Source: an uncultured Granulosicoccaceae bacterium (lineage in GTDB: Bacteria > Pseudomonadota > Gammaproteobacteria > Granulosicoccales > Granulosicoccaceae). From it: 64,000 nt of DNA. Made by a program: the position numbers and the translations under genes. Under the pieces are notes generated by a model that saw nothing but the letters and a program-made list of their open reading frames with translations, had not been told where the DNA came from and made no database searches. The stretch is from NCBI GenBank assembly GCA_937951345.1, contig CALFCF010000043.1, forward strand, positions 1-64,000, given 5' to 3'. Each line of letters begins with the position of its first letter. Position 1 is the first letter of the stretch. Positions 1 to 64,000 of the stretch are shown in pieces.

Positions 1-135
1 ACCTCTGATTTATTAGGCGAGGCAGGCAGGGCAAGGCGAAATTTGGCGAAAAAGCGGAGTGTATATGCGAATACATGAGCATTTTGAGCCGAATTTCAAC
101 GCAGCCCTGGCAACGCAGGCGATAAATCAGAGGTT
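1..135. repeat. Palindromic intergenic repeat, about 135 bp
   Basis: The ends form a 13-base perfect inverted repeat (acctctgatttat at the left, its complement ending near 134). The interior also folds back: gcgaaatttggc near 37-48 pairs imperfectly with gccgaatttcaacgc near 90-104, around a loop holding gcggagtgtatatgcg and acatgagcatt. It is non-coding and lies just upstream of the first gene. The shape resembles dispersed palindromic repeats common in gammaproteobacterial intergenic DNA. No second copy was noticed in this window, so repeat status rests on shape and on memory of similar sequences. Confidence 0.55.
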
Positions 136-301
136 CCTTAAATCATTCTCTTCGGTGTAACCACCTCCCAACCTCTCTCTGGCGATCGGCTTAAAGATTG
201 CACCAACCTGTCTAGCATGATCACAAGATAATCCTGCAGTCTCAGGTTGAGCGCCTGCCTGCCGTTACGCACTAGAGTTATTGCGAACGTTCATAACCAC
301 C

Positions 302-1120
302 ATGACTTTAAATCGATATACTGCATTTTCCATACACTTTGCATTGAGTCTTCTGGTATTCCTGTCTTTAGTGGCAGTGATGTATTTTTACTGGTTTCCC
401 GGTGATCTGTTCTTTATGGACGGCGGTTGGGAAGGCATCAAACTGGTAGCCATGGTTGATCTAGTACTGGGACCGTTTCTTACCCTGTTGCTGTTCAAGC
501 GTGGCAAACCCAGTCTGGTGTTCGATATGAGTGTTATAGCCAGTATCCAGATTGCAGCGCTCGCCTACGGTTTTTACGCAACATATAACCAGCGTATCGT
601 GGCCTATGTTTATTCAGACGCACAGTTCAATACATTGACAATCTCGGAGTACAGGGAGTCATCGGCCACGCTGACAGAAAAAGGTAAAACACCTCAGGCA
701 CTGAGTAAATTTGGCGATCAATATCCGGTTAATGCCTATACCCGCCCTTTCGAACGCGAAGCTTACGGCGAATACCTCGCTTCCATTTTCAACGACTACC
801 CGGAAATACGTGAACGAAACGATTTGTATCTGGATTTGCGGAAAGTTCACCCGGAACTCTCCGCTCGTCAGTTAACTCGCGACACGCTGAAAGGTGAAGG
901 CAGATTGGCGGCTGTAGAGCAGGCAATCACCGCATCGGGACACGAGTTTGACGCGGTAGAGGTGTACCCGATGCAGGCGCGTTATGAGGCGGGTATCGCT
1001 GTGTTCGATCCGGACAGCAAGCGAATTATCGATGTTATTCGCGATACGCGAATCGATAAATTTGCTCAACCACAGGACTCACGGGCGGTGACTGTTACGG
1101 ACAATCAGCTGGACGAATAA
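302..1120 (+). CDS. TfpX/TfpZ-family type IV pilin accessory protein
   Basis: Integral membrane protein of about 272 residues. The N-terminal part has three hydrophobic segments (about 10-33, 48-66 and 71-95) with the family hallmarks WFPGDLF, GGWEGIKLVA and DLVLGPFLTLLLF. The rest is a soluble, charged periplasmic-type domain. Known members assist stability or assembly of particular type IV pilins and usually sit beside a pilin gene. No pilin is visible here, but the left edge is close. An in-frame TTG at 281 would add seven residues. The ATG at 302 is preferred because it begins just before the first membrane segment, although neither start has a strong ribosome site. The family call is confident; the exact role is inferred. 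Confidence 0.75.
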   Translation: MTLNRYTAFSIHFALSLLVFLSLVAVMYFYWFPGDLFFMDGGWEGIKLVAMVDLVLGPFLTLLLFKRGKPSLVFDMSVIASIQIAALAYGFYATYNQRIVAYVYSDAQFNTLTISEYRESSATLTEKGKTPQALSKFGDQYPVNAYTRPFEREAYGEYLASIFNDYPEIRERNDLYLDLRKVHPELSARQLTRDTLKGEGRLAAVEQAITASGHEFDAVEVYPMQARYEAGIAVFDPDSKRIIDVIRDTRIDKFAQPQDSRAVTVTDNQLDE

Positions 1121-1135
1121 GTCTCGCAGGATTGG

Positions 1136-2665
1136 TTATTCTGTTACCTCAACCGGTGCTCGTTCTATCAGGCCACCCCGGCGCCGCGCATCACGTAACG
1201 CAGAAGGCGGTGTATAACTGATCGAAAAAAGAAGAGCATTACTGTCACCTGATTGCGGATCAACCTGGCTTTTCTGGCGGCGGTATCGATATGAGGCAGC
1301 TGCTGTCCACGCCCGGCTGAATCGCCAGATTATCCGTGGCTCGATGCTGAAAAAACGTCGTGCAAAACGATCTGCATCGGCCGCATCGCTGATGGCATCC
1401 GGTTCAAACGCGCGCACCCGTATATTAAATGTAGATAATTTACTGAGCTCACGCTGATAGTCACCGATCAGCTCAAGTGATTCAACAACATCACCGATAT
1501 CACTTGGAAATACTTCAACACCGAAACGAACCGAATAGCGATCAAGCCCACCAATTCTCAACGCTGACAGCTGGGCTGTGTAGCCGTCGTTACTTTCAGT
1601 CACACCAAAAGTATCGGAGTCTGCGATAAAGTAACCGATCTGAATCCCGGCATTGAACGTCGGGGAGAACTTACGGTCATAACCGAGCACAATCCGCGAT
1701 GTATCAACCGTTGTCGGTGCTCGCGGGTTACGAAGGATATTTGGCTCACGCGGATCCTCGTCACGGTCAGCTTCTACAGCATCTGCTATCTCGGACTGCG
1801 CTTCAAATCCACTGAACGACAAGGCTGCGCTTATCGTGTCGCGGCGCGAAAAGAGATGCCTGTAACCGAACTCAACAAGATTCTCGGTGAAGTCATCAAG
1901 TTCTCCACTGACGGTAAACCGCCCGATATCATTTATGGTTGCCGGCCTGTCGAGACTGAGCAATGTATCTCTTAGTGATTGCGGAGTATTTTCATTGGCA
2001 AGAAGACCCTGTACTTGACGGTCGATTGCATCCTGTACTGAGGGTAAGCCGTGATCAACATCAGTGTAGGTGTAGGAAAAGGAAAGTTCAGTACGTCGTG
2101 ACAGGTTAAAGCGGTAACTGGGCTTGACCACGAGACGTTCGCGATCAACATTCTGATCCTGCGTGACAATCGCACCGGTATCTGCTGCTGTTTGCGACAA
2201 GTCGGTTATGTCAGCTGATATATCGCGACTGGGGGTATCACGCCGGAATGTAAACTCCAGCCCCCAGCGTGATCGCGGTCGCAACCACTGCGTATCGAAA
2301 AACAAAATCTGGTTTGATGTCAGCTCATCGGAATCATCTTCACTGACGGATAACAGTCCATCAACACGAGCCTGTCCGAGGAATAAATAACGCTGATCTT
2401 CGCGACTGAGTTTGGCAGAGGCTACAGCGCGGGTTGCAGAAACTGCAGTTTCACGAAACGGATCAAGACGGAAATTATCGTCGATCCGTTGATCCAGACC
2501 CACCGTTGGTTCAAACAACCACACGTCTGCAAAAAGACGGGTGGAGATCAAACAAGAGGCAGCCAGGCACATTACCGCCACCACTGGTTTGGTAACCGCA
2601 GATAGCGCAGTAACCCGGGGTACAGTGCGTAGCCGACCAGATGTACCTTCAGCTTGATGCGTCAC
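1136..2665 (-). CDS. Outer-membrane beta-barrel protein, polysaccharide-export associated
   Basis: About 509 residues with a hydrophobic signal region (about 22-46) followed by many alternating amphipathic strands rich in aromatic and charged residues. The last stretch (SISYTPPSALRD) does not end in the usual terminal Phe. The pattern matches the large barrel proteins (EpsL-like, outer membrane beta-barrel family) that accompany Wza-type export genes in exopolysaccharide loci. It is transcribed after the export gene, 73 bases downstream of its stop, probably in one operon. The start is a GTG at 2665; a later Met near residue 33 is a possible alternative. Function is inferred mainly from context. 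Other exopolysaccharide genes are not present nearby. Confidence 0.6.
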   Translation of the reverse strand: MTHQAEGTSGRLRTVPRVTALSAVTKPVVAVMCLAASCLISTRLFADVWLFEPTVGLDQRIDDNFRLDPFRETAVSATRAVASAKLSREDQRYLFLGQARVDGLLSVSEDDSDELTSNQILFFDTQWLRPRSRWGLEFTFRRDTPSRDISADITDLSQTAADTGAIVTQDQNVDRERLVVKPSYRFNLSRRTELSFSYTYTDVDHGLPSVQDAIDRQVQGLLANENTPQSLRDTLLSLDRPATINDIGRFTVSGELDDFTENLVEFGYRHLFSRRDTISAALSFSGFEAQSEIADAVEADRDEDPREPNILRNPRAPTTVDTSRIVLGYDRKFSPTFNAGIQIGYFIADSDTFGVTESNDGYTAQLSALRIGGLDRYSVRFGVEVFPSDIGDVVESLELIGDYQRELSKLSTFNIRVRAFEPDAISDAADADRFARRFFSIEPRIIWRFSRAWTAAASYRYRRQKSQVDPQSGDSNALLFSISYTPPSALRDARRRGGLIERAPVEVTE

Positions 2666-2738
2666 GTGTGCAAAGACCGGTTGGCGTTGTAGTTAGTGTT
2701 GTGGTTGTTGCTAAACCGAAGCAAATTGAATCAATCGA

Positions 2739-3374
2739 TCAGGGGACTACAACAACGTCGCCACTTTGCAGAATGATATTCTGATTGAGATTGCGACCGC
2801 GCTTTATATCGTTGAAATTCACGCGGTAGACAACTTCACGACCATCCTGACGACGAAGCACCCGAATTTTGCTCTCGGCTGCATAAGGGGTGGTACCACC
2901 AGCTAATGTCAGTGCCTGAACAACATCAACATAGCGTCCCAGAGTATGCTGTCCGGGCTCGTTAACTTCACCTAACACAAATATTGTATAACCGGAGATC
3001 TTCTCAACCGATACGGTCACTTCTGCATCCGGCACGTAGCGCGCAAGCCGGTTGCGAATTTCATCCTGTACTTCAAGCGGTGTGCGACCGGATACCTGGA
3101 TGTCACCAACCAGAGGAAAAGAGATGCCGCCGTCGGGGCGAACCAGAACTTGACGATCGAGATCTTCATCTTTCCAGACGGAAATGTGTAGAACGTCCTC
3201 CGGACCGATACGGTATTCGAGACCACCGAGCTGTTGCGCGGAAGCAGATCCGAGCGTCAATAACATGCTTGATAGCAGAACCCCGAGACCAACGACAGAT
3301 TGCGCCAGGGTCTTCCACGCGACAACCCGATTAGGGAAAAACGTGAGTCCGATATTAAAACGGTTGATATTCAT
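2739..3374 (-). CDS. Polysaccharide export protein, Wza/EpsA-like
   Basis: Periplasmic or outer-membrane export protein with a signal peptide (about 20-46, ending ASA-QQ). A Poly_export domain begins at YRIGPEDVLHISVWKDEDL and includes VRPDGGISFPLVGDI. A SLBB-type domain follows (GYTIFVLGEVNEPGQH to the C-terminus, ending SGDVVVVP). Family members form the outer-membrane channel for capsule or exopolysaccharide. At about 211 residues it is short, like the XrtA-linked EpsA class, and lacks the Wza C-terminal helix. I chose the ATG at 3374 because AGGA lies about 10 bases upstream; an in-frame GTG at 3407 would add 11 residues. It heads a two-gene operon with the beta-barrel gene. Confidence 0.85.
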   Translation of the reverse strand: MNINRFNIGLTFFPNRVVAWKTLAQSVVGLGVLLSSMLLTLGSASAQQLGGLEYRIGPEDVLHISVWKDEDLDRQVLVRPDGGISFPLVGDIQVSGRTPLEVQDEIRNRLARYVPDAEVTVSVEKISGYTIFVLGEVNEPGQHTLGRYVDVVQALTLAGGTTPYAAESKIRVLRRQDGREVVYRVNFNDIKRGRNLNQNIILQSGDVVVVP

Positions 3375-3808
3375 CTTGGAATTATCCTGCAACTGACTTT
3401 GCGCCACCGGTTAAATCCGGCAGGTGCTATCAAAAAGGTTTTGCCAGATGTGGGCCATCTTGCCTTTGTCGCGTTGAAAGGACAACGACGCACGGTAAAC
3501 AATCAACGCAGCGAACCCCGTTCGCGCTAACCCGCTAAAACCGGTATACAAGTCAATGGAGGTACCCGCATCTGAGTTTGATACTACGGGTACTTACTAT
3601 CGTTCAGGCAATTATAGTCAACAATCACCACTAACTATAATTCACAACAGCAAGGTTTACGGTTGTATGCAGATTGGTGCAGATTGACGGAGTCCCGTGG
3701 CGGCGCCGGTTTGCGAGCGGAGCGGAAATCCGCCCCGCAAGCCTGTGCAACCGACCCTGCGGGACTCAAACTGCGCCCCGCAGTAACTGAAGGTGACAGC
3801 TCTCTGCC
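3375..3808. other. Intergenic region with long imperfect hairpin
   Basis: No credible gene is seen. It contains a direct repeat of tgcagattg (3668-3676 and 3678-3686). It also contains a GC-rich inverted repeat whose outer arms are gagtcccg (3690-3697) and cgggactc (3760-3767). The hairpin lies downstream of the cytochrome gene on the minus strand and could end its transcript, but no clear T-run follows. The promoter of the export operon should lie between about 3380 and 3660. Confidence 0.4.
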
Positions 3809-5620
3809 TTATTCGCTCTGAACCGTTGCGAATGCTACGCCCAGTTGCTCGGCACGCAATGTCGTGTTCTCGTAAATGGTTCTGAACTGATCCACCTGAT
3901 CAATGCTTTCCGAAAGCGAGAACAATTCCTGCAGGTGACCGAATCCGAACGGCTGGTACATCATCTCAACAACGACATTGAGTGGCCCGGTGACACCCCC
4001 TGTCGGCACCTGGTACTGCAAAACATCCACGCCATTATTGAAATTTTCATCGCCTGTAGCCAAACCAACCACTTCGATATCCATCGGCACGGCATTTTTA
4101 TCAAAACCCGCCGGGGTCAGCCGGTTGTCCTTGAGATATCCCGTTGCCGCCAGCAACGAATGCGTCAGATTATTATTGGCATCACTGGTTATCGCCTGAT
4201 ATACCTGCACCTGCGTGGGCTCAGTAATAACGTTGTGGTGCGGCTCAAAGGTAAACGGATTAACATCGTCAGCTACCCCGTCAATACTGCCATCAGCATT
4301 CATGCGGCCGTTCTCATAAATGACGGCTCCCGTGTTGTCGGTGACCAGCACGTGCAACCAGGCACGTCGCGTGTGGTAGCCACTCGGAAGTTTGTGACCG
4401 GCATTGTTAACCACCTGAACATCAATCAGGAGCGTCTCTGCGTCAATTGATGTATTTGTGATATTGACATCAGCCGCTTGCGCAAGGAACGCGCGGTTGC
4501 GTTCTATGGATTCCTGAAAATCAACGCCGTCCGGAATACCCAGTTCGACACGGTAGTTATCCATCATCTGCTGCATCACCGTGTTGGCTGCCAGAAACGT
4601 ATGTTCTGCAAAATCAACACGGTCTATGGCATTACCCGAGCTCGCAATGGGTATAGCCTGATCAACACGCGGCATGTGGCATTGCTGGCAGGTTTGTTCC
4701 TGCGGGCCACCGACGTTATAGTCACTGAACTGCCATTCGGTATACATCGCCTGTTCAGCAAAATGGCTAATACCTTCTACCGGATCACCATTGGGATCCA
4801 GTGGCGTGGTATTCAGGTTATGGCAGGTGGCGCAGGTTTCTGATGTACTCATATGCGCGCCAAATGCCGGTGTGAATTCTACCTGCGTTCTCATATAGGC
4901 AACGTCCGGATTGGCATATTGTCCGTACGCCGGCCGTTCATCCATAACCGGACTAAACAGAATCTCGTAGCCACCGGTCATGCTCTCAAATGTACCAAGA
5001 TTACCGGTGTCAGCGATCTGATGGCACAGCGTACAACTGACACCATCCATCGCGTGATTAAACACAGATTCGCTGTCATCCATGCTTAGAAAGCCCTGTA
5101 CAAACGTACCCTCCTCAACAGAGCCGGTATCGAAAATCTGGATATCAAAACCTTCTTTTCGTGCAAGCTCGTTTGCCATCGGAGCGTGGCAACGCGTACA
5201 CGTGTCGTTGATCTTTTGTGCTTGCGATGGAAATTGCGCAAGCTCACGCGCAGCGACAGCATGCCAGTACGGATCCCGAGCGGAATTCGCCATCGTGCTC
5301 GATTCCCAGGCATCTCCAATTGAAACATTGCGACCGGTAGAGTCGACCATTTCGGCTTCATCACCCTCGCGCTCATCGTTGTGACAAGTGCTGCAGGTTT
5401 GGCTACCGGCAAAGTGCGCTTCATTGAAGGCTGCGCTGGAAGGTGCAATTGACGGTTCAAGCCCGCGAGCTGCAGGTAACGCAACAGGCGTAGCCGATGG
5501 TTGCCCACTTGACCCACCACCACCGCAGGCAGCAAGTAATGCCGGCAGCAGAACTAGCAGCAGATTTAGAAAGACTCTACCCGTGACAACCTGTCGCCCG
5601 GGGGACGCTAAGCGTGGCAT
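3809..5620 (-). CDS. Five-haem cytochrome c lipoprotein
   Basis: About 603 residues. A lipoprotein signal ends in the lipobox LLAAC near residue 32, followed by a Gly/Ser linker, so the protein is predicted to be tethered to a membrane outside the cytoplasm. Five CXXCH haem sites are visible in order: CSTCH, CTRCH, CTLCH, CATCH and CQQCH, all in the N-terminal half. The C-terminal half has no haem site and carries the NAGHKLPSGYHTRRAW block seen in other multihaem cytochromes. Family members move electrons in the periplasm or at the cell surface; the partner here is unknown. The ATG at 5620 is chosen because GGAG lies 8 bases upstream; a GTG at 5629 is too close to it. The next gene upstream encodes a secreted dehydrogenase-like propeller. 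Confidence 0.8.
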   Translation of the reverse strand: MPRLASPGRQVVTGRVFLNLLLVLLPALLAACGGGGSSGQPSATPVALPAARGLEPSIAPSSAAFNEAHFAGSQTCSTCHNDEREGDEAEMVDSTGRNVSIGDAWESSTMANSARDPYWHAVAARELAQFPSQAQKINDTCTRCHAPMANELARKEGFDIQIFDTGSVEEGTFVQGFLSMDDSESVFNHAMDGVSCTLCHQIADTGNLGTFESMTGGYEILFSPVMDERPAYGQYANPDVAYMRTQVEFTPAFGAHMSTSETCATCHNLNTTPLDPNGDPVEGISHFAEQAMYTEWQFSDYNVGGPQEQTCQQCHMPRVDQAIPIASSGNAIDRVDFAEHTFLAANTVMQQMMDNYRVELGIPDGVDFQESIERNRAFLAQAADVNITNTSIDAETLLIDVQVVNNAGHKLPSGYHTRRAWLHVLVTDNTGAVIYENGRMNADGSIDGVADDVNPFTFEPHHNVITEPTQVQVYQAITSDANNNLTHSLLAATGYLKDNRLTPAGFDKNAVPMDIEVVGLATGDENFNNGVDVLQYQVPTGGVTGPLNVVVEMMYQPFGFGHLQELFSLSESIDQVDQFRTIYENTTLRAEQLGVAFATVQSE

Positions 5621-5834
5621 ACGTTGCACTCCGATACAGATAATCCGGGCATAAGCCCGGCCTACGAAGGTTCTATCGGCTAACGTCGGGCAACATTCAG
5701 CAAGACAATGTGAGATAGTTCACTGAGTGGGCGGCTGGGGTGGCCGCGAAGAATTCGCTGTGCATGACAACACAGCTTGCAAAGGACTTTACCGAGGGTG
5801 CGTACAATAAATCACCAAGTGCGTTGAACGGCAA

Positions 5835-7967
5835 TTAAAAATCAGCTGGTTCAAACACAAATATATCGTTAGCGATATTGTCTACCACCCAAATAGTGCC
5901 CGGAAACTGCTGGTTGCTGCTGCGCGTGACAACATCAAGAGGCGATTGGCCCAGACCGCTAACCAGTTTTGACTGTGATGTCACACCATTGCCAGCATTG
6001 TTCAATACAACGCGATACAGCGCTTTATCAAAACCTGTTAACAACAAGTCGCCTTGCATTGCACCACCAAAATTCCCAGCTGTGTATTCAGCAATACCGT
6101 TAGTGGAGGCTGGAAACTTAGCCAGCGAACCGTCCTGATTCGGGTTTTTAAATACACATTCTTCCGGATTGGCAGCAACCTCGACCGGAGACTGCGGGTT
6201 GCTGGCATTGAATGTATTGTTCTTGTTGCCTCTTACCGGATTCGGATGACCGGCGTAGTAACCTTTGTGCGGTACGAAATGCAATTGATCGATAAAGGTT
6301 TGTCCACCGTTAGAAAAGCCGTTGCCACAAGCGTTGCCAGGGATAGCTCCCCAACCGGCATTTGGCCCGTTGTCCGTTACATACAACTTTCCACTTTGAG
6401 TTAAGACCAGATCATAGGCGTTACGGAATCCGGGTGAATAAATTTGTACCGGACCGCCGGCAACAAGTTTCGCCTGGTTCTTGCCGTTATTGCCACCAAA
6501 CGGATCATTGTTGTCATTAGGACCCGGTTGATCTTCATCATCGAGCGTGGGTAAATCGTAGGGACCATTGCCAATGGCCTGAATATCTATCTCAAGTATT
6601 GCCGCCGACAAAGCAGTTTCACTCAAGCCTGCGAAATTATTTGAAGGTACACCCTGATTGGTGTTGCCACCCATCGCCAACAGAATTTTCCCGTCCTTCA
6701 TCACCAGCCCGTTGCCCTGGTGATTCTCTTCAGAACGAGGGAGCCCGCGCACGAGATCCTGGCGAACCCAGTTGTTTCCGTTTTTCACCAAGCGGTGCAA
6801 TATGCCAGAATTGGTATCCAGATTAGTGTCAGTACCTGCAGGTCCACCGCCCTGTCGCCAGTCCGCTGAATACATATAGAGTTCCGGATTAGCTGCAGTG
6901 CCGACAGCGAGAATGCCAGTTAGCAACCGCTGTTTCGTCGGAATGGTTGAACCGTCGTCGTTATGGTTTTGGGTCTGCGCGACGACGTTAATAGTGTCAA
7001 CTTTGTTTGCGGTGTAATTGTTTTTACCGTTTCGCGTCACCGTGTATTCGTGAATCAATCCGTTCATTTCGGTGACGTACAAATGACCGTTAGGACCGAA
7101 CGCCAGGGCTGTTGGTCGGTTCGGGTTGGCATTTTTTAGAATGCTTTGTCCGAAATTAACCGGGATCGCTGCAGGCTCGACAATATTGCCCTGCAGCGTT
7201 ACCTCGACTGACGGGTTAATACCGTCATGGTCAATTTGAAGTGTCGCTGATTTGAAGCCATCCACTGCCGACTGCAGTTGAATGTTGACAGTAACGGACT
7301 CGCCGGGGGCAAGCGTTACCGGTGTTAGATCGACATTGAATGCCGCGGGGTTTACACCCGACAGGCTCGAACCAGAGATATTAATCACAGGCGCATCCGG
7401 TTCTTCAGCGGCGTTTGTCAGAATCAACTGGACGTTTTTCGATACATTCTGAATAACCTGCCCGAATGCTACTACCTCGTCGTTTGGCTCCAGATTACTC
7501 GTCAGTGGAAAGCGCGCGTTGCTTTCAATAATCAGTACATGCGGTGCAGTTGAACCACTGATATCCAGCCGTAGCGACGCACTTTTTTTACCGGGAACCG
7601 TTGGTGTGAACGTGACTGATACATCTAACGATTCGCCCGGCAGCATACTGACGAAGCCTGAGAATTCAGTTGAAAATTCATTGGCACTGTCGCCGATAAT
7701 GCTGACAGCATTGATCTGCACCGGATCAGAACCTTCCACACCGGTGTGCAACAATTGCACGACCTGATTGACAGACTCACCGATATCGACCAAACCGGTG
7801 TCAATTCTGGCCGGCGATATTTGTAAGTTACCCACGGTCTGCACAACAGCCGTGCCTGTGAGCTCCACCGACAGGCTTTGCGCATGAGCTCCAGGAGACA
7901 CAGTAACCAGCACCAGCAGGCTGGCGAGAAAGGTATTGGCAATCCAGGCTAGGATTTTGTCCGGCAT
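5835..7967 (-). CDS. Secreted ASPM/Hydin-domain and sugar-dehydrogenase-type propeller protein
   Basis: About 710 residues with a signal peptide ending AHA-QS. Two immunoglobulin-like choice-of-anchor-D (ASPM-SPD2-Hydin) domains follow, one starting near LQISPARIDTGLVDIGESV and one near DEVVAFGQVIQNVS. From about residue 270 there is a six-bladed beta-propeller of the glucose/sorbosone dehydrogenase type (NRPTALAFGPNGHLYVTEMN, later QIYSPGFRNAYDLVLT and LYVTDNGPN). Propellers of this class often bind PQQ and oxidise sugars, but PQQ binding cannot be confirmed here. I start at ATG 7967 (MPDKIL) because it gives a clean signal peptide; an upstream ATG at 8054 would add 29 residues. The five-haem cytochrome gene lies 214 bases downstream on the same strand. 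Confidence 0.7.
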   Translation of the reverse strand: MPDKILAWIANTFLASLLVLVTVSPGAHAQSLSVELTGTAVVQTVGNLQISPARIDTGLVDIGESVNQVVQLLHTGVEGSDPVQINAVSIIGDSANEFSTEFSGFVSMLPGESLDVSVTFTPTVPGKKSASLRLDISGSTAPHVLIIESNARFPLTSNLEPNDEVVAFGQVIQNVSKNVQLILTNAAEEPDAPVINISGSSLSGVNPAAFNVDLTPVTLAPGESVTVNIQLQSAVDGFKSATLQIDHDGINPSVEVTLQGNIVEPAAIPVNFGQSILKNANPNRPTALAFGPNGHLYVTEMNGLIHEYTVTRNGKNNYTANKVDTINVVAQTQNHNDDGSTIPTKQRLLTGILAVGTAANPELYMYSADWRQGGGPAGTDTNLDTNSGILHRLVKNGNNWVRQDLVRGLPRSEENHQGNGLVMKDGKILLAMGGNTNQGVPSNNFAGLSETALSAAILEIDIQAIGNGPYDLPTLDDEDQPGPNDNNDPFGGNNGKNQAKLVAGGPVQIYSPGFRNAYDLVLTQSGKLYVTDNGPNAGWGAIPGNACGNGFSNGGQTFIDQLHFVPHKGYYAGHPNPVRGNKNNTFNASNPQSPVEVAANPEECVFKNPNQDGSLAKFPASTNGIAEYTAGNFGGAMQGDLLLTGFDKALYRVVLNNAGNGVTSQSKLVSGLGQSPLDVVTRSSNQQFPGTIWVVDNIANDIFVFEPADF

Positions 7968-8335
7968 AACGACAAACTCAAGATGTTTCCGCGCAGCCAT
8001 CGACAACACGCATGCCACACGGATAAAAAACGGAATTTGTAGCAAAAAGTGCAAAATCTATGCTCAATAAGGTGGGTACGCTTCGCCGATAGGTCATTCA
8101 GGACAGAATAATCATGCATGTTGAGGAAACCCCAATGAATGTCGGCGAACAGGAACTGCCAGGCGGGATCTACCCGAATGGGATGAGATCTGTTCGACAG
8201 TCGGGCCACTGATTCGTGACAAGTTGCCAACAAGCGCAGTGTTATTAAAGAGACCGCTGGCAAAAAGGCGTTACGGTTATTACTATCTATGGTGCGCGAA
8301 TTGCGGGTAACAGTGGCCAAACGAGTGTCCGGTCA

Positions 8336-8974
8336 TTGACTACATACTACTTGCGCAAGCCGGTAGTGGCATACGATGGATACAATCAGAACAGCGGAAG
8401 ACAGAGCAGACAATTGGATAAGCGGAATCAATCAATCAGGCCTGATCGTACAACGACTGCCAGATTTAAAACGTGTTTGAAAGGGTGCACTCGGCGCGTT
8501 GCAGCACCACTAGCAGCCACTTGTCTGGCAGTTGTTGTCATCATGAGTGCAACATCAGTCGCTCACGGAAACAATGCCAAACGAGACAATATGCCGCGCA
8601 GCGCATTGGATCACATGCCGCAACAGGCTCAAAACGCGCCTGGTCGGGAAATCCGTCTCAGTGCCCAGCAACGACGCCAGCAGCGTCAGCAACTGGCTCG
8701 TGAGTTACGCGCTGAGCGACGACAACTACGACGTTTGAATGCCGCGCAACTGCGTGAACGAGCACGAGAAGAGCGTTTGGCGCAGCTCGTCCTCAGCGAA
8801 AGTCTCGCAGACGAGGCGCAACAATTTAGCGGTATGCCGTCAGTTGCAAATGACGCGCTCTCGGAAGCGCTTGGATGGTATGCCACCGCCTCCCGTCGCG
8901 GAACCCCGGGCAGCCAGCCTATTGATCGACTGGTACCGACTCCGGTAATCCGGGTAGTAAGACCGAGTCGGTAG
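8336..8974 (+). CDS. Hypothetical basic secreted protein, Arg/Gln-rich helix
   Basis: No family recognised. A hydrophobic signal-like segment (LAATCLAVVVIMSATSVAHG) is followed by a Gln- and Arg-rich stretch predicted to be a long charged helix (AQQRRQQRQQLARELRAERR onward), then a short tail ending in Arg. The frame opens at TTG 8336, which would place the hydrophobic segment about 50 residues in. A TTG at 8477 would give an ordinary signal peptide, but neither start has a good ribosome site. The consistent secreted-protein architecture argues for a real gene. It converges with the P1 peptidase gene, the two stops lying only 4 bases apart. Confidence 0.5.
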   Translation: MTTYYLRKPVVAYDGYNQNSGRQSRQLDKRNQSIRPDRTTTARFKTCLKGCTRRVAAPLAATCLAVVVIMSATSVAHGNNAKRDNMPRSALDHMPQQAQNAPGREIRLSAQQRRQQRQQLARELRAERRQLRRLNAAQLRERAREERLAQLVLSESLADEAQQFSGMPSVANDALSEALGWYATASRRGTPGSQPIDRLVPTPVIRVVRPSR

Positions 8975-8978
8975 ACGC

Positions 8979-10037
8979 TTACCGGTTATACCGATTACCC
9001 CACTTCTGCTGCCAGGTTGGCAGCCTGTCACCGGGTGCAGACTCTGCATGATAGACGCCACGTGCGATCGCGCGACTGACACATAGGGCCGCAGCGTGAC
9101 CGATCACGAGCTCACGACCTGCCTCCTCGATTAGCTCCCGACCCGATTCGACGGCTGACGTACTAACGGCGAAAACCATATCACCGTCAAACGGTGTATT
9201 GGAGGGATAAATAGCACGCGCCAGGCCGGTATTGGCGCTCACCGCCAGTCGGCGCAATTGCGAGGCATTCATCGGTGCATCTGTCGCGACGACAATTAAT
9301 GTGGTGTTTTGACGCACAACCGGTTTAAGGGCGGGTAACCCGCTCGTCAATCCGTTATCGCTCGAAGACACGCCTAACCCGCCGAATTCGTCGGCAAACT
9401 CGACATTCGCCGCCCAGAAGTTTGGCTGGTGAGGCACAGTAACGCTACCCACCGGATTTACCACCGCAAGCGCCGCCACTGACACCGTTGGTTTGTATCC
9501 GGTTTTGTTATCCGGGAACTGTATTTCCAGCGACGCTGAACCGAGCCCGCCTTTCAAATCTGCAGTGAGTGCGCCACAACCCGCACCGTAAGATCCGAGT
9601 GAAAATTCCGGTGACGCATCTGCCAGCGCGTCTTCACCCAACTGCTGGTAGGGATTACAAGACCAGTTTTTATCACCGCCATTGTTTAAATCAAAAATTA
9701 TTGCGCTGGGTACCAGCGGTACTGTTTGTTCATTGATCGCAAACCCTTTACCCCTTTTGCGCAGTGCATTGGCAACACCACCAGCCGCGTCCAGTCCAAG
9801 CGCTGAACCTCCGGATAAAACGATCGCATCAACATTCGATATAAGACTGTCACAGTCAAGTAAATCGGTCTCCCGGGCACCGGGAGCAGCCCCTCCTCGG
9901 AATACACTCGCGGCAAATGCTTCTTTTGCAGTAACAACAGTCGAACCGGATTTCAGCTCTTCATTGGATGCGTTGCCAACAAGTACACCGGGAACATCAG
10001 TGAGTAAATTTCGTTCACCTGACTTAAAACTGATCAT
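8979..10037 (-). CDS. P1 family peptidase (DmpA/NylC-like, S58)
   Basis: About 352 residues matching the DmpA/NylC N-terminal-nucleophile hydrolase family over its whole length. The N-terminus has LTDVPGVLVGNA, and the middle has the glycine-rich VLSGGSALGLDAAGGV. The expected self-cleavage site is N-T in VVRQNTTLIVVATDAPMN, the Thr becoming the nucleophile as in NylC. A conserved FDGDMVFAVSTS block follows. Known members are aminopeptidases or amide hydrolases; the substrate here is unknown. There is no signal peptide, so it is cytoplasmic. It is convergent with the preceding plus-strand gene and divergent from the phosphatase gene that follows. Confidence 0.85.
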   Translation of the reverse strand: MISFKSGERNLLTDVPGVLVGNASNEELKSGSTVVTAKEAFAASVFRGGAAPGARETDLLDCDSLISNVDAIVLSGGSALGLDAAGGVANALRKRGKGFAINEQTVPLVPSAIIFDLNNGGDKNWSCNPYQQLGEDALADASPEFSLGSYGAGCGALTADLKGGLGSASLEIQFPDNKTGYKPTVSVAALAVVNPVGSVTVPHQPNFWAANVEFADEFGGLGVSSSDNGLTSGLPALKPVVRQNTTLIVVATDAPMNASQLRRLAVSANTGLARAIYPSNTPFDGDMVFAVSTSAVESGRELIEEAGRELVIGHAAALCVSRAIARGVYHAESAPGDRLPTWQQKWGNRYNR

Positions 10038-10230
10038 ATCGTCATTCGGATCCGTAGTTTTAATGCTGCCTCGACATGATTACACGGATAAACAACCAAA
10101 ACATCAGCAATCCTGCAGGCGATGTTAAACAACGAAGGAAAGCAAATTGCTACAACAACCGGTAAACTGAAAAGAAAAGCGTCAAACCGCGTTCCACCCA
10201 CGCCAGCACAATAAGCTTAGACACTACTTC

Positions 10231-10920
10231 ATGCAGCACTCGAGTAACAAACAATCAGAAGATCAAGCCTATGACTTGCCGTGGCATTCACAGTCAACAC
10301 GCTTCTGGTGGGTCAGACATGCACCGGTTACACATTTAAAACACCTGATGTACGGTACGATGGATGTCGATGCTGATATCTCTGACGAGCGGCACATACG
10401 GTCGCTCGGTTGGCGCCTGCCTGAAAATGCCATCTGGTACACGAGTCACCTCAAACGTACTCAGCAAACAGCAGACGCTGTTGCTTGCGCCGGGGCATCA
10501 TGCGCCGAACGGCACGTATCATCACTTATCGGAGAAATGGAATTTGGCGAAGATACAGGCAAGACGCATCAACAACTGCTTGACGAGCGCGATGATCCCT
10601 ATGTTGGGTTCTGGCCAAAATCGCCATTTGCTGAAAGCACCACGGCAGAGAGTATGAGCGACGTTTGTCAACGTATCGATCAGTTCGTTACACAATGCGC
10701 CGAGAAGCATCCACAGCAGGATATTGTTTGCTTCTCACATATGGGGGCGATACTTGCGGCCCTGACAAATGCACTATCGCTGGACTTGCATAACAGCGTT
10801 TGTTTCTCAATTTCCAATCTTTCAGTAACGCAGATTCACTATCACAATACACTGCATCCGGACGCGCCAAGGTACCGGGTGATGTCCGTCTCTGAACTGG
10901 CGACTGATCAACCGCTTTAA
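10231..10920 (+). CDS. Histidine phosphatase family protein
   Basis: About 229 residues of the phosphoglycerate-mutase-like histidine phosphatase fold. The phosphohistidine motif appears as WWVRHAPVTH (RHA rather than the classical RHG). Supporting catalytic blocks are the Arg/Thr pair in SHLKRTQQTADAV, the acid region EMEFGEDTGKTHQQL and the second histidine in VCFSHMGAILAALTN. Members dephosphorylate small molecules or proteins; alpha-ribazole phosphatase and general acid phosphatase are both possible, and the substrate cannot be told here. The stop codon lies within a triplet of 9-base repeats, and a hairpin follows. Confidence 0.8.
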   Translation: MQHSSNKQSEDQAYDLPWHSQSTRFWWVRHAPVTHLKHLMYGTMDVDADISDERHIRSLGWRLPENAIWYTSHLKRTQQTADAVACAGASCAERHVSSLIGEMEFGEDTGKTHQQLLDERDDPYVGFWPKSPFAESTTAESMSDVCQRIDQFVTQCAEKHPQQDIVCFSHMGAILAALTNALSLDLHNSVCFSISNLSVTQIHYHNTLHPDAPRYRVMSVSELATDQPL

Positions 10921-10942
10921 TTGCTTTAATTGCTTTAATTGC
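10914..10942. repeat. Three tandem 9-base repeats over a stop codon
   Basis: gctttaatt is repeated three times in a row (10914-10922, 10923-10931, 10932-10940). The stop codon of the histidine phosphatase gene is in the first unit, so a change in copy number would not alter the protein. It looks like slippage-prone simple sequence. Confidence 0.75.
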
Positions 10943-10949
10943 AGAGACC

Positions 10950-10995
10950 ATCCGCAAACAACAGTTTTAAAAACTAAAACCGGTTGTTTGCGGAT
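10950..10995. terminator. Perfect 13-bp hairpin after phosphatase gene
   Basis: atccgcaaacaac (10950-10962) is exactly complementary to gttgtttgcggat (10983-10995), with an A/T-rich 20-base loop. It lies between two genes whose 3' ends face each other, so it could stop transcription from both sides. The lack of a good T-run after the stem lowers confidence in a standard intrinsic terminator. Confidence 0.55.
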
Positions 10996-11054
10996 TTGCC
11001 AGATTGTTCAGATCTTTGGTGCAGATTCGCAATCCGCGTCTTATCCGTTAACCA

Positions 11055-11294
11055 TCAGCGATCGATCTCGATAACTTCAAAGTCAACGAGATCAGACCAT
11101 CGCGGTATCCACTCGTCAAACAGACGGTAATCATCGGTCTGCATCAGCTGGTAACAGCGGTTGCCCGATTCGGATACCCAGTTGTCAACAAAGTGCAAGC
11201 CATCCGGCAACATGCGCCCCTGCTCCTCAAACCGCTTGTAGACTGCATCAAACTGCCCGGGTTTGTAGAGCTCCACAACCATGTAGGTTTTCAT
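11055..11294 (-). CDS. DUF3303-like small protein
   Basis: Seventy-nine residues (MKTYMVVELYKPG at the start, DLVDFEVIEIDR at the end). The protein has the compact ferredoxin-like pattern of DUF3303 or related small dimeric proteins: a first strand TYMVVELY, an amphipathic helix around FDAVYKRFEEQG and a second strand CYQLMQTDDYRLFDEW. No catalytic motif is evident. It lies 21 bases downstream of the DUF302 gene on the same strand, so the two are probably cotranscribed. The family assignment is from memory and moderate. Confidence 0.6.
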   Translation of the reverse strand: MKTYMVVELYKPGQFDAVYKRFEEQGRMLPDGLHFVDNWVSESGNRCYQLMQTDDYRLFDEWIPRWSDLVDFEVIEIDR

Positions 11295-11315
11295 CGGAAG
11301 ACAAGTAGCTGTCGA

Positions 11316-11774
11316 CTACTGAGAAGCTGCAGCCGCGAAATTGGCAAGAGCGCCTGACACTTTTGCAAATACCTTGTCGCAGCCTTCGGTCGCATGACGT
11401 GAGCGCAGATATTGCGGATCATTGTAGCCGAGCCACACCTGACCGGACTCATCTTCCCAGGCCAGCATTTTCTGAGGCAGATCAATAGCAATACTTTGGC
11501 TGCACTTCATCAATGGTGTACCAACCTTCGGGTTACCAAAGACCAGCACTTGCGTGGGTCGCAATTCAAGATCGGCTTTAGCCGCTCCGGCGGAATGATC
11601 AATACGAGCGAAAACATTCATTCCCTTCTCGCCGAGAATCTTCTCTAACTTGTCAATTGTTGCGCCAACAGAATGCGAGCTTTTAACAGCGACTAACCCA
11701 CTGTCACCAGCAAACGAGATACTCGAAAGGCCAATGAGTAACACGGAAAATACAAATGAAAGATGTTTCTTCAT
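11316..11774 (-). CDS. DUF302 domain protein, exported
   Basis: About 152 residues: a signal peptide (MKKHLSFVFSVLLIGLSSISFA) followed by a DUF302 domain. Recognisable features are VAVKSSHSVGATIDKLEKIL, the FARIDHSAGA block, VLVFGNPKVGTPLM and a C-terminal WLGYNDPQYLRSRH. DUF302 proteins are small soluble domains of unknown biochemical role, often in the periplasm. The ATG at 11774 is chosen because GGAG lies 9 bases upstream and the signal peptide begins there; an upstream extension to 11813 is unlikely. It heads a probable two-gene operon with the DUF3303-like gene. Confidence 0.8.
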   Translation of the reverse strand: MKKHLSFVFSVLLIGLSSISFAGDSGLVAVKSSHSVGATIDKLEKILGEKGMNVFARIDHSAGAAKADLELRPTQVLVFGNPKVGTPLMKCSQSIAIDLPQKMLAWEDESGQVWLGYNDPQYLRSRHATEGCDKVFAKVSGALANFAAAASQ

Positions 11775-12588
11775 GAAAATGGACTCCAGTAAAAGAACAA
11801 CAAGACTACACACCGAGGATTGCCTGTTTTAACAGAAACCAGGTCGCCATTGCAGTGCCGTCCTTAAAAAATAAACAATCGTTACAAAAAAAGCAGCCTG
11901 TCCGTCAGAAATTTATGCTGAATACCGGTGACAGCCGTTGTATGACGCCAGCACTACATAACCATGCCGTTTTCATCCACATACGACCATACATCAAAGG
12001 TAAAATTATACGCTATGGCGTATTGCAGCCGTGCAGCCGGATTGCAGCTACTGCAAGACATAAATACTACCAAACAGCCAAACATGTTTGATTCTGGTGA
12101 TTTTGTTTGCAGTAACGCAGCTGCTCACTCCAAAAACAATTGATAAATCCAATTGGCGCAAATTTGATTGGAAATTTTTTGCCAGCTTTTTTTGGCCGCC
12201 TATTTCGGTAGCGAGATCGGTAGCAAGAGTGTTTTTATCCACAGGACCAGAACATAGTTCAGCCAGTTTACATTCTTAAAACATTCGTTAGTGACTGAGC
12301 ATTATGATCTATTATACATTTACCTAGGGGTTAATCACGCTGACTAGGTATTGGATGGTGATCCAATTTTGTAGCAAAGCCGTATTCGATTAACAACGTT
12401 TTTTAGCAGAATGGATGCTAGCAAAAAGTTGCAAGTAGGCGGTAATCTGACATTACCGGCATCCTCAACAGTGGATTTTGTGTCGTTTCATCGGGTAACC
12501 GCCAGATGTGTTCGCTCGCGCGTCTCTTACTTTCGAGAGCAGCCGAGCGGAATTTTGGGGCCTTCGCGAGGCTCTGGAAACGCTGTAA
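11775..12588. other. AT-rich intergenic region upstream of the cold-shock gene
   Basis: No convincing gene is seen in about 800 bases. The part nearest the cold-shock gene has two adjacent small inverted repeats: tacctag (12321-12327) with ctaggta (12344-12350), and ttggat (12351-12356) with atccaa (12361-12366) followed by four T. These could fold in a long 5' leader, which is typical of cold-shock mRNAs. One perfect DnaA-box-like ttatccaca is at 12235-12243 but stands alone. Confidence 0.4.
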
Positions 12589-12603
12589 TTGGCAGACGAA
12601 GAG

Positions 12604-12846
12604 ATGGAAAAATCCACCGGAAAAGTAAAGTGGTTCGACAGTGTGAAAGGATTCGGTTTTATCAAAGGCCCGGAAGGTGAAGATGTATTCGTCCACTATG
12701 AAGACATAAAAATGGACGGTTTTGCCCAACTGAGTGCCAATGAGGAAGTGGAATTTCGCGCTGTGAAAACCGACAAGGGCTGGAAAGCCTACGAAGTCCA
12801 ACCGCTCATCAAATCGAAGGCCTCGGAAACGGAGTCGGCACAATGA
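12604..12846 (+). CDS. Cold-shock domain protein
   Basis: About 80 residues: a single CSD with RNP1-like [27 protein letters not shown], the aromatic nucleic-acid-binding surface of the CspA family. It is about 10 residues longer than CspA, with a Lys/Ser/Glu-rich tail ([11 protein letters not shown]). The role is RNA chaperone or single-stranded nucleic acid binding in the cytoplasm. The frame can open at TTG 12589 (MADEEMEKS), but most family members begin directly at MxKSTGxVKWF, so ATG 12604 is preferred. The TTG has GGAAA about 11 bases upstream and remains possible. A long structured leader may regulate it by temperature. Confidence 0.88.
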
Positions 12847-13295
12847 TGGTATTGGCAAGTAGGTATTAAAACCAATAAAAACCAAGTTACTTGACTAATA
12901 GTCATTGCTAATAGTCACTGATTGCCTTTCGATTAGTGCTCTTCGGCACAAAGAAATTGGCATCAACAACCGACATAACCAAGTAACCTGCGTAGTCTAG
13001 CTTAAACTATTGGCCAAATATCTTTGGCCACATCCTCCTTTGATCTGAAAATCTTAAGTTCCCTTGTGTTCTATACTTTAGTTTAGTTGCCGGTGCTACC
13101 GGTCGTTCGGCTATCGCTACTTCACCTGTCAGAAAAAATTTGCAAACCGACAACCGGAATTTTTAAAACTCCCGATTCGTTTGACAATCTCTCAACGCCG
13201 CGCTGAAAACATTGGCCGCGCTGAATAGCAAGCACAAGACCGTGCAGATGGCTTTTGAGCGCTTTCGAGGTGCGGTTGCGTGTTTACCGGGGAAA
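12847..13295. other. Intergenic region between cold-shock gene and tRNA-Thr
   Basis: I see no gene, tRNA remnant or clear terminator in this stretch. Open frames here (for example 13212-13487) run across the tRNA and have no protein-like features. Confidence 0.5.
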
Positions 13296-13371
<76 letters not shown>

Positions 13372-13637
13372 TTAGGCGTTGGAATTTTAGCTTTAAAATC
13401 AACATCTTACTGGATAATCACCGATCAAGGTTGTCTATCCACAATCCGTGCTTTTTGCCAGTAATACTGTTCACCTGTGCCCGCTAGTCTGTAAATCTAG
13501 TGCACGATACAGTGAACGCTGATCGTTGAGTGGCGAATTGTACCGCTAGAAGCTTAGTCCAGACAACGTCTGGTGCAAGCTACCTCTGAACAATTCAGAT
13601 TACGCATCTTTAATCGCGGCTAAATCAGCTGCAACGT

Positions 13638-14402
13638 CTAGTTTGCATAAGCTGTTAGCCCCTGCAAGACGAGAGATTCATTAACAGTCACCTGATTTCG
13701 AAGTAACGGAGCGACCAATGACGCCTCACCACCGGTAAATACAACCGTAAGTTCCGGAAGTCGAAGTCGTGCTTCGTCGATAAATCTGTCGATCGCGCCT
13801 GCAGCTGCATAACCCGTACCACCGGCTATACCGGCAACAGTTGCATCAGAAAACGGATGCACATCACCCGTTGCGTCAAAAAGTCCAGCCGTGTACTTAT
13901 CGAGTGCTTTACGCATCGTATTTACTCCCGGGAAAATCGCCCCACCGAGATGCCGGCCCTCAGCGCTAACCAGATCGACCGTCGTTGCCGTACCGGAATC
14001 TATCACGCAAAGCGCACCGGTGTAGCAGGCGCGAGCACCAATCATTGCCACCCAACGATCCGTACCCAATTGAGCAGGATTGGCATAGCCGTTCAGTAAT
14101 CCGCGAAACTGCTTTTCTGATGCACATTCTTCGATCGGTGGCCATCGATGATTTGTGCACCAGACAGATAACCTTTCCAGCATCGACTCACCGGCCACAT
14201 TACAAACGATAATGCGAGATGGCACGATGCCTGACCAGAGTTCGTCAAGCACACTGTCGAATTCATCGATGATATCCGGTGTTGGCCGAGTCGAATCACG
14301 CCAGGCAAACGGGGTGAAAGGCTGGACATTATCAGCACCCTGCGCACAAACAGCACTTTTGAGTCTGGAATTGCCAATGTCTACGAGCAGGTTCACGTTC
14401 AT
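13638..14402 (-). CDS. coaX: Type III pantothenate kinase
   Basis: 254 residues, the usual length. It phosphorylates pantothenate, the first step of coenzyme A synthesis. Type III motifs are clear: the N-terminal phosphate loop LLVDIGNSRLKSAV, PAQLGTDRWVAMIGA in the middle, VIDSGTATTVDLV for nucleotide binding and GGAIFPGVNTMRKAL for the pantothenate site, with VVFTGGEA near the end. This class is not inhibited by CoA. The ATG at 14402 begins immediately before the first motif. It follows birA, as in many relatives, but a MITE-like element lies between them and may separate or weaken cotranscription. Confidence 0.95.
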   Translation of the reverse strand: MNVNLLVDIGNSRLKSAVCAQGADNVQPFTPFAWRDSTRPTPDIIDEFDSVLDELWSGIVPSRIIVCNVAGESMLERLSVWCTNHRWPPIEECASEKQFRGLLNGYANPAQLGTDRWVAMIGARACYTGALCVIDSGTATTVDLVSAEGRHLGGAIFPGVNTMRKALDKYTAGLFDATGDVHPFSDATVAGIAGGTGYAAAGAIDRFIDEARLRLPELTVVFTGGEASLVAPLLRNQVTVNESLVLQGLTAYAN

Positions 14403-14430
14403 CGTTTCATTTAAAACAACCGATCCATTT

Positions 14431-14607
14431 CAAAGTGGGTGCATAGACTGTTGCACCGCGTTTGCGACGGCGATGGAATCCCTCAACAGAATGCCATTCT
14501 TTACCTGAAATCTGATCAACTCAAGCGGCTGCCCGAGCGCAAACTCGCCTTTTCCAGACAAATCAATGTATTAATAGAGTAAATGCAACAGTCTATGCAG
14601 TCACTTT
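14431..14607. mobile_element. MITE-like element, copy A
   Basis: The 176-bp core (14432-14607) matches the element at 42333-42508 in length and at roughly nine in ten positions by hand alignment. The ends are 24-base inverted repeats matching at 22 positions (aaagtgggtgcatagactg at the left). There is no coding capacity. The flanks cgatccattt (14421-14430) and gggtccgttt (14608-14617) agree at 7 of 10 bases, consistent with an eroded target duplication. It lies between birA and coaX, and the right flank overlaps the last bases of birA. Confidence 0.8.
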
Positions 14608-14615
14608 GGGTCCGT

Positions 14616-15509
14616 TTAGGCCATGGGGTGCGACAGCGATACCTCACCGGCAGCAAATGATCTAACCGACCCCGCGATTTCAACCAGCAGATTACCGTTA
14701 TCGGCTACACCACGCGCGATACCGACGACACGCTGTGTTCCGTGACTGACAGAAACCGTATGCCCATGTAACGCATCCAATGCAGCAAACCGCGGTGCAA
14801 ACTTCTGCCAACCCGAGTGTTGAAACTCATCGATGGTATGAAGCACATCGGCTATCAGACTTCCTATCAACTTTTCCCGGGGCGGTAGTGGCATCGGTTC
14901 AAAAGTGACAGCGTCGAGTTGCTCATCGTTTGCTGTTAGGTGATTTAATTCGTCCTCCCTTAGCAACTGCTCAAGCGTGACCAGGGGTCGATCGAGCAAC
15001 TGAGTCAGCTCATCAAAGCCGCTAAAGTTAACTCCGATTCCGATAATCAGAACCGTTGTCCCTCCTGCGTTGCCGGGCGATTCAATCAGAATGCCGCTTA
15101 ATTTGCGATCGCCTGCCAGCACATCATTCGGCCACTTCAACGTCAACTGTTGACGCACGATGGTTTGCAGACAACCGATCACCGCCGTGCCGATCGCCAG
15201 GCTAAGCCCGCCCAACTGACCCAACTCGGTATCAAGCGGCACCCGGATTGAGAACGTGATGCTTTGACCCGGTGACTGCCAGCTGCGACCCTGTCGCCCG
15301 ACACCGGCTGTCTGTACATCTGCCACACAGGCACAGATTGCATCAGTTTGCCCGGAATGACGGTATTGCTCCATCAGATAACGATTAGTCGAGGGCAATT
15401 CAAGGAAGTAATCAATTACCGGGGCATCGTCCGAAGCAAGCGCTAAATCTGTCGTTTCATGCACATTCATTCGTTCAACAAACGCTGAAAGTATGTTTTC
15501 TACAACCAT
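14616..15509 (-). CDS. birA: Biotin-[acetyl-CoA-carboxylase] ligase, short form
   Basis: About 297 residues. It attaches biotin to the BCCP subunit of acetyl-CoA carboxylase. Ligase motifs are in order: LELPSTNRYLMEQY, the biotinyl-AMP loop GVGRQGRSWQSPGQS (the GRGRRGR equivalent), LKWPNDVLAGDRKLSGILIE and IGIGVNFSG, then a C-terminal SH3-like domain (GIARGVADNGNLLVEIAG). The N-terminal helix-turn-helix of E. coli BirA is missing, so it is not expected to repress biotin genes. ATG 15509 is chosen because AGG lies about 7 bases upstream and because longer forms would overlap the divergent nitroreductase gene. Confidence 0.9.
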   Translation of the reverse strand: MVVENILSAFVERMNVHETTDLALASDDAPVIDYFLELPSTNRYLMEQYRHSGQTDAICACVADVQTAGVGRQGRSWQSPGQSITFSIRVPLDTELGQLGGLSLAIGTAVIGCLQTIVRQQLTLKWPNDVLAGDRKLSGILIESPGNAGGTTVLIIGIGVNFSGFDELTQLLDRPLVTLEQLLREDELNHLTANDEQLDAVTFEPMPLPPREKLIGSLIADVLHTIDEFQHSGWQKFAPRFAALDALHGHTVSVSHGTQRVVGIARGVADNGNLLVEIAGSVRSFAAGEVSLSHPMA

Positions 15510-15628
15510 TAACGACCTATCAAATTGTCTGAATTGTGCTGTATCTGTTTCATTTTCCGAACAGGAATTAAAGCAATGAGCCCACCGGCTGGTACCATAA
15601 CAACCTGATAAAGCGTGCAGCAGTGTAC

Positions 15629-16201
15629 ATGATCGAAATGCTCTCTGAACTTCAGCAACGTCAATCGACGCCCGCAAACCTGTTGGATGAACCTGCGCCC
15701 TGTGATGATCAAATAGCAGAAATCGTCAAGGCAGGTTTGGCGGCGCCAGATCACGCCCACTTGCGACCCTGGCGGTTTATCGTTATCCGCGGAGACGCCA
15801 GACAAAAACTCGGCGATATATTTGTCGAGGCCACCGTTCGGCGTGAGCCGGACATGCCGGACGAGAAGCTTGAAAAGCAACGCCTCAAACCCACACGTTC
15901 GCCTCTGATTATTGCCGTGGTCGCCACCATTACCGAGGACCACCCGAAAACTCCTGTGGTTGAGCAAATACTCTCCGCAGGTGCTGCAATGCAGCTGATG
16001 CAGCTAGCTGCCACTGCACTGGGTTTTGGCTCCATCTGGCTGACCGGACCAAACGCTGCTGACAATCACGTCAAATCTGCATTGGGTATAGACGCGGGTG
16101 ATGAACTGGTCGGTTTTTTGTACATTGGCACGCCTCGCAATAAAAAACCGCAACCTGATCGGGCGCCACTATCTGAACACCTCAGTGACTGGAGTGGCTA
16201 A
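15629..16201 (+). CDS. Nitroreductase family protein, YdjA-like
   Basis: About 190 residues of the FMN-dependent nitroreductase fold. Visible features are an N-terminal FMN-binding segment (the RRS equivalent is QRQSTPANLL), APDHAHLRPWRFIVIRG near residues 40-56, the dimer-helix region AGAAMQLMQLAATALGFGSIWLTG and a C-terminal GFLYIGTP. This is the short YdjA-type class, whose physiological substrates are unclear. The frame opens with GTG 15623, then ATG 15629 and ATG 15638; I use 15629, without strong ribosome-site support. It is divergent from birA. Confidence 0.85.
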   Translation: MIEMLSELQQRQSTPANLLDEPAPCDDQIAEIVKAGLAAPDHAHLRPWRFIVIRGDARQKLGDIFVEATVRREPDMPDEKLEKQRLKPTRSPLIIAVVATITEDHPKTPVVEQILSAGAAMQLMQLAATALGFGSIWLTGPNAADNHVKSALGIDAGDELVGFLYIGTPRNKKPQPDRAPLSEHLSDWSG

Positions 16202-16275
16202 AAAGCCATAATAGGGTGTGATCGCCCCCGGCCTGCTTTGCACCACACCGGTACGATGTTTGATTCCAGTACTGC

Positions 16276-16983
16276 ATGAATCACCACGCCAACACCCCCC
16301 GGAAAAACGCTACCAAGCTGATCAGGTTCACTCTGCTATTCGGGATATCGTGCATCACGACGCTAGTGGTCGCGACTGAGAGCTATCGCTACACGCGACC
16401 GGACGGAAGTGTTGTGTTCACCGATGTACCTATGAGCCGCGGCGAATTGAGCGGACAGGCCACCGGAAACGGGGTTACGCGCACCAGCTATCGCGGCACT
16501 TACGGCCGTGCCCCGGCCACCGGATCGTGCAAAGGTGTTAACGAACAGACACTCCAGAAACGCTACGCGCAGATAGCTAAATTTGTCGATCAGGCAGCTG
16601 CGAGCAATTCGCTCGATCCATTGCTGATCAAGGCCGTTGCACGGGTGGAGTCCTGCTTCGACACCAAGGCTGTCTCGATTGCCGGTGCGCGCGGCGTGAT
16701 GCAGTTGATGCCGGCCACCGCTCGCGGTCTGGGTGTTGCCAACAGTTTTAATGCACAACAAAACATTGCCGGAGGTTCGCGCTACCTGGCAAGCCTGCTA
16801 AAGCGATTCGATCAGAATCACGAGCTGGCTCTGGCTGCGTACAATGCCGGTCCGTCAGCTGTTGAGCGTCACGGCGGGGTGCCACCCTACCGCGAGACGC
16901 GCCGCTATGTGCCGTTGGTTCTGTCCATTTACCGGCGTTTCACGCGCGCTGCGGCAACAGCCCAACCTGAATCCAGAGGCTAA
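16276..16983 (+). CDS. Lytic transglycosylase with DUF4124-like N-terminus
   Basis: 235 residues. A signal or anchor segment (KLIRFTLLFGISCITTLVVA) precedes a short DUF4124-like motif (YRYTRPDGSVVFTDVPM). From about residue 110 there is an SLT domain: the catalytic Glu in AVARVESCFD, then GARGVMQLMPATARGLGV, the ALAAYNAGPSAVERHGG block and PYRETRRYVPLVL. It would cleave peptidoglycan glycan strands to 1,6-anhydro products in the periplasm. It stands alone between the nitroreductase gene and glnS. The start at ATG 16276 fits the signal peptide. Confidence 0.88.
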   Translation: MNHHANTPRKNATKLIRFTLLFGISCITTLVVATESYRYTRPDGSVVFTDVPMSRGELSGQATGNGVTRTSYRGTYGRAPATGSCKGVNEQTLQKRYAQIAKFVDQAAASNSLDPLLIKAVARVESCFDTKAVSIAGARGVMQLMPATARGLGVANSFNAQQNIAGGSRYLASLLKRFDQNHELALAAYNAGPSAVERHGGVPPYRETRRYVPLVLSIYRRFTRAAATAQPESRG

Positions 16984-17139
16984 CAGTTTCAGCAACGCTC
17001 AGGCACTGGTATCCATCCAGCTGAACATACGAGTACCATTACTGTCACAAGCTCGCACCGGGTTGCTATTATTCTGTGTAACTAACGCGCAGACAACACT
17101 GCGACATTCACTCAGCCTTTTTCTCTTCATCTCGATTCA

Positions 17140-18810
17140 ATGACTGACCAGGACAAAGGCGCAGACACACTCGCCACCAGCAATTTCATCCGTACGATTA
17201 TTGATCGTGACCTGGCCAGTGGTAAGAACGGTCAACGCGTTGCCACACGATTTCCGCCGGAACCTAACGGCTACCTGCATATCGGCCATGCCAAATCCAT
17301 CTGCCTGAATTTCGGATTGGCAGAAGACTATAACGGCACCTGCAATCTCCGTTTCGACGACACCAATCCTGAAAAGGAAAGTACCGAATACATGGAGGCG
17401 ATAAAAGCTGATGTCGAGTGGCTGGGCTTTAAATGGACTGAAGAGCGGTTCGCGTCTGATTATTTCGACGAACTGTACAACTTTGCTGTCAAATTGATCC
17501 AACAAGGTCATGCCTATGTCGATAGCTCATCGGCTGAACAGATGCGGGAGATGCGAGGCACGTTAACGCAGCCCGGTGTCGAAAGTCCCTATCGCGAACG
17601 TACTATCGAAGAAAATCTGGACCTGTTCGAGCGCATGAAAAACGGTGAGTTCGAGGACGGCACACATGTGCTGCGGGCAAAGATTGATATGGCGTCAGGC
17701 AACATTAATATGCGTGACCCGACACTCTACCGCATCCGGCGCACTCCACATTTTCGAACGGGTGATGTGTGGAATATCTACCCGATGTATGACTACACCC
17801 ATTGTCTGTCAGATGCTATTGAACAGATTACACACTCGTTGTGCACACTCGAGTTCGAAGATCACAGACCACTCTATGACTGGGTGCTGGATACGCTGAA
17901 AACACCGGCACATCCTCAACAGATCGAATTTGCGCGCCTTTCGCTGGAATACACTGTGCTGAGCAAGCGACGCCTGATTCAACTGGTTGAACAGCAAGTG
18001 GTCGACGGTTGGGATGACCCGCGTATGCCTTCGTTATCCGGTTTGCGACGCCGTGGTTTTACGCCCGGGTCGGTGCGCGACTTTTGTGGCCGTATCGGCA
18101 TCACAAAGAAAGATGCCTGGATCGAAATGGCCATGCTCGAAACTTGTTTGCGTGACGATTTGAATGCCAATGCCGAGCGTCGTTTAGCCGTTCTTGATCC
18201 GATTAAAGTGGTCATCACTGATTTCAGCAGTGATACTGTCACTGAGCTGGTCTCGGCAAATCACCCTCAGAACGAGGCGTTCGGGAAGCGCAACCTGAGT
18301 TTCAGCAACACGCTTTTTATTGAAAGGGACGACTTCGCCGAAGAACCGCCGCCCAAATACCAGCGTCTGACACCGGGCGGCGAAGTCCGCTTGCGCGGCA
18401 GCTACGTCATAAGGTGTGAAGAAGTCATTAAAAACAGTAGTGGTGACATTGTTGAATTACGCTGCTCACACGATGCGAATACACTCGGCAAGAAGCCCGA
18501 GGGTCGCAAAGTCAAAGGGGTTATCCACTGGGTGGACGCAGCTACCGCGGTTGATGCGGAAGTCAGACTGTTTGAACCTTTGTTCACCACTGCTGATCCA
18601 TCGGCGGCTGATTCGTTCGAAGCTGTGATCAACCCGGATTCCAAGTCGGTACTGACCGGTTGCAAGGTGGAGCCAGCTCTGGCAGACGCAAGCCCGGAGT
18701 CACGTTTTCAGTTCGAACGACTCGGTTATTTCGTCGCAGATTGGCGAGACCACCGACAGCATTCCCCGGTTTTCAATCGCACGATCACACTACGCGATTC
18801 CTGGAAGTAA
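17140..18810 (+). CDS. glnS: Glutaminyl-tRNA synthetase
   Basis: 556 residues, the normal length. It charges tRNA-Gln directly with glutamine. Class I signatures are present: [22 protein letters not shown] near residue 40 (HIGH), [12 protein letters not shown], and the KMSKS equivalent [12 protein letters not shown] near residue 270. The C-terminal anticodon-binding beta-barrels end [12 protein letters not shown]. Its presence means the organism need not rely only on the GatCAB route for Gln-tRNA. ATG 17140 begins the protein as in other family members. An 8-base stem follows the stop. Confidence 0.97.
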
Positions 18811-18825
18811 CAACCCGACCCTCAC

Positions 18826-18850
18826 AACCGCTGCCTGCGTGCCAGCGGTT
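18826..18850 (+). terminator. Hairpin after glnS
   Basis: aaccgctg (18826-18833) pairs with cagcggtt (18843-18850) around a 9-base loop, 15 bases after the glnS stop. No T-run follows, so it may only stabilise the mRNA 3' end. Confidence 0.35.
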
Positions 18851-19031
18851 CACCCTTCGACTACCCGTTAACCGGTGACGCGCAAGTGGAACGTTTCATT
18901 GACGTTCTGCAATTCTCCGACTATCTACATATACGGATATTCAAAAAACCCATCACGTTTCTCGGGCGGGAGCTGCCATCGCCGGACAGCTCCGTAACTG
19001 GCCTGTATGAACCGGTTGTGAACTTATCGGG

Positions 19032-20465
19032 ATGACTATGTTGACCACAAACCAACTGAAAAAAACAGGCATCGCACTGGCAGTTTCGGCACTGTTAGGC
19101 GGATGCGCATCAACCGGCAAAGTGGCACAAGTGCCACAACTGCCACTGGAGAAGATCACCAACACAGCAACCGAAACCGGTAGCCGTATCTGGGCAGGAA
19201 CCAAACACCTGTTCAAGCTCCGTGATCGCAGCAAAGACAATCAGGTTGCAGATGCGTACTTCGATGAGGTCGACATCGCCACAAAAGATATTGAAAACTA
19301 CGAACAACAGCTGGCCGAGGTGGATACGCAAGGCGTGGAACCGCTGCCCGAGCTACAAGTTATTGATCGCAACGACGGTGATGCCAGCAATGATCTGCTC
19401 ACTGTTGCAGAAGCAGCCGAAGGCGACCTACAACAATCAACCGTTGTCACACTCAATGAGATAGACGTCGAAGAAGTAACCGACGCTACAGAGATCACTG
19501 CAGCGCAGAGCAACGAAGATCTTTTTCACACTGTCGGCGAGAACGAATCACTCTGGGATCTCGCCAAAATGCTGACGGGTAACGCCAACAACTGGCGGAT
19601 CCTTGCTGAAGTAAACGATCTGGGTGAAGCAGGTGCGATCTTCGCCGGACAAACTATCCGCGTGCCAGCTGATCTGAAACGGGTGCCGAAGGACGGTGAC
19701 GAATCAGTCACCCTGGCGGCTGCAAGTGTCGACACAACTACTCGTTCGACACCTGAGCAAACTTCTGAGACTGTCGCAGCTGTTGATGTCGGGCCTACCC
19801 GTTCTTATAAAGTTCAGGCAGGTGAAAACCTCTGGTTTCTTGCCAAGCGCACGACCGGTAATGCGGCGAACTGGCTGAAAATTGCGCAAGCCAATGGTTG
19901 GGATGAAGTGCAGGCCAACTCTATCCGGTATGGCCAGGAAATCATGATCCCGGAAGCTTTACTAACCGATGAGAGTATCGCTGCACTGGATGCACCGGCA
20001 ACCGATGGTAGCGAAGACGCGGCAAAGGTGGCGGCAGCTGCAGCGGTTGCTGACGCTATTGAACCGGATACCGAACAAGCGACTGACGCGATCAACAATG
20101 ATGACGTCGACTTGAACCGGGCCACCGATGTGCCGGCAGATGCCGAAATCAGCATCGTTGAAGCAGGCTTTAAAGGCGAACCCGCCAAGAAACTGGAGTT
20201 GGCCGAGTCGAACACCGGTGAAGCAGAGGTTACAACCACTGCAGCCGCTGCAACAGAGGCCCCTGCTGAGCAGAACGGTGACGAAGTAATGGTAAGCGGT
20301 ACTTACTACCCGAAAGCCGTGTATAACGATGCAAACTTCTCATCATCGCTGTTGATGCGTGTTTCACCGGGTACGCGGCTTAAGGTATCCAAGGCAATGG
20401 GCCCGTGGTATGAGGTAGTCACCGAAAAAGGTGTCGGCTACGTACACTCCCGCGATACTAAGTAA
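19032..20465 (+). CDS. Lipoprotein with two LysM domains and C-terminal SH3-like domain
   Basis: 477 residues. The lipobox LLGGC ends a short signal peptide, so an outer-membrane lipoprotein is predicted. The first LysM domain is about 157-213 (FHTVGENESLWDLAKMLTG, ending AGQTIRVP); the second is about 256-310 (YKVQAGENLWFLAKRTTG, ending YGQEIMIP). A low-complexity Ala/Asp/Glu-rich linker leads to a bacterial SH3-like domain from about 418 (VSGTYYPKAVYN, ending GVGYVHSRDTK). LysM domains bind peptidoglycan glycan chains, so the protein probably links envelope layers. The next gene encodes a second lipoprotein with a clearly related SH3-like C-terminus. A strong intrinsic terminator follows. 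Confidence 0.85.
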   Translation: MTMLTTNQLKKTGIALAVSALLGGCASTGKVAQVPQLPLEKITNTATETGSRIWAGTKHLFKLRDRSKDNQVADAYFDEVDIATKDIENYEQQLAEVDTQGVEPLPELQVIDRNDGDASNDLLTVAEAAEGDLQQSTVVTLNEIDVEEVTDATEITAAQSNEDLFHTVGENESLWDLAKMLTGNANNWRILAEVNDLGEAGAIFAGQTIRVPADLKRVPKDGDESVTLAAASVDTTTRSTPEQTSETVAAVDVGPTRSYKVQAGENLWFLAKRTTGNAANWLKIAQANGWDEVQANSIRYGQEIMIPEALLTDESIAALDAPATDGSEDAAKVAAAAAVADAIEPDTEQATDAINNDDVDLNRATDVPADAEISIVEAGFKGEPAKKLELAESNTGEAEVTTTAAAATEAPAEQNGDEVMVSGTYYPKAVYNDANFSSSLLMRVSPGTRLKVSKAMGPWYEVVTEKGVGYVHSRDTK

Positions 20466-20488
20466 CACTCGTTTACATTGATAGCCAA

Positions 20489-20523
20489 AAAACGGCAACC
20501 CCTTGAGGTTGCCGTTTTTTTTT
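20489..20523 (+). terminator. Intrinsic terminator after LysM lipoprotein gene
   Basis: A perfect 10-base stem, aacggcaacc (20491-20500) with ggttgccgtt (20507-20516), is followed by an unbroken T-run to 20523. This is a textbook Rho-independent terminator about 25 bases after the stop. Confidence 0.93.
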
Positions 20524-20671
20524 GTCTTTTCCCCGCCGTATAAAACTCCCACGTTGTACTTCTGTGCTGGACATCACGACGAGAATGCGTAGCATTCGCG
20601 GTCCTCGTTGACGAAGCCGGTGTACCCTGCCCAACAGCAGAATACCCCGAGCCTCCGTAGAGAGGCAGGCT

Positions 20672-21340
20672 ATGAAAACTATGATGATTTCCTCACTTAC
20701 ATCAAGTACGTCCCGAGTCGTGACCCGCGTCATTGCGCCGCTGTCGAATACGTTCACTGCCGGGAGTGCTGATAGAACCTTACCATTGGCGGTCCAACCT
20801 GCATTCATTACGGCAGTGGTTGCGCTGCTGACCGCGTGCTCGAGTGTTCCTACGGCCCAGCTACCCGGCCTTGCTGCTGCGGATATTGTCAGTGATCAGA
20901 CGACCTTCACTACATCGCAGGACACCGATATCGTCTGGATACGCCAGCCGTTATCGCTACCCGGACCTGTCGTTGCCAAAGTCCACACATCTCCCGTCAC
21001 AGTGACGCGGCTGTTCGACGCACAACCCTATGACCCGGCACATGTTGCGGTGGGTCAACAGATCCCCAGCGGAGTACCGGACAATTTAAGTGACTGGGTT
21101 CAGGTATCCGGCAACTACACACCGAAAGGTATTTATACCCGTCCGGACCCGGGTTCGCGAATTTTGACGCGCGTAGCCCCCGGTGCCCGTTTGCGCCTGG
21201 AAGATTTGTTTGACGGGTGGATGAAAGTCGATACCGGACAGGGAATCGGTTACCTGCAAGCCATCGATGCCCGAATTTTGAGCGCTCGCAACGATGCAGG
21301 CCCACGTGTTATCCACAAGCAACAGAACACCAGTCTATAG
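20672..21340 (+). CDS. Lipoprotein with SH3-like domain, related to preceding gene
   Basis: 222 residues. A long N-terminal region (about 1-55) leads into the lipobox LLTAC near residue 56, an unusually late position that suggests the true start may be downstream. ATG 20672 nevertheless has a plausible ribosome site (gagaggcagg). Residues about 140-205 form an SH3-like domain (WVQVSGNYTPKGIY, then LTRVAPGARLRLEDLFDGWMK and GIGYLQAIDA). It aligns with the C-terminus of the LysM lipoprotein encoded just upstream. No LysM domain is present. Function is unknown; a partner envelope role with its neighbour is inferred. Confidence 0.7.
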   Translation: MKTMMISSLTSSTSRVVTRVIAPLSNTFTAGSADRTLPLAVQPAFITAVVALLTACSSVPTAQLPGLAAADIVSDQTTFTTSQDTDIVWIRQPLSLPGPVVAKVHTSPVTVTRLFDAQPYDPAHVAVGQQIPSGVPDNLSDWVQVSGNYTPKGIYTRPDPGSRILTRVAPGARLRLEDLFDGWMKVDTGQGIGYLQAIDARILSARNDAGPRVIHKQQNTSL

Positions 21341-21504
21341 GCAAAAACGGTGGTGCGACGTTGCTTGCTGAGGCGCAAGCCACCCTCGCTAACCGACAAA
21401 ATAAACCTGTTTCCGGCATAACCTGATTGATGTTTACTATCAACAACGATAATGAACATGTTTTTTCAGGTTAAATTGCCGCACCCAAACTCTACAATCA
21501 GCTG

Positions 21505-22008
21505 ATGAAACTGTTTTTGTTACGGCATGCGAAATCAAGCTGGCAGGATGATCAGCTTGACGATATCGAGCGACCATTGAATGGCCGCGGGTTGAGAGAT
21601 GCGCCCGTAATGGCTGAGCGTCTCAACGCCGCCGGACACACACCCGCGCAGATACTTTGCAGCCCCGCTGTTAGAACGCGCCAGACACTCGAGCTCGTAC
21701 TGCCAACATTCGGACTCCAATCCGAAAACCTGTCTTTTGTACCGGATATCTACGAAGCATCACCGGGCGTACTGCTGGATGTCATCGCACAGCGTGGCGG
21801 TGACGCAGAACACCTGATGGTACTGGGCCACAATCCTGGACTGGAATACCTTGCTGCGATGCTCAACGGCGGAGAACGCCTGTCAATGGCGACTTGCGCA
21901 GTGTGCGTGTTTGAAATTATCGGTATCAGCCAATGGCGAGAGATCAATAACGCCTCATCACGCTTGCTGATGTACGATTATCCGAAGAATTTGCCAGGAT
22001 CACGCTAA
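21505..22008 (+). CDS. SixA-like phosphohistidine phosphatase
   Basis: 167 residues, the SixA length. It has the histidine phosphatase motif LFLLRHAKSSWQDD at the N-terminus, then ERPLNGRGLRDAPVMAERL, the SPAVRTRQTLELV Arg motif and the second catalytic His in LMVLGHNPGLEYLAAML. SixA removes phosphate from histidines in phosphotransfer proteins (ArcB, or the nitrogen PTS), but relatives of the fold can have other targets. No partner kinase is nearby. It is cytoplasmic, with an ATG start and no signal peptide. It is the second histidine-phosphatase gene in the window. Confidence 0.85.
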   Translation: MKLFLLRHAKSSWQDDQLDDIERPLNGRGLRDAPVMAERLNAAGHTPAQILCSPAVRTRQTLELVLPTFGLQSENLSFVPDIYEASPGVLLDVIAQRGGDAEHLMVLGHNPGLEYLAAMLNGGERLSMATCAVCVFEIIGISQWREINNASSRLLMYDYPKNLPGSR

Positions 22009-22123
22009 AGCGCGTAATCTGCAAACTGTAGGTATTACCCGTTAACCACAGCTGAGCGACCGCCTACTTAAAAACCGATCGCATTAGCCGGATGCTGTAC
22101 GGGTATAGGAGACGCGGCAACGA

Positions 22124-22399
22124 TTATCGCTCGATTTTTTCGAGCACAATCGAAGGCGCATCACCCTGGCGGTAGTACGGGGGTTGTGTTTGCATGCTAT
22201 TGAAGGCACGGTCGCGCTCTTCAGAAGTTGTATACCAGCGCTCACCTGCCCAGTCATCTCCGAGCAAGTGCGCCGCAGCTAATGGATCATTTTCAGGTAG
22301 AGACACCCTGATCCCGAATTGTCGAACTGAATTTTCTGTACTCAAAGCAGTGAACTCCAAGGCATCGGATACCTGTTTTATTTTATCGCCCAATTTCAT
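22124..22399 (-). CDS. Small hypothetical acidic protein
   Basis: 91 residues (MKLGDKIKQVSDALEF at the start). No family recognised. It has a helical N-terminus, then LLGDDWAGERWYTTSEERDRAFNSM, which resembles a short charged helix after an aromatic strand, and a C-terminal hydrophobic patch PSIVLEKIER. No membrane segment or signal. It is divergent from a small lipoprotein gene with only 24 bases between start codons, so the two may share a control region. The clean start and protein-like composition support a real gene. Confidence 0.55.
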   Translation of the reverse strand: MKLGDKIKQVSDALEFTALSTENSVRQFGIRVSLPENDPLAAAHLLGDDWAGERWYTTSEERDRAFNSMQTQPPYYRQGDAPSIVLEKIER

Positions 22400-22423
22400 C
22401 TTTAACTAAATGGTACCAAGTCA

Positions 22424-22768
22424 ATGAAATCAGATGTTTTTGCTTTAACAATTACTGCTGCAACTCTGTTACTGGCCGCCGGATGTACCCAGGAGTCGCA
22501 GAACCGGCTGGGCCGTGCGGTACAAAACTGGACCGGTACAGATGGTGTCCTGGAAGTGTACGCCGGAGACAAGCTGGTTAAACGCTTTATGAAAATCGAC
22601 AAACTCACTACAGCGGCCGGTACGGATAACGGTATTGATCGTCCGTACCGATACGGCTACGGCATCCTGGATACAAACCTCAACGGTAAAGCTGACAGCG
22701 AGGAAGAAAAAGTCTATTTCGAGTTTAGTGACTATTCGACCAGCTATATCTTCTACGAGAGCCCGTAG
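22424..22768 (+). CDS. Small hypothetical lipoprotein
   Basis: 114 residues. The signal peptide ends in the lipobox LLAAGC near residue 21. The mature part contains VLEVYAGDKLVKRFMKIDKLTTA and an EF-hand- or dockerin-like loop, DTNLNGKADSEEEKV, that could bind calcium. No family recognised. It may be an outer-membrane lipoprotein of unknown function. It is divergent from the small acidic-protein gene at 22124-22399. Confidence 0.65.
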   Translation: MKSDVFALTITAATLLLAAGCTQESQNRLGRAVQNWTGTDGVLEVYAGDKLVKRFMKIDKLTTAAGTDNGIDRPYRYGYGILDTNLNGKADSEEEKVYFEFSDYSTSYIFYESP

Positions 22769-23314
22769 TTCAAAACCCTGCTATCGGCGTCAAAATACTA
22801 ACCCGATTGCAGCAAAAACGGGACGGGCTCCTATCGATATTTGCTTTCTCCAGAGTCGCTACTAATATCATTTGCACGTGCCCAATTATAAGGTGTCACG
22901 TTCTCACCCCCAATTGGGCTCGCATTTGCGAGCCCATTTTTTTGCCCCGATTTTTCGCTCGCGTCTATGTCGAAGCACGGTTCTCGGTGCCAAAACGAAC
23001 GGGTACCCATAGTTAAAAGAAACCGGCAATCGCATTATTCCTCAGAGTTGCAAACTACCGCCTGCGACAAAGACTTACCCGCAGCCTGATTCAGGTTATA
23101 ATAACCTTGTATTATCAATGGTTATTATCCGGTTGGGGGAATTTCACGCGCATCCAAAGCCGAACGTGAAGTGAACCTCAAAACGGTCTGTGGGTGCGCC
23201 CTTGCCATTCGTCATAAAAGTTCGTCACAAAAGTAAGTGGCTGGAAATCAGTTAGCGTGACTATCTGCACTCCGGTTACAACAGGTTACTGTTACATCAA
23301 GCGAGATTATCAGC
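22769..23314. other. Intergenic region with terminator and palindromic promoter-like element
   Basis: No protein gene is supported. A strong hairpin terminator is at 22915-22942. The palindrome aggttat-a-ataacct (23093-23107) contains a perfect TATAAT (23097-23102), and ggttat recurs at 23119-23124. It could be the promoter and operator for the IbaG-like gene about 210 bases downstream, although no clear -35 box is seen. A short untranslated transcript ending at the terminator is also possible. Confidence 0.4.
22915..22942 (+). terminator. Intrinsic terminator, isolated
   Basis: tgggctcgca (22915-22924) pairs perfectly with tgcgagccca (22926-22935) and is followed by a T-run. It lies about 145 bases beyond the nearest upstream stop, so either that gene has a long 3' end or a separate small RNA stops here. 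Confidence 0.85.
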
Positions 23315-23572
23315 ATGCAAATGGGTTTCTTCAACGATCTGGTGGAAAAGGCAATTCCGGGCGCACAGGCTGAAATCAATGGTGACGGCAGTAAGTTTGA
23401 AGCGCAGGTTGTCAGTTCGGCATTCGAAGGTAAATCCACGGTTAACCGGCACCGAATGGTTTATTCGGTTCTTGACGAACATATAAAATCAGGTGCCATT
23501 CACGCACTAACCATAAAAGCGTACACACCCGAAGAATGGCAGGAAGTACAAAGCCAGGCAGACGACAGCTGA
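23315..23572 (+). CDS. BolA/IbaG family protein
   Basis: 85 residues, the IbaG (YrbA) length rather than the longer BolA. It has the BolA fold signature FNDLVEKAIPGAQAEI, then FEAQVVSSAFEGKSTVNRHRMVYSVLDEHIKSG and the conserved IHALTIKAYTPEEW. The conserved His in NRHRMVY is a cluster ligand in BolA-type proteins. Such proteins work with monothiol glutaredoxins in iron-sulfur cluster handling. It is not next to murA or mla genes as in E. coli. ATG 23315 is used; a second Met is two codons later. Confidence 0.88.
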   Translation: MQMGFFNDLVEKAIPGAQAEINGDGSKFEAQVVSSAFEGKSTVNRHRMVYSVLDEHIKSGAIHALTIKAYTPEEWQEVQSQADDS

Positions 23573-23626
23573 TTTTGCTGCCAGCACCCGTTTTATAACT
23601 TTGCAGCAGCACTGGGTACAACCGCC

Positions 23627-24502
23627 CTAGGGCGGCAGACGGTTTCTACCGCTCCAGTCACGCGCAAACTGAGCAGCAACCCGGCCGCTACGGTTACCGC
23701 GCGTCAACGCCCATTTTAATGCCTCACCTCGCACTTCGTCGTCCATGTCGATATCACCGTAGGTCTGCAACCATTGCTTGACCGCCTGCAGATAAAGGTC
23801 TTGAGAGAACGGGTGAAAGCTTAGCCAGACACCAAACCGTTCCGATAGCGAAATCTTTTCTTCTACCGCCTCTCCATGGTGAAGTTCACCGTTGACGAGA
23901 CGGGATTGATCATTATCTGCCTGAAATTCAGGCACGATGTGGCGTCGATTCGAAGTGGCATAGATCAACACGTTTTCGGGCGCCACAGCTACGGAGCCAT
24001 CCAGCGCAGCTTTCAATGTTCGATAGCTGGAATCATCGGCATCAAAAGACAAATCATCGACAAAAAGAACAAAGCGCTGTTCAAGTCCGACCAGTGGTGC
24101 GACAACCTTTGGCAAATCAATCAGATCATGGGCATCAACCTCAATGAGTCGCAAGCCGCGCTCTGCGTACTTGTGCAACATGGCCTTGACCAGCGATGAC
24201 TTCCCGGTGCCACGCGCACCCCAGAGCAAAGCGTTGTTGCAAGGTAACCGGTTGATGAATTGCCGGGTATTGTTGTCGAGGATCTCTGCCTGGCGTTCGA
24301 TACCAACAAGCTGTTCGACCGCTATCGTATGCGGGGCGCTAACCGGCTCAAGCTCTCCACCACTATCATCGATGCGCCAGCGCCATGCCAGGGCCGTCGT
24401 ATCCAGTTCCGCGATAGCGTCTGGCGCGAAAATAGCATCCAGTTGTTCAGTAATTCGATCCAGTCGCACGAGTAACTGGTTAAGCATTTCTTTATCAGAC
24501 AT
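23627..24502 (-). CDS. DUF815 AAA-type ATPase
   Basis: 291 residues. The P-loop GARGTGKSSLVKAML lies near residue 95, Walker B FVLFVDDLSFD near residue 145, and a sensor-like IYATSNRRHIVPE follows, typical of DUF815. The N-terminus is a helical segment (MLNQLLVRLDRITEQLDAIF). The SLSERFGVWLSFHPFSQDLYLQ block is conserved in the family. The cellular role is unknown; members are cytoplasmic and often solitary, as here. Divergent from the following plus-strand hypothetical gene. Confidence 0.85.
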   Translation of the reverse strand: MSDKEMLNQLLVRLDRITEQLDAIFAPDAIAELDTTALAWRWRIDDSGGELEPVSAPHTIAVEQLVGIERQAEILDNNTRQFINRLPCNNALLWGARGTGKSSLVKAMLHKYAERGLRLIEVDAHDLIDLPKVVAPLVGLEQRFVLFVDDLSFDADDSSYRTLKAALDGSVAVAPENVLIYATSNRRHIVPEFQADNDQSRLVNGELHHGEAVEEKISLSERFGVWLSFHPFSQDLYLQAVKQWLQTYGDIDMDDEVRGEALKWALTRGNRSGRVAAQFARDWSGRNRLPP

Positions 24503-24663
24503 GTCTACGGATCATGGGTTTTAACAAAAAGATCTGTTACAGAACGGTGAGATCAGAACTTATCTCGCGCAGAAAGAGTCTACCTTAACAACCACTCGTC
24601 TTACATGGGAAGTCATCGAAACTTGGGGCATCCAGCACACTGGGCGCAACACCGGGGTTCACA

Positions 24664-25530
24664 ATGCAACAAACAAATCCAGCCGAAACAGCTAAAACCA
24701 CGCGTTATCAGAATCCGTCAGACTGGTTGAACCACGTCACTGGTTTTCTCGCCGGTGCCAACAATGACTGCCTAACGCGCCTGCGAACCACTTTACAGTG
24801 CAAGCACGTTGGCGGAGAACCCTCACTACTGGTACCTCCGGATCTTGCGCAGGATCAACCCGAGACGCTTGAGTATCTGAATAGCTTCGCCGCTGTCACC
24901 GCCCTTACACTGATCGAGGATCGGCGACGTCTGGCACTCGCGCCCATTGTTGAAAAACGTCGTAACGATTTGCCGGATATGGCGATGGCGTTCAGTATGC
25001 TGTTGCAGCAAACCGGCTTACCCGGCTCGTTGCCAACGTTGTCGTCACCGCACACGCTCGACCAGACAAGTAGAAAAATTGATATCACGCAGCTTTTAAG
25101 GGCTGCAAACCATATTGACAGTCAGTCAAGAAAGGTTGTCGTTGTACCTAAAGCGTTTGTGCGTGAGAGACTGCTGGAGCACGAAGACAGCTTAAGTGTT
25201 CGTGCCTGTAAATTAACGTTGACAGATAGCAGAACAAAAGACGAAGAAAATCTCCCGGTTAGTTTTGTCCAATATCATTCGTCTGATTTTCATGCCATCG
25301 GATACAAAACAGAAACCCAATTCATCGTGAGTGTGTACCTGGCAGGTGGCCCAATTGTAAAACCTGAGACCTGGTCATCGTTCGAGACACTGTCGCAAAG
25401 CCCGTTTCAGTGCCAGATCTTCGCCAGCCCTTACCCACGCCAATCATGTGCACTTTTTTATCGAACGTTCTATTTCGATCTGAACACAGTGCAAGCTGAT
25501 AGCGAAATCGAGACATCAAAAATAGCCTGA
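24664..25530 (+). CDS. Hypothetical protein
   Basis: 288 residues, no family recognised and no signal peptide or membrane segment. It has a predicted mixed alpha/beta composition, for example SQSRKVVVVPKAFVRERLLE in the middle and FQCQIFASPYPRQSCALFYRTF near the end. Codon use and composition resemble the neighbours, and the uninterrupted length supports a real gene. It lies between the divergent DUF815 gene and uup. I cannot assign a function. Confidence 0.6.
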   Translation: MQQTNPAETAKTTRYQNPSDWLNHVTGFLAGANNDCLTRLRTTLQCKHVGGEPSLLVPPDLAQDQPETLEYLNSFAAVTALTLIEDRRRLALAPIVEKRRNDLPDMAMAFSMLLQQTGLPGSLPTLSSPHTLDQTSRKIDITQLLRAANHIDSQSRKVVVVPKAFVRERLLEHEDSLSVRACKLTLTDSRTKDEENLPVSFVQYHSSDFHAIGYKTETQFIVSVYLAGGPIVKPETWSSFETLSQSPFQCQIFASPYPRQSCALFYRTFYFDLNTVQADSEIETSKIA

Positions 25531-25731
25531 GTATCAGGCCGCTTCTGCCAAACAGCGGTTAACCATGCCTACTCAGCACGTTTACTGTAGTTAGTTTTCG
25601 AGTGCTGTAGAATAACCGGGGTAACGGGCATATTGTTTACGCCCGATAACCTAACAACAACTATTTCTATCATCGCTACCTGGTAACCGATAGCCAATGT
25701 GACTGTCGGGTCCGCAGGTGTACTCCCGTTC

Positions 25732-27672
25732 ATGGCCTTACTTCGACTAAACGAAATTACTTTGAGTTTCGGGGATAAACCCGTTCTTGATGCGGTATCG
25801 GTTTCCGTAGACACAAACGAACGAATCGCCGTGCTCGGTCGTAATGGCACCGGTAAATCCACATTATTGAAAGTGATGGCCGGCATTCAGACAGTTGATG
25901 GTGGTGAATGCACGACACAAAAGGATTTGCGCCTGGCTTTCTTAACCCAGGATGTACCGCAACAACTAACAGGTGATGTTTTCTCGGTTGTCGCCGAAGG
26001 GCTTGCATCAACCGCACGAGATCTCGCTCTGTACAAGTCACTGGGCGATCAACTGGCGCAGAATCCGGATCAGCAAAGACAGGCCGAACTTGAAAAGCAG
26101 TTAGCGCGACTTCAGGAGCAGATAGATAACGATCAGGGATGGTCATTGCAGAGTCGGGTCGATGACGTACTGACGCGAATGTCCCTGTGCGGGTCAACTG
26201 ACGTCAGTACACTCTCCGGTGGAATGAAGCGACGTGTTCTACTGGCACGTGCTCTGTTACAGGCACCACAAATACTGCTACTTGATGAGCCCACCAATCA
26301 TCTCGACATTGCATCCATAAGCTGGTTGGAAAAAATACTTCGTAAGATCGATTGCACCATTGTTTTTGTTACTCACGACAGAGCGTTTCTGAAGTCACTT
26401 GCAACTCGCATACTGGATCTAGATCGAGGACACTTGACTGACTGGCCCGGTAACTACAACCGGTATCTGGAGAAAAAAGCCGACCTGCTTAAGGACGAGA
26501 GTCGCCAGGATGCACAATTTGATAAGCATTTGGCCGAAGAAGAGGTCTGGATTCGTCAGGGCATAAAAGCACGCCGCACACGCAATGAAGGTCGTGTAAG
26601 ACAACTCAAAAAACTCCGCGAGGAACGCGCCAGCCGCCGTGAGCGACAGGGCACAGCGCGCATGGTTGTTAACCAGGCAGATCGCAGCGGACGCAAGGTA
26701 ATTACCGCGACTAACATCAGTTTCGGGTATGACGACAAAACTCTGATAAAAACATTCTCCTGTAATTTGATGCGAGGCGACAAGCTTGCACTGATTGGCC
26801 CTAACGGTTCAGGCAAATCCACCTTGATCAATATCCTGCTCGGTGAGCTACAACCCGAACAAGGCACAGTTGAACACGGCACCAATCTCGAAATTGCTTA
26901 TTTTGATCAGTTACGAACCACACTAAACCCCAAGCTCAGTGCGCAGGACAATGTCAGTGGCGGTAAAGACATGATCGACTTTCAGGGTGAGCAGCGTCAC
27001 ATCATCAGCTACATGAAAGATTTTTTGTTTATGCCGGAGCGCTCCAGAGCACCGATCACCGCATTATCAGGTGGAGAGACCAGCCGGTTGATGCTGGCCA
27101 AGTTATTTCTGCGTCCTTCAAACGTACTGGTTTTGGACGAACCTACAAATGATCTGGATATCGAGACACTGGAACTGCTAGAGAGTTTAATCGTAGGTTA
27201 TCAGGGTACAGTCATTGTTATCAGTCACGATAGAAACTTCATCGATAATGTTGCGACCAGCACACTCGTTTTCGAAAACGATGGCAAGTGGTCGGAATAC
27301 GTTGGCGGCTACACTGACTGGCATGAAAAGCATGGACAAAAAATTGAAATAGATCACGCAAGCCACAACTCAAAATCCAACAGCAAAGAAAATAATTCAG
27401 ACGACGCTCAGTTAAAGAAAGACAAAACAAGCACCGCCCGGAAAAAACTGAGTTACAAACTACAACGCGAACTCGATAGCCTGCCTGATAAAATCGCCAC
27501 ACTTGAAAACGAGATAGCTGAGCTGGAAATACAAATCAACCAACCCGGTTTTTTCAACGAAACAGGCGATAACATCGAATCGCAAAAAGTGCTGAATCGC
27601 GTTAAAACGGCCAATCAGGAACTGGAAACAGCTTATGCGCGTTGGGATGAACTGGAATCAATGACGACCTGA
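25732..27672 (+). CDS. uup: ABC-F family ATPase Uup
   Basis: About 646 residues with two ABC domains: Walker A GRNGTGKST and GPNGSGKST, signatures LSGGMKRRVLLARAL and LSGGETSRLMLAKLF, and Walker B LLLDEPTNHLD and LVLDEPTNDLD. Between them is the charged linker typical of ABC-F proteins. The C-terminal end (about 540-646) is a coiled coil (KLQRELDSLPDKIATLENEI onward) as in Uup, which binds DNA or ribosomes. No membrane segments. Uup is linked to ribosome function and transposon excision. ATG 25732 fits the family start; an in-frame GTG at 25699 adds 11 residues. Confidence 0.92.
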   Translation: MALLRLNEITLSFGDKPVLDAVSVSVDTNERIAVLGRNGTGKSTLLKVMAGIQTVDGGECTTQKDLRLAFLTQDVPQQLTGDVFSVVAEGLASTARDLALYKSLGDQLAQNPDQQRQAELEKQLARLQEQIDNDQGWSLQSRVDDVLTRMSLCGSTDVSTLSGGMKRRVLLARALLQAPQILLLDEPTNHLDIASISWLEKILRKIDCTIVFVTHDRAFLKSLATRILDLDRGHLTDWPGNYNRYLEKKADLLKDESRQDAQFDKHLAEEEVWIRQGIKARRTRNEGRVRQLKKLREERASRRERQGTARMVVNQADRSGRKVITATNISFGYDDKTLIKTFSCNLMRGDKLALIGPNGSGKSTLINILLGELQPEQGTVEHGTNLEIAYFDQLRTTLNPKLSAQDNVSGGKDMIDFQGEQRHIISYMKDFLFMPERSRAPITALSGGETSRLMLAKLFLRPSNVLVLDEPTNDLDIETLELLESLIVGYQGTVIVISHDRNFIDNVATSTLVFENDGKWSEYVGGYTDWHEKHGQKIEIDHASHNSKSNSKENNSDDAQLKKDKTSTARKKLSYKLQRELDSLPDKIATLENEIAELEIQINQPGFFNETGDNIESQKVLNRVKTANQELETAYARWDELESMTT

Positions 27673-27708
27673 TAGTAGGGATAGCTACCACAGTCAAACT
27701 AGCGTGTT

Positions 27709-28347
27709 TCAATCATGCAGCATGTGCTCTACCAGCTGTATTGACTGTGGATTTTTAATTTCAGCGAAAGGATAAACCCCTTCGAAAACGAAATCTGCAT
27801 ATAGCACTTCAGCTAACACACGATGCCCCATTTTCTGAACGCATACCGCTTGTGTCGCAGCCGATGACAACTCACCCAACACACGGGTAAAGCCGTTGTC
27901 TTTTGCTTTGTGATGAACAGTATGCCGAAGCAGTTTGTAATAACCATTACCTTTTTCAGAATCTTTAACCACCGCAAGATCAACCAGCAACGTGCTGCTG
28001 TCGGGCAATGTATTGTCGTCCTCGTAGTTGCGCTCCAACTGCTGAATCAAGGCGGTTACCGAACGCAGTCTCGGCGGCACATCTTCGATATTAACTGCCT
28101 GTCCTTGAAACGGTACAGCCAGCAGACAACCCATCAACTCCTTTGTATCCGGCTTCAAAGCCATTAGTGATATTGACTGATCACCAAACGCATAGCCATC
28201 CCACTGAGGCGTCAGATAGGCACGGTATTCGTCGGATGTTATGCCAAGTGCGCGGTGCAATGGACTATGCGCACTGAATTCTTCGCAGACCAACGCTAAG
28301 GCAGCTGCAGAATAGTCATGCGTTAGTTCAGTGATCACGGCACTCAT
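27709..28347 (-). CDS. GNAT-like acetyltransferase
   Basis: About 212 residues resembling a GNAT fold. The first strand and helix are in ITELTHDYSAAALALVCEEF; the central strand TLLVDLAVVKDSEKGNGYYKLLRHTVHHKA carries the acetyl-CoA-binding turn (an R/Q-x-x-G-x-G/A equivalent at EKGNGYY), followed by GFTRVLGELSSAATQ. The substrate is unknown. It is convergent with uup and lies 121 bases downstream of gpmI on the same strand. ATG 28347 is used; an in-frame GTG at 28356 adds three residues. Confidence 0.65.
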   Translation of the reverse strand: MSAVITELTHDYSAAALALVCEEFSAHSPLHRALGITSDEYRAYLTPQWDGYAFGDQSISLMALKPDTKELMGCLLAVPFQGQAVNIEDVPPRLRSVTALIQQLERNYEDDNTLPDSSTLLVDLAVVKDSEKGNGYYKLLRHTVHHKAKDNGFTRVLGELSSAATQAVCVQKMGHRVLAEVLYADFVFEGVYPFAEIKNPQSIQLVEHMLHD

Positions 28348-28468
28348 CGGCCACACTTAAGGGGTTAACAGATTAAATCCTTACTAGACTACCGGACTGG
28401 CAAACGCAGTGCAGTAAACGAAACCGGTGTACTCAATATACGCTCAATATACCGCGGGTTCGGATAAG

Positions 28469-30001
28469 TCAGGAAAGCAGCAGAGAAGTCCCAGTCATGG
28501 ACTGCGGCTTGGGCATGTTCATCAGTTCCAGAATGGTAGGCGCGATGCAGGTGAGGTCACCGCCGTTGGTCAGTGTGTGATTGTCACGATCTACAAGAGT
28601 CAGCGCCACCGGGAATGTTGTATGTTGTGTGTGCGGGTCGCCAGTCACCGGATCAACCAGCATATCGGCATTGCCGTGATCTGCGGTAACAATAACCGTT
28701 ATGTCTTTCTCGACGGCCTTTGCAATCAACTCTCCCACACAGCTATCAACGGTTTCGACCGCCTGAACGACTGCATCAGCAACACCGGTGTGTCCAACCA
28801 TATCGCCATTGGCAAAATTAACAACAAAAAACGAATAGTTGTCACCATCCATCGCTTTTAACAGTCCATCACGAATAGCAGGCGCGCTCATCTCCGGTTG
28901 CAAGTCATAAGTGGCGACTTTGGGCGAATCAACCAGAAGACGATCCTCGCCAGCAAGCGGCTCCTCCTGTCCACCGTTAAAGAAGAACGTTACATGGGGG
29001 TACTTTTCCGTTTCTGCTGTACGGAACTGCTTCAGACCGGCCTGACTGATAACACTTCCAAGCGTCACATCCGGCACTTCCTTCTCGAAAGCTACTGGAT
29101 AATGATAATCAGCGTGGTAACGTGTCATCGTAGTCATAGTGACAGGTGTGTACTCACCGCGGTCAAACGCATTGAACTGATCGCCGGCAAGCGCTTCGAC
29201 CAACTCACGCGGTCTGTCGTTACGGAAGTTAAAAAATATCCAGGCGTCATCAGACGTAGGATGGCGATATGCAGGTAGAACAACCGGTTCTATAAATTCA
29301 TCTGTCTGCCCGTTCTGCCACGCCTGTTCAACCGCCTCGATTGCCAAATCTGCAGAAGCACCCTTCCCGTTGATCAGTAGCTGCCAGGCTTTTTCAACAC
29401 GTTCCCAGCGATTATCCCGATCAAGCGCAAAGTACCGCCCGCAAACTGTAGCGAGTTCTGCACCGGTCTCGTCAAGCACAGGTTGAAGATTTTTTAAAAA
29501 ACCGGATGAACTCTTTGGTGCTGTATCACGTCCATCGGTTATAACATGCACCAGCGCTTTTACACTGCGCTCGGAACATAAGCGGAGCAATCCGGACAGA
29601 TGGCGCGTATGGCTGTGTACCCCGCCATCGGATACCAGCCCGAGCAAATGCACACAGCCACCATTGGTTGTTGCATGATCTATCGCGGCATTGAACGCCG
29701 CATTGGTTGCAAAACTTCCGTCGTCTATTGCATCGTTTATTTTGACCAGATCCTGACGTAGTCTCGCCCCACTGCCGATAGTCAGGTGGCCGACCTCGGA
29801 ATTTCCCATTTGACCGGCAGGCAAACCAACCGGCAGACCAGAGGCTTCAATCAGGCTTGTCGGATACCTTGCATAGAGCTTATCCAGACAAGGTGTTTCT
29901 GCGAGAGCAACAGCATTGTTGGTTTTAGACGGATTGACACCGATCCCGTCCATGATAATGAGCAGCACCGGCTTGGCAGCGCTATTTGCTGAAGAAGGCA
30001 T
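28469..30001 (-). CDS. gpmI: 2,3-bisphosphoglycerate-independent phosphoglycerate mutase
   Basis: 510 residues, the usual length. It interconverts 3- and 2-phosphoglycerate using two Mn2+ ions. The phosphatase-domain metal site is seen at the N-terminus (LLIIMDGIGVNPSKTNNAV), the nucleophilic Ser in GQMGNSEVGHLTIGSG and the second-site residues in VNFANGDMVGHTG and VIVTADHGNADM near residue 440. The transferase domain includes HVITDGRDTAPKSS. The start lies 11 bases after the tatC stop, so it is probably cotranscribed with tatABC. Confidence 0.96.
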   Translation of the reverse strand: MPSSANSAAKPVLLIIMDGIGVNPSKTNNAVALAETPCLDKLYARYPTSLIEASGLPVGLPAGQMGNSEVGHLTIGSGARLRQDLVKINDAIDDGSFATNAAFNAAIDHATTNGGCVHLLGLVSDGGVHSHTRHLSGLLRLCSERSVKALVHVITDGRDTAPKSSSGFLKNLQPVLDETGAELATVCGRYFALDRDNRWERVEKAWQLLINGKGASADLAIEAVEQAWQNGQTDEFIEPVVLPAYRHPTSDDAWIFFNFRNDRPRELVEALAGDQFNAFDRGEYTPVTMTTMTRYHADYHYPVAFEKEVPDVTLGSVISQAGLKQFRTAETEKYPHVTFFFNGGQEEPLAGEDRLLVDSPKVATYDLQPEMSAPAIRDGLLKAMDGDNYSFFVVNFANGDMVGHTGVADAVVQAVETVDSCVGELIAKAVEKDITVIVTADHGNADMLVDPVTGDPHTQHTTFPVALTLVDRDNHTLTNGGDLTCIAPTILELMNMPKPQSMTGTSLLLS

Positions 30002-30012
30002 TATGAAATTTA

Positions 30013-30876
30013 TCAGGGACCAAATTCGTCCGGATCAGGCGCAGGCAACGATTTACCGTCCCGTTTGGTAGAAGCCGAATCAGCATGCGCGGCAGCATCA
30101 GCCTGATCTTCATCGTACAAGCGGTCGCGCTCGGCTGCAGCCTTGTCTTTTCGCTTCAGCATGTGTCGCGAAAAGAAGATACCCACTTCGAACAACAACC
30201 ACATCGGTAACGCCAGTAACGTTTGCGAAATAATATCCGGCGGCGTAAGAAACATGCCGACTATAAATGCCGCGACGATAAAGTACGGTCGTTTTTTAGC
30301 CAGATCGTCCGGTGTTGTTATTCCTATCGCAACCAGCAGCACAGTTGCCACAGGAACTTCGAATGCTATGCCGAAGGCAAAGAAAATGGTGATAACAAAA
30401 TCGAGGTATCTGCCAATGTCTGTGCTGACTTCTACACCTTCAGGAGCGACACCAGTGAAAAACCCGAACACAAGCGGAAAAACCACATAGTACGCAAACA
30501 ACACGCCGAGATAAAAAAGCAGCGTGCTCGACAGGAGCAACGGGAAAACCAGTTGTTTCTCGTGCTTATAGAGTCCCGGAGCTACGAACGCCCAGATTTG
30601 ATAGAGCAGATAGGGTATTGCAATGAATACCGACAGCATCAATACCAGTTTGAACGGGATAAAAAACGGGGCCGCCACATCAATGGCGATCATTTGCGAA
30701 CCTTCAGGCAAATGCGCCAGCAGCGGTGCGGCTAACCAGGTGTATATTTCGTCAGCAAACCAGAACAGGCAAAGAAATAGAACACCCACTGCAAGGAGCA
30801 TCTTAAGCAGACGATCCCGCAGTTCGATCAGGTGCGTAAGAATACCTTCTTCAGGTGCGTTTGACGCATCAACCAT
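30013..30876 (-). CDS. tatC: Sec-independent protein translocase TatC
   Basis: 287 residues with six transmembrane segments. The cytoplasmic N-terminus has the signal-binding motif [14 protein letters not shown]. The first periplasmic loop contains the conserved [12 protein letters not shown] segment, followed by [21 protein letters not shown] and later [24 protein letters not shown]. TatC binds twin-arginine signal peptides. The C-terminal tail (about 245-287) is longer than in E. coli and highly charged. It starts 5 bases after the tatB stop. Confidence 0.96.
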
Positions 30877-30881
30877 GACTC

Positions 30882-31427
30882 TTATGCGCCTTTTGACGAG
30901 TCAACATTATCGTCCTTCGGAGTTTCATCCCCGGGACCGCTGCTTGTTGCAGCTGCAGATGACGGCTCTTCAGTGGTAGCGCCTTGGTTGTCATCGGGTG
31001 TGGGAGCATGATCAATGTTAGTGGTCGAGTCCGACCTTGCAAAGCTCGTGATACTGGCAGAATTACCGCCGGTAGGTATCGTCTCGGTCGCAGTCTCGGC
31101 CATATCTTTGTAGCGATCTTCCATAGACTTTGAAAAACCGCCGACCTCTTTGCTGACATCAGACACAGAGGTTTCCATTTCCTTGCGAGTGGTATCCACT
31201 ATGTCTTTCAGCTCCCTGATTTGCTCACGCTGATCGCCCAGAATCTTCTTAAGCTCGCCGGTTTCAAGTTCCGCATTGATATCCGACTTTACACCGGCAA
31301 CGAAACGACGCAACTTGGCAATATAGACACCGGCAGTGCGAGCGACGTCCGGCAGACGTTCCGGCCCGACCACGACCAACGTGACGATACCGATCAGCAA
31401 CAATTCCCAGAAGCCTATATCAAACAT
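30882..31427 (-). CDS. tatB: Sec-independent protein translocase TatB
   Basis: 181 residues. The N-terminal membrane helix [21 protein letters not shown] is followed by the TatB hinge [13 protein letters not shown] and an amphipathic helix ([20 protein letters not shown]). A long coiled-coil-prone region follows, then a low-complexity tail rich in Ser, Thr, Asp and Pro. TatB and TatC form the signal-peptide receptor. Start ATG at 31427. It is separated from tatA by a 300-base gap, which is unusually large. Confidence 0.95.
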
Positions 31428-31727
31428 GGTGATTCACGTTTACAGATGTTTGACGAAATTGGGTTAGATTCCAAACGAGGTTGATTAAAAACGGCGAAGT
31501 CAATTCTATCGTGCTGGCCAATCCGAACGCACGGTTTGCAGCTTTGCTTAAACTATCTTAGCCAGCGCTTGTAACCGGATTGCTATCCTGCAGTGGCAGA
31601 TCACCGATCAAACACATTATGTACACCGTTGTGCCGTAACGGTTCAGACAATCTGTCGGCCTTGCGGGTGCAGATAACCTGCACCACCGGACCCTGCAAC
31701 AAAACCAAAACCCGCCGAACGCAGATG
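31428..31727. other. Gap between tatA and tatB
   Basis: No repeat, hairpin or convincing gene is seen in the 300 bases. The open frame that crosses it on the minus strand (31601-31930) is a shadow of tatA. A promoter for tatBC-gpmI might lie here. Confidence 0.4.
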
Positions 31728-31964
31728 TCAGGCTTTGTTTTCTTCACCGCTGTGAGCTGTGGATTCCTGTACCGTGGCCTCCACTGCATCAGATTCACCT
31801 TCTTCAAGGCGTGCGGATGCATTTTCATCCTCTTCAGCCATGGCCTTTTTAAACCCCTTAACCGCTCCACCGAGATCACCTCCCAGGGTTCGCAGGCGTT
31901 TCGCACCGAACAACAGCACGACGATAACAAGAATGATCAACAGTTGGGGGATGCTTGGCATCAT
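31728..31964 (-). CDS. tatA: Sec-independent protein translocase TatA
   Basis: 78 residues. It has the N-terminal helix [20 protein letters not shown], the FGxKRL hinge and amphipathic helix [18 protein letters not shown], and a Glu/Ala-rich acidic tail. TatA forms the translocation pore. The start at ATG 31964 has a good ribosome site (AGAGGA, 7 bases upstream). In the same window the DUF1501 protein carries a Tat-type signal, so a substrate is visible. Confidence 0.95.
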
Positions 31965-32247
31965 AAGATTGTCCTCTTACGGGCAGGTGTCTCTGCCCAT
32001 GTAATCTGAATAACCGGATTCTATCACGCGAGCTGCTGCCAGCAGCCAGCTGTCATGGCAGATTTCGCGACCACAGGCGGGCGCATACCTCAAAATGCCT
32101 AATTACCGGTGAAAGGGCCAACCATACAGAACAACAACGTCACAAAGACGTCACAAATGAATCCACTACTACTCTGTATAGCGTCACCACACTTCCATAT
32201 ATGGAGTCTCAAGGCGGCAGATCCAAGCACTTCGGTTTCGGCCGGTT

Positions 32248-32685
32248 TCAGCCGGTCTGCAGCCAGAATGTGACAGGACCGTCATTACAAGACCTGACCT
32301 CCATATCTGCCCCGAACTGACCCGTGGCGGGGGGTTGATAAAAACGTGTCATCTCTGCCACCAACGCATCAAAAAGCCGACTCGCTTGTGCAGGTGGTGC
32401 ACCATTGAAACTCGGACGCAGACCTTTGGTGGTGTCAGCGACCAGGGTGAATTGCGGCACCAACAACACGCCTCCGGAGTTTTGCATCACGTTCAAATTC
32501 ATGCGTTTGTCCTGATCAGCAAAAATGCGGTAACGCAGAACTTTTTCTGCCATCCTGGCAATCAACTCATCGCTGTCGGTTTTTTCTATACCGATCAAGG
32601 CAAGTATGCCGTGACTGATTTCACCGACGACTTTCTCATCAACGCTAACCGAGGCCTCAGATACACGTTGAATCAAAGCAATCAT
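32248..32685 (-). CDS. dtd: D-aminoacyl-tRNA deacylase
   Basis: 145 residues, the standard length. It hydrolyses D-aminoacyl-tRNA (and Gly-tRNA-Ala) to proofread translation. Motifs are ALIQRVSEASVSVDEKVVGEI at the N-terminus, the LLVPQFTLVADTTKGLRPSF block with the catalytic Thr region, and the C-terminal cross-subunit Gly-cisPro motif NDGPVTFWLQ. Start ATG at 32685. It lies 56 bases downstream of ltaE and may be cotranscribed. Confidence 0.95.
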   Translation of the reverse strand: MIALIQRVSEASVSVDEKVVGEISHGILALIGIEKTDSDELIARMAEKVLRYRIFADQDKRMNLNVMQNSGGVLLVPQFTLVADTTKGLRPSFNGAPPAQASRLFDALVAEMTRFYQPPATGQFGADMEVRSCNDGPVTFWLQTG

Positions 32686-32741
32686 AAAAAATTTTACTCC
32701 GCTGAATTAAAAGCGGTTTGTGATATCAAGCGCGCAGCAGG

Positions 32742-33791
32742 TCAGGCCTGAACCGCTGATTTCGACAGTGAATTTTCAGACAGAAAAGTCCCGATAATTG
32801 AGGCCGCCTGTCGGGTTTGTTGCTCGGTGACATCATGATGCAGCACCAACCGACAGATTCGATCATGGGCTGACAACAACAACCCTTGTTGTTTCGCATA
32901 GTTGTTTAATTGTTCGGCAATATCGTTGTGGAACTCAAGCCAGACCATATTGGTCTGTGTCCAGCCCTGTCGCACTGCTACACCCGGCAGCTCATCAAGC
33001 AGTCGCGCCAACAACTGCGCATTTGCGTGATCATCAGCAAGTCGCTCGACGTGATGTTCGAGCGCATAAATTCCGGCAGCTGCGAGCACGCCTGCCTGGC
33101 GCATGCCACCACCGGTTACCTTGCGCCAGCGACGCGCCGTGGCAATAAAGTCTTCTGCGCCGCACAGGACTGAACCAACAGGCGCCCCCAGGCCTTTTGA
33201 CAGGCATATAGAGACACTGTCGAAGTGGCTGGTGATGGTCGCTATGGATACACCTGATGCGACCGCCGCATTGCAGACACGCGCACCGTCCAGATGCAGT
33301 AACAGGTTTTTCCGATCACAAAAACTACGTGCCGCAGCCAGATAATCGAGTGAAACCACCCTGCCATGCTGGGTATCCTCAAGTGCAAGCAGACGGGTAC
33401 GCGCAAAATGCGGATCATCCGGTTTGATGACCGCCTCAATATCATCAAGAGCCAACTCCGCTTGTTCATTAAAGGCGACAGTCTGAGGCTGAATACCACC
33501 CAGTGCCGCGGCGCCACCACCCTCATACTTGTAAGTGTGCGCATCATGGCCGACAACATATTCATCACCGCGCTGACAATGCGTCAACAAAGCCACCAGA
33601 TTGGACTGTGTGCCGCTGGGTAGAAACAAAGCTGAAGCCATGCCGGCCATATCGGCCGCAAGCTCTTCCAGTTTGTTGACGGTGGGATCATCGCCGTAAA
33701 CATCGTCCCCCAGTTCCGCCTGGTACATGGCATTGCGCATTGCCTCGACCGGCCGGGTGACAGTGTCGCTTCTTAGATCAATTAGTTGCAC
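32742..33791 (-). CDS. ltaE: Low-specificity L-threonine aldolase
   Basis: 349 residues, a PLP enzyme of fold type I that splits L-threonine and allo-threonine to glycine and acetaldehyde. Recognisable blocks are IDLRSDTVTRPVEAMRNAM at the N-terminus, the AELGDDVYGDDPTVN loop, FLPSGTQSNLVAL, HLDGARVCNAAVASG with the PLP-binding Asp, and the Schiff-base Lys in SICLSKGLGAPVGSVL. The start is GTG 33791 with an AGG about 9 bases upstream. It follows thiN, with a perfect 16-base inverted repeat between them. Confidence 0.93.
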   Translation of the reverse strand: MQLIDLRSDTVTRPVEAMRNAMYQAELGDDVYGDDPTVNKLEELAADMAGMASALFLPSGTQSNLVALLTHCQRGDEYVVGHDAHTYKYEGGGAAALGGIQPQTVAFNEQAELALDDIEAVIKPDDPHFARTRLLALEDTQHGRVVSLDYLAAARSFCDRKNLLLHLDGARVCNAAVASGVSIATITSHFDSVSICLSKGLGAPVGSVLCGAEDFIATARRWRKVTGGGMRQAGVLAAAGIYALEHHVERLADDHANAQLLARLLDELPGVAVRQGWTQTNMVWLEFHNDIAEQLNNYAKQQGLLLSAHDRICRLVLHHDVTEQQTRQAASIIGTFLSENSLSKSAVQA

Positions 33792-33809
33792 GATTTCTAC
33801 CTGAATTTC

Positions 33810-33854
33810 CTAGCCTGCTCTATTCATGAAGGGTTCGCGAATAGAGCAGGCTAG
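33810..33854 (-). terminator. Perfect 16-bp inverted repeat between thiN and ltaE
   Basis: ctagcctgctctattc (33810-33825) is exactly complementary to gaatagagcaggctag (33839-33854) with a 13-base loop. It overlaps the thiN stop codon and ends 19 bases before the ltaE start on the minus strand. No T-run follows, so it may stabilise or attenuate rather than fully terminate. Confidence 0.6.
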
Positions 33855-34549
33855 ATGCCGTTGTCGTTAGCATATAACAACAATGCACCGCTTTTCACAC
33901 TGACACGCACATTTCCGGTTGTTGAAACATTACTTATTCCCAGCGCAATGTCCGGGTATAGCGTGGCGTCAGACAACGGATAGCGCGCACCCGTGCACTC
34001 TATGCCGGCGCACGGTTGCAGTGCCAACAGACTGAATGCAGTATTTGCTGCAAGCGTAACAACTCGTGGATTACCCGGTCTGACTATATAACCAGTGCCC
34101 GCATCGTCTTTGACAACGATATTGAAATGCCAGCGAATACTTGATAACACCAGCCAATTTGCCAACATATGATCAGTGCGCCCACCACTGATTCCAACGA
34201 CACAGACCTCCACCCCTTTATGTGCCTTAACAGCGATTAACGGATCTTCCGTTCTGAACGCACTTTCTACAAAGGTGTCGTTTACATATTGCAGAGCCAG
34301 CTCCAGATCAGTCGCATCCTTATCCGGCGAATAACGTATGCACTGCGTCCGCGTCGTATCAAGGTTTGCCACCAGGCTGGCATCGGCACTATCCAAATCC
34401 CCGATAAGCACGTCGGGTGTAATGCGGGCAGCCACGCAATGACGCAAACCGCCGTCGACACAAATCACGCACTGCGGTTGCAGGTAACCACAACGTTGTA
34501 TTGTCGCCGGTTCGCAACTCCCGTTTGCAATGACTAGAATGGGCAGCAT
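33851..34549 (-). CDS. thiN: Thiamine diphosphokinase
   Basis: 232 residues. It transfers pyrophosphate from ATP to thiamine to give thiamine diphosphate. Family motifs: VICVDGGLRHCV, PDVLIGDLDSAD, YSPDKDATDLELALQYV and the GISGGRTDHMLANW block, with a C-terminal beta region that binds thiamine. No TPP riboswitch was noticed upstream. It is followed by a 16-base inverted repeat and ltaE. Relatives of E. coli use ThiK/ThiL instead, so this eukaryote/Firmicutes-like enzyme type in a gammaproteobacterium is worth noting. Confidence 0.9.
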   Translation of the reverse strand: MLPILVIANGSCEPATIQRCGYLQPQCVICVDGGLRHCVAARITPDVLIGDLDSADASLVANLDTTRTQCIRYSPDKDATDLELALQYVNDTFVESAFRTEDPLIAVKAHKGVEVCVVGISGGRTDHMLANWLVLSSIRWHFNIVVKDDAGTGYIVRPGNPRVVTLAANTAFSLLALQPCAGIECTGARYPLSDATLYPDIALGISNVSTTGNVRVSVKSGALLLYANDNGI

Positions 34550-34648
34550 GTTTATCTGTAGGGGCTTCTGTTGTCAGGCTTTTTTCGCCTGTGCTACTGC
34601 GTGTTAAGTCAATCCTCGACAAATGCATTGATCAACCAGGCAGCATCT

Positions 34649-36088
34649 TCACTTGATTTCACCTTCTGCGGCGGTGAAGTCATCAGCAAACGCGATAGCA
34701 CGCGTCAAACCGACAAGACTTGCTTTGAATTCGGACAACGCCTGCTCGGGCGGCATAACTGCGAGAATTAATTCATTGCCACGAAATAACACCGGCAGCA
34801 GATGATCACGAATATACCAACGTTCGCGCAACGCCTGGCGCAGATAAATCTGACCATCTCGCGGCGCCCCCCCTTCAACCTTTGAAAGCTGGCTATGCAG
34901 CAACTTACCCAGTTCAATCGCATCAACACGCCACTCAATCTGGTCAACATCAGAAACCAGCTCGATAAACGGGTCCGGTAATTCAATATCAACAATCGTG
35001 CGCTGATCGGATCTACGCGTGATACGAAGCAATCCTTTAACAAGCGATCCAGCGTCGCTTGCTACCGCCTGCAACGGTGCACTCAATTCACAACCATAGC
35101 TTGTGCCCAGCTGCTTACAGCTGGCAGTCCAGTCAGAAAAGTAGGCGATCAGAGATTGCTCGGGTTGCTGTTTCTGTTGCGACTGATCCGGCAGTGCTGC
35201 ATCTGCATCGGAAACATCGGCCGTCTCTGCTGTGTTTTCGCTGATCGGAGCGTCGCTTGATCGCTGCAATCCGGCAGCAGGTAGTGAACAATCACTGTCC
35301 GTAGGTGCGCGCATTGTTCCGATCGATTGTAAAACGAATACACCATTGTGTTGCTCGACAGGTGCAATCTCATCTGTATCAACTTCACCGGCAAGCTCGA
35401 CGAACAACAACTGATTCTGTAGCGTCGCTTCGTTTAAGTAGCGTTGCTGAAGTTCACCTACTACCGAATTCTCGCCGTATATCCAGTAGCGCTTGTCGCT
35501 GCCACATTGCATAAACGTGTTCCGGTTAGTTCCATACACATAGTAACCACGCGAGTTTGCCGGCTCATCAGCTGTTTTTAACAGGCGTTGCAATTCAGCC
35601 AGACGCTGTTCAGACATCGACGCCAGACAATTTTTCGCGATCTGCTCCGCCAGGCTGCGCGGTGATGAAAAAGCCAGATACCAGAGACAATTTTCCGTTC
35701 GGTAAACCTCAAAGGCCCGTTGCGCGTTTTCGAGAGCCTTCAGGGTATCGTCGCTGCCAGCACGCTGCGCCAGTTCACTGCTGATTACCTCGAGAGTCGA
35801 CTCCAGGATTTCGTCCAGGACATCCAAATGATTATCGAGACAATTGTGGATGTCGTCTGCCTCGACAGACAACCTCCTACATTGGCTGAGTATGTCAGAG
35901 GTAATCCCGGAAGATTCATTTGCCGCGACGCTATCGCTGCTCAACAACGGGCAGGTGATAACAACAACGACAGTTAATTGGCGCAACAGGCGACTTAAAA
36001 GTCTTGCAGTAGGTAATAGTGATTTCGAACAATACTTCACTGCATAAAACACGAATAAGAGAGTTAAAAAGAGAACCCGCCAGTTCAA
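34649..36088 (-). CDS. Secreted protein with LprI-like DUF1311 domain
   Basis: 479 residues with a hydrophobic signal or anchor near 29-56. Residues about 66-170 resemble the DUF1311 (LprI N-terminal) domain: CLDNHLDVLDEILE, EVYRTENCLWYLA and IAKNCLASMSEQRLAELQ, with paired Cys. A central region (YYVYGTNRNTFMQCG, later LLFVELAGEVD) and a C-terminal region (YFSDWTASCKQLGTSYGCEL) follow, separated by a Ser/Gln-rich linker. The C-terminal part vaguely recalls IalB-like domains, but this is weak. Upstream Met or GTG starts are uncertain. Divergent from the OmpA-BON gene. Function unknown. Confidence 0.6.
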   Translation of the reverse strand: MNWRVLFLTLLFVFYAVKYCSKSLLPTARLLSRLLRQLTVVVVITCPLLSSDSVAANESSGITSDILSQCRRLSVEADDIHNCLDNHLDVLDEILESTLEVISSELAQRAGSDDTLKALENAQRAFEVYRTENCLWYLAFSSPRSLAEQIAKNCLASMSEQRLAELQRLLKTADEPANSRGYYVYGTNRNTFMQCGSDKRYWIYGENSVVGELQQRYLNEATLQNQLLFVELAGEVDTDEIAPVEQHNGVFVLQSIGTMRAPTDSDCSLPAAGLQRSSDAPISENTAETADVSDADAALPDQSQQKQQPEQSLIAYFSDWTASCKQLGTSYGCELSAPLQAVASDAGSLVKGLLRITRRSDQRTIVDIELPDPFIELVSDVDQIEWRVDAIELGKLLHSQLSKVEGGAPRDGQIYLRQALRERWYIRDHLLPVLFRGNELILAVMPPEQALSEFKASLVGLTRAIAFADDFTAAEGEIK

Positions 36089-36298
36089 CCAACGGGCAAC
36101 CGGTTAACCAGGTTGCGTTATTTTACAATTTGTGCGGCGCGACCAGTGTAAGCGCAAGCACCCGACCCACGCCTTTTCCAGTCAGCAAGGTAGGTACCTC
36201 TGTCGACCTGTGATAGATTTCTCGGTAGTATACACACCGCGACTCATCACCCAAGTGAACTGAGGCCAACCCAACTACCTGTGCACGCTGAACCAGCT

Positions 36299-37879
36299 AT
36301 GCCAATTCATGCTCCTTGTGAACACGGTTGCTTTCCGAATCGTTCACTCCCCGCTCTTGCCAACCCCCGTTCTCAACACGGCGGCGCAGGTCTCTGGATG
36401 CTGCTCGGAATTCTGGGACTTCTGGGCATACTTTTTTTCTGTGTTCAATACCATTGGCCCAAGGCAGAAGCCCGTTTACATGACAATGTTTCGCAGTCGC
36501 TAGCGGGTGTAGCACAGCCACAAAATGGCACTGCCGTAAACAATTTCAATCTGTCCGACGGCCGCGATGTCGTGTTGACAGGTACCGCCAAAGACCAGGC
36601 CCATATGGATGCATTGGTGGCAGCGGCCGCAAATACACCGGGTGTCAGGCACGTCCAGAACCAACTGCAAATAGAAGAGCCTGCCGAAATCGCAGAGCCT
36701 GTCGAAATCGCTGAACCCGTCCAACTCGCCGCACCTTCACTGGAGATTATTCAATCTGACACAGGGGTATCGATCAGCGGGCAATTAGCCGATGAAGCCT
36801 CTGCGGAGATTATTCGCAGTGGCGTACAGGCTGCCTACCCTGATGCGAGTCTTAGTGACAATCTTGGTATTGCAGATGACACGGCCCCAGCCGGTTGGCT
36901 TGAACCGGCAAGTGCCACGATGGCTGCAATGACCGACCTGACAGACGCTCGACTAACAATCACGGACGATACGGTTGTTCTCGGTGGTGTCGCCACCACC
37001 AATGCTGATGCGCAACGCATATTCTCGGCAGCGCAGACCAACTTCGGTGCCGACACGACGATAAATAATGAAATAGGTATCGCCCCCCCTCCGGCACCAC
37101 CAGCTGAACCTGTGTTGTCGATTGCGTCCGACGGAAGCGGCAATATTGTCATAGAGGGTTTGATTGCAGATGTCGCTGACAAAAACCGGCTCCTGGCTGC
37201 AGTTAGACAAGCAACCGGGTCAGACAGCATCCAAGACGGCATCGTAATCGACGAAAACACGGCGGACGCGACGTGGGTCGAACCATTGGTTAACTCACTG
37301 CGAAGCGGTGGCCGTATGACTGATTTGAATGTCTCGGTCAACAACAGTGATGCCACTTTCAGTGCAGCAGTGGCTGATGTAGAACAAAAACAATCACTAG
37401 AACAGCTGCTGGACGAACAACTCGCAGCATCAACCAACTTGACTGCCGAAGTTTCCGCTCCAGAACCGGAGCCAGAGCCAGAGCCAGAACCTGAACCGGA
37501 GCCTGAATCGGAATCAGAACCTGTTCTGTCTTTGGCTGAACGTATGGAACAAGTCGATACAACCGGCATCCTGTTTGATAGCGGATCGAACCGGTTAAAG
37601 ACAGAAAGCCGCAATATACTTGATCGCATTGCGTTGATTCTCAAAGATTTCCCGGATCAACAGGTGATTATTGCCGGTTACACTGATTCGGTTGGCGACG
37701 CGGAACAAAATCAACTACTAAGTGAAGCCCGTTCATTTGCGGTCAGAGACTACTTGATCGAAAAAGACGTTTCACCAGCAAAACTACTGGCATTTGGCTA
37801 CGGTGAGCGTGCGCCGATAGCGGATAATACGACTGCCGAAGGTCGTGCACGCAACCGCCGCATAGAATTCAACTTTTAA
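36299..37879 (+). CDS. OmpA-family protein with BON-like repeats
   Basis: About 526 residues. After a short N-terminus there is one membrane segment (LWMLLGILGLLGILFFCVQY), then a canonical BON-like domain (DGRDVVLTGTAKDQAHMDALV to VRHVQNQLQI). Two further weaker BON-like repeats follow, sharing the pattern WLEPASATMAAMTD / WVEPLVNSLRSGG. A Glu-Pro linker (about 390-412) leads to a C-terminal OmpA domain (GILFDSGSNRLKTES, AGYTDSVGDAEQNQLLSEAR, GRARNRRIEF) that binds peptidoglycan. The architecture resembles mycobacterial OmpATb. ATG 36299 is chosen; an in-frame GTG is at 36281. The next gene starts 17 bases after the stop. Confidence 0.82.
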   Translation: MPIHAPCEHGCFPNRSLPALANPRSQHGGAGLWMLLGILGLLGILFFCVQYHWPKAEARLHDNVSQSLAGVAQPQNGTAVNNFNLSDGRDVVLTGTAKDQAHMDALVAAAANTPGVRHVQNQLQIEEPAEIAEPVEIAEPVQLAAPSLEIIQSDTGVSISGQLADEASAEIIRSGVQAAYPDASLSDNLGIADDTAPAGWLEPASATMAAMTDLTDARLTITDDTVVLGGVATTNADAQRIFSAAQTNFGADTTINNEIGIAPPPAPPAEPVLSIASDGSGNIVIEGLIADVADKNRLLAAVRQATGSDSIQDGIVIDENTADATWVEPLVNSLRSGGRMTDLNVSVNNSDATFSAAVADVEQKQSLEQLLDEQLAASTNLTAEVSAPEPEPEPEPEPEPEPESESEPVLSLAERMEQVDTTGILFDSGSNRLKTESRNILDRIALILKDFPDQQVIIAGYTDSVGDAEQNQLLSEARSFAVRDYLIEKDVSPAKLLAFGYGERAPIADNTTAEGRARNRRIEFNF

Positions 37880-37896
37880 CCAGGGGACTACTCGCT

Positions 37897-38874
37897 TTGG
37901 AACAGCTGATGGCTAAACTGTCGCCGTTATTGGCGCAGTGGGGTTCAATGAAAGTCCTGATCGCAGAGATCGCGATCTGTCTGCTGCTGGCCGCTCTTTT
38001 AGGCTTGCTGATAGGCTGGCTTTGCAAAGGTGCATTTGCGCGTGACAAATTGTTGCTGAAAGAGCGCGAATGGTCTGAGAAATACACTGGCCTTGAAAGA
38101 CGTCATGAAGCAACGATTGCATCCACACGAAACAGCTCTGAAGTTCTGGGCAAACGGGTGGAAGCGCTCGATAGCAAGAACAAGGCTCTGGCCGCTTCAC
38201 TCGATGCGAACAAACTGGCTGTACAGAAAGCCAATGTAGAAGCACAACGACTGGGAAATAAACAAAAGGAGACTCACAATCGGCTTGAGAAGATAATTGC
38301 CGAGAAAGAACGTGAAATCTCACAGCTGCAAAAAGAGAATGCACGTGGCAAGGATGTGCCTCCACGAGCTTATGGATTCAGCTCCAACAAACCTGCTGAA
38401 GTAAAACCATTGCAATCAAAACGACGTGATTCGCGCGTTGAAAGACCCACTCAAACCAGGCCCGACAGCAGGCAGCAACCAGGTCGCGATTCCTCAGTTG
38501 CCGGAGGCAAGCCTGAGATCGCTACAAGCAAATCAAATTCGCCTGCGCAAACAGGTTTTAAACCCGGTACTCAGCGGCAACCAGCAGACACCGGAACCAA
38601 TACAGGTCAGGATTCATCCGCGCGCAGGTCTCAAACGAATGTTCCGGACAATCGCCCGCCATCTGCAGTGCCGGGAAAAGCACAAACCACCCAAAACGAC
38701 ACGGGTGAAAACATGCAAGATACATTGGCGATGGAATCGACCAATCATGATATCGATGCCACCAGTGCAATTGGATCCTCTGACAGCACATCAAAAGATA
38801 CAGCTGCCAAGCCGCGCAAACGGTCATTGTGGGAGCGTGTCAGAGGAAAAGGCAAAACAGACGATGCCGACTGA
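37897..38874 (+). CDS. Membrane-anchored coiled-coil protein with disordered tail
   Basis: 325 residues, no family recognised. One membrane segment (VLIAEIAICLLLAALLGLLIGWLC) is followed by a long coiled coil (about 45-150: LLKEREWSEKYTGLERRHE, then KQKETHNRLEKIIAEKEREI). A Ser/Gln/Pro/Thr-rich disordered region follows, ending in a basic tail (RKRSLWERVRGKGKTDDAD). The start is TTG 37897, supported by AGGGGA with a spacing of 9; an ATG at 37909 lies too far from it. It is probably cotranscribed with the OmpA-BON gene and may be its structural partner, but this is inference. Confidence 0.65.
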   Translation: MEQLMAKLSPLLAQWGSMKVLIAEIAICLLLAALLGLLIGWLCKGAFARDKLLLKEREWSEKYTGLERRHEATIASTRNSSEVLGKRVEALDSKNKALAASLDANKLAVQKANVEAQRLGNKQKETHNRLEKIIAEKEREISQLQKENARGKDVPPRAYGFSSNKPAEVKPLQSKRRDSRVERPTQTRPDSRQQPGRDSSVAGGKPEIATSKSNSPAQTGFKPGTQRQPADTGTNTGQDSSARRSQTNVPDNRPPSAVPGKAQTTQNDTGENMQDTLAMESTNHDIDATSAIGSSDSTSKDTAAKPRKRSLWERVRGKGKTDDAD

Positions 38875-39181
38875 GCGGGTATTTTTTAACCAGGATTAAA
38901 TAAATTCAGTGTTATCTCAAAACTGGTCTCAAAACCGGTTTTAAGGGCGTTTGTAAACGGACGTAGTTCCGTTATTGTGCGCTAACTCGTCGTGCGACAC
39001 AGTCATCACAATGACTGTGCGCCAATTCCCTCCAAAATAGACATTCGCTGTTAAAACACGGCGGATACACAGCAAAAACGCTAGCTTTTCCGCAAACCCG
39101 CGACAAGCGCCGGCTTTATAGTTCAGGACTCTTTGGACAGGCCGTTACGCATCTCAGACACATCCATCAACAGTGTCCGAG
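38875..39181. other. Intergenic region before DUF1800 gene
   Basis: About 300 bases without a supported gene. An imperfect stem, aaaactggt (38919-38927) with accggtttt (38934-38942), may end the preceding transcript but lacks a T-run. Confidence 0.35.
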
Positions 39182-40879
39182 ATGATAATAAAAACAATAA
39201 AAATTCTCTCAGTTGCACTTCTGGTTGCAGCGTTGTCGAGCTGCGGCGGCGGAGCCTCGCCCGAACCATCCAGTGCTAGCCCAGGAAACGGCAACGGCAC
39301 TGCCGCGACATCGGGCACTATTGGCCCGGCGCTCGGTCAGGCATTACCCTCAGCGGCTCTAAGTCGGCTCGATGAGTCAGCGGCTCACCGTTTCTTAACC
39401 CGCGCAACCTTTGGAGCGACACTTCAAGACCTTGAGGCCTTGCAAGAACAAACACCGGTTCAATGGATTGAAGAGCAGATGGTCTTGCCGGCAACCTACA
39501 TGTCGGATGGACTTGCGCGCGATAGTTTTCGTTGGGCACAGTATGTAAATGTCTGGTGGAAGAACTCCATCACGGCTGACGATCAACTACGTCAGCGTAT
39601 GGCATTTGCACTAAGCCAGATTTTCGTTGTTTCGGCTAAAGACTCACTCGGTGACGAACAGCCGGGCGTTGCAAATTATTACGATATCCTCGTCAATCAT
39701 GCATTTGGTAATTTTCGCGACTTGATGGAAGCAGTCACGTTAAGTCCGATCATGGGCGAGTACCTGAGCATGAAGGGAAATCGTAAACCGGATCCGGACA
39801 ACAAAGTTCGTCCGGACGAAAATTTCGCGCGCGAACTACTGCAACTCTTTACTATCGGACTCGTGCAGCTAAACCAGGACGGCACCGTACAAACAGACGA
39901 AGCCGGCATTCCTATACCGACATATGATCAAGATACGATCGAAGCTTTCGCACATGTATTTACAGGATGGCATTTCGCCAACGTAAATGATTTTCGCTGG
40001 CCATTGACCACCGATTACCTGCTACCCATGCAGGCATATGAAGACTTCCATGACAAAGGGAGTAAAAAATTACTGAACGGATTCGAAGTTCCGGCTGGCC
40101 AGAGCGCCGCGGAAGATCTGAAAGTGGCACTTGATAATGTGTTTCATCACCCCAATGTCGGCCCGTTTATAGCGAAGCAACTTATACAACGGTTTGTCAC
40201 CAGCAACCCGTCACCGCAGTACATCCAAGATGTCGCTGCTGTATTTAACGATAACGGCAGTGGCGTACGAGGTGCACTAGACAGTGTTATATCAGCCGTC
40301 CTTTTACACGATGAGGCTTTTAACGGCCATGTCTATCAGCCAAACACTTTTGGCAAACTAAAAGAACCTGCGCTTCGTGTATCCAGCCTGTGGCGTGCAT
40401 TTACACCAAAGTCTATCCACCCTGATTTTAACTACGCGTTTGCAACAGTTGAACTGGGTCAGGCCCCACTAAACGCCAATTCAGTGTTTAATTTTTTCAC
40501 ACCCTTTTTCAGCCAACCGGGGGTAATTCGCGAAAGCGGCCTGGTTGCACCGGAATTCGAGATACACGACGAAACATCCGTAATAACCATTACGAATCGC
40601 CTGCTGGCCAACAGCATCTGGGCTCACGACACAAAGTACGAATCAAACACACAAACTATCGCTATCAATATCGATAGAGAGTTGGCATACGGTGATGACT
40701 TGCAGTCGCTGCTGGATCATCTCGACCGTGTACTGCTCGGTGGCACGATGTCCGATCAATTACGTCAAGAGGCGTTGAAGATCATGAACGCGCGCGACTA
40801 TGGCTGGGCAGAATCACAACGAATTGTCGAAGCTATCTTTCTGATAGTCTCGTCACCCGAAGCAGCTGTTCAATTATAA
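39182..40879 (+). CDS. DUF1800 lipoprotein
   Basis: About 565 residues. The lipobox LSSC ends a signal peptide (MIIKTIKILSVALLVAALSSC), followed by a Gly/Ser/Pro linker. The DUF1800 domain begins near LDESAAHRFLTRATFGATLQDLE and includes FALSQIFVVSAKDSL, RPDENFARELLQLFTIGL and HHPNVGPFIAKQLIQRFVTSNPS. The biochemical function is unknown. It is 24 bases upstream of a DUF1501 gene, the standard partner in many genomes. ATG 39182 is preferred because it starts the lipoprotein signal; GTG 39173 is an alternative. Confidence 0.88.
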   Translation: MIIKTIKILSVALLVAALSSCGGGASPEPSSASPGNGNGTAATSGTIGPALGQALPSAALSRLDESAAHRFLTRATFGATLQDLEALQEQTPVQWIEEQMVLPATYMSDGLARDSFRWAQYVNVWWKNSITADDQLRQRMAFALSQIFVVSAKDSLGDEQPGVANYYDILVNHAFGNFRDLMEAVTLSPIMGEYLSMKGNRKPDPDNKVRPDENFARELLQLFTIGLVQLNQDGTVQTDEAGIPIPTYDQDTIEAFAHVFTGWHFANVNDFRWPLTTDYLLPMQAYEDFHDKGSKKLLNGFEVPAGQSAAEDLKVALDNVFHHPNVGPFIAKQLIQRFVTSNPSPQYIQDVAAVFNDNGSGVRGALDSVISAVLLHDEAFNGHVYQPNTFGKLKEPALRVSSLWRAFTPKSIHPDFNYAFATVELGQAPLNANSVFNFFTPFFSQPGVIRESGLVAPEFEIHDETSVITITNRLLANSIWAHDTKYESNTQTIAINIDRELAYGDDLQSLLDHLDRVLLGGTMSDQLRQEALKIMNARDYGWAESQRIVEAIFLIVSSPEAAVQL

Positions 40880-40903
40880 AAACAACAAAGAAGCAGACTA
40901 GCT

Positions 40904-42274
40904 ATGCACGATCGCAACAGACGAAAGTTTCTGTCGCTAGGTGTTAAAACACTTTGCGGCGCCGGACTGGCCATGGGCGCAAGTCCTTGGCACACACTGA
41001 CAAACACAGCAAGAGCTGACAGTGTCAGTAACGATTACCGGGCATTGGTATGCATCTACCTCGAAGGTGGTATGGACGGCTTCAGCCTGCTTGTCCCTGA
41101 TGCTGATGCCGAATATAGCGAGTACACAAATTCGCGCAGACACTTATCAGTTGGACGCAGCGACCTTATCAGTCTGCCGATGCGAAACTCAAATACCGTA
41201 TCTGCAGGTTTACATCCTCAATGCGCGTCAATATCCAATCTGTACAACGAAGGCAGACTGGCTTTTGTTGCCAATGTCGGCACGCTGATCGAGCCGACCA
41301 CGCGCGAGCAGTTCGAATCCAGAAGCGTCAGATTACCCAGCCAGCTATTCTCGCACTCCGACCAGGAGATTCAGTGGCAACAACTGCAAGGCCAGACTTC
41401 GACAACGGAAGGCTGGGGTGCCCTTGCTGCACGCGAGTTGGCCAAAGATCAGGAGCGTGACTACCTGACCTCTGTATCACTTTCCGGGGCCAACTACTGG
41501 CAGGCTAGTAGTGAACAACGTCCGTTCAGCGTACGCTCAAGCGGACTGGTGCAATACGCAGGTATGAGCGACGGTACAGAATGGCAACAACCCCGAGTCG
41601 ACAGCTTCAGACACATCAACAATCAGAATTACTCACATGCGTTCATGCAGGCATACGCTGATTTACAAAGCCGCGCGGGCGACATTACCAGCGAACTCGG
41701 CGCTGTACTGGCTGATCAACCCGATCCCGCTACACCATTACCACCGGCAAACCAGCTGGCAGAACAGTTACGCATGGTCGCCCGGCTAATTGCCGCGCAA
41801 CCGGTACTTGGTATGCGGCGACAAATTTTTTACGTCAGCATGGATGGATGGGACGTTCACGACAATCAAAACAAGAACCAACCGTATTTGTTCCAACAAC
41901 TCGCGGATGCCATGGCTTACTTTCAATCGAGTGTTGATGAACTGGGTATGGGCGATCAGGTAACAACGTTTACTGCATCGGATTTCGGCCGTAGCCTGAC
42001 CAGTAACGGTGACGGGACTGACCACGGGTGGGGCAATCATCACATGGTGATGGGTAGTGCAGTTGAAGGTGGCGATATCTATGGTCGCATACCGCGCATG
42101 TCCACAGACGGCCCGGACGCGGTGCGCAACGGTCGTATCGTTCCAACACTTTCGGCATCACAGTACGCTGCTACAGTGTTGCGCTGGGCCGGTTTGAACG
42201 ACGGGTCACTAAACAACATTCTGCCTGACCTCGGCAACTTCTCGCAGCAAGATCTTGGATTCCTTAGAGCCTGA
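40904..42274 (+). CDS. DUF1501 protein with Tat signal
   Basis: 456 residues. The N-terminus carries a twin-arginine signal (NRRKFLSLGVK) with a hydrophobic stretch and a cleavage region near TARADS. The mature part matches DUF1501, a sulfatase-like fold: ALVCIYLEGGMDGFSLLVPD, the LFSHSDQEIQWQQLQGQ region, FYVSMDGWDVHDNQNKNQ and TASDFGRSLTSNGDGTDHGWGNHHMVMG. The conserved Asp/His residues suggest metal binding. Likely exported folded by Tat to act with the DUF1800 lipoprotein. A MITE-like element begins about 58 bases after the stop. Confidence 0.88.
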   Translation: MHDRNRRKFLSLGVKTLCGAGLAMGASPWHTLTNTARADSVSNDYRALVCIYLEGGMDGFSLLVPDADAEYSEYTNSRRHLSVGRSDLISLPMRNSNTVSAGLHPQCASISNLYNEGRLAFVANVGTLIEPTTREQFESRSVRLPSQLFSHSDQEIQWQQLQGQTSTTEGWGALAARELAKDQERDYLTSVSLSGANYWQASSEQRPFSVRSSGLVQYAGMSDGTEWQQPRVDSFRHINNQNYSHAFMQAYADLQSRAGDITSELGAVLADQPDPATPLPPANQLAEQLRMVARLIAAQPVLGMRRQIFYVSMDGWDVHDNQNKNQPYLFQQLADAMAYFQSSVDELGMGDQVTTFTASDFGRSLTSNGDGTDHGWGNHHMVMGSAVEGGDIYGRIPRMSTDGPDAVRNGRIVPTLSASQYAATVLRWAGLNDGSLNNILPDLGNFSQQDLGFLRA

Positions 42275-42331
42275 AACAGGCAGTCCGAAAGCCGGCGGCA
42301 TTGCCTGCCGGCTACTCCCAGATAACCCTTC

Positions 42332-42508
42332 CAAAGTGGGTGCATAGACTGTTGCACCTTTTTTAGAACGGCGATGGAATCCTTCAATAGAATGCCTTTC
42401 TGCACCTGAAATCCGACCAAATCAAGCGGCTGCCCGAGTGCAAACTCGCCTTTTCCAGGCAAATCAGTGTATTAATAGAGTAACTGCAACAATCTATGCA
42501 GTCACTTT
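42332..42508. mobile_element. MITE-like element, copy B
   Basis: A non-coding element whose 176-bp core (42333-42508) has 24-base inverted ends matching at 21 positions. It is flanked by a perfect 10-base direct repeat ataacccttc (42322-42331 and 42509-42518), a strong sign of transposition. It matches copy A at 14431-14607 in length and at about 157 of 176 positions by hand. No transposase is present, so it would need one encoded elsewhere. The 10-base duplication excludes families with 2-5 base duplications. It lies 57 bases after the DUF1501 stop. Confidence 0.88.
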
Positions 42509-42518
42509 ATAACCCTTC

Positions 42519-43305
42519 TGTTCTGCCGTTTAAAAAGCGCTGACCAAAAAAACGTCATTAATTTCACCCGCCTGACTGCCTCCGGCCTTTCTCGACAGTA
42601 GTCGCGATAGCGCAAAAAAAACCGTAGTATTTTTAATAGCCAACCCTGGCCTCGCACTACCGCCCTATCTGCGTCGGGTAATTGAACAAAGCTAACGTCA
42701 ATTGGCCGCAACACCACCGGCGATCAAAATCTCGACCACATCCAATAATAAAATTTATCAAGCAAAAAGAAAGCTTTATGAGCAATCATTGGCAAGAACT
42801 CGAAACTTCTGCGAATTGACAGATTGCCGCATTAGTGCGAATCTAACCGCGTTGAAATGTTTTGTAGCACGCAGCCGGATCGTGGCAATGTTTCTCCTTA
42901 GTGATAGAGCTGCTCGATCAGGGACGTCGATCCGATCAATACAGTGATGACGCATCCTGTGGCAAGCCCACTCTAATGTGGTGAGCTGACAGCCGCTGAT
43001 TCACAGTTATTGAACGAGCCCGTTATACGCAGCAGTGATCAACGCAGTGGGGGTCAAACCCCGCGGTTTGAACGCAGTGTGTTAACTGATATATCGATCA
43101 GACAAAGCCGCTTGCAACAACTCGCTGTTTCCTTCCCTCTGACACACTCCGCCCAGCCGGAGTCTGATGGACAGGTACAGAACCAACCAGTTTGCATAAC
43201 ATGCAAACTGCAAATAATGTAATCGGCGAAGCCCGCGTAACACGCTGAAACCGGAAACGAAAAACGGGAACCTTACCAAGGTACCAATACGGAGGAAATA
43301 TCCTG
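42519..43305. other. Long intergenic region upstream of TRAP operon
   Basis: Nearly 800 bases without a supported gene; open frames here lack protein-like features. It contains a 7-base stem tcaaacc/ggtttga (43054-43071) flanked by direct repeats of aacgcagtg (43041-43049 and 43071-43079). This could be an operator for the downstream transporter genes. The promoter for the solute-binding gene should lie here. Confidence 0.4.
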
Positions 43306-44406
43306 ATGTCCATTCGCAAAAAACTGCTTGGGGCTGCTGCTCTTGGCGTATTTTTGCTGGCAAACATGCCGGCAAATGCTGCAACAACCATCAAGATTCA
43401 GTCGGTGCTTAGCAACAAAGCCGACGAGATCGTGATGCTCAAAGATTTCGCTGAAACAGTTTCACGACTCACTGAAGGCGAAGTTAACTTCGAAATCCTG
43501 CCAAACAACTCTGTTGTACCTGGCGCCGAGATCATGAATGCAGTCGACAAAGGCTTGCTTGATGGCGGCTTTGCCTGGACTCACTACTGGTCGGGTATTC
43601 ATCCTGCAGCAATGCTGTTCGGATCACCTGTGGCAGGTGCTGGTGTTGGTATCGACAACATCGCGTTCATCTCATGGTTTCAATTCGGTGGTGGCCAGGA
43701 ACTATACGATCGCCTCTGGGGTGAAATGGGTCTTAATGTTAAAGGCTTCATGCTGCAACCGGTTGGCCCGGAAGCACTGGGTTGGTTCAAAGAGCCAATC
43801 GAAAGCATGGACGATTTCCGCAAACTGCGCTTCCGTACACCGCCGGGTATCCCGGGTCAGACGTACAACGACATCGGTGTAGCGGCTGTTGCAATGGGTG
43901 GCGGAGATATTCTACCTGCACTTGAAAAAGGTACCATCGACGCAGCCGAATGGTGTTGCCCGAAACCTGACAGCGTATTCGGCTTCCAGAAGGTTCTGAA
44001 GCACTACTATCTGCAGGGCCTGCACCAGGTTGTTGTTAATGCTGACCTTTACCTCAATCTTGATGTATATAACAAGCTGACTCCGTTGCAGCAGCAAATT
44101 ATTCAAACTGCAGCCGATGCGTCACTCATGAAAGCAATCAGCTATCGCATTCTTGAAAACGGTAAAGCGTTGAAAAAGCTGACCACCGAAGACGGTGTCA
44201 TCTTGCACGACACACCGGCAGACTACTTCACTGAGTACATGGCAGCAGCCAATGCTACGCTGGAGAAGAATGCAGCGGAGAATGAGTTCTTCTCTGAAGT
44301 ATGGGACTCAATGAAAGCGTTTGCTGAAGATGCCGTACCGTTCTGGGCAGGCGCGCAAACGTCAAATGCAGCACTTGGCAACGCATTCGCCAAGTCACTG
44401 AAGTAA
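43306..44406 (+). CDS. TRAP transporter solute-binding protein
   Basis: 366 residues with a signal peptide ending ANA-ATT. The family fold is evident: IKIQSVLSNKADEIVMLKDFAETV, NNSVVPGAEIMNAVDKGLLDGGF, SMDDFRKLRFRTPPGIPGQTYNDIG and ALEKGTIDAAEWCCPKPDSVFGFQ. The DAAEW stretch and the overall length match the large (FcbT1/TakP-like) class that binds organic acids such as keto acids or aromatic acids. The ribosome site GGAGGA is strong. A terminator follows the gene, so this abundant periplasmic protein is likely expressed above the membrane subunits. Confidence 0.92.
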   Translation: MSIRKKLLGAAALGVFLLANMPANAATTIKIQSVLSNKADEIVMLKDFAETVSRLTEGEVNFEILPNNSVVPGAEIMNAVDKGLLDGGFAWTHYWSGIHPAAMLFGSPVAGAGVGIDNIAFISWFQFGGGQELYDRLWGEMGLNVKGFMLQPVGPEALGWFKEPIESMDDFRKLRFRTPPGIPGQTYNDIGVAAVAMGGGDILPALEKGTIDAAEWCCPKPDSVFGFQKVLKHYYLQGLHQVVVNADLYLNLDVYNKLTPLQQQIIQTAADASLMKAISYRILENGKALKKLTTEDGVILHDTPADYFTEYMAAANATLEKNAAENEFFSEVWDSMKAFAEDAVPFWAGAQTSNAALGNAFAKSLK

Positions 44407-44440
44407 TAGCAGCTCGGGTATTGAAATAAACCCGAATCGA

Positions 44441-44474
44441 AAAGGCAGTGTTCGATTCGACACTGCCTTTTTTT
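44441..44474 (+). terminator. Intrinsic terminator between binding protein and permeases
   Basis: aaaggcagtgt (44441-44451) pairs with acactgccttt (44460-44470) around an 8-base loop, followed by a T-run. It could allow partial read-through to the permease genes. Confidence 0.9.
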
Positions 44475-44611
44475 GATTGTGCTTCGAAAGCCAAACCAAC
44501 GTCTCCAAAACTAAAATAAAAACGCACCTGCTTTCACGAACAAAAGCAGCAGGTTCCTAACATTTTGCGGATAGCGAAAAAGTTACTCACAACGCCACTT
44601 GAAGAATTGTT

Positions 44612-45298
44612 ATGGCAGAAGATGTCAATCCTGATGAACTTGAGATAGGTGATGAGCTGATCGCCGAAAGACGATCAGCAGCGCCCGGACAACTCCCCGA
44701 TGACATGCCTGGCTGGCACAGGACGCTCATCACCGTCATCGATTCAATTACTGCATTCGCCGGTTACATTGCGGCCTGGATGGTTGTACCACTTTGTGTC
44801 GTGATGGTCTATGAGGTCATGGTCAGAAAGCTCGGTATTGACCCGTCACTTTATATAGGCGAGATCTGGCGCCTGGCTTCCGGTTCGGAAGCTGAAAGTC
44901 AAATTATTCCCAAACCCACACTGTGGGCATACGATGTAAGCCGCATGTTGTACGGCGCTTTGTTTATGCTCGGAGCAGCCTACGCCCTGGCAAGAGGCGT
45001 GCACATACGCGCTGATTTTATTTATCGCAACTGGTCTGACAGGTTTCAGGCCAGCGTTGATCTGCTGCTATATCTCCTGCTTTATTTTCCCGGCATGATT
45101 ATGTTGTTCTGGTACTCAAGCGAGTTTGCGTTTTCCGCCTGGGAACGTGGTGAAAAGGCCATGGACACAGCCTGGATGCCTCACCTGGGACCGATTAAAA
45201 CAGTCATCCCGGTAAGTGTCGGCCTACTGATCATTCAAGGCGTATCAGAGGCACTCAAATGTTGGTACGCAATACGTAACGGGAGATGGCCGGTATGA
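44612..45298 (+). CDS. TRAP transporter small permease (DctQ-type)
   Basis: 228 residues with four membrane segments (ITVIDSITAFAGYIAAWMVVP; MLYGALFMLGAAYALARGV; VDLLLYLLLYFPGMIMLFW; VIPVSVGLLIIQGVSEAL). The extended N-terminus and the insertion (PSLYIGEIWRLASGSEAESQ) are typical of the FcbT2-like class. It couples the solute-binding protein to the large permease. The stop overlaps the next start (ATGA at 45295). Confidence 0.9.
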   Translation: MAEDVNPDELEIGDELIAERRSAAPGQLPDDMPGWHRTLITVIDSITAFAGYIAAWMVVPLCVVMVYEVMVRKLGIDPSLYIGEIWRLASGSEAESQIIPKPTLWAYDVSRMLYGALFMLGAAYALARGVHIRADFIYRNWSDRFQASVDLLLYLLLYFPGMIMLFWYSSEFAFSAWERGEKAMDTAWMPHLGPIKTVIPVSVGLLIIQGVSEALKCWYAIRNGRWPV

Positions 45299-46647
45299 GT
45301 CAAGAAATTATCGGCATGATCATGATCGGTTGCATGCTGTTCGCAATCTTTATCGGCTTCCCGATCTCTTTTACCTTGATATTCCTGGGTGTTGTCTTCG
45401 GTTACTGGGGCTTTGGCGATCTGGTCTTTTACCTGATGACGCTGCAGTTCTCCGGCGCAATGCTTGAACAAACGCTGTCTGCAGTGCCTTTGTTTATCTT
45501 TATGGGCATCCTGATGGAACAGGCAGGACTGATGGAGCGCCTTTTCACAGCTGTGCAATTGATGCTGTCGCGTGTGCGCGGCGCGTTGTATATCGCTGTC
45601 CTGTTTGTCTCGACAATTTTCGCAGCCGCCACAGGCATAGTCGGTGCGTCGGTCACAATACTCGGTATCATGGCGGCCAAAACCATGAACCGCGCCGGTT
45701 ACGACGTCAAACTTTCCGCCGGTGCGATAACTGCCGGCGGTACGCTCGGCATATTGATACCGCCAAGCATAATGCTCGTTGTTATGGGTCCGATACTGGA
45801 AGTACCGGTACCTGACCTCTTTGCCGCTGCAATTATCCCCGGTTTTGTCATGGCGACGTTGTATGTTGGCTACGCCATCGTGCGCTGTAACCTCAACCCT
45901 GAACTCGGTCCGGTACTGCCCGAAGAATATCGAGCAAGCTCCATGTGGGTTATTGTCAGGGAATTCTTCCTGGGTCTTGTACCACCTGCATTGTTGGTTG
46001 GCTTTGCACTTGGCAGTATTCTGTTCGGTCTCGCGACACCGACAGAAGGTGCGGCAATGGGTGCATTCGGTTCGTTCCTGCTAACGTTGTGCTACGGCAA
46101 ACTAACCTGGAAAGGCACCAAACAAGCGTTGATCAAAACGCTTGAGATATCAGTGCTGATTTTATTCCTAGTTGCTGCCAGTAACTTCTTTGGATCAGTG
46201 TTCTCCAAACTCGGCACACCCGGTCTGTTGACTGAGTATTTGCTGACACTCGAAATGTCGCCCTACATGATACTGCTGGTTATCATGGCGTTGATATTTC
46301 TGCTGGGATGGCCACTTGAATGGGTGCCAATAGTTTTGATTATCGTGCCGATTCTGCTACCACTCGTTGAATCACTCGAATTCGGCGGACCGCTGGCAGA
46401 TGTACAAAACAGACTTCTCTGGTTCGGGATAATCGTCGCCGTGAACTTGCAGACAGCCTGGCTATCGCCACCGGTTGCATTGTCAGCGTACTTTTTGAAA
46501 GGTGTTGTACCGGAATGGGATCTTAAAGATATCTATCTCGGCATGATGCAGTTCATGGTTATTCAGCTGGTCGGCCTAATCCTTATTATAGTTTTTCCAC
46601 AACTGGCACTGTGGCTGCCGGAGTACCTGGCATCGACCAGAAACTGA
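45295..46647 (+). CDS. TRAP transporter large permease (DctM-type)
   Basis: About 450 residues with many membrane segments (GMIMIGCMLFAIFIGFPISF onward). Conserved blocks include FIFMGILMEQAGLMERLF, AAATGIVGASVTILGIMAAKTM, GTLGILIPPSIMLVVMGPI and TPTEGAAMGAFGSFLL. It forms the sodium-coupled transport channel with the small permease. ATG 45295 is chosen because it overlaps the previous stop (ATGA) and has GGGAG upstream; ATG 45286 is too close to that site. The C-terminus ends SPPVALSAYFLKGVVPEWDLKDIY then LWLPEYL. Confidence 0.94.
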   Translation: MSQEIIGMIMIGCMLFAIFIGFPISFTLIFLGVVFGYWGFGDLVFYLMTLQFSGAMLEQTLSAVPLFIFMGILMEQAGLMERLFTAVQLMLSRVRGALYIAVLFVSTIFAAATGIVGASVTILGIMAAKTMNRAGYDVKLSAGAITAGGTLGILIPPSIMLVVMGPILEVPVPDLFAAAIIPGFVMATLYVGYAIVRCNLNPELGPVLPEEYRASSMWVIVREFFLGLVPPALLVGFALGSILFGLATPTEGAAMGAFGSFLLTLCYGKLTWKGTKQALIKTLEISVLILFLVAASNFFGSVFSKLGTPGLLTEYLLTLEMSPYMILLVIMALIFLLGWPLEWVPIVLIIVPILLPLVESLEFGGPLADVQNRLLWFGIIVAVNLQTAWLSPPVALSAYFLKGVVPEWDLKDIYLGMMQFMVIQLVGLILIIVFPQLALWLPEYLASTRN

Positions 46648-46678
46648 CACAGGCACCCTCAATTTGATAGCTGGCAAT

Positions 46679-46706
46679 GCTGCATCGATCGTTTGACTGA
46701 TGCAGC
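46679..46706 (+). terminator. Hairpin after TRAP permease gene
   Basis: gctgcatc (46679-46686) pairs with gatgcagc (46699-46706). No T-run follows, and the TerC-family gene starts 31 bases later, so read-through is possible. Confidence 0.35.
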
Positions 46707-46737
46707 CAAAATTGCTTCGCCTTAAAAAGACTTCAAA

Positions 46738-47343
46738 ATGATGTTCGATCTTGAAATGTTGCGTGTACTTGGCGAGGTAATTCTCCTCGACCTGGTGCTT
46801 GCCGGTGACAATGCAATCATTGTCGGTATGGTCGCCTCGCGTGTGCCTGAAGAATACCGTAAGCAGGTAATCTTCTGGGGCATTGGCGCTGCAGTGGTTA
46901 TGCGAATTGCATTTTCGCTGGTAGCAGTACAGCTTCTTGCGATAACCGGTTTGAAACTTGTCGGTGGTCTGGCACTACTGTGGGTGTGCTGGAAAATGTA
47001 TCAGGACCTAAGATCCGGCCACGACGAAGCAGAGCAGAATGCCGCAGCTGAAGGTGAACAATTCGACGGACTGCGACCCGCAATAATTCAAATAGTTATT
47101 GCAGATCTCTCCATGTCAATTGACAACGTGCTCGCCATTGCCTCAGCAGCACGCGACCATCCCTACATTATGGTATTTGGTCTGGCGCTTTCTGTAGCTT
47201 TCATGGTGTTCGCCGCAACCTGGATAGTGACTCTGCTACGCAAGTATCCCTGGATCGGCTGGATCGGGTTGCTGCTTATTCTACGCGTTGCGTTTGTTAT
47301 GATTTATGAGGACATTTCGCACATAACAGGTAGAACCTTGTGA
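46738..47343 (+). CDS. TerC family membrane protein, YjbE-like
   Basis: 201 residues with about seven membrane segments. The family motifs are VILLDLVLAGDNAIIVGMVA near the N-terminus and IQIVIADLSMSIDNVLAIAS near residue 120, whose acidic residues bind metal. TerC-family proteins include manganese exporters and calcium/tellurite-associated proteins. No manganese riboswitch was seen upstream. The stop is followed after one base by the ATG of the alcohol dehydrogenase gene. Confidence 0.88.
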   Translation: MMFDLEMLRVLGEVILLDLVLAGDNAIIVGMVASRVPEEYRKQVIFWGIGAAVVMRIAFSLVAVQLLAITGLKLVGGLALLWVCWKMYQDLRSGHDEAEQNAAAEGEQFDGLRPAIIQIVIADLSMSIDNVLAIASAARDHPYIMVFGLALSVAFMVFAATWIVTLLRKYPWIGWIGLLLILRVAFVMIYEDISHITGRTL

Positions 47344-47344
47344 C

Positions 47345-48337
47345 ATGAAAGCGCTGGTCTATACAGGTTCACTGCAAGTCGAGTTCCGTGACGAGCCGGA
47401 TCCTGAACCGACCGGGGACCAGGTTCTCGTCAAGATTAAATCAAGCGGTATCTGCGGCTCTGATATGCACGCCTATCACGGGCACGACGCGCGCAGGGTA
47501 CCTCCGCTGATCCTCGGGCACGAAGCTGCCGGTATAGCCATGAGCGGGCACTACGAAGGAAGTGCGGTTGCAATCAATCCGATAACTACCTGTGGCCGAT
47601 GCTTCGACTGTCTCGCCGGCAGAACCAACCTGTGCAAGGAACGTGATTTGATCGGAATGCGCGTTGCCGGCGCATTTGCAGAGTACGTTGCCGTCAGTGA
47701 GTCCAGCCTGATACCTGTACCTACCGGGCTTGATTTAAACAAAGCCTGTCTCATGGAACCGACAGCTGTGTCATTACACAGCATCGCACTTGCAGAGAAA
47801 TGTTTACTGCGACCGTTGTCAGAGGCTTCAGCGCTCGTAATTGGCGGTGGTGCAATTGGTTTGCTCGCTGCATTGATATTGCAGCAAAAAGGTACGCGCG
47901 AAATCGTTGTCTCTGAAACATCAGAATCACGTCGCGATCAAGTCGTTCGCCATTGCGAATGCAGCGCATTTAATCCTTTGGACAAGGATCTGCCCAAACA
48001 GGACCATTTTGACCTGGTGATTGATGCCGTTGGTAGCGGTGCGACGCGCGCTGATGCATCAAAGTTTGTTCGCCCCGGGGGTGTGATTTCACACATAGGC
48101 TTGCAGGACAACGAGCCTGGACTAGACACGCGTAAACTAACATTGCAGGAAGTTATATTTATCGGAAACTATACCTACACAACAACCGATCTGATTGCTG
48201 CACTGACTGCGATTGCGAACAACGCACTGGGTTCTCTTGACTGGATGGATATACGCCCTTTGTCATCAGGTGCTGAAGCTTTCCGCGACCTGCACCAACT
48301 TGACGATGTTGCACCGAAGATCGTTCTGCAACCCTGA
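47345..48337 (+). CDS. Zinc-binding alcohol dehydrogenase (MDR family)
   Basis: 330 residues. The catalytic zinc ligands appear in SSGICGSDMHAYHG and ILGHEAAG; the structural-zinc cysteines are in CGRCFDCLAGRTNLC. The Rossmann region is SALVIGGGAIGLLAALILQQKG. This is the threonine/sorbitol-dehydrogenase branch of medium-chain reductases; the substrate is unknown. It overlaps nothing but is tightly coupled to the TerC-type gene. It probably belongs with the neighbouring transport and dehydrogenase genes in a catabolic set. Confidence 0.88.
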   Translation: MKALVYTGSLQVEFRDEPDPEPTGDQVLVKIKSSGICGSDMHAYHGHDARRVPPLILGHEAAGIAMSGHYEGSAVAINPITTCGRCFDCLAGRTNLCKERDLIGMRVAGAFAEYVAVSESSLIPVPTGLDLNKACLMEPTAVSLHSIALAEKCLLRPLSEASALVIGGGAIGLLAALILQQKGTREIVVSETSESRRDQVVRHCECSAFNPLDKDLPKQDHFDLVIDAVGSGATRADASKFVRPGGVISHIGLQDNEPGLDTRKLTLQEVIFIGNYTYTTTDLIAALTAIANNALGSLDWMDIRPLSSGAEAFRDLHQLDDVAPKIVLQP

Positions 48338-48571
48338 TCACCAGCATTGTTTTATCCTTTTATTAAAGGCGTCTGATCAGCCTGCATTGCTCACAGTTGT
48401 TAGAGTCTGTTGTAGCCTGTTGTATCAGCACAGCACTTACCGACAACAACTTGACGCCCTCCGTCTATGTGACTTCTACTCGGCTTAAGCTTGAGCTATT
48501 CTTTATCTCAATCGATTTTGTCAGGTTGTGTCCGGTTTAGTCGTATTGCGTCAAACGCGTTGGGAGTTCAC

Positions 48572-49576
48572 ATGCAGGGCATTAGAGCGATCAGTTATTT
48601 TTTAAAATCTCTTTGGGGGCCGTTTTTCGACTTAAAAGCGGTGGCAAAAGAAGATGCCTCAACTCGTCACGCACCAACCGATTCCACGACATCAAAACTC
48701 AACGTTCAACGGCCTCCAATTTTCAATCCGATTCTATCGGGCGCGCTGATCTTGCTGTGCTCAATCACTACCTTCCCGGTATGGTCCACTGAATTTGAAT
48801 GTCGTGCCGGTGAGCAGATTCGACAGATACGACTTGACTACCCCGGATACGAACACCTGTGCGAAGTCAGTGTGACCAAACGGAATCAGCCACGCGAAGT
48901 CCGCTGGTATGCCAATTCGGTCTCCACATTCTGCAGCGAAAAAATCGATGAGCTTGTCGCCAAGCATCAAAATCAATGGGGCTTTAAGTGCGAGCAGCTG
49001 CCTGATCATAACGGCATCGACAAGCTGACAGTGCGTCAGAGGCAGATCCTCGATACGCTGGTCCGTCAGAATAGATATGTAGAGTCGAGTAACAATGCGC
49101 TGGTGCTACTTGGAGCCCGCGCACTGGTGGAGCAATCAGCACTGACTACCGCATCAGCAACCAGCATACTTGCCGTGCAGTTGTTCATGTCCAGAACGTC
49201 CACGCAAACACTCACGCTAGATGGGCAGAGTGCGTCAGTACAATCTGATTCCGAATTAGCAGAAGCGCAGCCATCGTTCTCGCCCGGTAATCTTGCCAAT
49301 CGGCTGGTGCTGTTGGAAGATAATGGCGAATCCTATGACACGGTTGCTACGCTTGAAGATTTGAATCAGCTCATCCAGATTGATGAAAACGGTTATTCAC
49401 TGGATTCGGTTTTGATCGACAAGCTTCACCCCAACGGTAATATCGATGTCACCACACTCGTCGCAGCACCCGGAGACAATTCTGAGAATTTCCCCAGTTG
49501 TTTTGGCCAGCAACGATTTGTGCGCACCTCCGGCGGCATACAACCCGAAGGTAAGCATGAATTTATTTGTGAGTAA
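48572..49576 (+). CDS. Hypothetical secreted protein
   Basis: About 334 residues. A hydrophobic signal-like region (IFNPILSGALILLCSITTFPVWS) lies near residues 50-75, later than usual. The mature part has the motif FECRAGEQIRQIRLDYPGYEHLCEV and conserved cysteines, and the C-terminus ends FPSCFGQQRFVRTSGGIQ with a further Cys. I do not recognise a family. ATG 48572 is supported by GGGAG five bases upstream; the frame is open back to TTG 48491. It lies alone between two dehydrogenase genes. Confidence 0.62.
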   Translation: MQGIRAISYFLKSLWGPFFDLKAVAKEDASTRHAPTDSTTSKLNVQRPPIFNPILSGALILLCSITTFPVWSTEFECRAGEQIRQIRLDYPGYEHLCEVSVTKRNQPREVRWYANSVSTFCSEKIDELVAKHQNQWGFKCEQLPDHNGIDKLTVRQRQILDTLVRQNRYVESSNNALVLLGARALVEQSALTTASATSILAVQLFMSRTSTQTLTLDGQSASVQSDSELAEAQPSFSPGNLANRLVLLEDNGESYDTVATLEDLNQLIQIDENGYSLDSVLIDKLHPNGNIDVTTLVAAPGDNSENFPSCFGQQRFVRTSGGIQPEGKHEFICE

Positions 49577-49635
49577 TCAAAGTACTGAACTGACTCCTCC
49601 AGCGCGTGGATGACACTGCCACATTGATATAAACA

Positions 49636-50970
49636 ATGTATCTCTACGAAGCGCTTAGCGATCGCCACAACAATAACAATCCCGTCCGTGTTGCATTAAT
49701 CGGTGCCGGGAAATTCGGTAGCATGTTCCTATCACAAGTGCCCAGCACCAACGGGCTGATAGTTTCTGTCATAGCTGATCTCGATCCAGAGCGGGCGCAA
49801 CAGAATTGCCTGGATATGGGTTGGTCCGAAAAGCTCACCGCAGAAACCCGCTTTACCGACGATGCACAAACCGCCATAGATCCGGACCTTGCCGATGTGG
49901 TTGTGGAAGCAACTGGCAACCCTGCTGCCGGAATACACCATGCGTCACTTTGTATCGAACGCGGTATTTCCGTTGTGATGGTTAATGTTGAGGCCGATGC
50001 ATTGGCCGGGCCGTTACTTGCGCAGCGTGCACGGGAAGCCGGAGTTGTCTATTCGATGGCTTACGGTGATCAACCGGCGTTGACCTGCGAAATGATTGAG
50101 TGGGCTCGGGTAAATGGATTCAACGTAGTGGCAGCGGGTAAGGGTACACGCTATTTGCCGCAATACCATTATTCAACACCTGATACTGTCTGGGACTATT
50201 ACGGTCTGACGCATGAGCAGGCAAAAAAAGCAGGTATGAACAGTCAGATGTTCAACAGCTTTCTGGACGGCACCAAATCCGCACTCGAGATGGCTGCAAT
50301 TGCGAATGCTTCCGGCCTGAATGCTCCGACGGATGGACTGGGTTTTCCACCCGCCGGAATGGATGATTTATCTCATGTGTTAAGACCCCGCGATGCGGGT
50401 GGTCAGCTCGAGCACACCGGTCAGGTTGAGGTCGTATCATCACTTGAACGCGATGGCAGACCGGTCTTCAAAGATTTGCGCTGGGGTATGTATGTCGTCA
50501 TAGAAGCACCAAACGACTACGCTGCGGCCTGTTTTCGCCAATACGGAATGAATACCGATGAATCCGGTAGATATTCTGCGATGTACAAACCCTTTCATCT
50601 CATCGGACTGGAACTCAATACCTCAATCCTGTCAGCCGCATTGCTTGGAAAAGCTACAGGCAGCACGCGGGATTTTCGTGCTGATGTGGTCGCTGTTGCA
50701 AAACGCAACATCACGACGGGCGAGTTACTCGATGGTGAAGGTGGTGAGACTGTCTGGGGAAAATTGATACCCGCGTCAGACTCTATCGCTCAACAGGCCC
50801 TGCCTGTAGGTCTGGCCCACCATGCAGTGGTTACACGCGACATAAAGGCTGATGATCTGCTGACCTGGACGGATGTTGATTTCACAAACGCCCCCGATCT
50901 GCTGGCAGATGCCATTAAGCAACGACGATATATGGAAGCCAACATGGCTGATTTGCAAGCAAGCACATAG
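49636..50970 (+). CDS. COG4091-type NAD(P)-dependent dehydrogenase with SAF domain
   Basis: 444 residues. The N-terminal Rossmann fold starts VRVALIGAGKFGSMFLSQV. The middle has VVVEATGNPAAGIHHASLCIE, GDQPALTCEMIEWAR and AAGKGTRYLPQYHYSTPDTVW; the C-terminus has a SAF-like region (ALPVGLAHHAVVTRDIKADDLLTWTDV). Proteins of this group are annotated as homoserine-dehydrogenase-like or FlgA-like; they are thought to act in sugar-acid catabolism. It stands alone but near the TRAP transporter and zinc dehydrogenase. The substrate is unknown. Confidence 0.82.
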   Translation: MYLYEALSDRHNNNNPVRVALIGAGKFGSMFLSQVPSTNGLIVSVIADLDPERAQQNCLDMGWSEKLTAETRFTDDAQTAIDPDLADVVVEATGNPAAGIHHASLCIERGISVVMVNVEADALAGPLLAQRAREAGVVYSMAYGDQPALTCEMIEWARVNGFNVVAAGKGTRYLPQYHYSTPDTVWDYYGLTHEQAKKAGMNSQMFNSFLDGTKSALEMAAIANASGLNAPTDGLGFPPAGMDDLSHVLRPRDAGGQLEHTGQVEVVSSLERDGRPVFKDLRWGMYVVIEAPNDYAAACFRQYGMNTDESGRYSAMYKPFHLIGLELNTSILSAALLGKATGSTRDFRADVVAVAKRNITTGELLDGEGGETVWGKLIPASDSIAQQALPVGLAHHAVVTRDIKADDLLTWTDVDFTNAPDLLADAIKQRRYMEANMADLQAST

Positions 50971-51245
50971 CTCGAACACCTCGTAGCGATACCCGTGTGA
51001 ACCGCTGCATGTTTTTGCATTTTCCTCTCATTATTCTGCCTTTTTCACTGCAGTAAATTACCAATGCGCCGACACATCGATTAGCAAGGCGGCAATAAAT
51101 TTACGTTTACCTGCTGGATAATCCTGCAACGTGTCGGTACTTGATATCGACGCTATCAGCGCTGAACAAGCACTGAGCGACGTGAATAGCATCCAAATAA
51201 AACACCGCCTGGCAGTTTTATAAGTTTTGCACTTGGTGAGGAACA

Positions 51246-51926
51246 ATGAAAAAATCAAAAATAATCGTCGCAGGAATTGCAGCAGCCATGTTAGTTGGTT
51301 GTGCTGCCAATGACCCTAATCGTAGAGCCAAAACAGGTGGTGTGATCGGTGCTGTAGCAGGCGCTGTAATAGGCAATCAGTCCAGTAGCAAGAACGGTAA
51401 AGTTGTTGGTGCTGCAGTCGGTGCGCTGGCTGGCGCCGCTGTTGGTAACTACATGGACAAGCAGCACGCCCAACTGCAACGTCAACTGGCTGCTGAACAA
51501 AACAGTAGTGAAATATCATTGAGCCGACCGGACGGCGAGACTATCAAGCTGGATGTAGCCAGCGAAGTGACATTTGATGTCAACAGTGCCAGTATCAAAT
51601 CATCCTTTAGAAACAGTCTGGACAAGGTCGCGGATATCATTTCCGAATACGACCAGACGGCTGTGCACGTGATCGGACACACCGACAGCACAGGCTCTAA
51701 CGAATACAATCAGCAATTGTCCGAGAAGCGTTCAATCTCGGTAGCTGGATATCTAAGCCGCAACGGTGTACAACGCACCCGTCTGCGTAGCGCTGGCCGC
51801 GGTGAAAACCAGCCTGTCGCTGATAACAGTTCAAGTCAGGGACGTAGCCAGAACCGGCGTGTAGAAATTTATCTTAAGCCGATTGTTCAAGGTCGCGAAA
51901 GTGAGGCTTTTGTAGCACCTTACTAG
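51246..51926 (+). CDS. OmpA-family lipoprotein (YiaD-like)
   Basis: 226 residues. The lipobox LVGC ends the signal peptide; a glycine-zipper domain follows (GGVIGAVAGAVIGNQSSSKNG to GALAGAAVGNYM). The OmpA C-terminal domain begins near VTFDVNSASIKSSFRNSLDKVA, with the peptidoglycan-binding HVIGHTDSTGSNEYNQQLSEKR and GRSQNRRVEIYL. It is an outer-membrane lipoprotein that anchors to peptidoglycan. The ribosome site is strong (GAGGAAC). A bidirectional terminator separates it from the convergent SLC13 gene. Confidence 0.92.
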   Translation: MKKSKIIVAGIAAAMLVGCAANDPNRRAKTGGVIGAVAGAVIGNQSSSKNGKVVGAAVGALAGAAVGNYMDKQHAQLQRQLAAEQNSSEISLSRPDGETIKLDVASEVTFDVNSASIKSSFRNSLDKVADIISEYDQTAVHVIGHTDSTGSNEYNQQLSEKRSISVAGYLSRNGVQRTRLRSAGRGENQPVADNSSSQGRSQNRRVEIYLKPIVQGRESEAFVAPY

Positions 51927-51958
51927 ACACCGAAGTTGTTAAACAAATTCGGCACACC

Positions 51959-51987
51959 CAAAGACCCGCTTATGCGGGTCTTTGCTT
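51959..51987. terminator. Intrinsic terminator, probably bidirectional
   Basis: caaagacccgc (51959-51969) pairs perfectly with gcgggtctttg (51974-51984) around tatt-like bases. It lies between two genes with facing 3' ends and could serve both. Confidence 0.9.
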
Positions 51988-52018
51988 TTAGGATTCACAA
52001 AAAACTGAGCGAGCGGTA

Positions 52019-53797
52019 CTACAGCGGAAAGAAATGGAGAATCGCCGGCACACTGATCAACGTGATGACCACCTCAAGCGGTAATCCTACACGCCAATAG
52101 TCGCCAAACTTATATCCACCCGGCCCCATGACCAATGTGTTGCACTGATGACCGATAGGTGTCAGAAATGCACAAGAAGCCCCCACTGCAACTGCCATCA
52201 GAAAAGGATCCGGGTTAACACCCAGCTTTCCTGCCAACTCAATACCAAGCGGGGCCATCACTAATGCTGTCGCCGCATTGTTTATAACATCTGACAACAG
52301 CATCGTGGCTACGAGCACCAGCATGACAATCTGCCATCCTTGCCATCCGTCGGTTGCTGAGCGAATGACATTGGCAACCAATGCAGTGGTACCTGTGTCT
52401 GTCAGCGCATTGCCAATCGGGATCATAGCTGCCAAAAGCACGATAATGGGCCAGTCAATGTCGTCATAAATTTCACGCACAGACAGAATACCGGTCAGCA
52501 GATAGGCCCCTACAGCGAGCAAAAAAGCCACTGGCATACTGACTAGTTTGAACAAGCCGAGCAAAATAGCGCATCCGAAGATTGCAAGAGCTGTGTAAAC
52601 GCGTTGATCACGTTTCAAGTCCAACTTACGTTTAGCCAACGGCCACAAACCAAGTTGATTCATATTGTTGTCAATGGACTCAATATCTCCGCGCAGCAGC
52701 AACACGTCACCGGGTTTGAATATAACCTGACGTAATCGCTGCGTCACTGAATGCCCTTGCCTGGCGAGACCTACCAAAGCTACAGTACGGTTAGTGACCT
52801 GACGCAGCCGGTCGACACCGCGTTTCTCAAGTACCGACCCGTTCTTGACCACGCCTTCAACAAGCACATCGTTATCCGGATCGGGTTCCACAAAACGCGA
52901 CGTTGCCGAAGTTTGTAATTCCAACGAATGAGAATCGAGAAAGGGTTTAAGGTCTGCCGGATCTGCCCGCAGGATCAGAATATCATCGGCTTTAATTTTA
53001 TAATTCGGCTTGCCCACCTGCACGAATCGTCGTTTTCCCGCGACACCGATAATATCGATATTACCGTCATCACTGTCGACAAGATCATCCAGTTTCTTAC
53101 CGATAGAATTGGAATCTTCCGCTACACGAACCTCAGTCAAATAGTCTCCGACCTCAAATAGTTTTTGTGCAGAGTTCTGCTCAAGTCGTTCTTTGGGGAT
53201 GAGACGCCATCCAATAAACACAACAAAGATAAAACCAACGATCGCAACAGGTAATCCGACCGGCGAATAGCTGAACATTGAAAACGGTTCGCCCAGCGCA
53301 TCTTGGCGGATACTGGCAACAATGATATTGGGTGGCGTACCGATCAGCGTGGTCATACCACCGAGCAAACTACCAAAAGCCAACGGCATCAACAGTAGCG
53401 CAGGCGAGCGATTTCGCTCCGCGGCTGTTGACAGTGCAATAGGCAGCATCAAAGCCAGCGCACCAACATTGTTCATAAAAGCCGACGCCACTGTCACCAC
53501 TGAAGTTAGCGCGGCGATGTGCATGATGGGCGTTTCGGTCAGATGACTGATGCGGCTTGCCAGCATATCAACCACACCGGCATTCTTCAGCGCTGTCGAT
53601 ATGATCAAGACTGCAGCAACAGTGATAACTGCAGCATTGCCAAAACCTTCGAACGCAGACCCACTATCGACCAGCCCGAGAATCACGCATAGCAACAGCG
53701 CACTCATCGCCACCAGATCGTATCGGTATTTGCCCCAGCCAAACATCAGCATGGCCAGAATCAGAATTCCACTTATCAGTATTTGCGGGGTCGTCAT
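52019..53797 (-). CDS. SLC13-family permease with TrkA-C domains
   Basis: About 592 residues: a divided membrane permease with hydrophobic segments at both ends (ILISGILILAMLMFGWGKYRYDL; IALSTAAERNRSPALLLMPLAFGSLLGGMTTLIGTPPN with the SNT-like motif). Two central soluble RCK_C-type domains lie around residues 205-380 (FEVGDYLTEVRVAEDSNSIGK). Members move dicarboxylates, sulfate or other anions with sodium. The ATG at 53797 is chosen; TTG 53812 is an alternative. Convergent with the OmpA lipoprotein gene. Confidence 0.88.
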   Translation of the reverse strand: MTTPQILISGILILAMLMFGWGKYRYDLVAMSALLLCVILGLVDSGSAFEGFGNAAVITVAAVLIISTALKNAGVVDMLASRISHLTETPIMHIAALTSVVTVASAFMNNVGALALMLPIALSTAAERNRSPALLLMPLAFGSLLGGMTTLIGTPPNIIVASIRQDALGEPFSMFSYSPVGLPVAIVGFIFVVFIGWRLIPKERLEQNSAQKLFEVGDYLTEVRVAEDSNSIGKKLDDLVDSDDGNIDIIGVAGKRRFVQVGKPNYKIKADDILILRADPADLKPFLDSHSLELQTSATSRFVEPDPDNDVLVEGVVKNGSVLEKRGVDRLRQVTNRTVALVGLARQGHSVTQRLRQVIFKPGDVLLLRGDIESIDNNMNQLGLWPLAKRKLDLKRDQRVYTALAIFGCAILLGLFKLVSMPVAFLLAVGAYLLTGILSVREIYDDIDWPIIVLLAAMIPIGNALTDTGTTALVANVIRSATDGWQGWQIVMLVLVATMLLSDVINNAATALVMAPLGIELAGKLGVNPDPFLMAVAVGASCAFLTPIGHQCNTLVMGPGGYKFGDYWRVGLPLEVVITLISVPAILHFFPL

Positions 53798-53906
53798 ACT
53801 GCTTAAAAGCAAGGACTTTCAATAAGATTGCATAGTACACCACACACTGACGAAGCGTGAATGCTATAGCTGGACACGACGTCAAATCGTGTAATATCTT
53901 TATGCC

Positions 53907-54917
53907 ATGAATGTTACGAATTCCAGAAACAGCAAAGTATCGTCTTCAGTCGATTTTGATGCACCGGGCAAGCAGCACGGACATCTCACTCTGCCGCATT
54001 CGAACAATCTTTCGGCATGGGGCACCTTGCGTCTTCCGGTTTGTGTTCTGGCCAATGGCGATGGACCAACAGTCGCATTGATTGCAGGGAGCCATGGTGA
54101 CGAATACGAAGGACCGATCACGCTCTTTAATCTGGCCGACAGCCTGCAGCTATCGAAAATCAACGGTCGGATAATAATTCTTCCGGCGCTCAATGCACCC
54201 GCTTTAGCGACGGCAACACGCCTGTCTCCGATTGACCAATGCAACATGAACCGCTCTTTTCCCGGTAATCCGAATGGTTCAATAACAGAGCAAATAGCAG
54301 ATTACGTCAACACCGAAATTATAAGCAGAGCTGATATTGTTATTGATCTCCACGCTGGCGGGAAAACGCTCGACTTCACTCCGCTGGCTGCCGTTCATTT
54401 TCTTGAGAACAAGCAACAACAACTGCGCGCTGAAGAGATTATGATCGCCTTCGGTGCACCGAACAGCTTGCGGATGCGTGAATTGGATAATCGCGGTATG
54501 TTGGACACGATCGTTGAGGATCAAGGGAAAATTTTTGTGACCACAGAACTCGGTGGCGGGGGAACAGCGACACGCGAATCTCTACAAACAGCTGCGATTG
54601 GTTGCCGAAATGTACTCGCCCACGCCGGAATATTGGACGAGGAAATAACCCTGCGCTCCACACGCATGCTGGAAATGCCTGAAGACAACTGCTTCGTCAT
54701 GTCACCTTGCAACGGCTTGCTTGAATTGTGTGTAACTCTGGGAGAATCTGTTTACCGCGGATCGGCGATAGCCCGTATCATTGATACTGAAAATACGGGC
54801 CAAACACCCGTTGAAGTGAACGCATCACGTGATGGTGTCCTGATGGCAAGGCATTTTCCCGGATTAATTCGTTCAGGAGACTGCCTGGCAGTTATAGCAG
54901 ATGAAGTACCCAGGTAG
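53907..54917 (+). CDS. DoeB-like N-acetyl-diaminobutyrate deacetylase (AstE/AspA family)
   Basis: 336 residues. The zinc-carboxypeptidase-like motifs are VALIAGSHGDEYEGPITLFNL (HxxE), SPIDQCNMNRSFPGNPNG (RxFPG) and DIVIDLHAGGKTLDF (H), with GKIFVTTELGGGGTATRES downstream. The combination and length are close to DoeB, which removes acetate from N-acetyl-2,4-diaminobutyrate in ectoine degradation. No doeA or other ectoine gene is nearby, so a different acyl substrate is possible. It starts 109 bases from the divergent SLC13 gene. Confidence 0.75.
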   Translation: MNVTNSRNSKVSSSVDFDAPGKQHGHLTLPHSNNLSAWGTLRLPVCVLANGDGPTVALIAGSHGDEYEGPITLFNLADSLQLSKINGRIIILPALNAPALATATRLSPIDQCNMNRSFPGNPNGSITEQIADYVNTEIISRADIVIDLHAGGKTLDFTPLAAVHFLENKQQQLRAEEIMIAFGAPNSLRMRELDNRGMLDTIVEDQGKIFVTTELGGGGTATRESLQTAAIGCRNVLAHAGILDEEITLRSTRMLEMPEDNCFVMSPCNGLLELCVTLGESVYRGSAIARIIDTENTGQTPVEVNASRDGVLMARHFPGLIRSGDCLAVIADEVPR

Positions 54918-54932
54918 TGTCCGGGATTATAG

Positions 54933-55862
54933 ATGCGAGACAAATCCAAAATCGCAAGCTTACCGGTAAAAACAAGTCCGGAAATTACCGTCAGTGTAAT
55001 CATACCTACGCACAATCGAGCGCATACAATTACCCGCGCGCTCGATTCTGTTTACAACCAAACATTCAAGCCAACAGAAGTTATTGTTGTTGACGATGGT
55101 TCTACAGATGAAACGCGTGCTGTTCTCTCTTCGTACAAAGATCTGACTGTTTTGCATCAAGACAATCAGGGTGTATCTTCGGCTCGCAACACGGCGATAA
55201 ACCACGCTCAGTCAACCTGGCTTGCTTTTCTCGATTCAGATGATGAATGGCTTCCTGAAAAATTGATGTATCAGGTAGAATTTATCAAACACTATCAGGA
55301 GGCACGCATTTGCCATTGCGACGAAATCTGGATACGAAACGGCAAACGCGTAAATCCGGCTAACCGTCATGAAAAATCAGGCGGTTGGATCTACCCAGAC
55401 TGTTTACCTTTGTGCGTAATTTCGCCGTCAGCGGTGATGATTCATCGCGAAATCTTCGAAAAAATCGGCTTGTTTGATGCTGCATTGCCAGCTTGCGAAG
55501 ACTATGACCTGTGGCTAAGGATATGCAGTCAATGGCCGGTCAGCTTTATAGACAGGCATTTACTTAAAAAATATGGCGGACACGAAGATCAGTTATCCAA
55601 ACGCTTTGTTGCTATGGACAGGTTTCGCATTCATGCGCTATTGAAAATATTGCGCACTGACAAACTGAACACTGGCTATCGGCAAGCAACTATTTATACG
55701 CTGCAAAACAAACTGACGATCTATCTCAACGGACTTTATAAACGTGATCGACATGCGGAAGCAGAGCAAATTCTCGAAAGCGTCACCGATCTAATCCCGT
55801 TAGATCAGTTGCGCAACCAACTCAACATAAGAGAATCCATCGATGGCGAAACTACTGTTTAA
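54933..55862 (+). CDS. Glycosyltransferase family 2
   Basis: 309 residues. The GT-A fold is evident in SVIIPTHNRAHTITRALDSVY, EVIVVDDGSTDETRAVL, NQGVSSARNTAINHAQSTW and the metal-binding DSDDEW. A later block is PACEDYDLWLRICSQWPV. It probably transfers a sugar to a lipid or polysaccharide; no other glycan gene adjoins it. The stop overlaps the start of the DUF6164 gene by 20 bases, indicating cotranscription. Confidence 0.9.
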   Translation: MRDKSKIASLPVKTSPEITVSVIIPTHNRAHTITRALDSVYNQTFKPTEVIVVDDGSTDETRAVLSSYKDLTVLHQDNQGVSSARNTAINHAQSTWLAFLDSDDEWLPEKLMYQVEFIKHYQEARICHCDEIWIRNGKRVNPANRHEKSGGWIYPDCLPLCVISPSAVMIHREIFEKIGLFDAALPACEDYDLWLRICSQWPVSFIDRHLLKKYGGHEDQLSKRFVAMDRFRIHALLKILRTDKLNTGYRQATIYTLQNKLTIYLNGLYKRDRHAEAEQILESVTDLIPLDQLRNQLNIRESIDGETTV

Positions 55863-56223
55863 GTTGCGCGGTGTCCCTGACGACGAATTACGCGATATTC
55901 TGGAAATTCTCGAGTCAAAACGTTTAAGTACGTATGAAACCAGCGGTGGCATCTGGGGATTTTCGTTTCCCGGGCTTTGGCTTGAAGATGAGAGTCGGTT
56001 CGTAGAAGCCAGAGAACTGATCGATGAATACCAACAGGCCAGACAGGAAAGGCTGCGTGCCGAATGGCAGGCACAAAAAGACGCAGGAAGCCAACCCACT
56101 ATCATGCAAACCATGATTAATAAACCAGTCACTACGCTTGGATTAATCGTTTTCTGTGTGGCGATAGTGTACTTTTCGATTACTCCATTTCTGGACTTTC
56201 TCAGCCCCGCTAACAACAACTAA
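55843..56223 (+). CDS. DUF6164 family protein
   Basis: 126 residues. The N-terminal MAKLLFKLRGVPDDELRDILEILESKR is characteristic, followed by FYET-like STYETSGGIWGFSFPGLWL. A charged helix (EYQQARQERLRAEWQAQKDA) precedes one C-terminal membrane helix (TTLGLIVFCVAIVYFSITPFLDFL). Function unknown. It overlaps the end of the glycosyltransferase gene. Confidence 0.78.
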   Translation: MAKLLFKLRGVPDDELRDILEILESKRLSTYETSGGIWGFSFPGLWLEDESRFVEARELIDEYQQARQERLRAEWQAQKDAGSQPTIMQTMINKPVTTLGLIVFCVAIVYFSITPFLDFLSPANNN

Positions 56224-56264
56224 ATCGTGCCACTTCATCCAAGTCGAACATAAAAGATAAAATC

Positions 56265-57020
56265 ATGCCTACTGATCAAAAAGTTATGCTCGTCACCGGT
56301 GGAAGTCGTGGCATCGGACGGGCGGTTGTCGAACTGGCAATCGAGCAGAATTACAGGCTTTGCATCAACTATGCTCAGGCAAAGCGGGAAGCAGAGTCTC
56401 TGCTTGAGCTGGCCGGGAAATCCGGTGTCGAAGCAATTGCCGTAAAGGCTGATGTCTCCGAAAAAAATCAAACTGACGAGCTATTCAAAAAAATTGATAG
56501 TCGCTTTGGAAAGCTGGACGTATTGGTCAACAATGCCGGTATCGTGGCTAACGCCAGCAGGCTTGACGCGATCGACGACGATCGATTGCAAAAAATACTC
56601 GGTATTAATATTTCCGGTGCGGTTTACTGTGCTGCAGCTGCCGTCAGGCGAATGTCAACAGCCAGCGGTGGCAGAGGTGGTAGTATCGTAAACGTTTCGT
56701 CGATCGCTGCACAACTGGGTGGTCCGAACGAATATATCGACTATGCGATGACCAAAGGCGCGCTCGATAGCATGACTACCGGGCTTGCCAAAGAGGTCGC
56801 TTCAGAAGGCATTCGTGTGAATGCGGTCAGGCCGGGGCTCATATATACTGACATACACGCAAGCGGCGGAGCACCCGACAGAGTCGACAAGCTAGCCCAT
56901 CTTGTCCCCATGCAACGTGGTGGCACAGCCAGGGAGGTAGCTTATGCTATCCTCTGGCTCGCATCGGATGAAGCATCCTATGTCACCGGATCGTTTTTGA
57001 ACGTGTCCGGTGGACGGTGA
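56265..57020 (+). CDS. SDR-family oxidoreductase
   Basis: 251 residues. It has the TGGSRGIGRAVVE nucleotide-binding motif, NNAG, the catalytic Ser-Tyr-Lys set (IVNVSSIAAQLGG, YIDYAMTKGALDSM) and RPGLIYTDIHASGG. This is the classical short-chain dehydrogenase type (FabG-like). The substrate is unknown. It starts 41 bases after the DUF6164 stop. The end of the gene is followed by a short tandem repeat (actacggtg units, about 57027-57044). Confidence 0.9.
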   Translation: MPTDQKVMLVTGGSRGIGRAVVELAIEQNYRLCINYAQAKREAESLLELAGKSGVEAIAVKADVSEKNQTDELFKKIDSRFGKLDVLVNNAGIVANASRLDAIDDDRLQKILGINISGAVYCAAAAVRRMSTASGGRGGSIVNVSSIAAQLGGPNEYIDYAMTKGALDSMTTGLAKEVASEGIRVNAVRPGLIYTDIHASGGAPDRVDKLAHLVPMQRGGTAREVAYAILWLASDEASYVTGSFLNVSGGR

Positions 57021-57250
57021 CTAAGGTAACTACGGTGACTACGGTGAATTTGGCATTCAACTGCCAATTCACTTTATATCAATAGTTGCCACAATCAGTA
57101 ATCGAAAAATACGCAATCGTAGTTAATTTTTTTATTTCGTAATTTTTATTTCACAGGTTTGCAATGAACGGATGTTTGTGACTCAAATCACATGATGATT
57201 TTATAACTGCAAATCAATAATTTTCCAAAAACCTTACTTATATTCTGACC
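57021..57250. promoter_or_regulatory. AT-rich region upstream of acuI
   Basis: A short tandem repeat actacggtg begins the gap. The rest is unusually AT-rich (for example tttttttatttcgtaatttttatttcac) and should hold the promoter of the acuI operon. No specific box could be fixed with confidence. Confidence 0.4.
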
Positions 57251-58237
57251 ATGTTCAACGCGCTTGTACTCAACAAGGATGATGACGACAAAGTCACCAG
57301 CTCCATTAAACAGCTGCAGGAAAGTGACTTGCCTGAGGGTGACGTGACAGTCGATGTCAGTTATTCCACACTCAACTACAAAGACGGTCTGGTAGTTAAT
57401 GGACTCGGTGGTCTGGTGCGAAATTACCCGCATGTTCCAGGTATCGATTTCAGTGGTACTGTACGCGAGAGCAGTCACAAAGACTATAAGACCGGTGACA
57501 AAGTGATCTTAACCGGCTGGCGTGTCGGTGAAGTACATTGGGGTGGGTATTCTCAACGCGCTCGAGTCAATGGTGACTGGCTGGTGCGTTTACCCGACGA
57601 AATTAACGAAAAGCAAGCGATGGCAATCGGCACGGCTGGATTTACAGCAATGCTGGCAATCATGGCCATTCAGGATCAGGGTATTCTCCCGGACGCCGGT
57701 GAAGTACTGGTAACCGGTGCCAGTGGTGGCGTGGGATCAGTGGCATGTGCTCTGCTGTCAAATGGTGGCTATCAGGTAACCGCTTCTTCCGGTCGCTGCG
57801 GCGATGAGTATCTTGCTTCACTCGGTGTTGAAAACTGTATTCCTCGCGATGAGCTAACCGAATGGAACGGCAGACCGCTTAACAAAGAACGCTGGGCAGC
57901 GGTTATTGACTCAGTGGGTGGCTCAACACTGTCTAATGTACTCAGTCAGCTTAAATACGGTGGCGCGGCCGCGGCCATTGGACTGGCCGGTGGCAACAAG
58001 CTAGATACCACTGTCATTCCATTTCTGCTAAGAGGCGTTAAATTACTCGGCATTGACTCCGTTATGTGCCCACCGGGAACACGCAGAACTGCCTGGCAAA
58101 GGCTTTGTGCAGAATTACCCAAGTCGCAACTCGATAAAATGACCACCACCGTAAAATTATCAGAAGTCGCGAGCCAGGGAAGCGAGATTATCAAGGGGCA
58201 GGTACGCGGGCGCATGGTAGTGGATGTAAATGGCTGA
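57251..58237 (+). CDS. acuI: Acrylyl-CoA reductase, AcuI/YhdH family
   Basis: 328 residues of the medium-chain reductase fold without zinc motifs. AcuI-type marks are YSTLNYKDGLVVNGLGG, HVPGIDFSGTV, GWRVGEVHWGGYSQRARV and the nucleotide-binding EVLVTGASGGVGSVACALL. AcuI reduces acrylyl-CoA to propionyl-CoA with NADPH, often in DMSP or propionate pathways. The stop overlaps the next start by 8 bases, so the ligase gene is translationally coupled. Confidence 0.88.
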   Translation: MFNALVLNKDDDDKVTSSIKQLQESDLPEGDVTVDVSYSTLNYKDGLVVNGLGGLVRNYPHVPGIDFSGTVRESSHKDYKTGDKVILTGWRVGEVHWGGYSQRARVNGDWLVRLPDEINEKQAMAIGTAGFTAMLAIMAIQDQGILPDAGEVLVTGASGGVGSVACALLSNGGYQVTASSGRCGDEYLASLGVENCIPRDELTEWNGRPLNKERWAAVIDSVGGSTLSNVLSQLKYGGAAAAIGLAGGNKLDTTVIPFLLRGVKLLGIDSVMCPPGTRRTAWQRLCAELPKSQLDKMTTTVKLSEVASQGSEIIKGQVRGRMVVDVNG

Positions 58238-59909
58238 ACAGAACCTCTTCGAAAAAGACCTCCCTAAGGTCCCTGCCAACTATGTTCCACTGACGCCCGT
58301 CTCGTTTCTGCAACGGGCGGCCAGTGTACGGCCCAACCACACAGCTGTAATTCACGGTAACAGACGTTACACCTACAGTGAATTCTGGGCGCGTAGCTGC
58401 CAACTGGCAGCGGCACTGAGAGAACACGGCATCCAAAAAGGAGACTGCGTTGCTGCCATGTGCTCCAACACACCGGAAATGCTCGAGCTACACAACGGCG
58501 TCCCTCTGATCGGCGCTGTTCTTAATTCTCTGAATGTCAGGCTCGACAGCGACACGATAGCGTTCATTCTTGATCACGGTGAAGCCAAAGCGATTGTTAC
58601 CGATGTAGAATTTTCTCCAACAATCAAAGAGGCACTGGCGAAAATAGATCGCGATATTCTGGTCATCGACATTGTCGACAGTGAATTCAGCGGATCGAGC
58701 CAGTTCGAAAAGCTGGGCAAAACCGACTACGAGTCGTTTATCAGCACCGGAGGCGATGCGTTGCGGCGTGAACCAGAGCTTATTAATACACTCTGGTCAA
58801 TCGATGACGAATGGCAGTCTCTTTCGCTACTGTATACATCCGGCACCACTGGAAATCCAAAAGGCTGTGTGTACCACCATCGCGGCGCATACTTGAATGC
58901 GCTTGGTAATCTGATCACCATGCAGCTCGGTTTGGATTCACGGTATCTGTGGACACTACCGATGTTTCATTGCGATGGCTGGACGTTTACGTGGGGGGTA
59001 ACAGCAGCGATGGCCACTCACGTCTGTTTGCGCAAAGTCGAAGCCCAAGCCATTTTTGATTCGATCGAAGCAGCCGATGTTACGCATATGTGCGGCGCAC
59101 CTATCGTGTTGAATATGCTGGCTAACGCGCCTGCCGCTATTCAAAAACGTTCATCGTCACCGATAGAAATTGCGACTGGCGGTGCTGCACCGCCTTCAGC
59201 AGTCATTGAAAGCATGGAAGCTATCGGATTTAACGTGACTCATCTCTATGGTCTAACAGAAACCTATGGCCCGGCGACAGTGTGCCTGCCCCAACAAGAC
59301 TGGCCGGACCTGGATATAAACTCCCGCTCTGGGCGTATGTCACGCCAGGGGGTGCACTACCTGACACTACAGGATGCGCAGATATACAACGCTGCTGACA
59401 TGGCAAACTCGCCCAATGACGGAGAATCGCTGGGTGAACTGATGATTCGCGGCAATACCGTGATGAAAGGTTATCTGAAGAATGCATCAGCTACAGACGA
59501 AGCATTCGCCGGTGGCTGGTTCCATTCAGGCGATCTGGGTGTTCAACATGATGACGGCTACATAGAAATCAAGGACAGAGCCAAAGACATCATCATATCC
59601 GGTGGCGAAAACATATCGACGCTTGAGGTTGAAGAAGCCTTGTACCGCTTTCCCAAAACACTGGAGGCTGCAGTAGTTGCGCAACCGGATGAACGCTGGG
59701 GAGAAACCCCGTGTGCGTTTGTAACCCTGAAAGAAGGTGAAACTGCGACAACCGAAGAAATCATAGAATTCTGCAAATCGCGGTTGGCTGGATTCAAGGT
59801 ACCCCGGCACGTGGTGTTCGGCCCGCTTCCAAAAACCAGCACCGGGAAAATTCAGAAATTCGCACTGCGGGAAGAGGCAAAACAGCGCGCTGCCGAAGCC
59901 AGTACCTGA
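58230..59909 (+). CDS. Acyl-CoA synthetase, DmdB-like
   Basis: 559 residues. AMP-binding motifs are LLYTSGTTGNPKGCVYHHRG, HLYGLTETYGPATVC and WFHSGDLGVQHDDGYIEIKDRAKDIIISGGENIS, with the C-terminal PKTSTGKIQKFALRE Lys. It activates a carboxylic acid to its CoA thioester. The class includes DmdB (methylmercaptopropionyl-CoA ligase) and medium-chain ligases. Its coupling to acuI suggests acrylate, propionate or MMPA as substrate, but this is inferred. No dmdA or lyase gene is in the window. Confidence 0.88.
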   Translation: MAEQNLFEKDLPKVPANYVPLTPVSFLQRAASVRPNHTAVIHGNRRYTYSEFWARSCQLAAALREHGIQKGDCVAAMCSNTPEMLELHNGVPLIGAVLNSLNVRLDSDTIAFILDHGEAKAIVTDVEFSPTIKEALAKIDRDILVIDIVDSEFSGSSQFEKLGKTDYESFISTGGDALRREPELINTLWSIDDEWQSLSLLYTSGTTGNPKGCVYHHRGAYLNALGNLITMQLGLDSRYLWTLPMFHCDGWTFTWGVTAAMATHVCLRKVEAQAIFDSIEAADVTHMCGAPIVLNMLANAPAAIQKRSSSPIEIATGGAAPPSAVIESMEAIGFNVTHLYGLTETYGPATVCLPQQDWPDLDINSRSGRMSRQGVHYLTLQDAQIYNAADMANSPNDGESLGELMIRGNTVMKGYLKNASATDEAFAGGWFHSGDLGVQHDDGYIEIKDRAKDIIISGGENISTLEVEEALYRFPKTLEAAVVAQPDERWGETPCAFVTLKEGETATTEEIIEFCKSRLAGFKVPRHVVFGPLPKTSTGKIQKFALREEAKQRAAEAST

Positions 59910-60387
59910 TCGGGCGTAGACCGGTAGTTCAAATTCTTCCACTTGCATTGCGCTAACGATGCAATAAACGACTGCTGGAGACCAGAATGAGACATCTTTG
60001 GCTTCAGGCAACGCTTAACGAAGTTCAGGCTTAGATTTTCCTGAGCAAATCGGTTGATTCATCCGTGCGGAAAACCTTCTATCACTGATTAATCTCGCGT
60101 CAATCTCACACCCACTACCGCATCGCAAAATCCGAAGCAAAATCATCAAGTTAAGCTACGTTTAATATTCAAACTGTAAACTCAACCTTGCATTCAATGT
60201 GGCAGTCCGTATTTCTTCACGCGCTGTATCCAGTGAATAAGGTTTTTTGCAAAAGTAGATGAAAGCCCATTGCGTGCGTACAGGAAGTACACATTCTCAA
60301 CAGCGTTTCGGCCCCCGGGCCCCCGTTCGGTTGATGTTGCCGGACCCGATATCAAAAAGCACATCCGGCGCCCAAAAAACCGGATAT
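59910..60387. other. Intergenic region before GH16 gene
   Basis: No credible gene or clear terminator is seen. The open frame of the following gene runs upstream to 60259, but that part lacks signal-peptide character and is treated as leader. Confidence 0.4.
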
Positions 60388-61947
60388 ATGATGACTGGGT
60401 TACTTACACGAATGAACAACTTGATGCGCATGTGCACTGCCACATGCCTTACTGCCCTGCTTGGCCTACTTGGCCTACTAACAATGATGGCCAGCCCGAC
60501 ACTGGCGCTTGCTGATACGCAACGTCCCTCTATTGTTAACGGCATAAACACGGTAGCTATCTCAGAGACACAGATCAGAGTCACCTGGAACAGACCCTGG
60601 GATGACAACGGCATCGCAGGCTATAACGTATACCGCAATGGCGGGTACTACACGACCGTCAGGGATACGTTTCTGAATGACGACAGCGTCTCACCGGGGA
60701 GCCAGTACGACTATCAAATTGCAGCCTTTGACTGGTCAGAAAACTATTCCGAATTATCAGCGATTGCATCAGTCAGAAGCCAGGGTAGTACCAACGTTGC
60801 ACCGCCGGCACCTCAGTTTGACCCGGGTCCAGGCAATAGCGCAGGTGCTGATCGACCTGTCACTCCCGGTAATGTACGGTCTGAAGTCCTGAACGGCAAT
60901 TCAATACGATTGAGATGGGATGAGCCAGCCAGCCCTGCCGGGGTGGTCAAGTACAATGTCTTCAGGGATAACGCCTACCTGACAACCGTTCATTCAACCG
61001 AGTACACGGAAGGCTGGATCGAATGGGGAAGAGACTACAGCTACACGGTTGTGGCAATCGATGCATCAGAGCGATTTTCCAACCCGTCTGATGCGCACAT
61101 TGCCAACACTGCGAACCCGTCCGCCAGTGGTACAAACAATCAAAACGCTAACAACCAGCCAGCCAACACGATTCAAAATGATGGTCAGAATTCTGTGGCT
61201 GCATCCGGCTCAGCTGTTCCGGATGGTTATCGTCTTGTTTTTTCAGAGGAGTTCCGTGGCTCAAGCCTTGATAGCAGTAAATGGAACAGCAGTTACCGCT
61301 GGGGGCCCTACCTGATCATAAACAGCGAGCGGCAGTTCTATGTTGATCATCTGAACGACCCATCCTTCGGGTACAACCCGTTCAGCTTTGATGGCGAACA
61401 TCTCAACATTACAGCACAACGTACGCCTGATCACTTGCTGGCAAAATCTTCATGGCAGCCCTACCTGTCAGGTGCATTGACAACCTACAACAAGTTTCGA
61501 ATGCGATATGGCTACATTGAAATACGTGCCCGGATGCCACGTGGCCGGGGTTTGTGGCCTGCTTTCTGGTTACTGCATCAGCATGATCACGAGAGACGCC
61601 CGGAAATCGATGTGGTCGAATTGCTTGGCCATCAACCCAACCTCGTGTACAACACTTATCATTGGGTAGAGAACTTTTCAGCCAATAAGTCACCATCCTT
61701 TGAAGTCTGGGGCCCGGACTACAGCCAGGACTTTCACACCTATGCCGTAAAATGGGAACCCGGGATACTTACCTGGTACGTTGACGGTGTACAACAAAGT
61801 GTTTTTAACAACGGCAATGTATCGTGGGAAGAAATGTATTTGCTCGTTAATCTGGCCGTCGGTGGCTGGTGGCCTGGTGATCCTGACTACACAACATCAT
61901 TTCCGGCGACAATGTCAATCGATTACATTCGAGCTTATCAACGCTGA
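60388..61947 (+). CDS. GH16 glycoside hydrolase with two fibronectin type III domains
   Basis: About 519 residues. A signal peptide (TATCLTALLGLLGLLTMMAS, ending LALA) is followed by two FN3 domains: one from PSIVNGINTVAISETQIRVTW, the other from NVRSEVLNGNSIRLRWDEP. The GH16 domain starts near YRLVFSEEFRGSSLDSSKWN and has the catalytic motif EIDVVELLG, then WHTYAVKWEPG-like and YLLVNLAVGGWWPG. It would cut beta-glucan or a red-algal galactan outside the cell. ATG 60388 is used because it begins a good signal peptide; ATG 60259 would add 43 residues. Confidence 0.88.
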   Translation: MMTGLLTRMNNLMRMCTATCLTALLGLLGLLTMMASPTLALADTQRPSIVNGINTVAISETQIRVTWNRPWDDNGIAGYNVYRNGGYYTTVRDTFLNDDSVSPGSQYDYQIAAFDWSENYSELSAIASVRSQGSTNVAPPAPQFDPGPGNSAGADRPVTPGNVRSEVLNGNSIRLRWDEPASPAGVVKYNVFRDNAYLTTVHSTEYTEGWIEWGRDYSYTVVAIDASERFSNPSDAHIANTANPSASGTNNQNANNQPANTIQNDGQNSVAASGSAVPDGYRLVFSEEFRGSSLDSSKWNSSYRWGPYLIINSERQFYVDHLNDPSFGYNPFSFDGEHLNITAQRTPDHLLAKSSWQPYLSGALTTYNKFRMRYGYIEIRARMPRGRGLWPAFWLLHQHDHERRPEIDVVELLGHQPNLVYNTYHWVENFSANKSPSFEVWGPDYSQDFHTYAVKWEPGILTWYVDGVQQSVFNNGNVSWEEMYLLVNLAVGGWWPGDPDYTTSFPATMSIDYIRAYQR

Positions 61948-62031
61948 TCGTTAAAACAAAACGCAAGGCGGCGCTTGAAGCCAAACGCAATCCGTCAAAC
62001 TGGACGCAGCGCTTAAGACTGACTGCGATGC

Positions 62032-63150
62032 TTAGACCCGGTCACGAATGCATTCTGATTCCGGAGACCTGAGCAAACCTTCCCGTAATACTGAATTTGC
62101 CCGTTGCATAAAATATTGCTGAGCAATTGAACTGTTATTCGAGCGTATACGCTTTCCGGTAATTTCGGAGAAAGCCTGCGATGCAGTCACCAGATCATCA
62201 CCAATCGCCCGATAAACATCGGCGCGCAAACAGTCACTGATCGACGTTCTCCCCTGAATCTGTTCAAGCTCTGCCAACTGGACCAGCGCACCCTGCAGAT
62301 CAGGTTCCTTTATTTTGCGATCAATGCTGATGACAAGCTGATTCAGTCGAAATCGGTGATAGTGATCAGGACTCGTACTGTTGGAAGAATTTGATCGTTC
62401 GCTTGCGTATGACCGCGCGAGTCTCTGCAGATGTAATTGACGTTGCTGCAATGAAGGATGAGTACGGGCTTCGTTACCCCCGGCATATTGCAACGGATAT
62501 TGTCGAAGCTGCTCAAAAAATCCGGCAGCTTCTCTGATATCGTAACCCGCGCGGATCATCAATTTAACCGCATAGTCATCCGCTTGTTGCTCCTGACCCC
62601 GATCAAACGCACCACTGTGCGCGCCACCCGAATACTTGAACGAACCAGCGATTGATGTCCGTTCGCCATGATATTGCGCTGAATACCAGGCGTGATTCAA
62701 CAAGTGATGTGATACTTCATGCGCCAGAAGAAATGCGAGTTGTTCTTCCGAAGCAAGTGCCGCCAACATACTTTGATGTATCACCAGCGTGCCATCCGGC
62801 AGCGCGATCGCATTCTCACCTGGCAGATGTGCCAAATGAACATTGATCCCCAAGCGGGAATATTGTGGAACCAGGCGTTGCATGACCGGCTCAATAATCT
62901 GTTCAGCCTGCGCGTCCCTGTAAATCACCTGGCGCTGTCGCAATTCCGTCAACCAATTCTGACTGATCTGTCGATAGTGGCTTTGCAGGCTTTGTTGTGA
63001 ATTCAATGACTGTAGACCGGTCGAGTTACTACAGGCAGCAAGAAACATAAATACCGCGAATGACAGGCAATAGCGTATCGAACGAGCAGTTTGCCCGCTA
63101 AAAACACTAAGGAACCAAGGTAGACTTTTCTGCCGCGTATTTACATCCAT
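62032..63150 (-). CDS. M48-family metalloprotease lipoprotein
   Basis: About 372 residues. The lipobox FLAAC lies near residue 40. The zinc site is LAFLLAHEVSHHLLNH (HExxH), the third ligand in GQEQQADDYAVKLMIRAGYD, typical of M48 (BepA/LoiP-like). Upstream are IALPDGTLVIHQSMLAALASEE. The C-terminal helical repeats (LVQLAELEQIQ) may bind partners. It probably degrades misassembled outer-membrane proteins. ATG 63150 is chosen; an upstream extension to 63249 is unlikely. Confidence 0.88.
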   Translation of the reverse strand: MDVNTRQKSLPWFLSVFSGQTARSIRYCLSFAVFMFLAACSNSTGLQSLNSQQSLQSHYRQISQNWLTELRQRQVIYRDAQAEQIIEPVMQRLVPQYSRLGINVHLAHLPGENAIALPDGTLVIHQSMLAALASEEQLAFLLAHEVSHHLLNHAWYSAQYHGERTSIAGSFKYSGGAHSGAFDRGQEQQADDYAVKLMIRAGYDIREAAGFFEQLRQYPLQYAGGNEARTHPSLQQRQLHLQRLARSYASERSNSSNSTSPDHYHRFRLNQLVISIDRKIKEPDLQGALVQLAELEQIQGRTSISDCLRADVYRAIGDDLVTASQAFSEITGKRIRSNNSSIAQQYFMQRANSVLREGLLRSPESECIRDRV

Positions 63151-63437
63151 TGCTGCACAGCAGCAAATCCCGGACCGTCCGCAATACACAGCGAAAAAGG
63201 GCAACAAAACAGGGCAGCAAAATCCACTGATTGACGGTGTCCAGTCCACAGTGTCGAGAAAAAGAAGATTGGGCGTTGCACCCGAATAAGGGTCGAGACG
63301 GTCACAAAATCTTTAAACTGCGCTCCACGTGGCTTTCCAATGTGTCTTGTCCCCGAAAACTTGAAATTTTCGAACCGAAACACCCTGTGTCGGGGTAGTA
63401 TTTAGTCACCATCGATCAACCCGGGCAAGCGCCAGAA
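63151..63437. promoter_or_regulatory. Shared region between divergent lipoprotease genes
   Basis: About 290 bases between two lipoprotein genes pointing away from each other. It should hold promoters for both. No clear operator or sigma-E box could be fixed by eye. Confidence 0.4.
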
Positions 63438-64000
63438 ATGAAGCAAGCATCCAAAAATGCACTGATTGCAGCAACCACGACATTGCTGCTGCTGATGCTT
63501 TACGGATGTCAGAGTCTCGCCGACTCTGAACCACCTGTTCTGCAACCGGGTCATATTCAACAACTCCCCGACGCGTGGAGCCAGCGTGGACTGCAAGACG
63601 GTTTCGAGGTCGACGCAGCTTCGATGCAAATTCTTTACGACATTGCCCGTGGTTTGGTAGAGCAGCATTTCGATTTATCGCTACAGGATGTAGAGCTTGA
63701 GCTGGCATCCAATACCAAAATCGAAAAAATCGTCAGACGTGAAACACAACGCCTGACAAACGCTGTTTTCGAAAACACAGATTTCGCAGAATTTTTTGTC
63801 AACAAAGTCATGGAAGATCAAACCGGTTCATATGCCGGGCTATTCGTTCACCCGGAAAATGCAGTACTGGTTAATCGTGAACTTCTTGAAGTTTTTCTCA
63901 GTCAAATTGATGAAAATGATTCACGCCTGCGCGCTGAAAGCATTCTGGCATTATTGATCCATGAACTTGTTCATGCCGCAGACAACAAGCGTTATCAAAT
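63438..64000 (+). CDS. Lipoprotein with HExxH metalloprotease motif, partial
   Basis: At least 187 residues, cut by the right edge of the window. The signal peptide ends in the lipobox LMLYGC near residue 24. The visible part contains AESILALLIHELVHAADNKRYQ with a zinc-protease HExxH near the edge. The frame is fully open to position 64000. I do not recognise the family. It is divergent from the M48 lipoprotein gene, suggesting a shared envelope role. Confidence 0.72.
   Translation, partial: MKQASKNALIAATTTLLLLMLYGCQSLADSEPPVLQPGHIQQLPDAWSQRGLQDGFEVDAASMQILYDIARGLVEQHFDLSLQDVELELASNTKIEKIVRRETQRLTNAVFENTDFAEFFVNKVMEDQTGSYAGLFVHPENAVLVNRELLEVFLSQIDENDSRLRAESILALLIHELVHAADNKRYQ

Follow-up and report, generated by a model that had tools for sequence, protein, structure and literature searches.

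A 178-bp MITE family with 9-bp target duplications and its probable IS1-like parent element in a Granulosicoccaceae genome

The 178-bp element that lies downstream of the DUF1501 gene, named copy B, is in all probability (we estimate about 0.92) a non-autonomous MITE moved in trans by the transposase of a co-resident IS1-like element, with a 9-base stagger at the target. The stretch of 64,000 nucleotides analyzed here, referred to as the window, corresponds to C43:1-64000 of a source genome of 4.49 Mb in 115 contigs, which was searched. This explanation is favored because the genome contains 23 full-length copies, 13 of them with recognizable 9-bp duplications and all with ends that are, over the family, conserved compared with the core, as well as an insertion sequence (IS) with matching ends. 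It is further favored because this IS carries an IS1-like transposase, because the MITE occurs in none of 114 other genomes and the birA-coaX site is empty in both congeners, and because a parallel with 9-bp duplications has been published (PMC6382973). Counted against it are a parent built from contig ends with unpaired duplications, the many absent or imperfect duplications of the MITE, and an empty site that could not be aligned for copy B. In the proposed mechanism, the IS1-like transposase, supplied in trans, would recognize both 25-bp ends of the MITE, cut the target with a 9-base stagger, and join the element in; repair of the gaps would then leave the target duplicated on both sides. 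The features of the two copies of the window are listed in Table 1.

Table 1 Coordinates of the MITE copies, their parts, and the neighboring genes in the window.
Feature	Position	Strand	Description
MITE copy A	14431..14608	+	178 bp, between birA and coaX
Copy A left flank	14422..14430	.	GATCCATTT, 7/9 match to right flank
Copy A right flank	14609..14617	.	GGTCCGTTT
DUF1501 gene	40904..42274	+	stop 57 bp ahead of copy B
Target duplication, left	42323..42331	.	TAACCCTTC, 9 bp
MITE copy B	42332..42509	+	178 bp, terminal bases included
Copy B left terminal inverted repeat	42332..42356	+	25 bp, CAAAGTGGGTGCATAGACTGTTGCA
Terminator-like hairpin (42338-42359) and T run	42338..42365	+	consensus match only; 64 bp past DUF1501 stop
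Copy B core	42357..42484	.	128 bp
Copy B right terminal inverted repeat	42485..42509	-	25 bp
Target duplication, right	42510..42518	.	TAACCCTTC, 9 bp
DctP-type solute-binding protein gene	43306..44406	+	next confirmed gene downstream of copy B

The sequence-only reading had recognized copy B as a non-autonomous MITE belonging to a repeated family, and the source-genome search bears this out, with 23 full-length copies, most of them exactly 178 bp long, in addition to partial or decayed ones. Copies A and B have the same length, and a recount returned the previously estimated 157 identities over 176 inner positions (158/178 when the terminal bases are included). The 19-base MITE end occurs four times in the window, against 0.02 occurrences expected from shuffles. 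Across the copies, the inverted ends are conserved at 95–96% and the core at 77%. The pairwise identities extend from 53 to 98% and define distinct subfamilies, the cores of which are about 55–75% identical to each other. We infer that these subfamilies are old lineages whose ends have been maintained by ongoing transposition. In copy B, the inverted arms (42333-42356 and 42485-42508) measure 24 bp and are 88% complementary. A coding role for the core was rejected in view of the absence of any reading frame conserved between copies and of changes that are even across the codon phases. The following features by which a MITE is recognized are present: short repeated units devoid of a transposase gene, inverted ends, a duplication of fixed length, and an autonomous partner with the same ends.

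Several copies of the family show particular arrangements. L018 and L021 (G000:C18:45862-46222), which are 98% identical, form a tandem pair with one 9-bp flank in common, in the order element, GGGTTACTG, element, GGGTTACTG. L005 (G000:C30:29237-29416) bears the CCC/GGG-type sequence at both ends, which suggests exchange or conversion between ends. A decayed MITE-like copy (L039:1088-1270, G000:C68) has retained recognizable ends around a different core.

The autonomous IS for which the earlier reading proposed to search by the MITE end was found just outside the window. Matches restricted to the ends led to the contig ends C73, C43, C106, C100, and C22, and an element of 1077 bp with one long reading frame could be built from two overlapping contig ends. 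C43 also carries a partial copy of it at 79294, past the end of the window and 37 kb downstream from copy B. The 25-bp ends of this parent agree in sequence with those of the MITE, GGG-type with GGG-type and GAC-type with GAC-type, and the left repeat of copy B is identical at 24 of 25 positions to the parent end on the 3′ side of the transposase gene. Comparison of the flanks across the contig ends gave no pairing for the duplications of the IS itself.

The parent transposase, about 310 residues in length, is encoded by one long frame and contains a zinc ribbon, an HTH motif, and an RNase H-like fold. It exceeds the cut-off of NF050000, the profile of the IS1/IS1595-type zinc-binding N terminus (33.4 bits versus 28), and similarity to the IS1 profile is observed in all 10 aligned members. 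The transposase of the source genome reaches 50.6 bits with the IS1 profile NF033558, below its cut-off of 100, and the parent is therefore named IS1-like and not a member of the IS1 family. The zinc ribbon and HTH preceding the RNase H-like catalytic domain are features in common with the IS1 family (NF033558), to which the 9-bp duplication, seen here for the MITE, may be added; the profile score (51 against 100), the single frame of about 310 residues, and the probable nature of the third catalytic residue set it apart. The predicted fold lies closest to ISCth4, an IS transposase of solved structure, and to retroviral integrases; its strands and helices follow one another in RNase H-like order, and D112 and D191 are invariant. 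N237 is also invariant and sits where it is expected, on the next helix, while the equally invariant E224 falls in a low-confidence loop of the predicted structure (both residues in the transposase L031:1042-1932). The third catalytic residue may be an Asn (D-D-N) and not a Glu.

Beyond the ends, the MITE and the parent IS share no match longer than 9 bases, and the 128-bp core is unrelated. The sequences point to a transposase that would move the MITE and to a core that would not derive from this IS. An internal deletion in an older relative of the IS could also have produced the MITE, with a core of eroded IS sequence in place of foreign DNA enclosed by two IS ends. Such an origin is consistent with the end asymmetry, which mirrors that of the IS counterpart to counterpart, and the divergence of the cores between subfamilies could have erased an ancestral match; in view of the missing similarity past the ends, we consider it possible but rather unlikely.

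The MITE was absent from the 114 other genomes searched, including two congeners. In both congeners birA and coaX are directly adjacent and the copy A site is empty, and the spacer of copy B is too diverged for alignment in congener G002. Granulosicoccaceae relatives display scattered one-mismatch matches to the end motif only. An IS fragment of a congener has kept the outer CAAACTGG, whereas farther inward its end is not preserved; the MITE ends therefore fit the IS of their own genome in particular. Relatives of the transposase, about 40–52% identical over most of its length, are found in other Granulosicoccaceae, with a few fragmentary matches elsewhere, and the named matches come from Granulosicoccaceae MAGs and one Bdellovibrionales MAG. 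Spread by plasmids was rejected, since neither the MITE nor the transposase matched plasmids. In viral contigs, a 16-base end pattern retrieved more than 120 stretches, nearly all single matches, which we judged to be as expected of a short pattern in so large a collection.

It is very unlikely that these elements are repeats of the host that have kept a role as RNA or DNA (as terminator, 3′-UTR hairpin, or REP-like repeat) and have spread by selection and not by insertion. The intergenic location of the copies near gene 3′ ends, the long hairpin with its low folding energy (z −2.9), and the one terminator-like site in copy B would fit such a function, but the inverted ends account for the low folding energy, and the target duplications, the conserved ends with a drifting core, the matching IS, and the absence from the congeners all speak against it. 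No compensatory base pairs were found in the MITE, and an RNA function was rejected on this ground. The sole Rfam match, SNORD82 (E 0.069), was far under the gathering score and was judged to be due to chance.

Copy B is bracketed by ATAACCCTTC, present at 42322-42331 and again at 42509-42518, which had been read as a perfect 10-base target duplication. The duplication is indeed perfect, but it spans 9 bp: copy B itself ends with the A at 42509, and the A at 42322, which extends the match beyond the left duplication, is held to be a coincidence. When the 23 full copies were aligned by their ends, flank matching appeared at a spacing of nine and formed a plateau of nine positions, with 0.48–0.70 per position against about 0.17–0.35 outside. 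The tenth base belongs to the inverted repeat, because the outermost C/G recurs over the copies (C in 19/23 left ends and G in 15/23 right ends); both ends of the parent IS also start with C. The outermost base of the right repeat is A in copy B and G in most copies, and the flanks of copy B are a perfect 9-bp duplication plus one base that matches by coincidence after the change of the terminal G to A. Duplications of 9 bp are typical of IS1. An IS4- or ISAs1-like parent making 10-bp duplications, as the sequence-only reading had suggested, would agree with the ten identical bases around copy B and is extremely improbable, given the spacing and extent of nine over 23 copies and an element with matching ends whose transposase is IS1-like, with no Pfam or NCBIfam match to an IS4 or ISAs1 domain at E values up to 10.

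A recognizable 9-bp duplication, defined as 6 of 9 or better, flanks 13 of the 23 copies, compared with 11/506 (2.2%) mismatched flank pairs, and 10/23 copies are without one. Ten of the 13 recognizable duplications are imperfect, with 1–3 mismatches, some of them in copies that are only 3–7% diverged. Copies A and L003 differ at 6/178 positions, yet have two and three mismatches in their duplications, and a similar excess is seen for L014/L015 (9 differences) and L008/L013 (93% identical). Mutations acquired once the element was in place are not an easy explanation for these mismatches; error-prone gap repair, gene conversion among the elements, or a rearrangement next to them may have caused them. 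The most frequent mismatch has A on the left and G on the right (8 to 1, in a small sample). The target itself approaches GAANNNTTC and is palindromic in a loose sense. A swapping of flanks among copies was discarded as the cause of lost duplications, with only 11/506 cross pairs reaching 6/9. Since mismatches occur in little-diverged copies, a perfect duplication is a poor clock here. Copy B had been suggested to be the younger insertion; it retains 9/9 duplicated bases against 7/9 for copy A, but its divergence from the closest members of the family exceeds that of copy A, and the data do not establish this age order.

All MITE copies are intergenic save one uncertain case. The 3′ end of a gene lies at 60 bp or less in 15/23 copies (p ~2e-5 versus the intergenic positions of the window) and within 13 bp in 8/23 (p ~6e-5); ten of the neighboring genes were confirmed by Pfam. 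Selection against promoter damage could explain part of this bias. Terminator hairpins were rejected as the target, as the joined sites have no common hairpin at the insertion point. In the IS copies of relatives, the stop of an open frame is situated −2 to +4 bases from an element end in 20 of 29 cases versus about 6% expected, in a test devised after the pattern had been seen and using simple open-frame calls in draft genomes. Often the stop codons of full-length neighboring genes abut these copies to within a few bases at both ends (L066-L109, L277-L296). Comparison with homologues indicates that three genes flanking the IS (encoding HisC, an HDOD protein, and a dehydrogenase) end at their natural stop or 1–2 residues off. 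At the hisC site, a sister species has a 24-bp convergent gap that is mostly missing beside the IS, and in the closest relative examined, the dehydrogenase gene was not found next to the second gene that flanks the IS. A scan of the relatives' IS copies for duplications of 2–12 bp detected none clearly over background. The sole exception to the absence of duplications is the tandem IS pair L272/L284 (G022:C24), the two members of which are about 94% identical and are each followed by TTAAGCAAGCCAG, a perfect repeat of 13 bp. The location of the IS at stop codons is a lead that fits either gene-end targeting or recurrent deletions, driven by the IS, that reach as far as the stop codon. We tentatively suggest, at well below even odds, that the IS1-like clade and the MITE are positioned by stop codons, by insertion or by later trimming through IS-driven deletions, ending exactly at the stop of a full-length gene, and that the duplications become altered or disappear during insertion or shortly thereafter.

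The closest published parallel, for which the same mode of movement has been described, is the MITEAba12/ISAba12 couple of Acinetobacter (PMC6382973). MITEAba12 is a 113-bp element with 16-bp ends and a highly conserved sequence, its identity to ISAba12 is limited to the terminal repeats, its length is nearly constant, and 9-bp duplications are present in 40% of the copies; the ends of ISAba12 are of the GGCTTTGTTGCACAAA type (PMC6382973). The MITE described here is likewise short and non-autonomous, with 9-bp duplications in part of the copies, end-only identity, and near-constant length, whereas it differs by its 178 bp, 25-bp ends, strongly diverged cores, and IS1-like parent. The SMN1 and SM3A MITEs of Sulfolobus also need the transposase of an IS resident in the same host, their parents being ISC1733 and ISC1058 (PMC3718332). 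The short non-autonomous MITE studied here resembles them in having a co-resident IS as the candidate transposase source, and differs from them in parent, in the archaeal nature of their hosts, and, as far as PMC3718332 shows, in sequence.

The MITE is thus new in sequence and ordinary in kind. Its analysis corrects the length of the duplication as well as the family of the parent, and illustrates how a single copy can mislead when a mutated end base is mistaken for part of the target. With it, a MITE family rich in copies is linked to an IS1-like clade that has been little described and is nearly confined to one bacterial family among the genomes searched. If the placement by stop codons is true, the genomic positions of this group of insertion sequences would be determined by where reading frames end, and it would offer a testable case of gene-end target choice or of spacer erosion by an IS to the last dispensable base.
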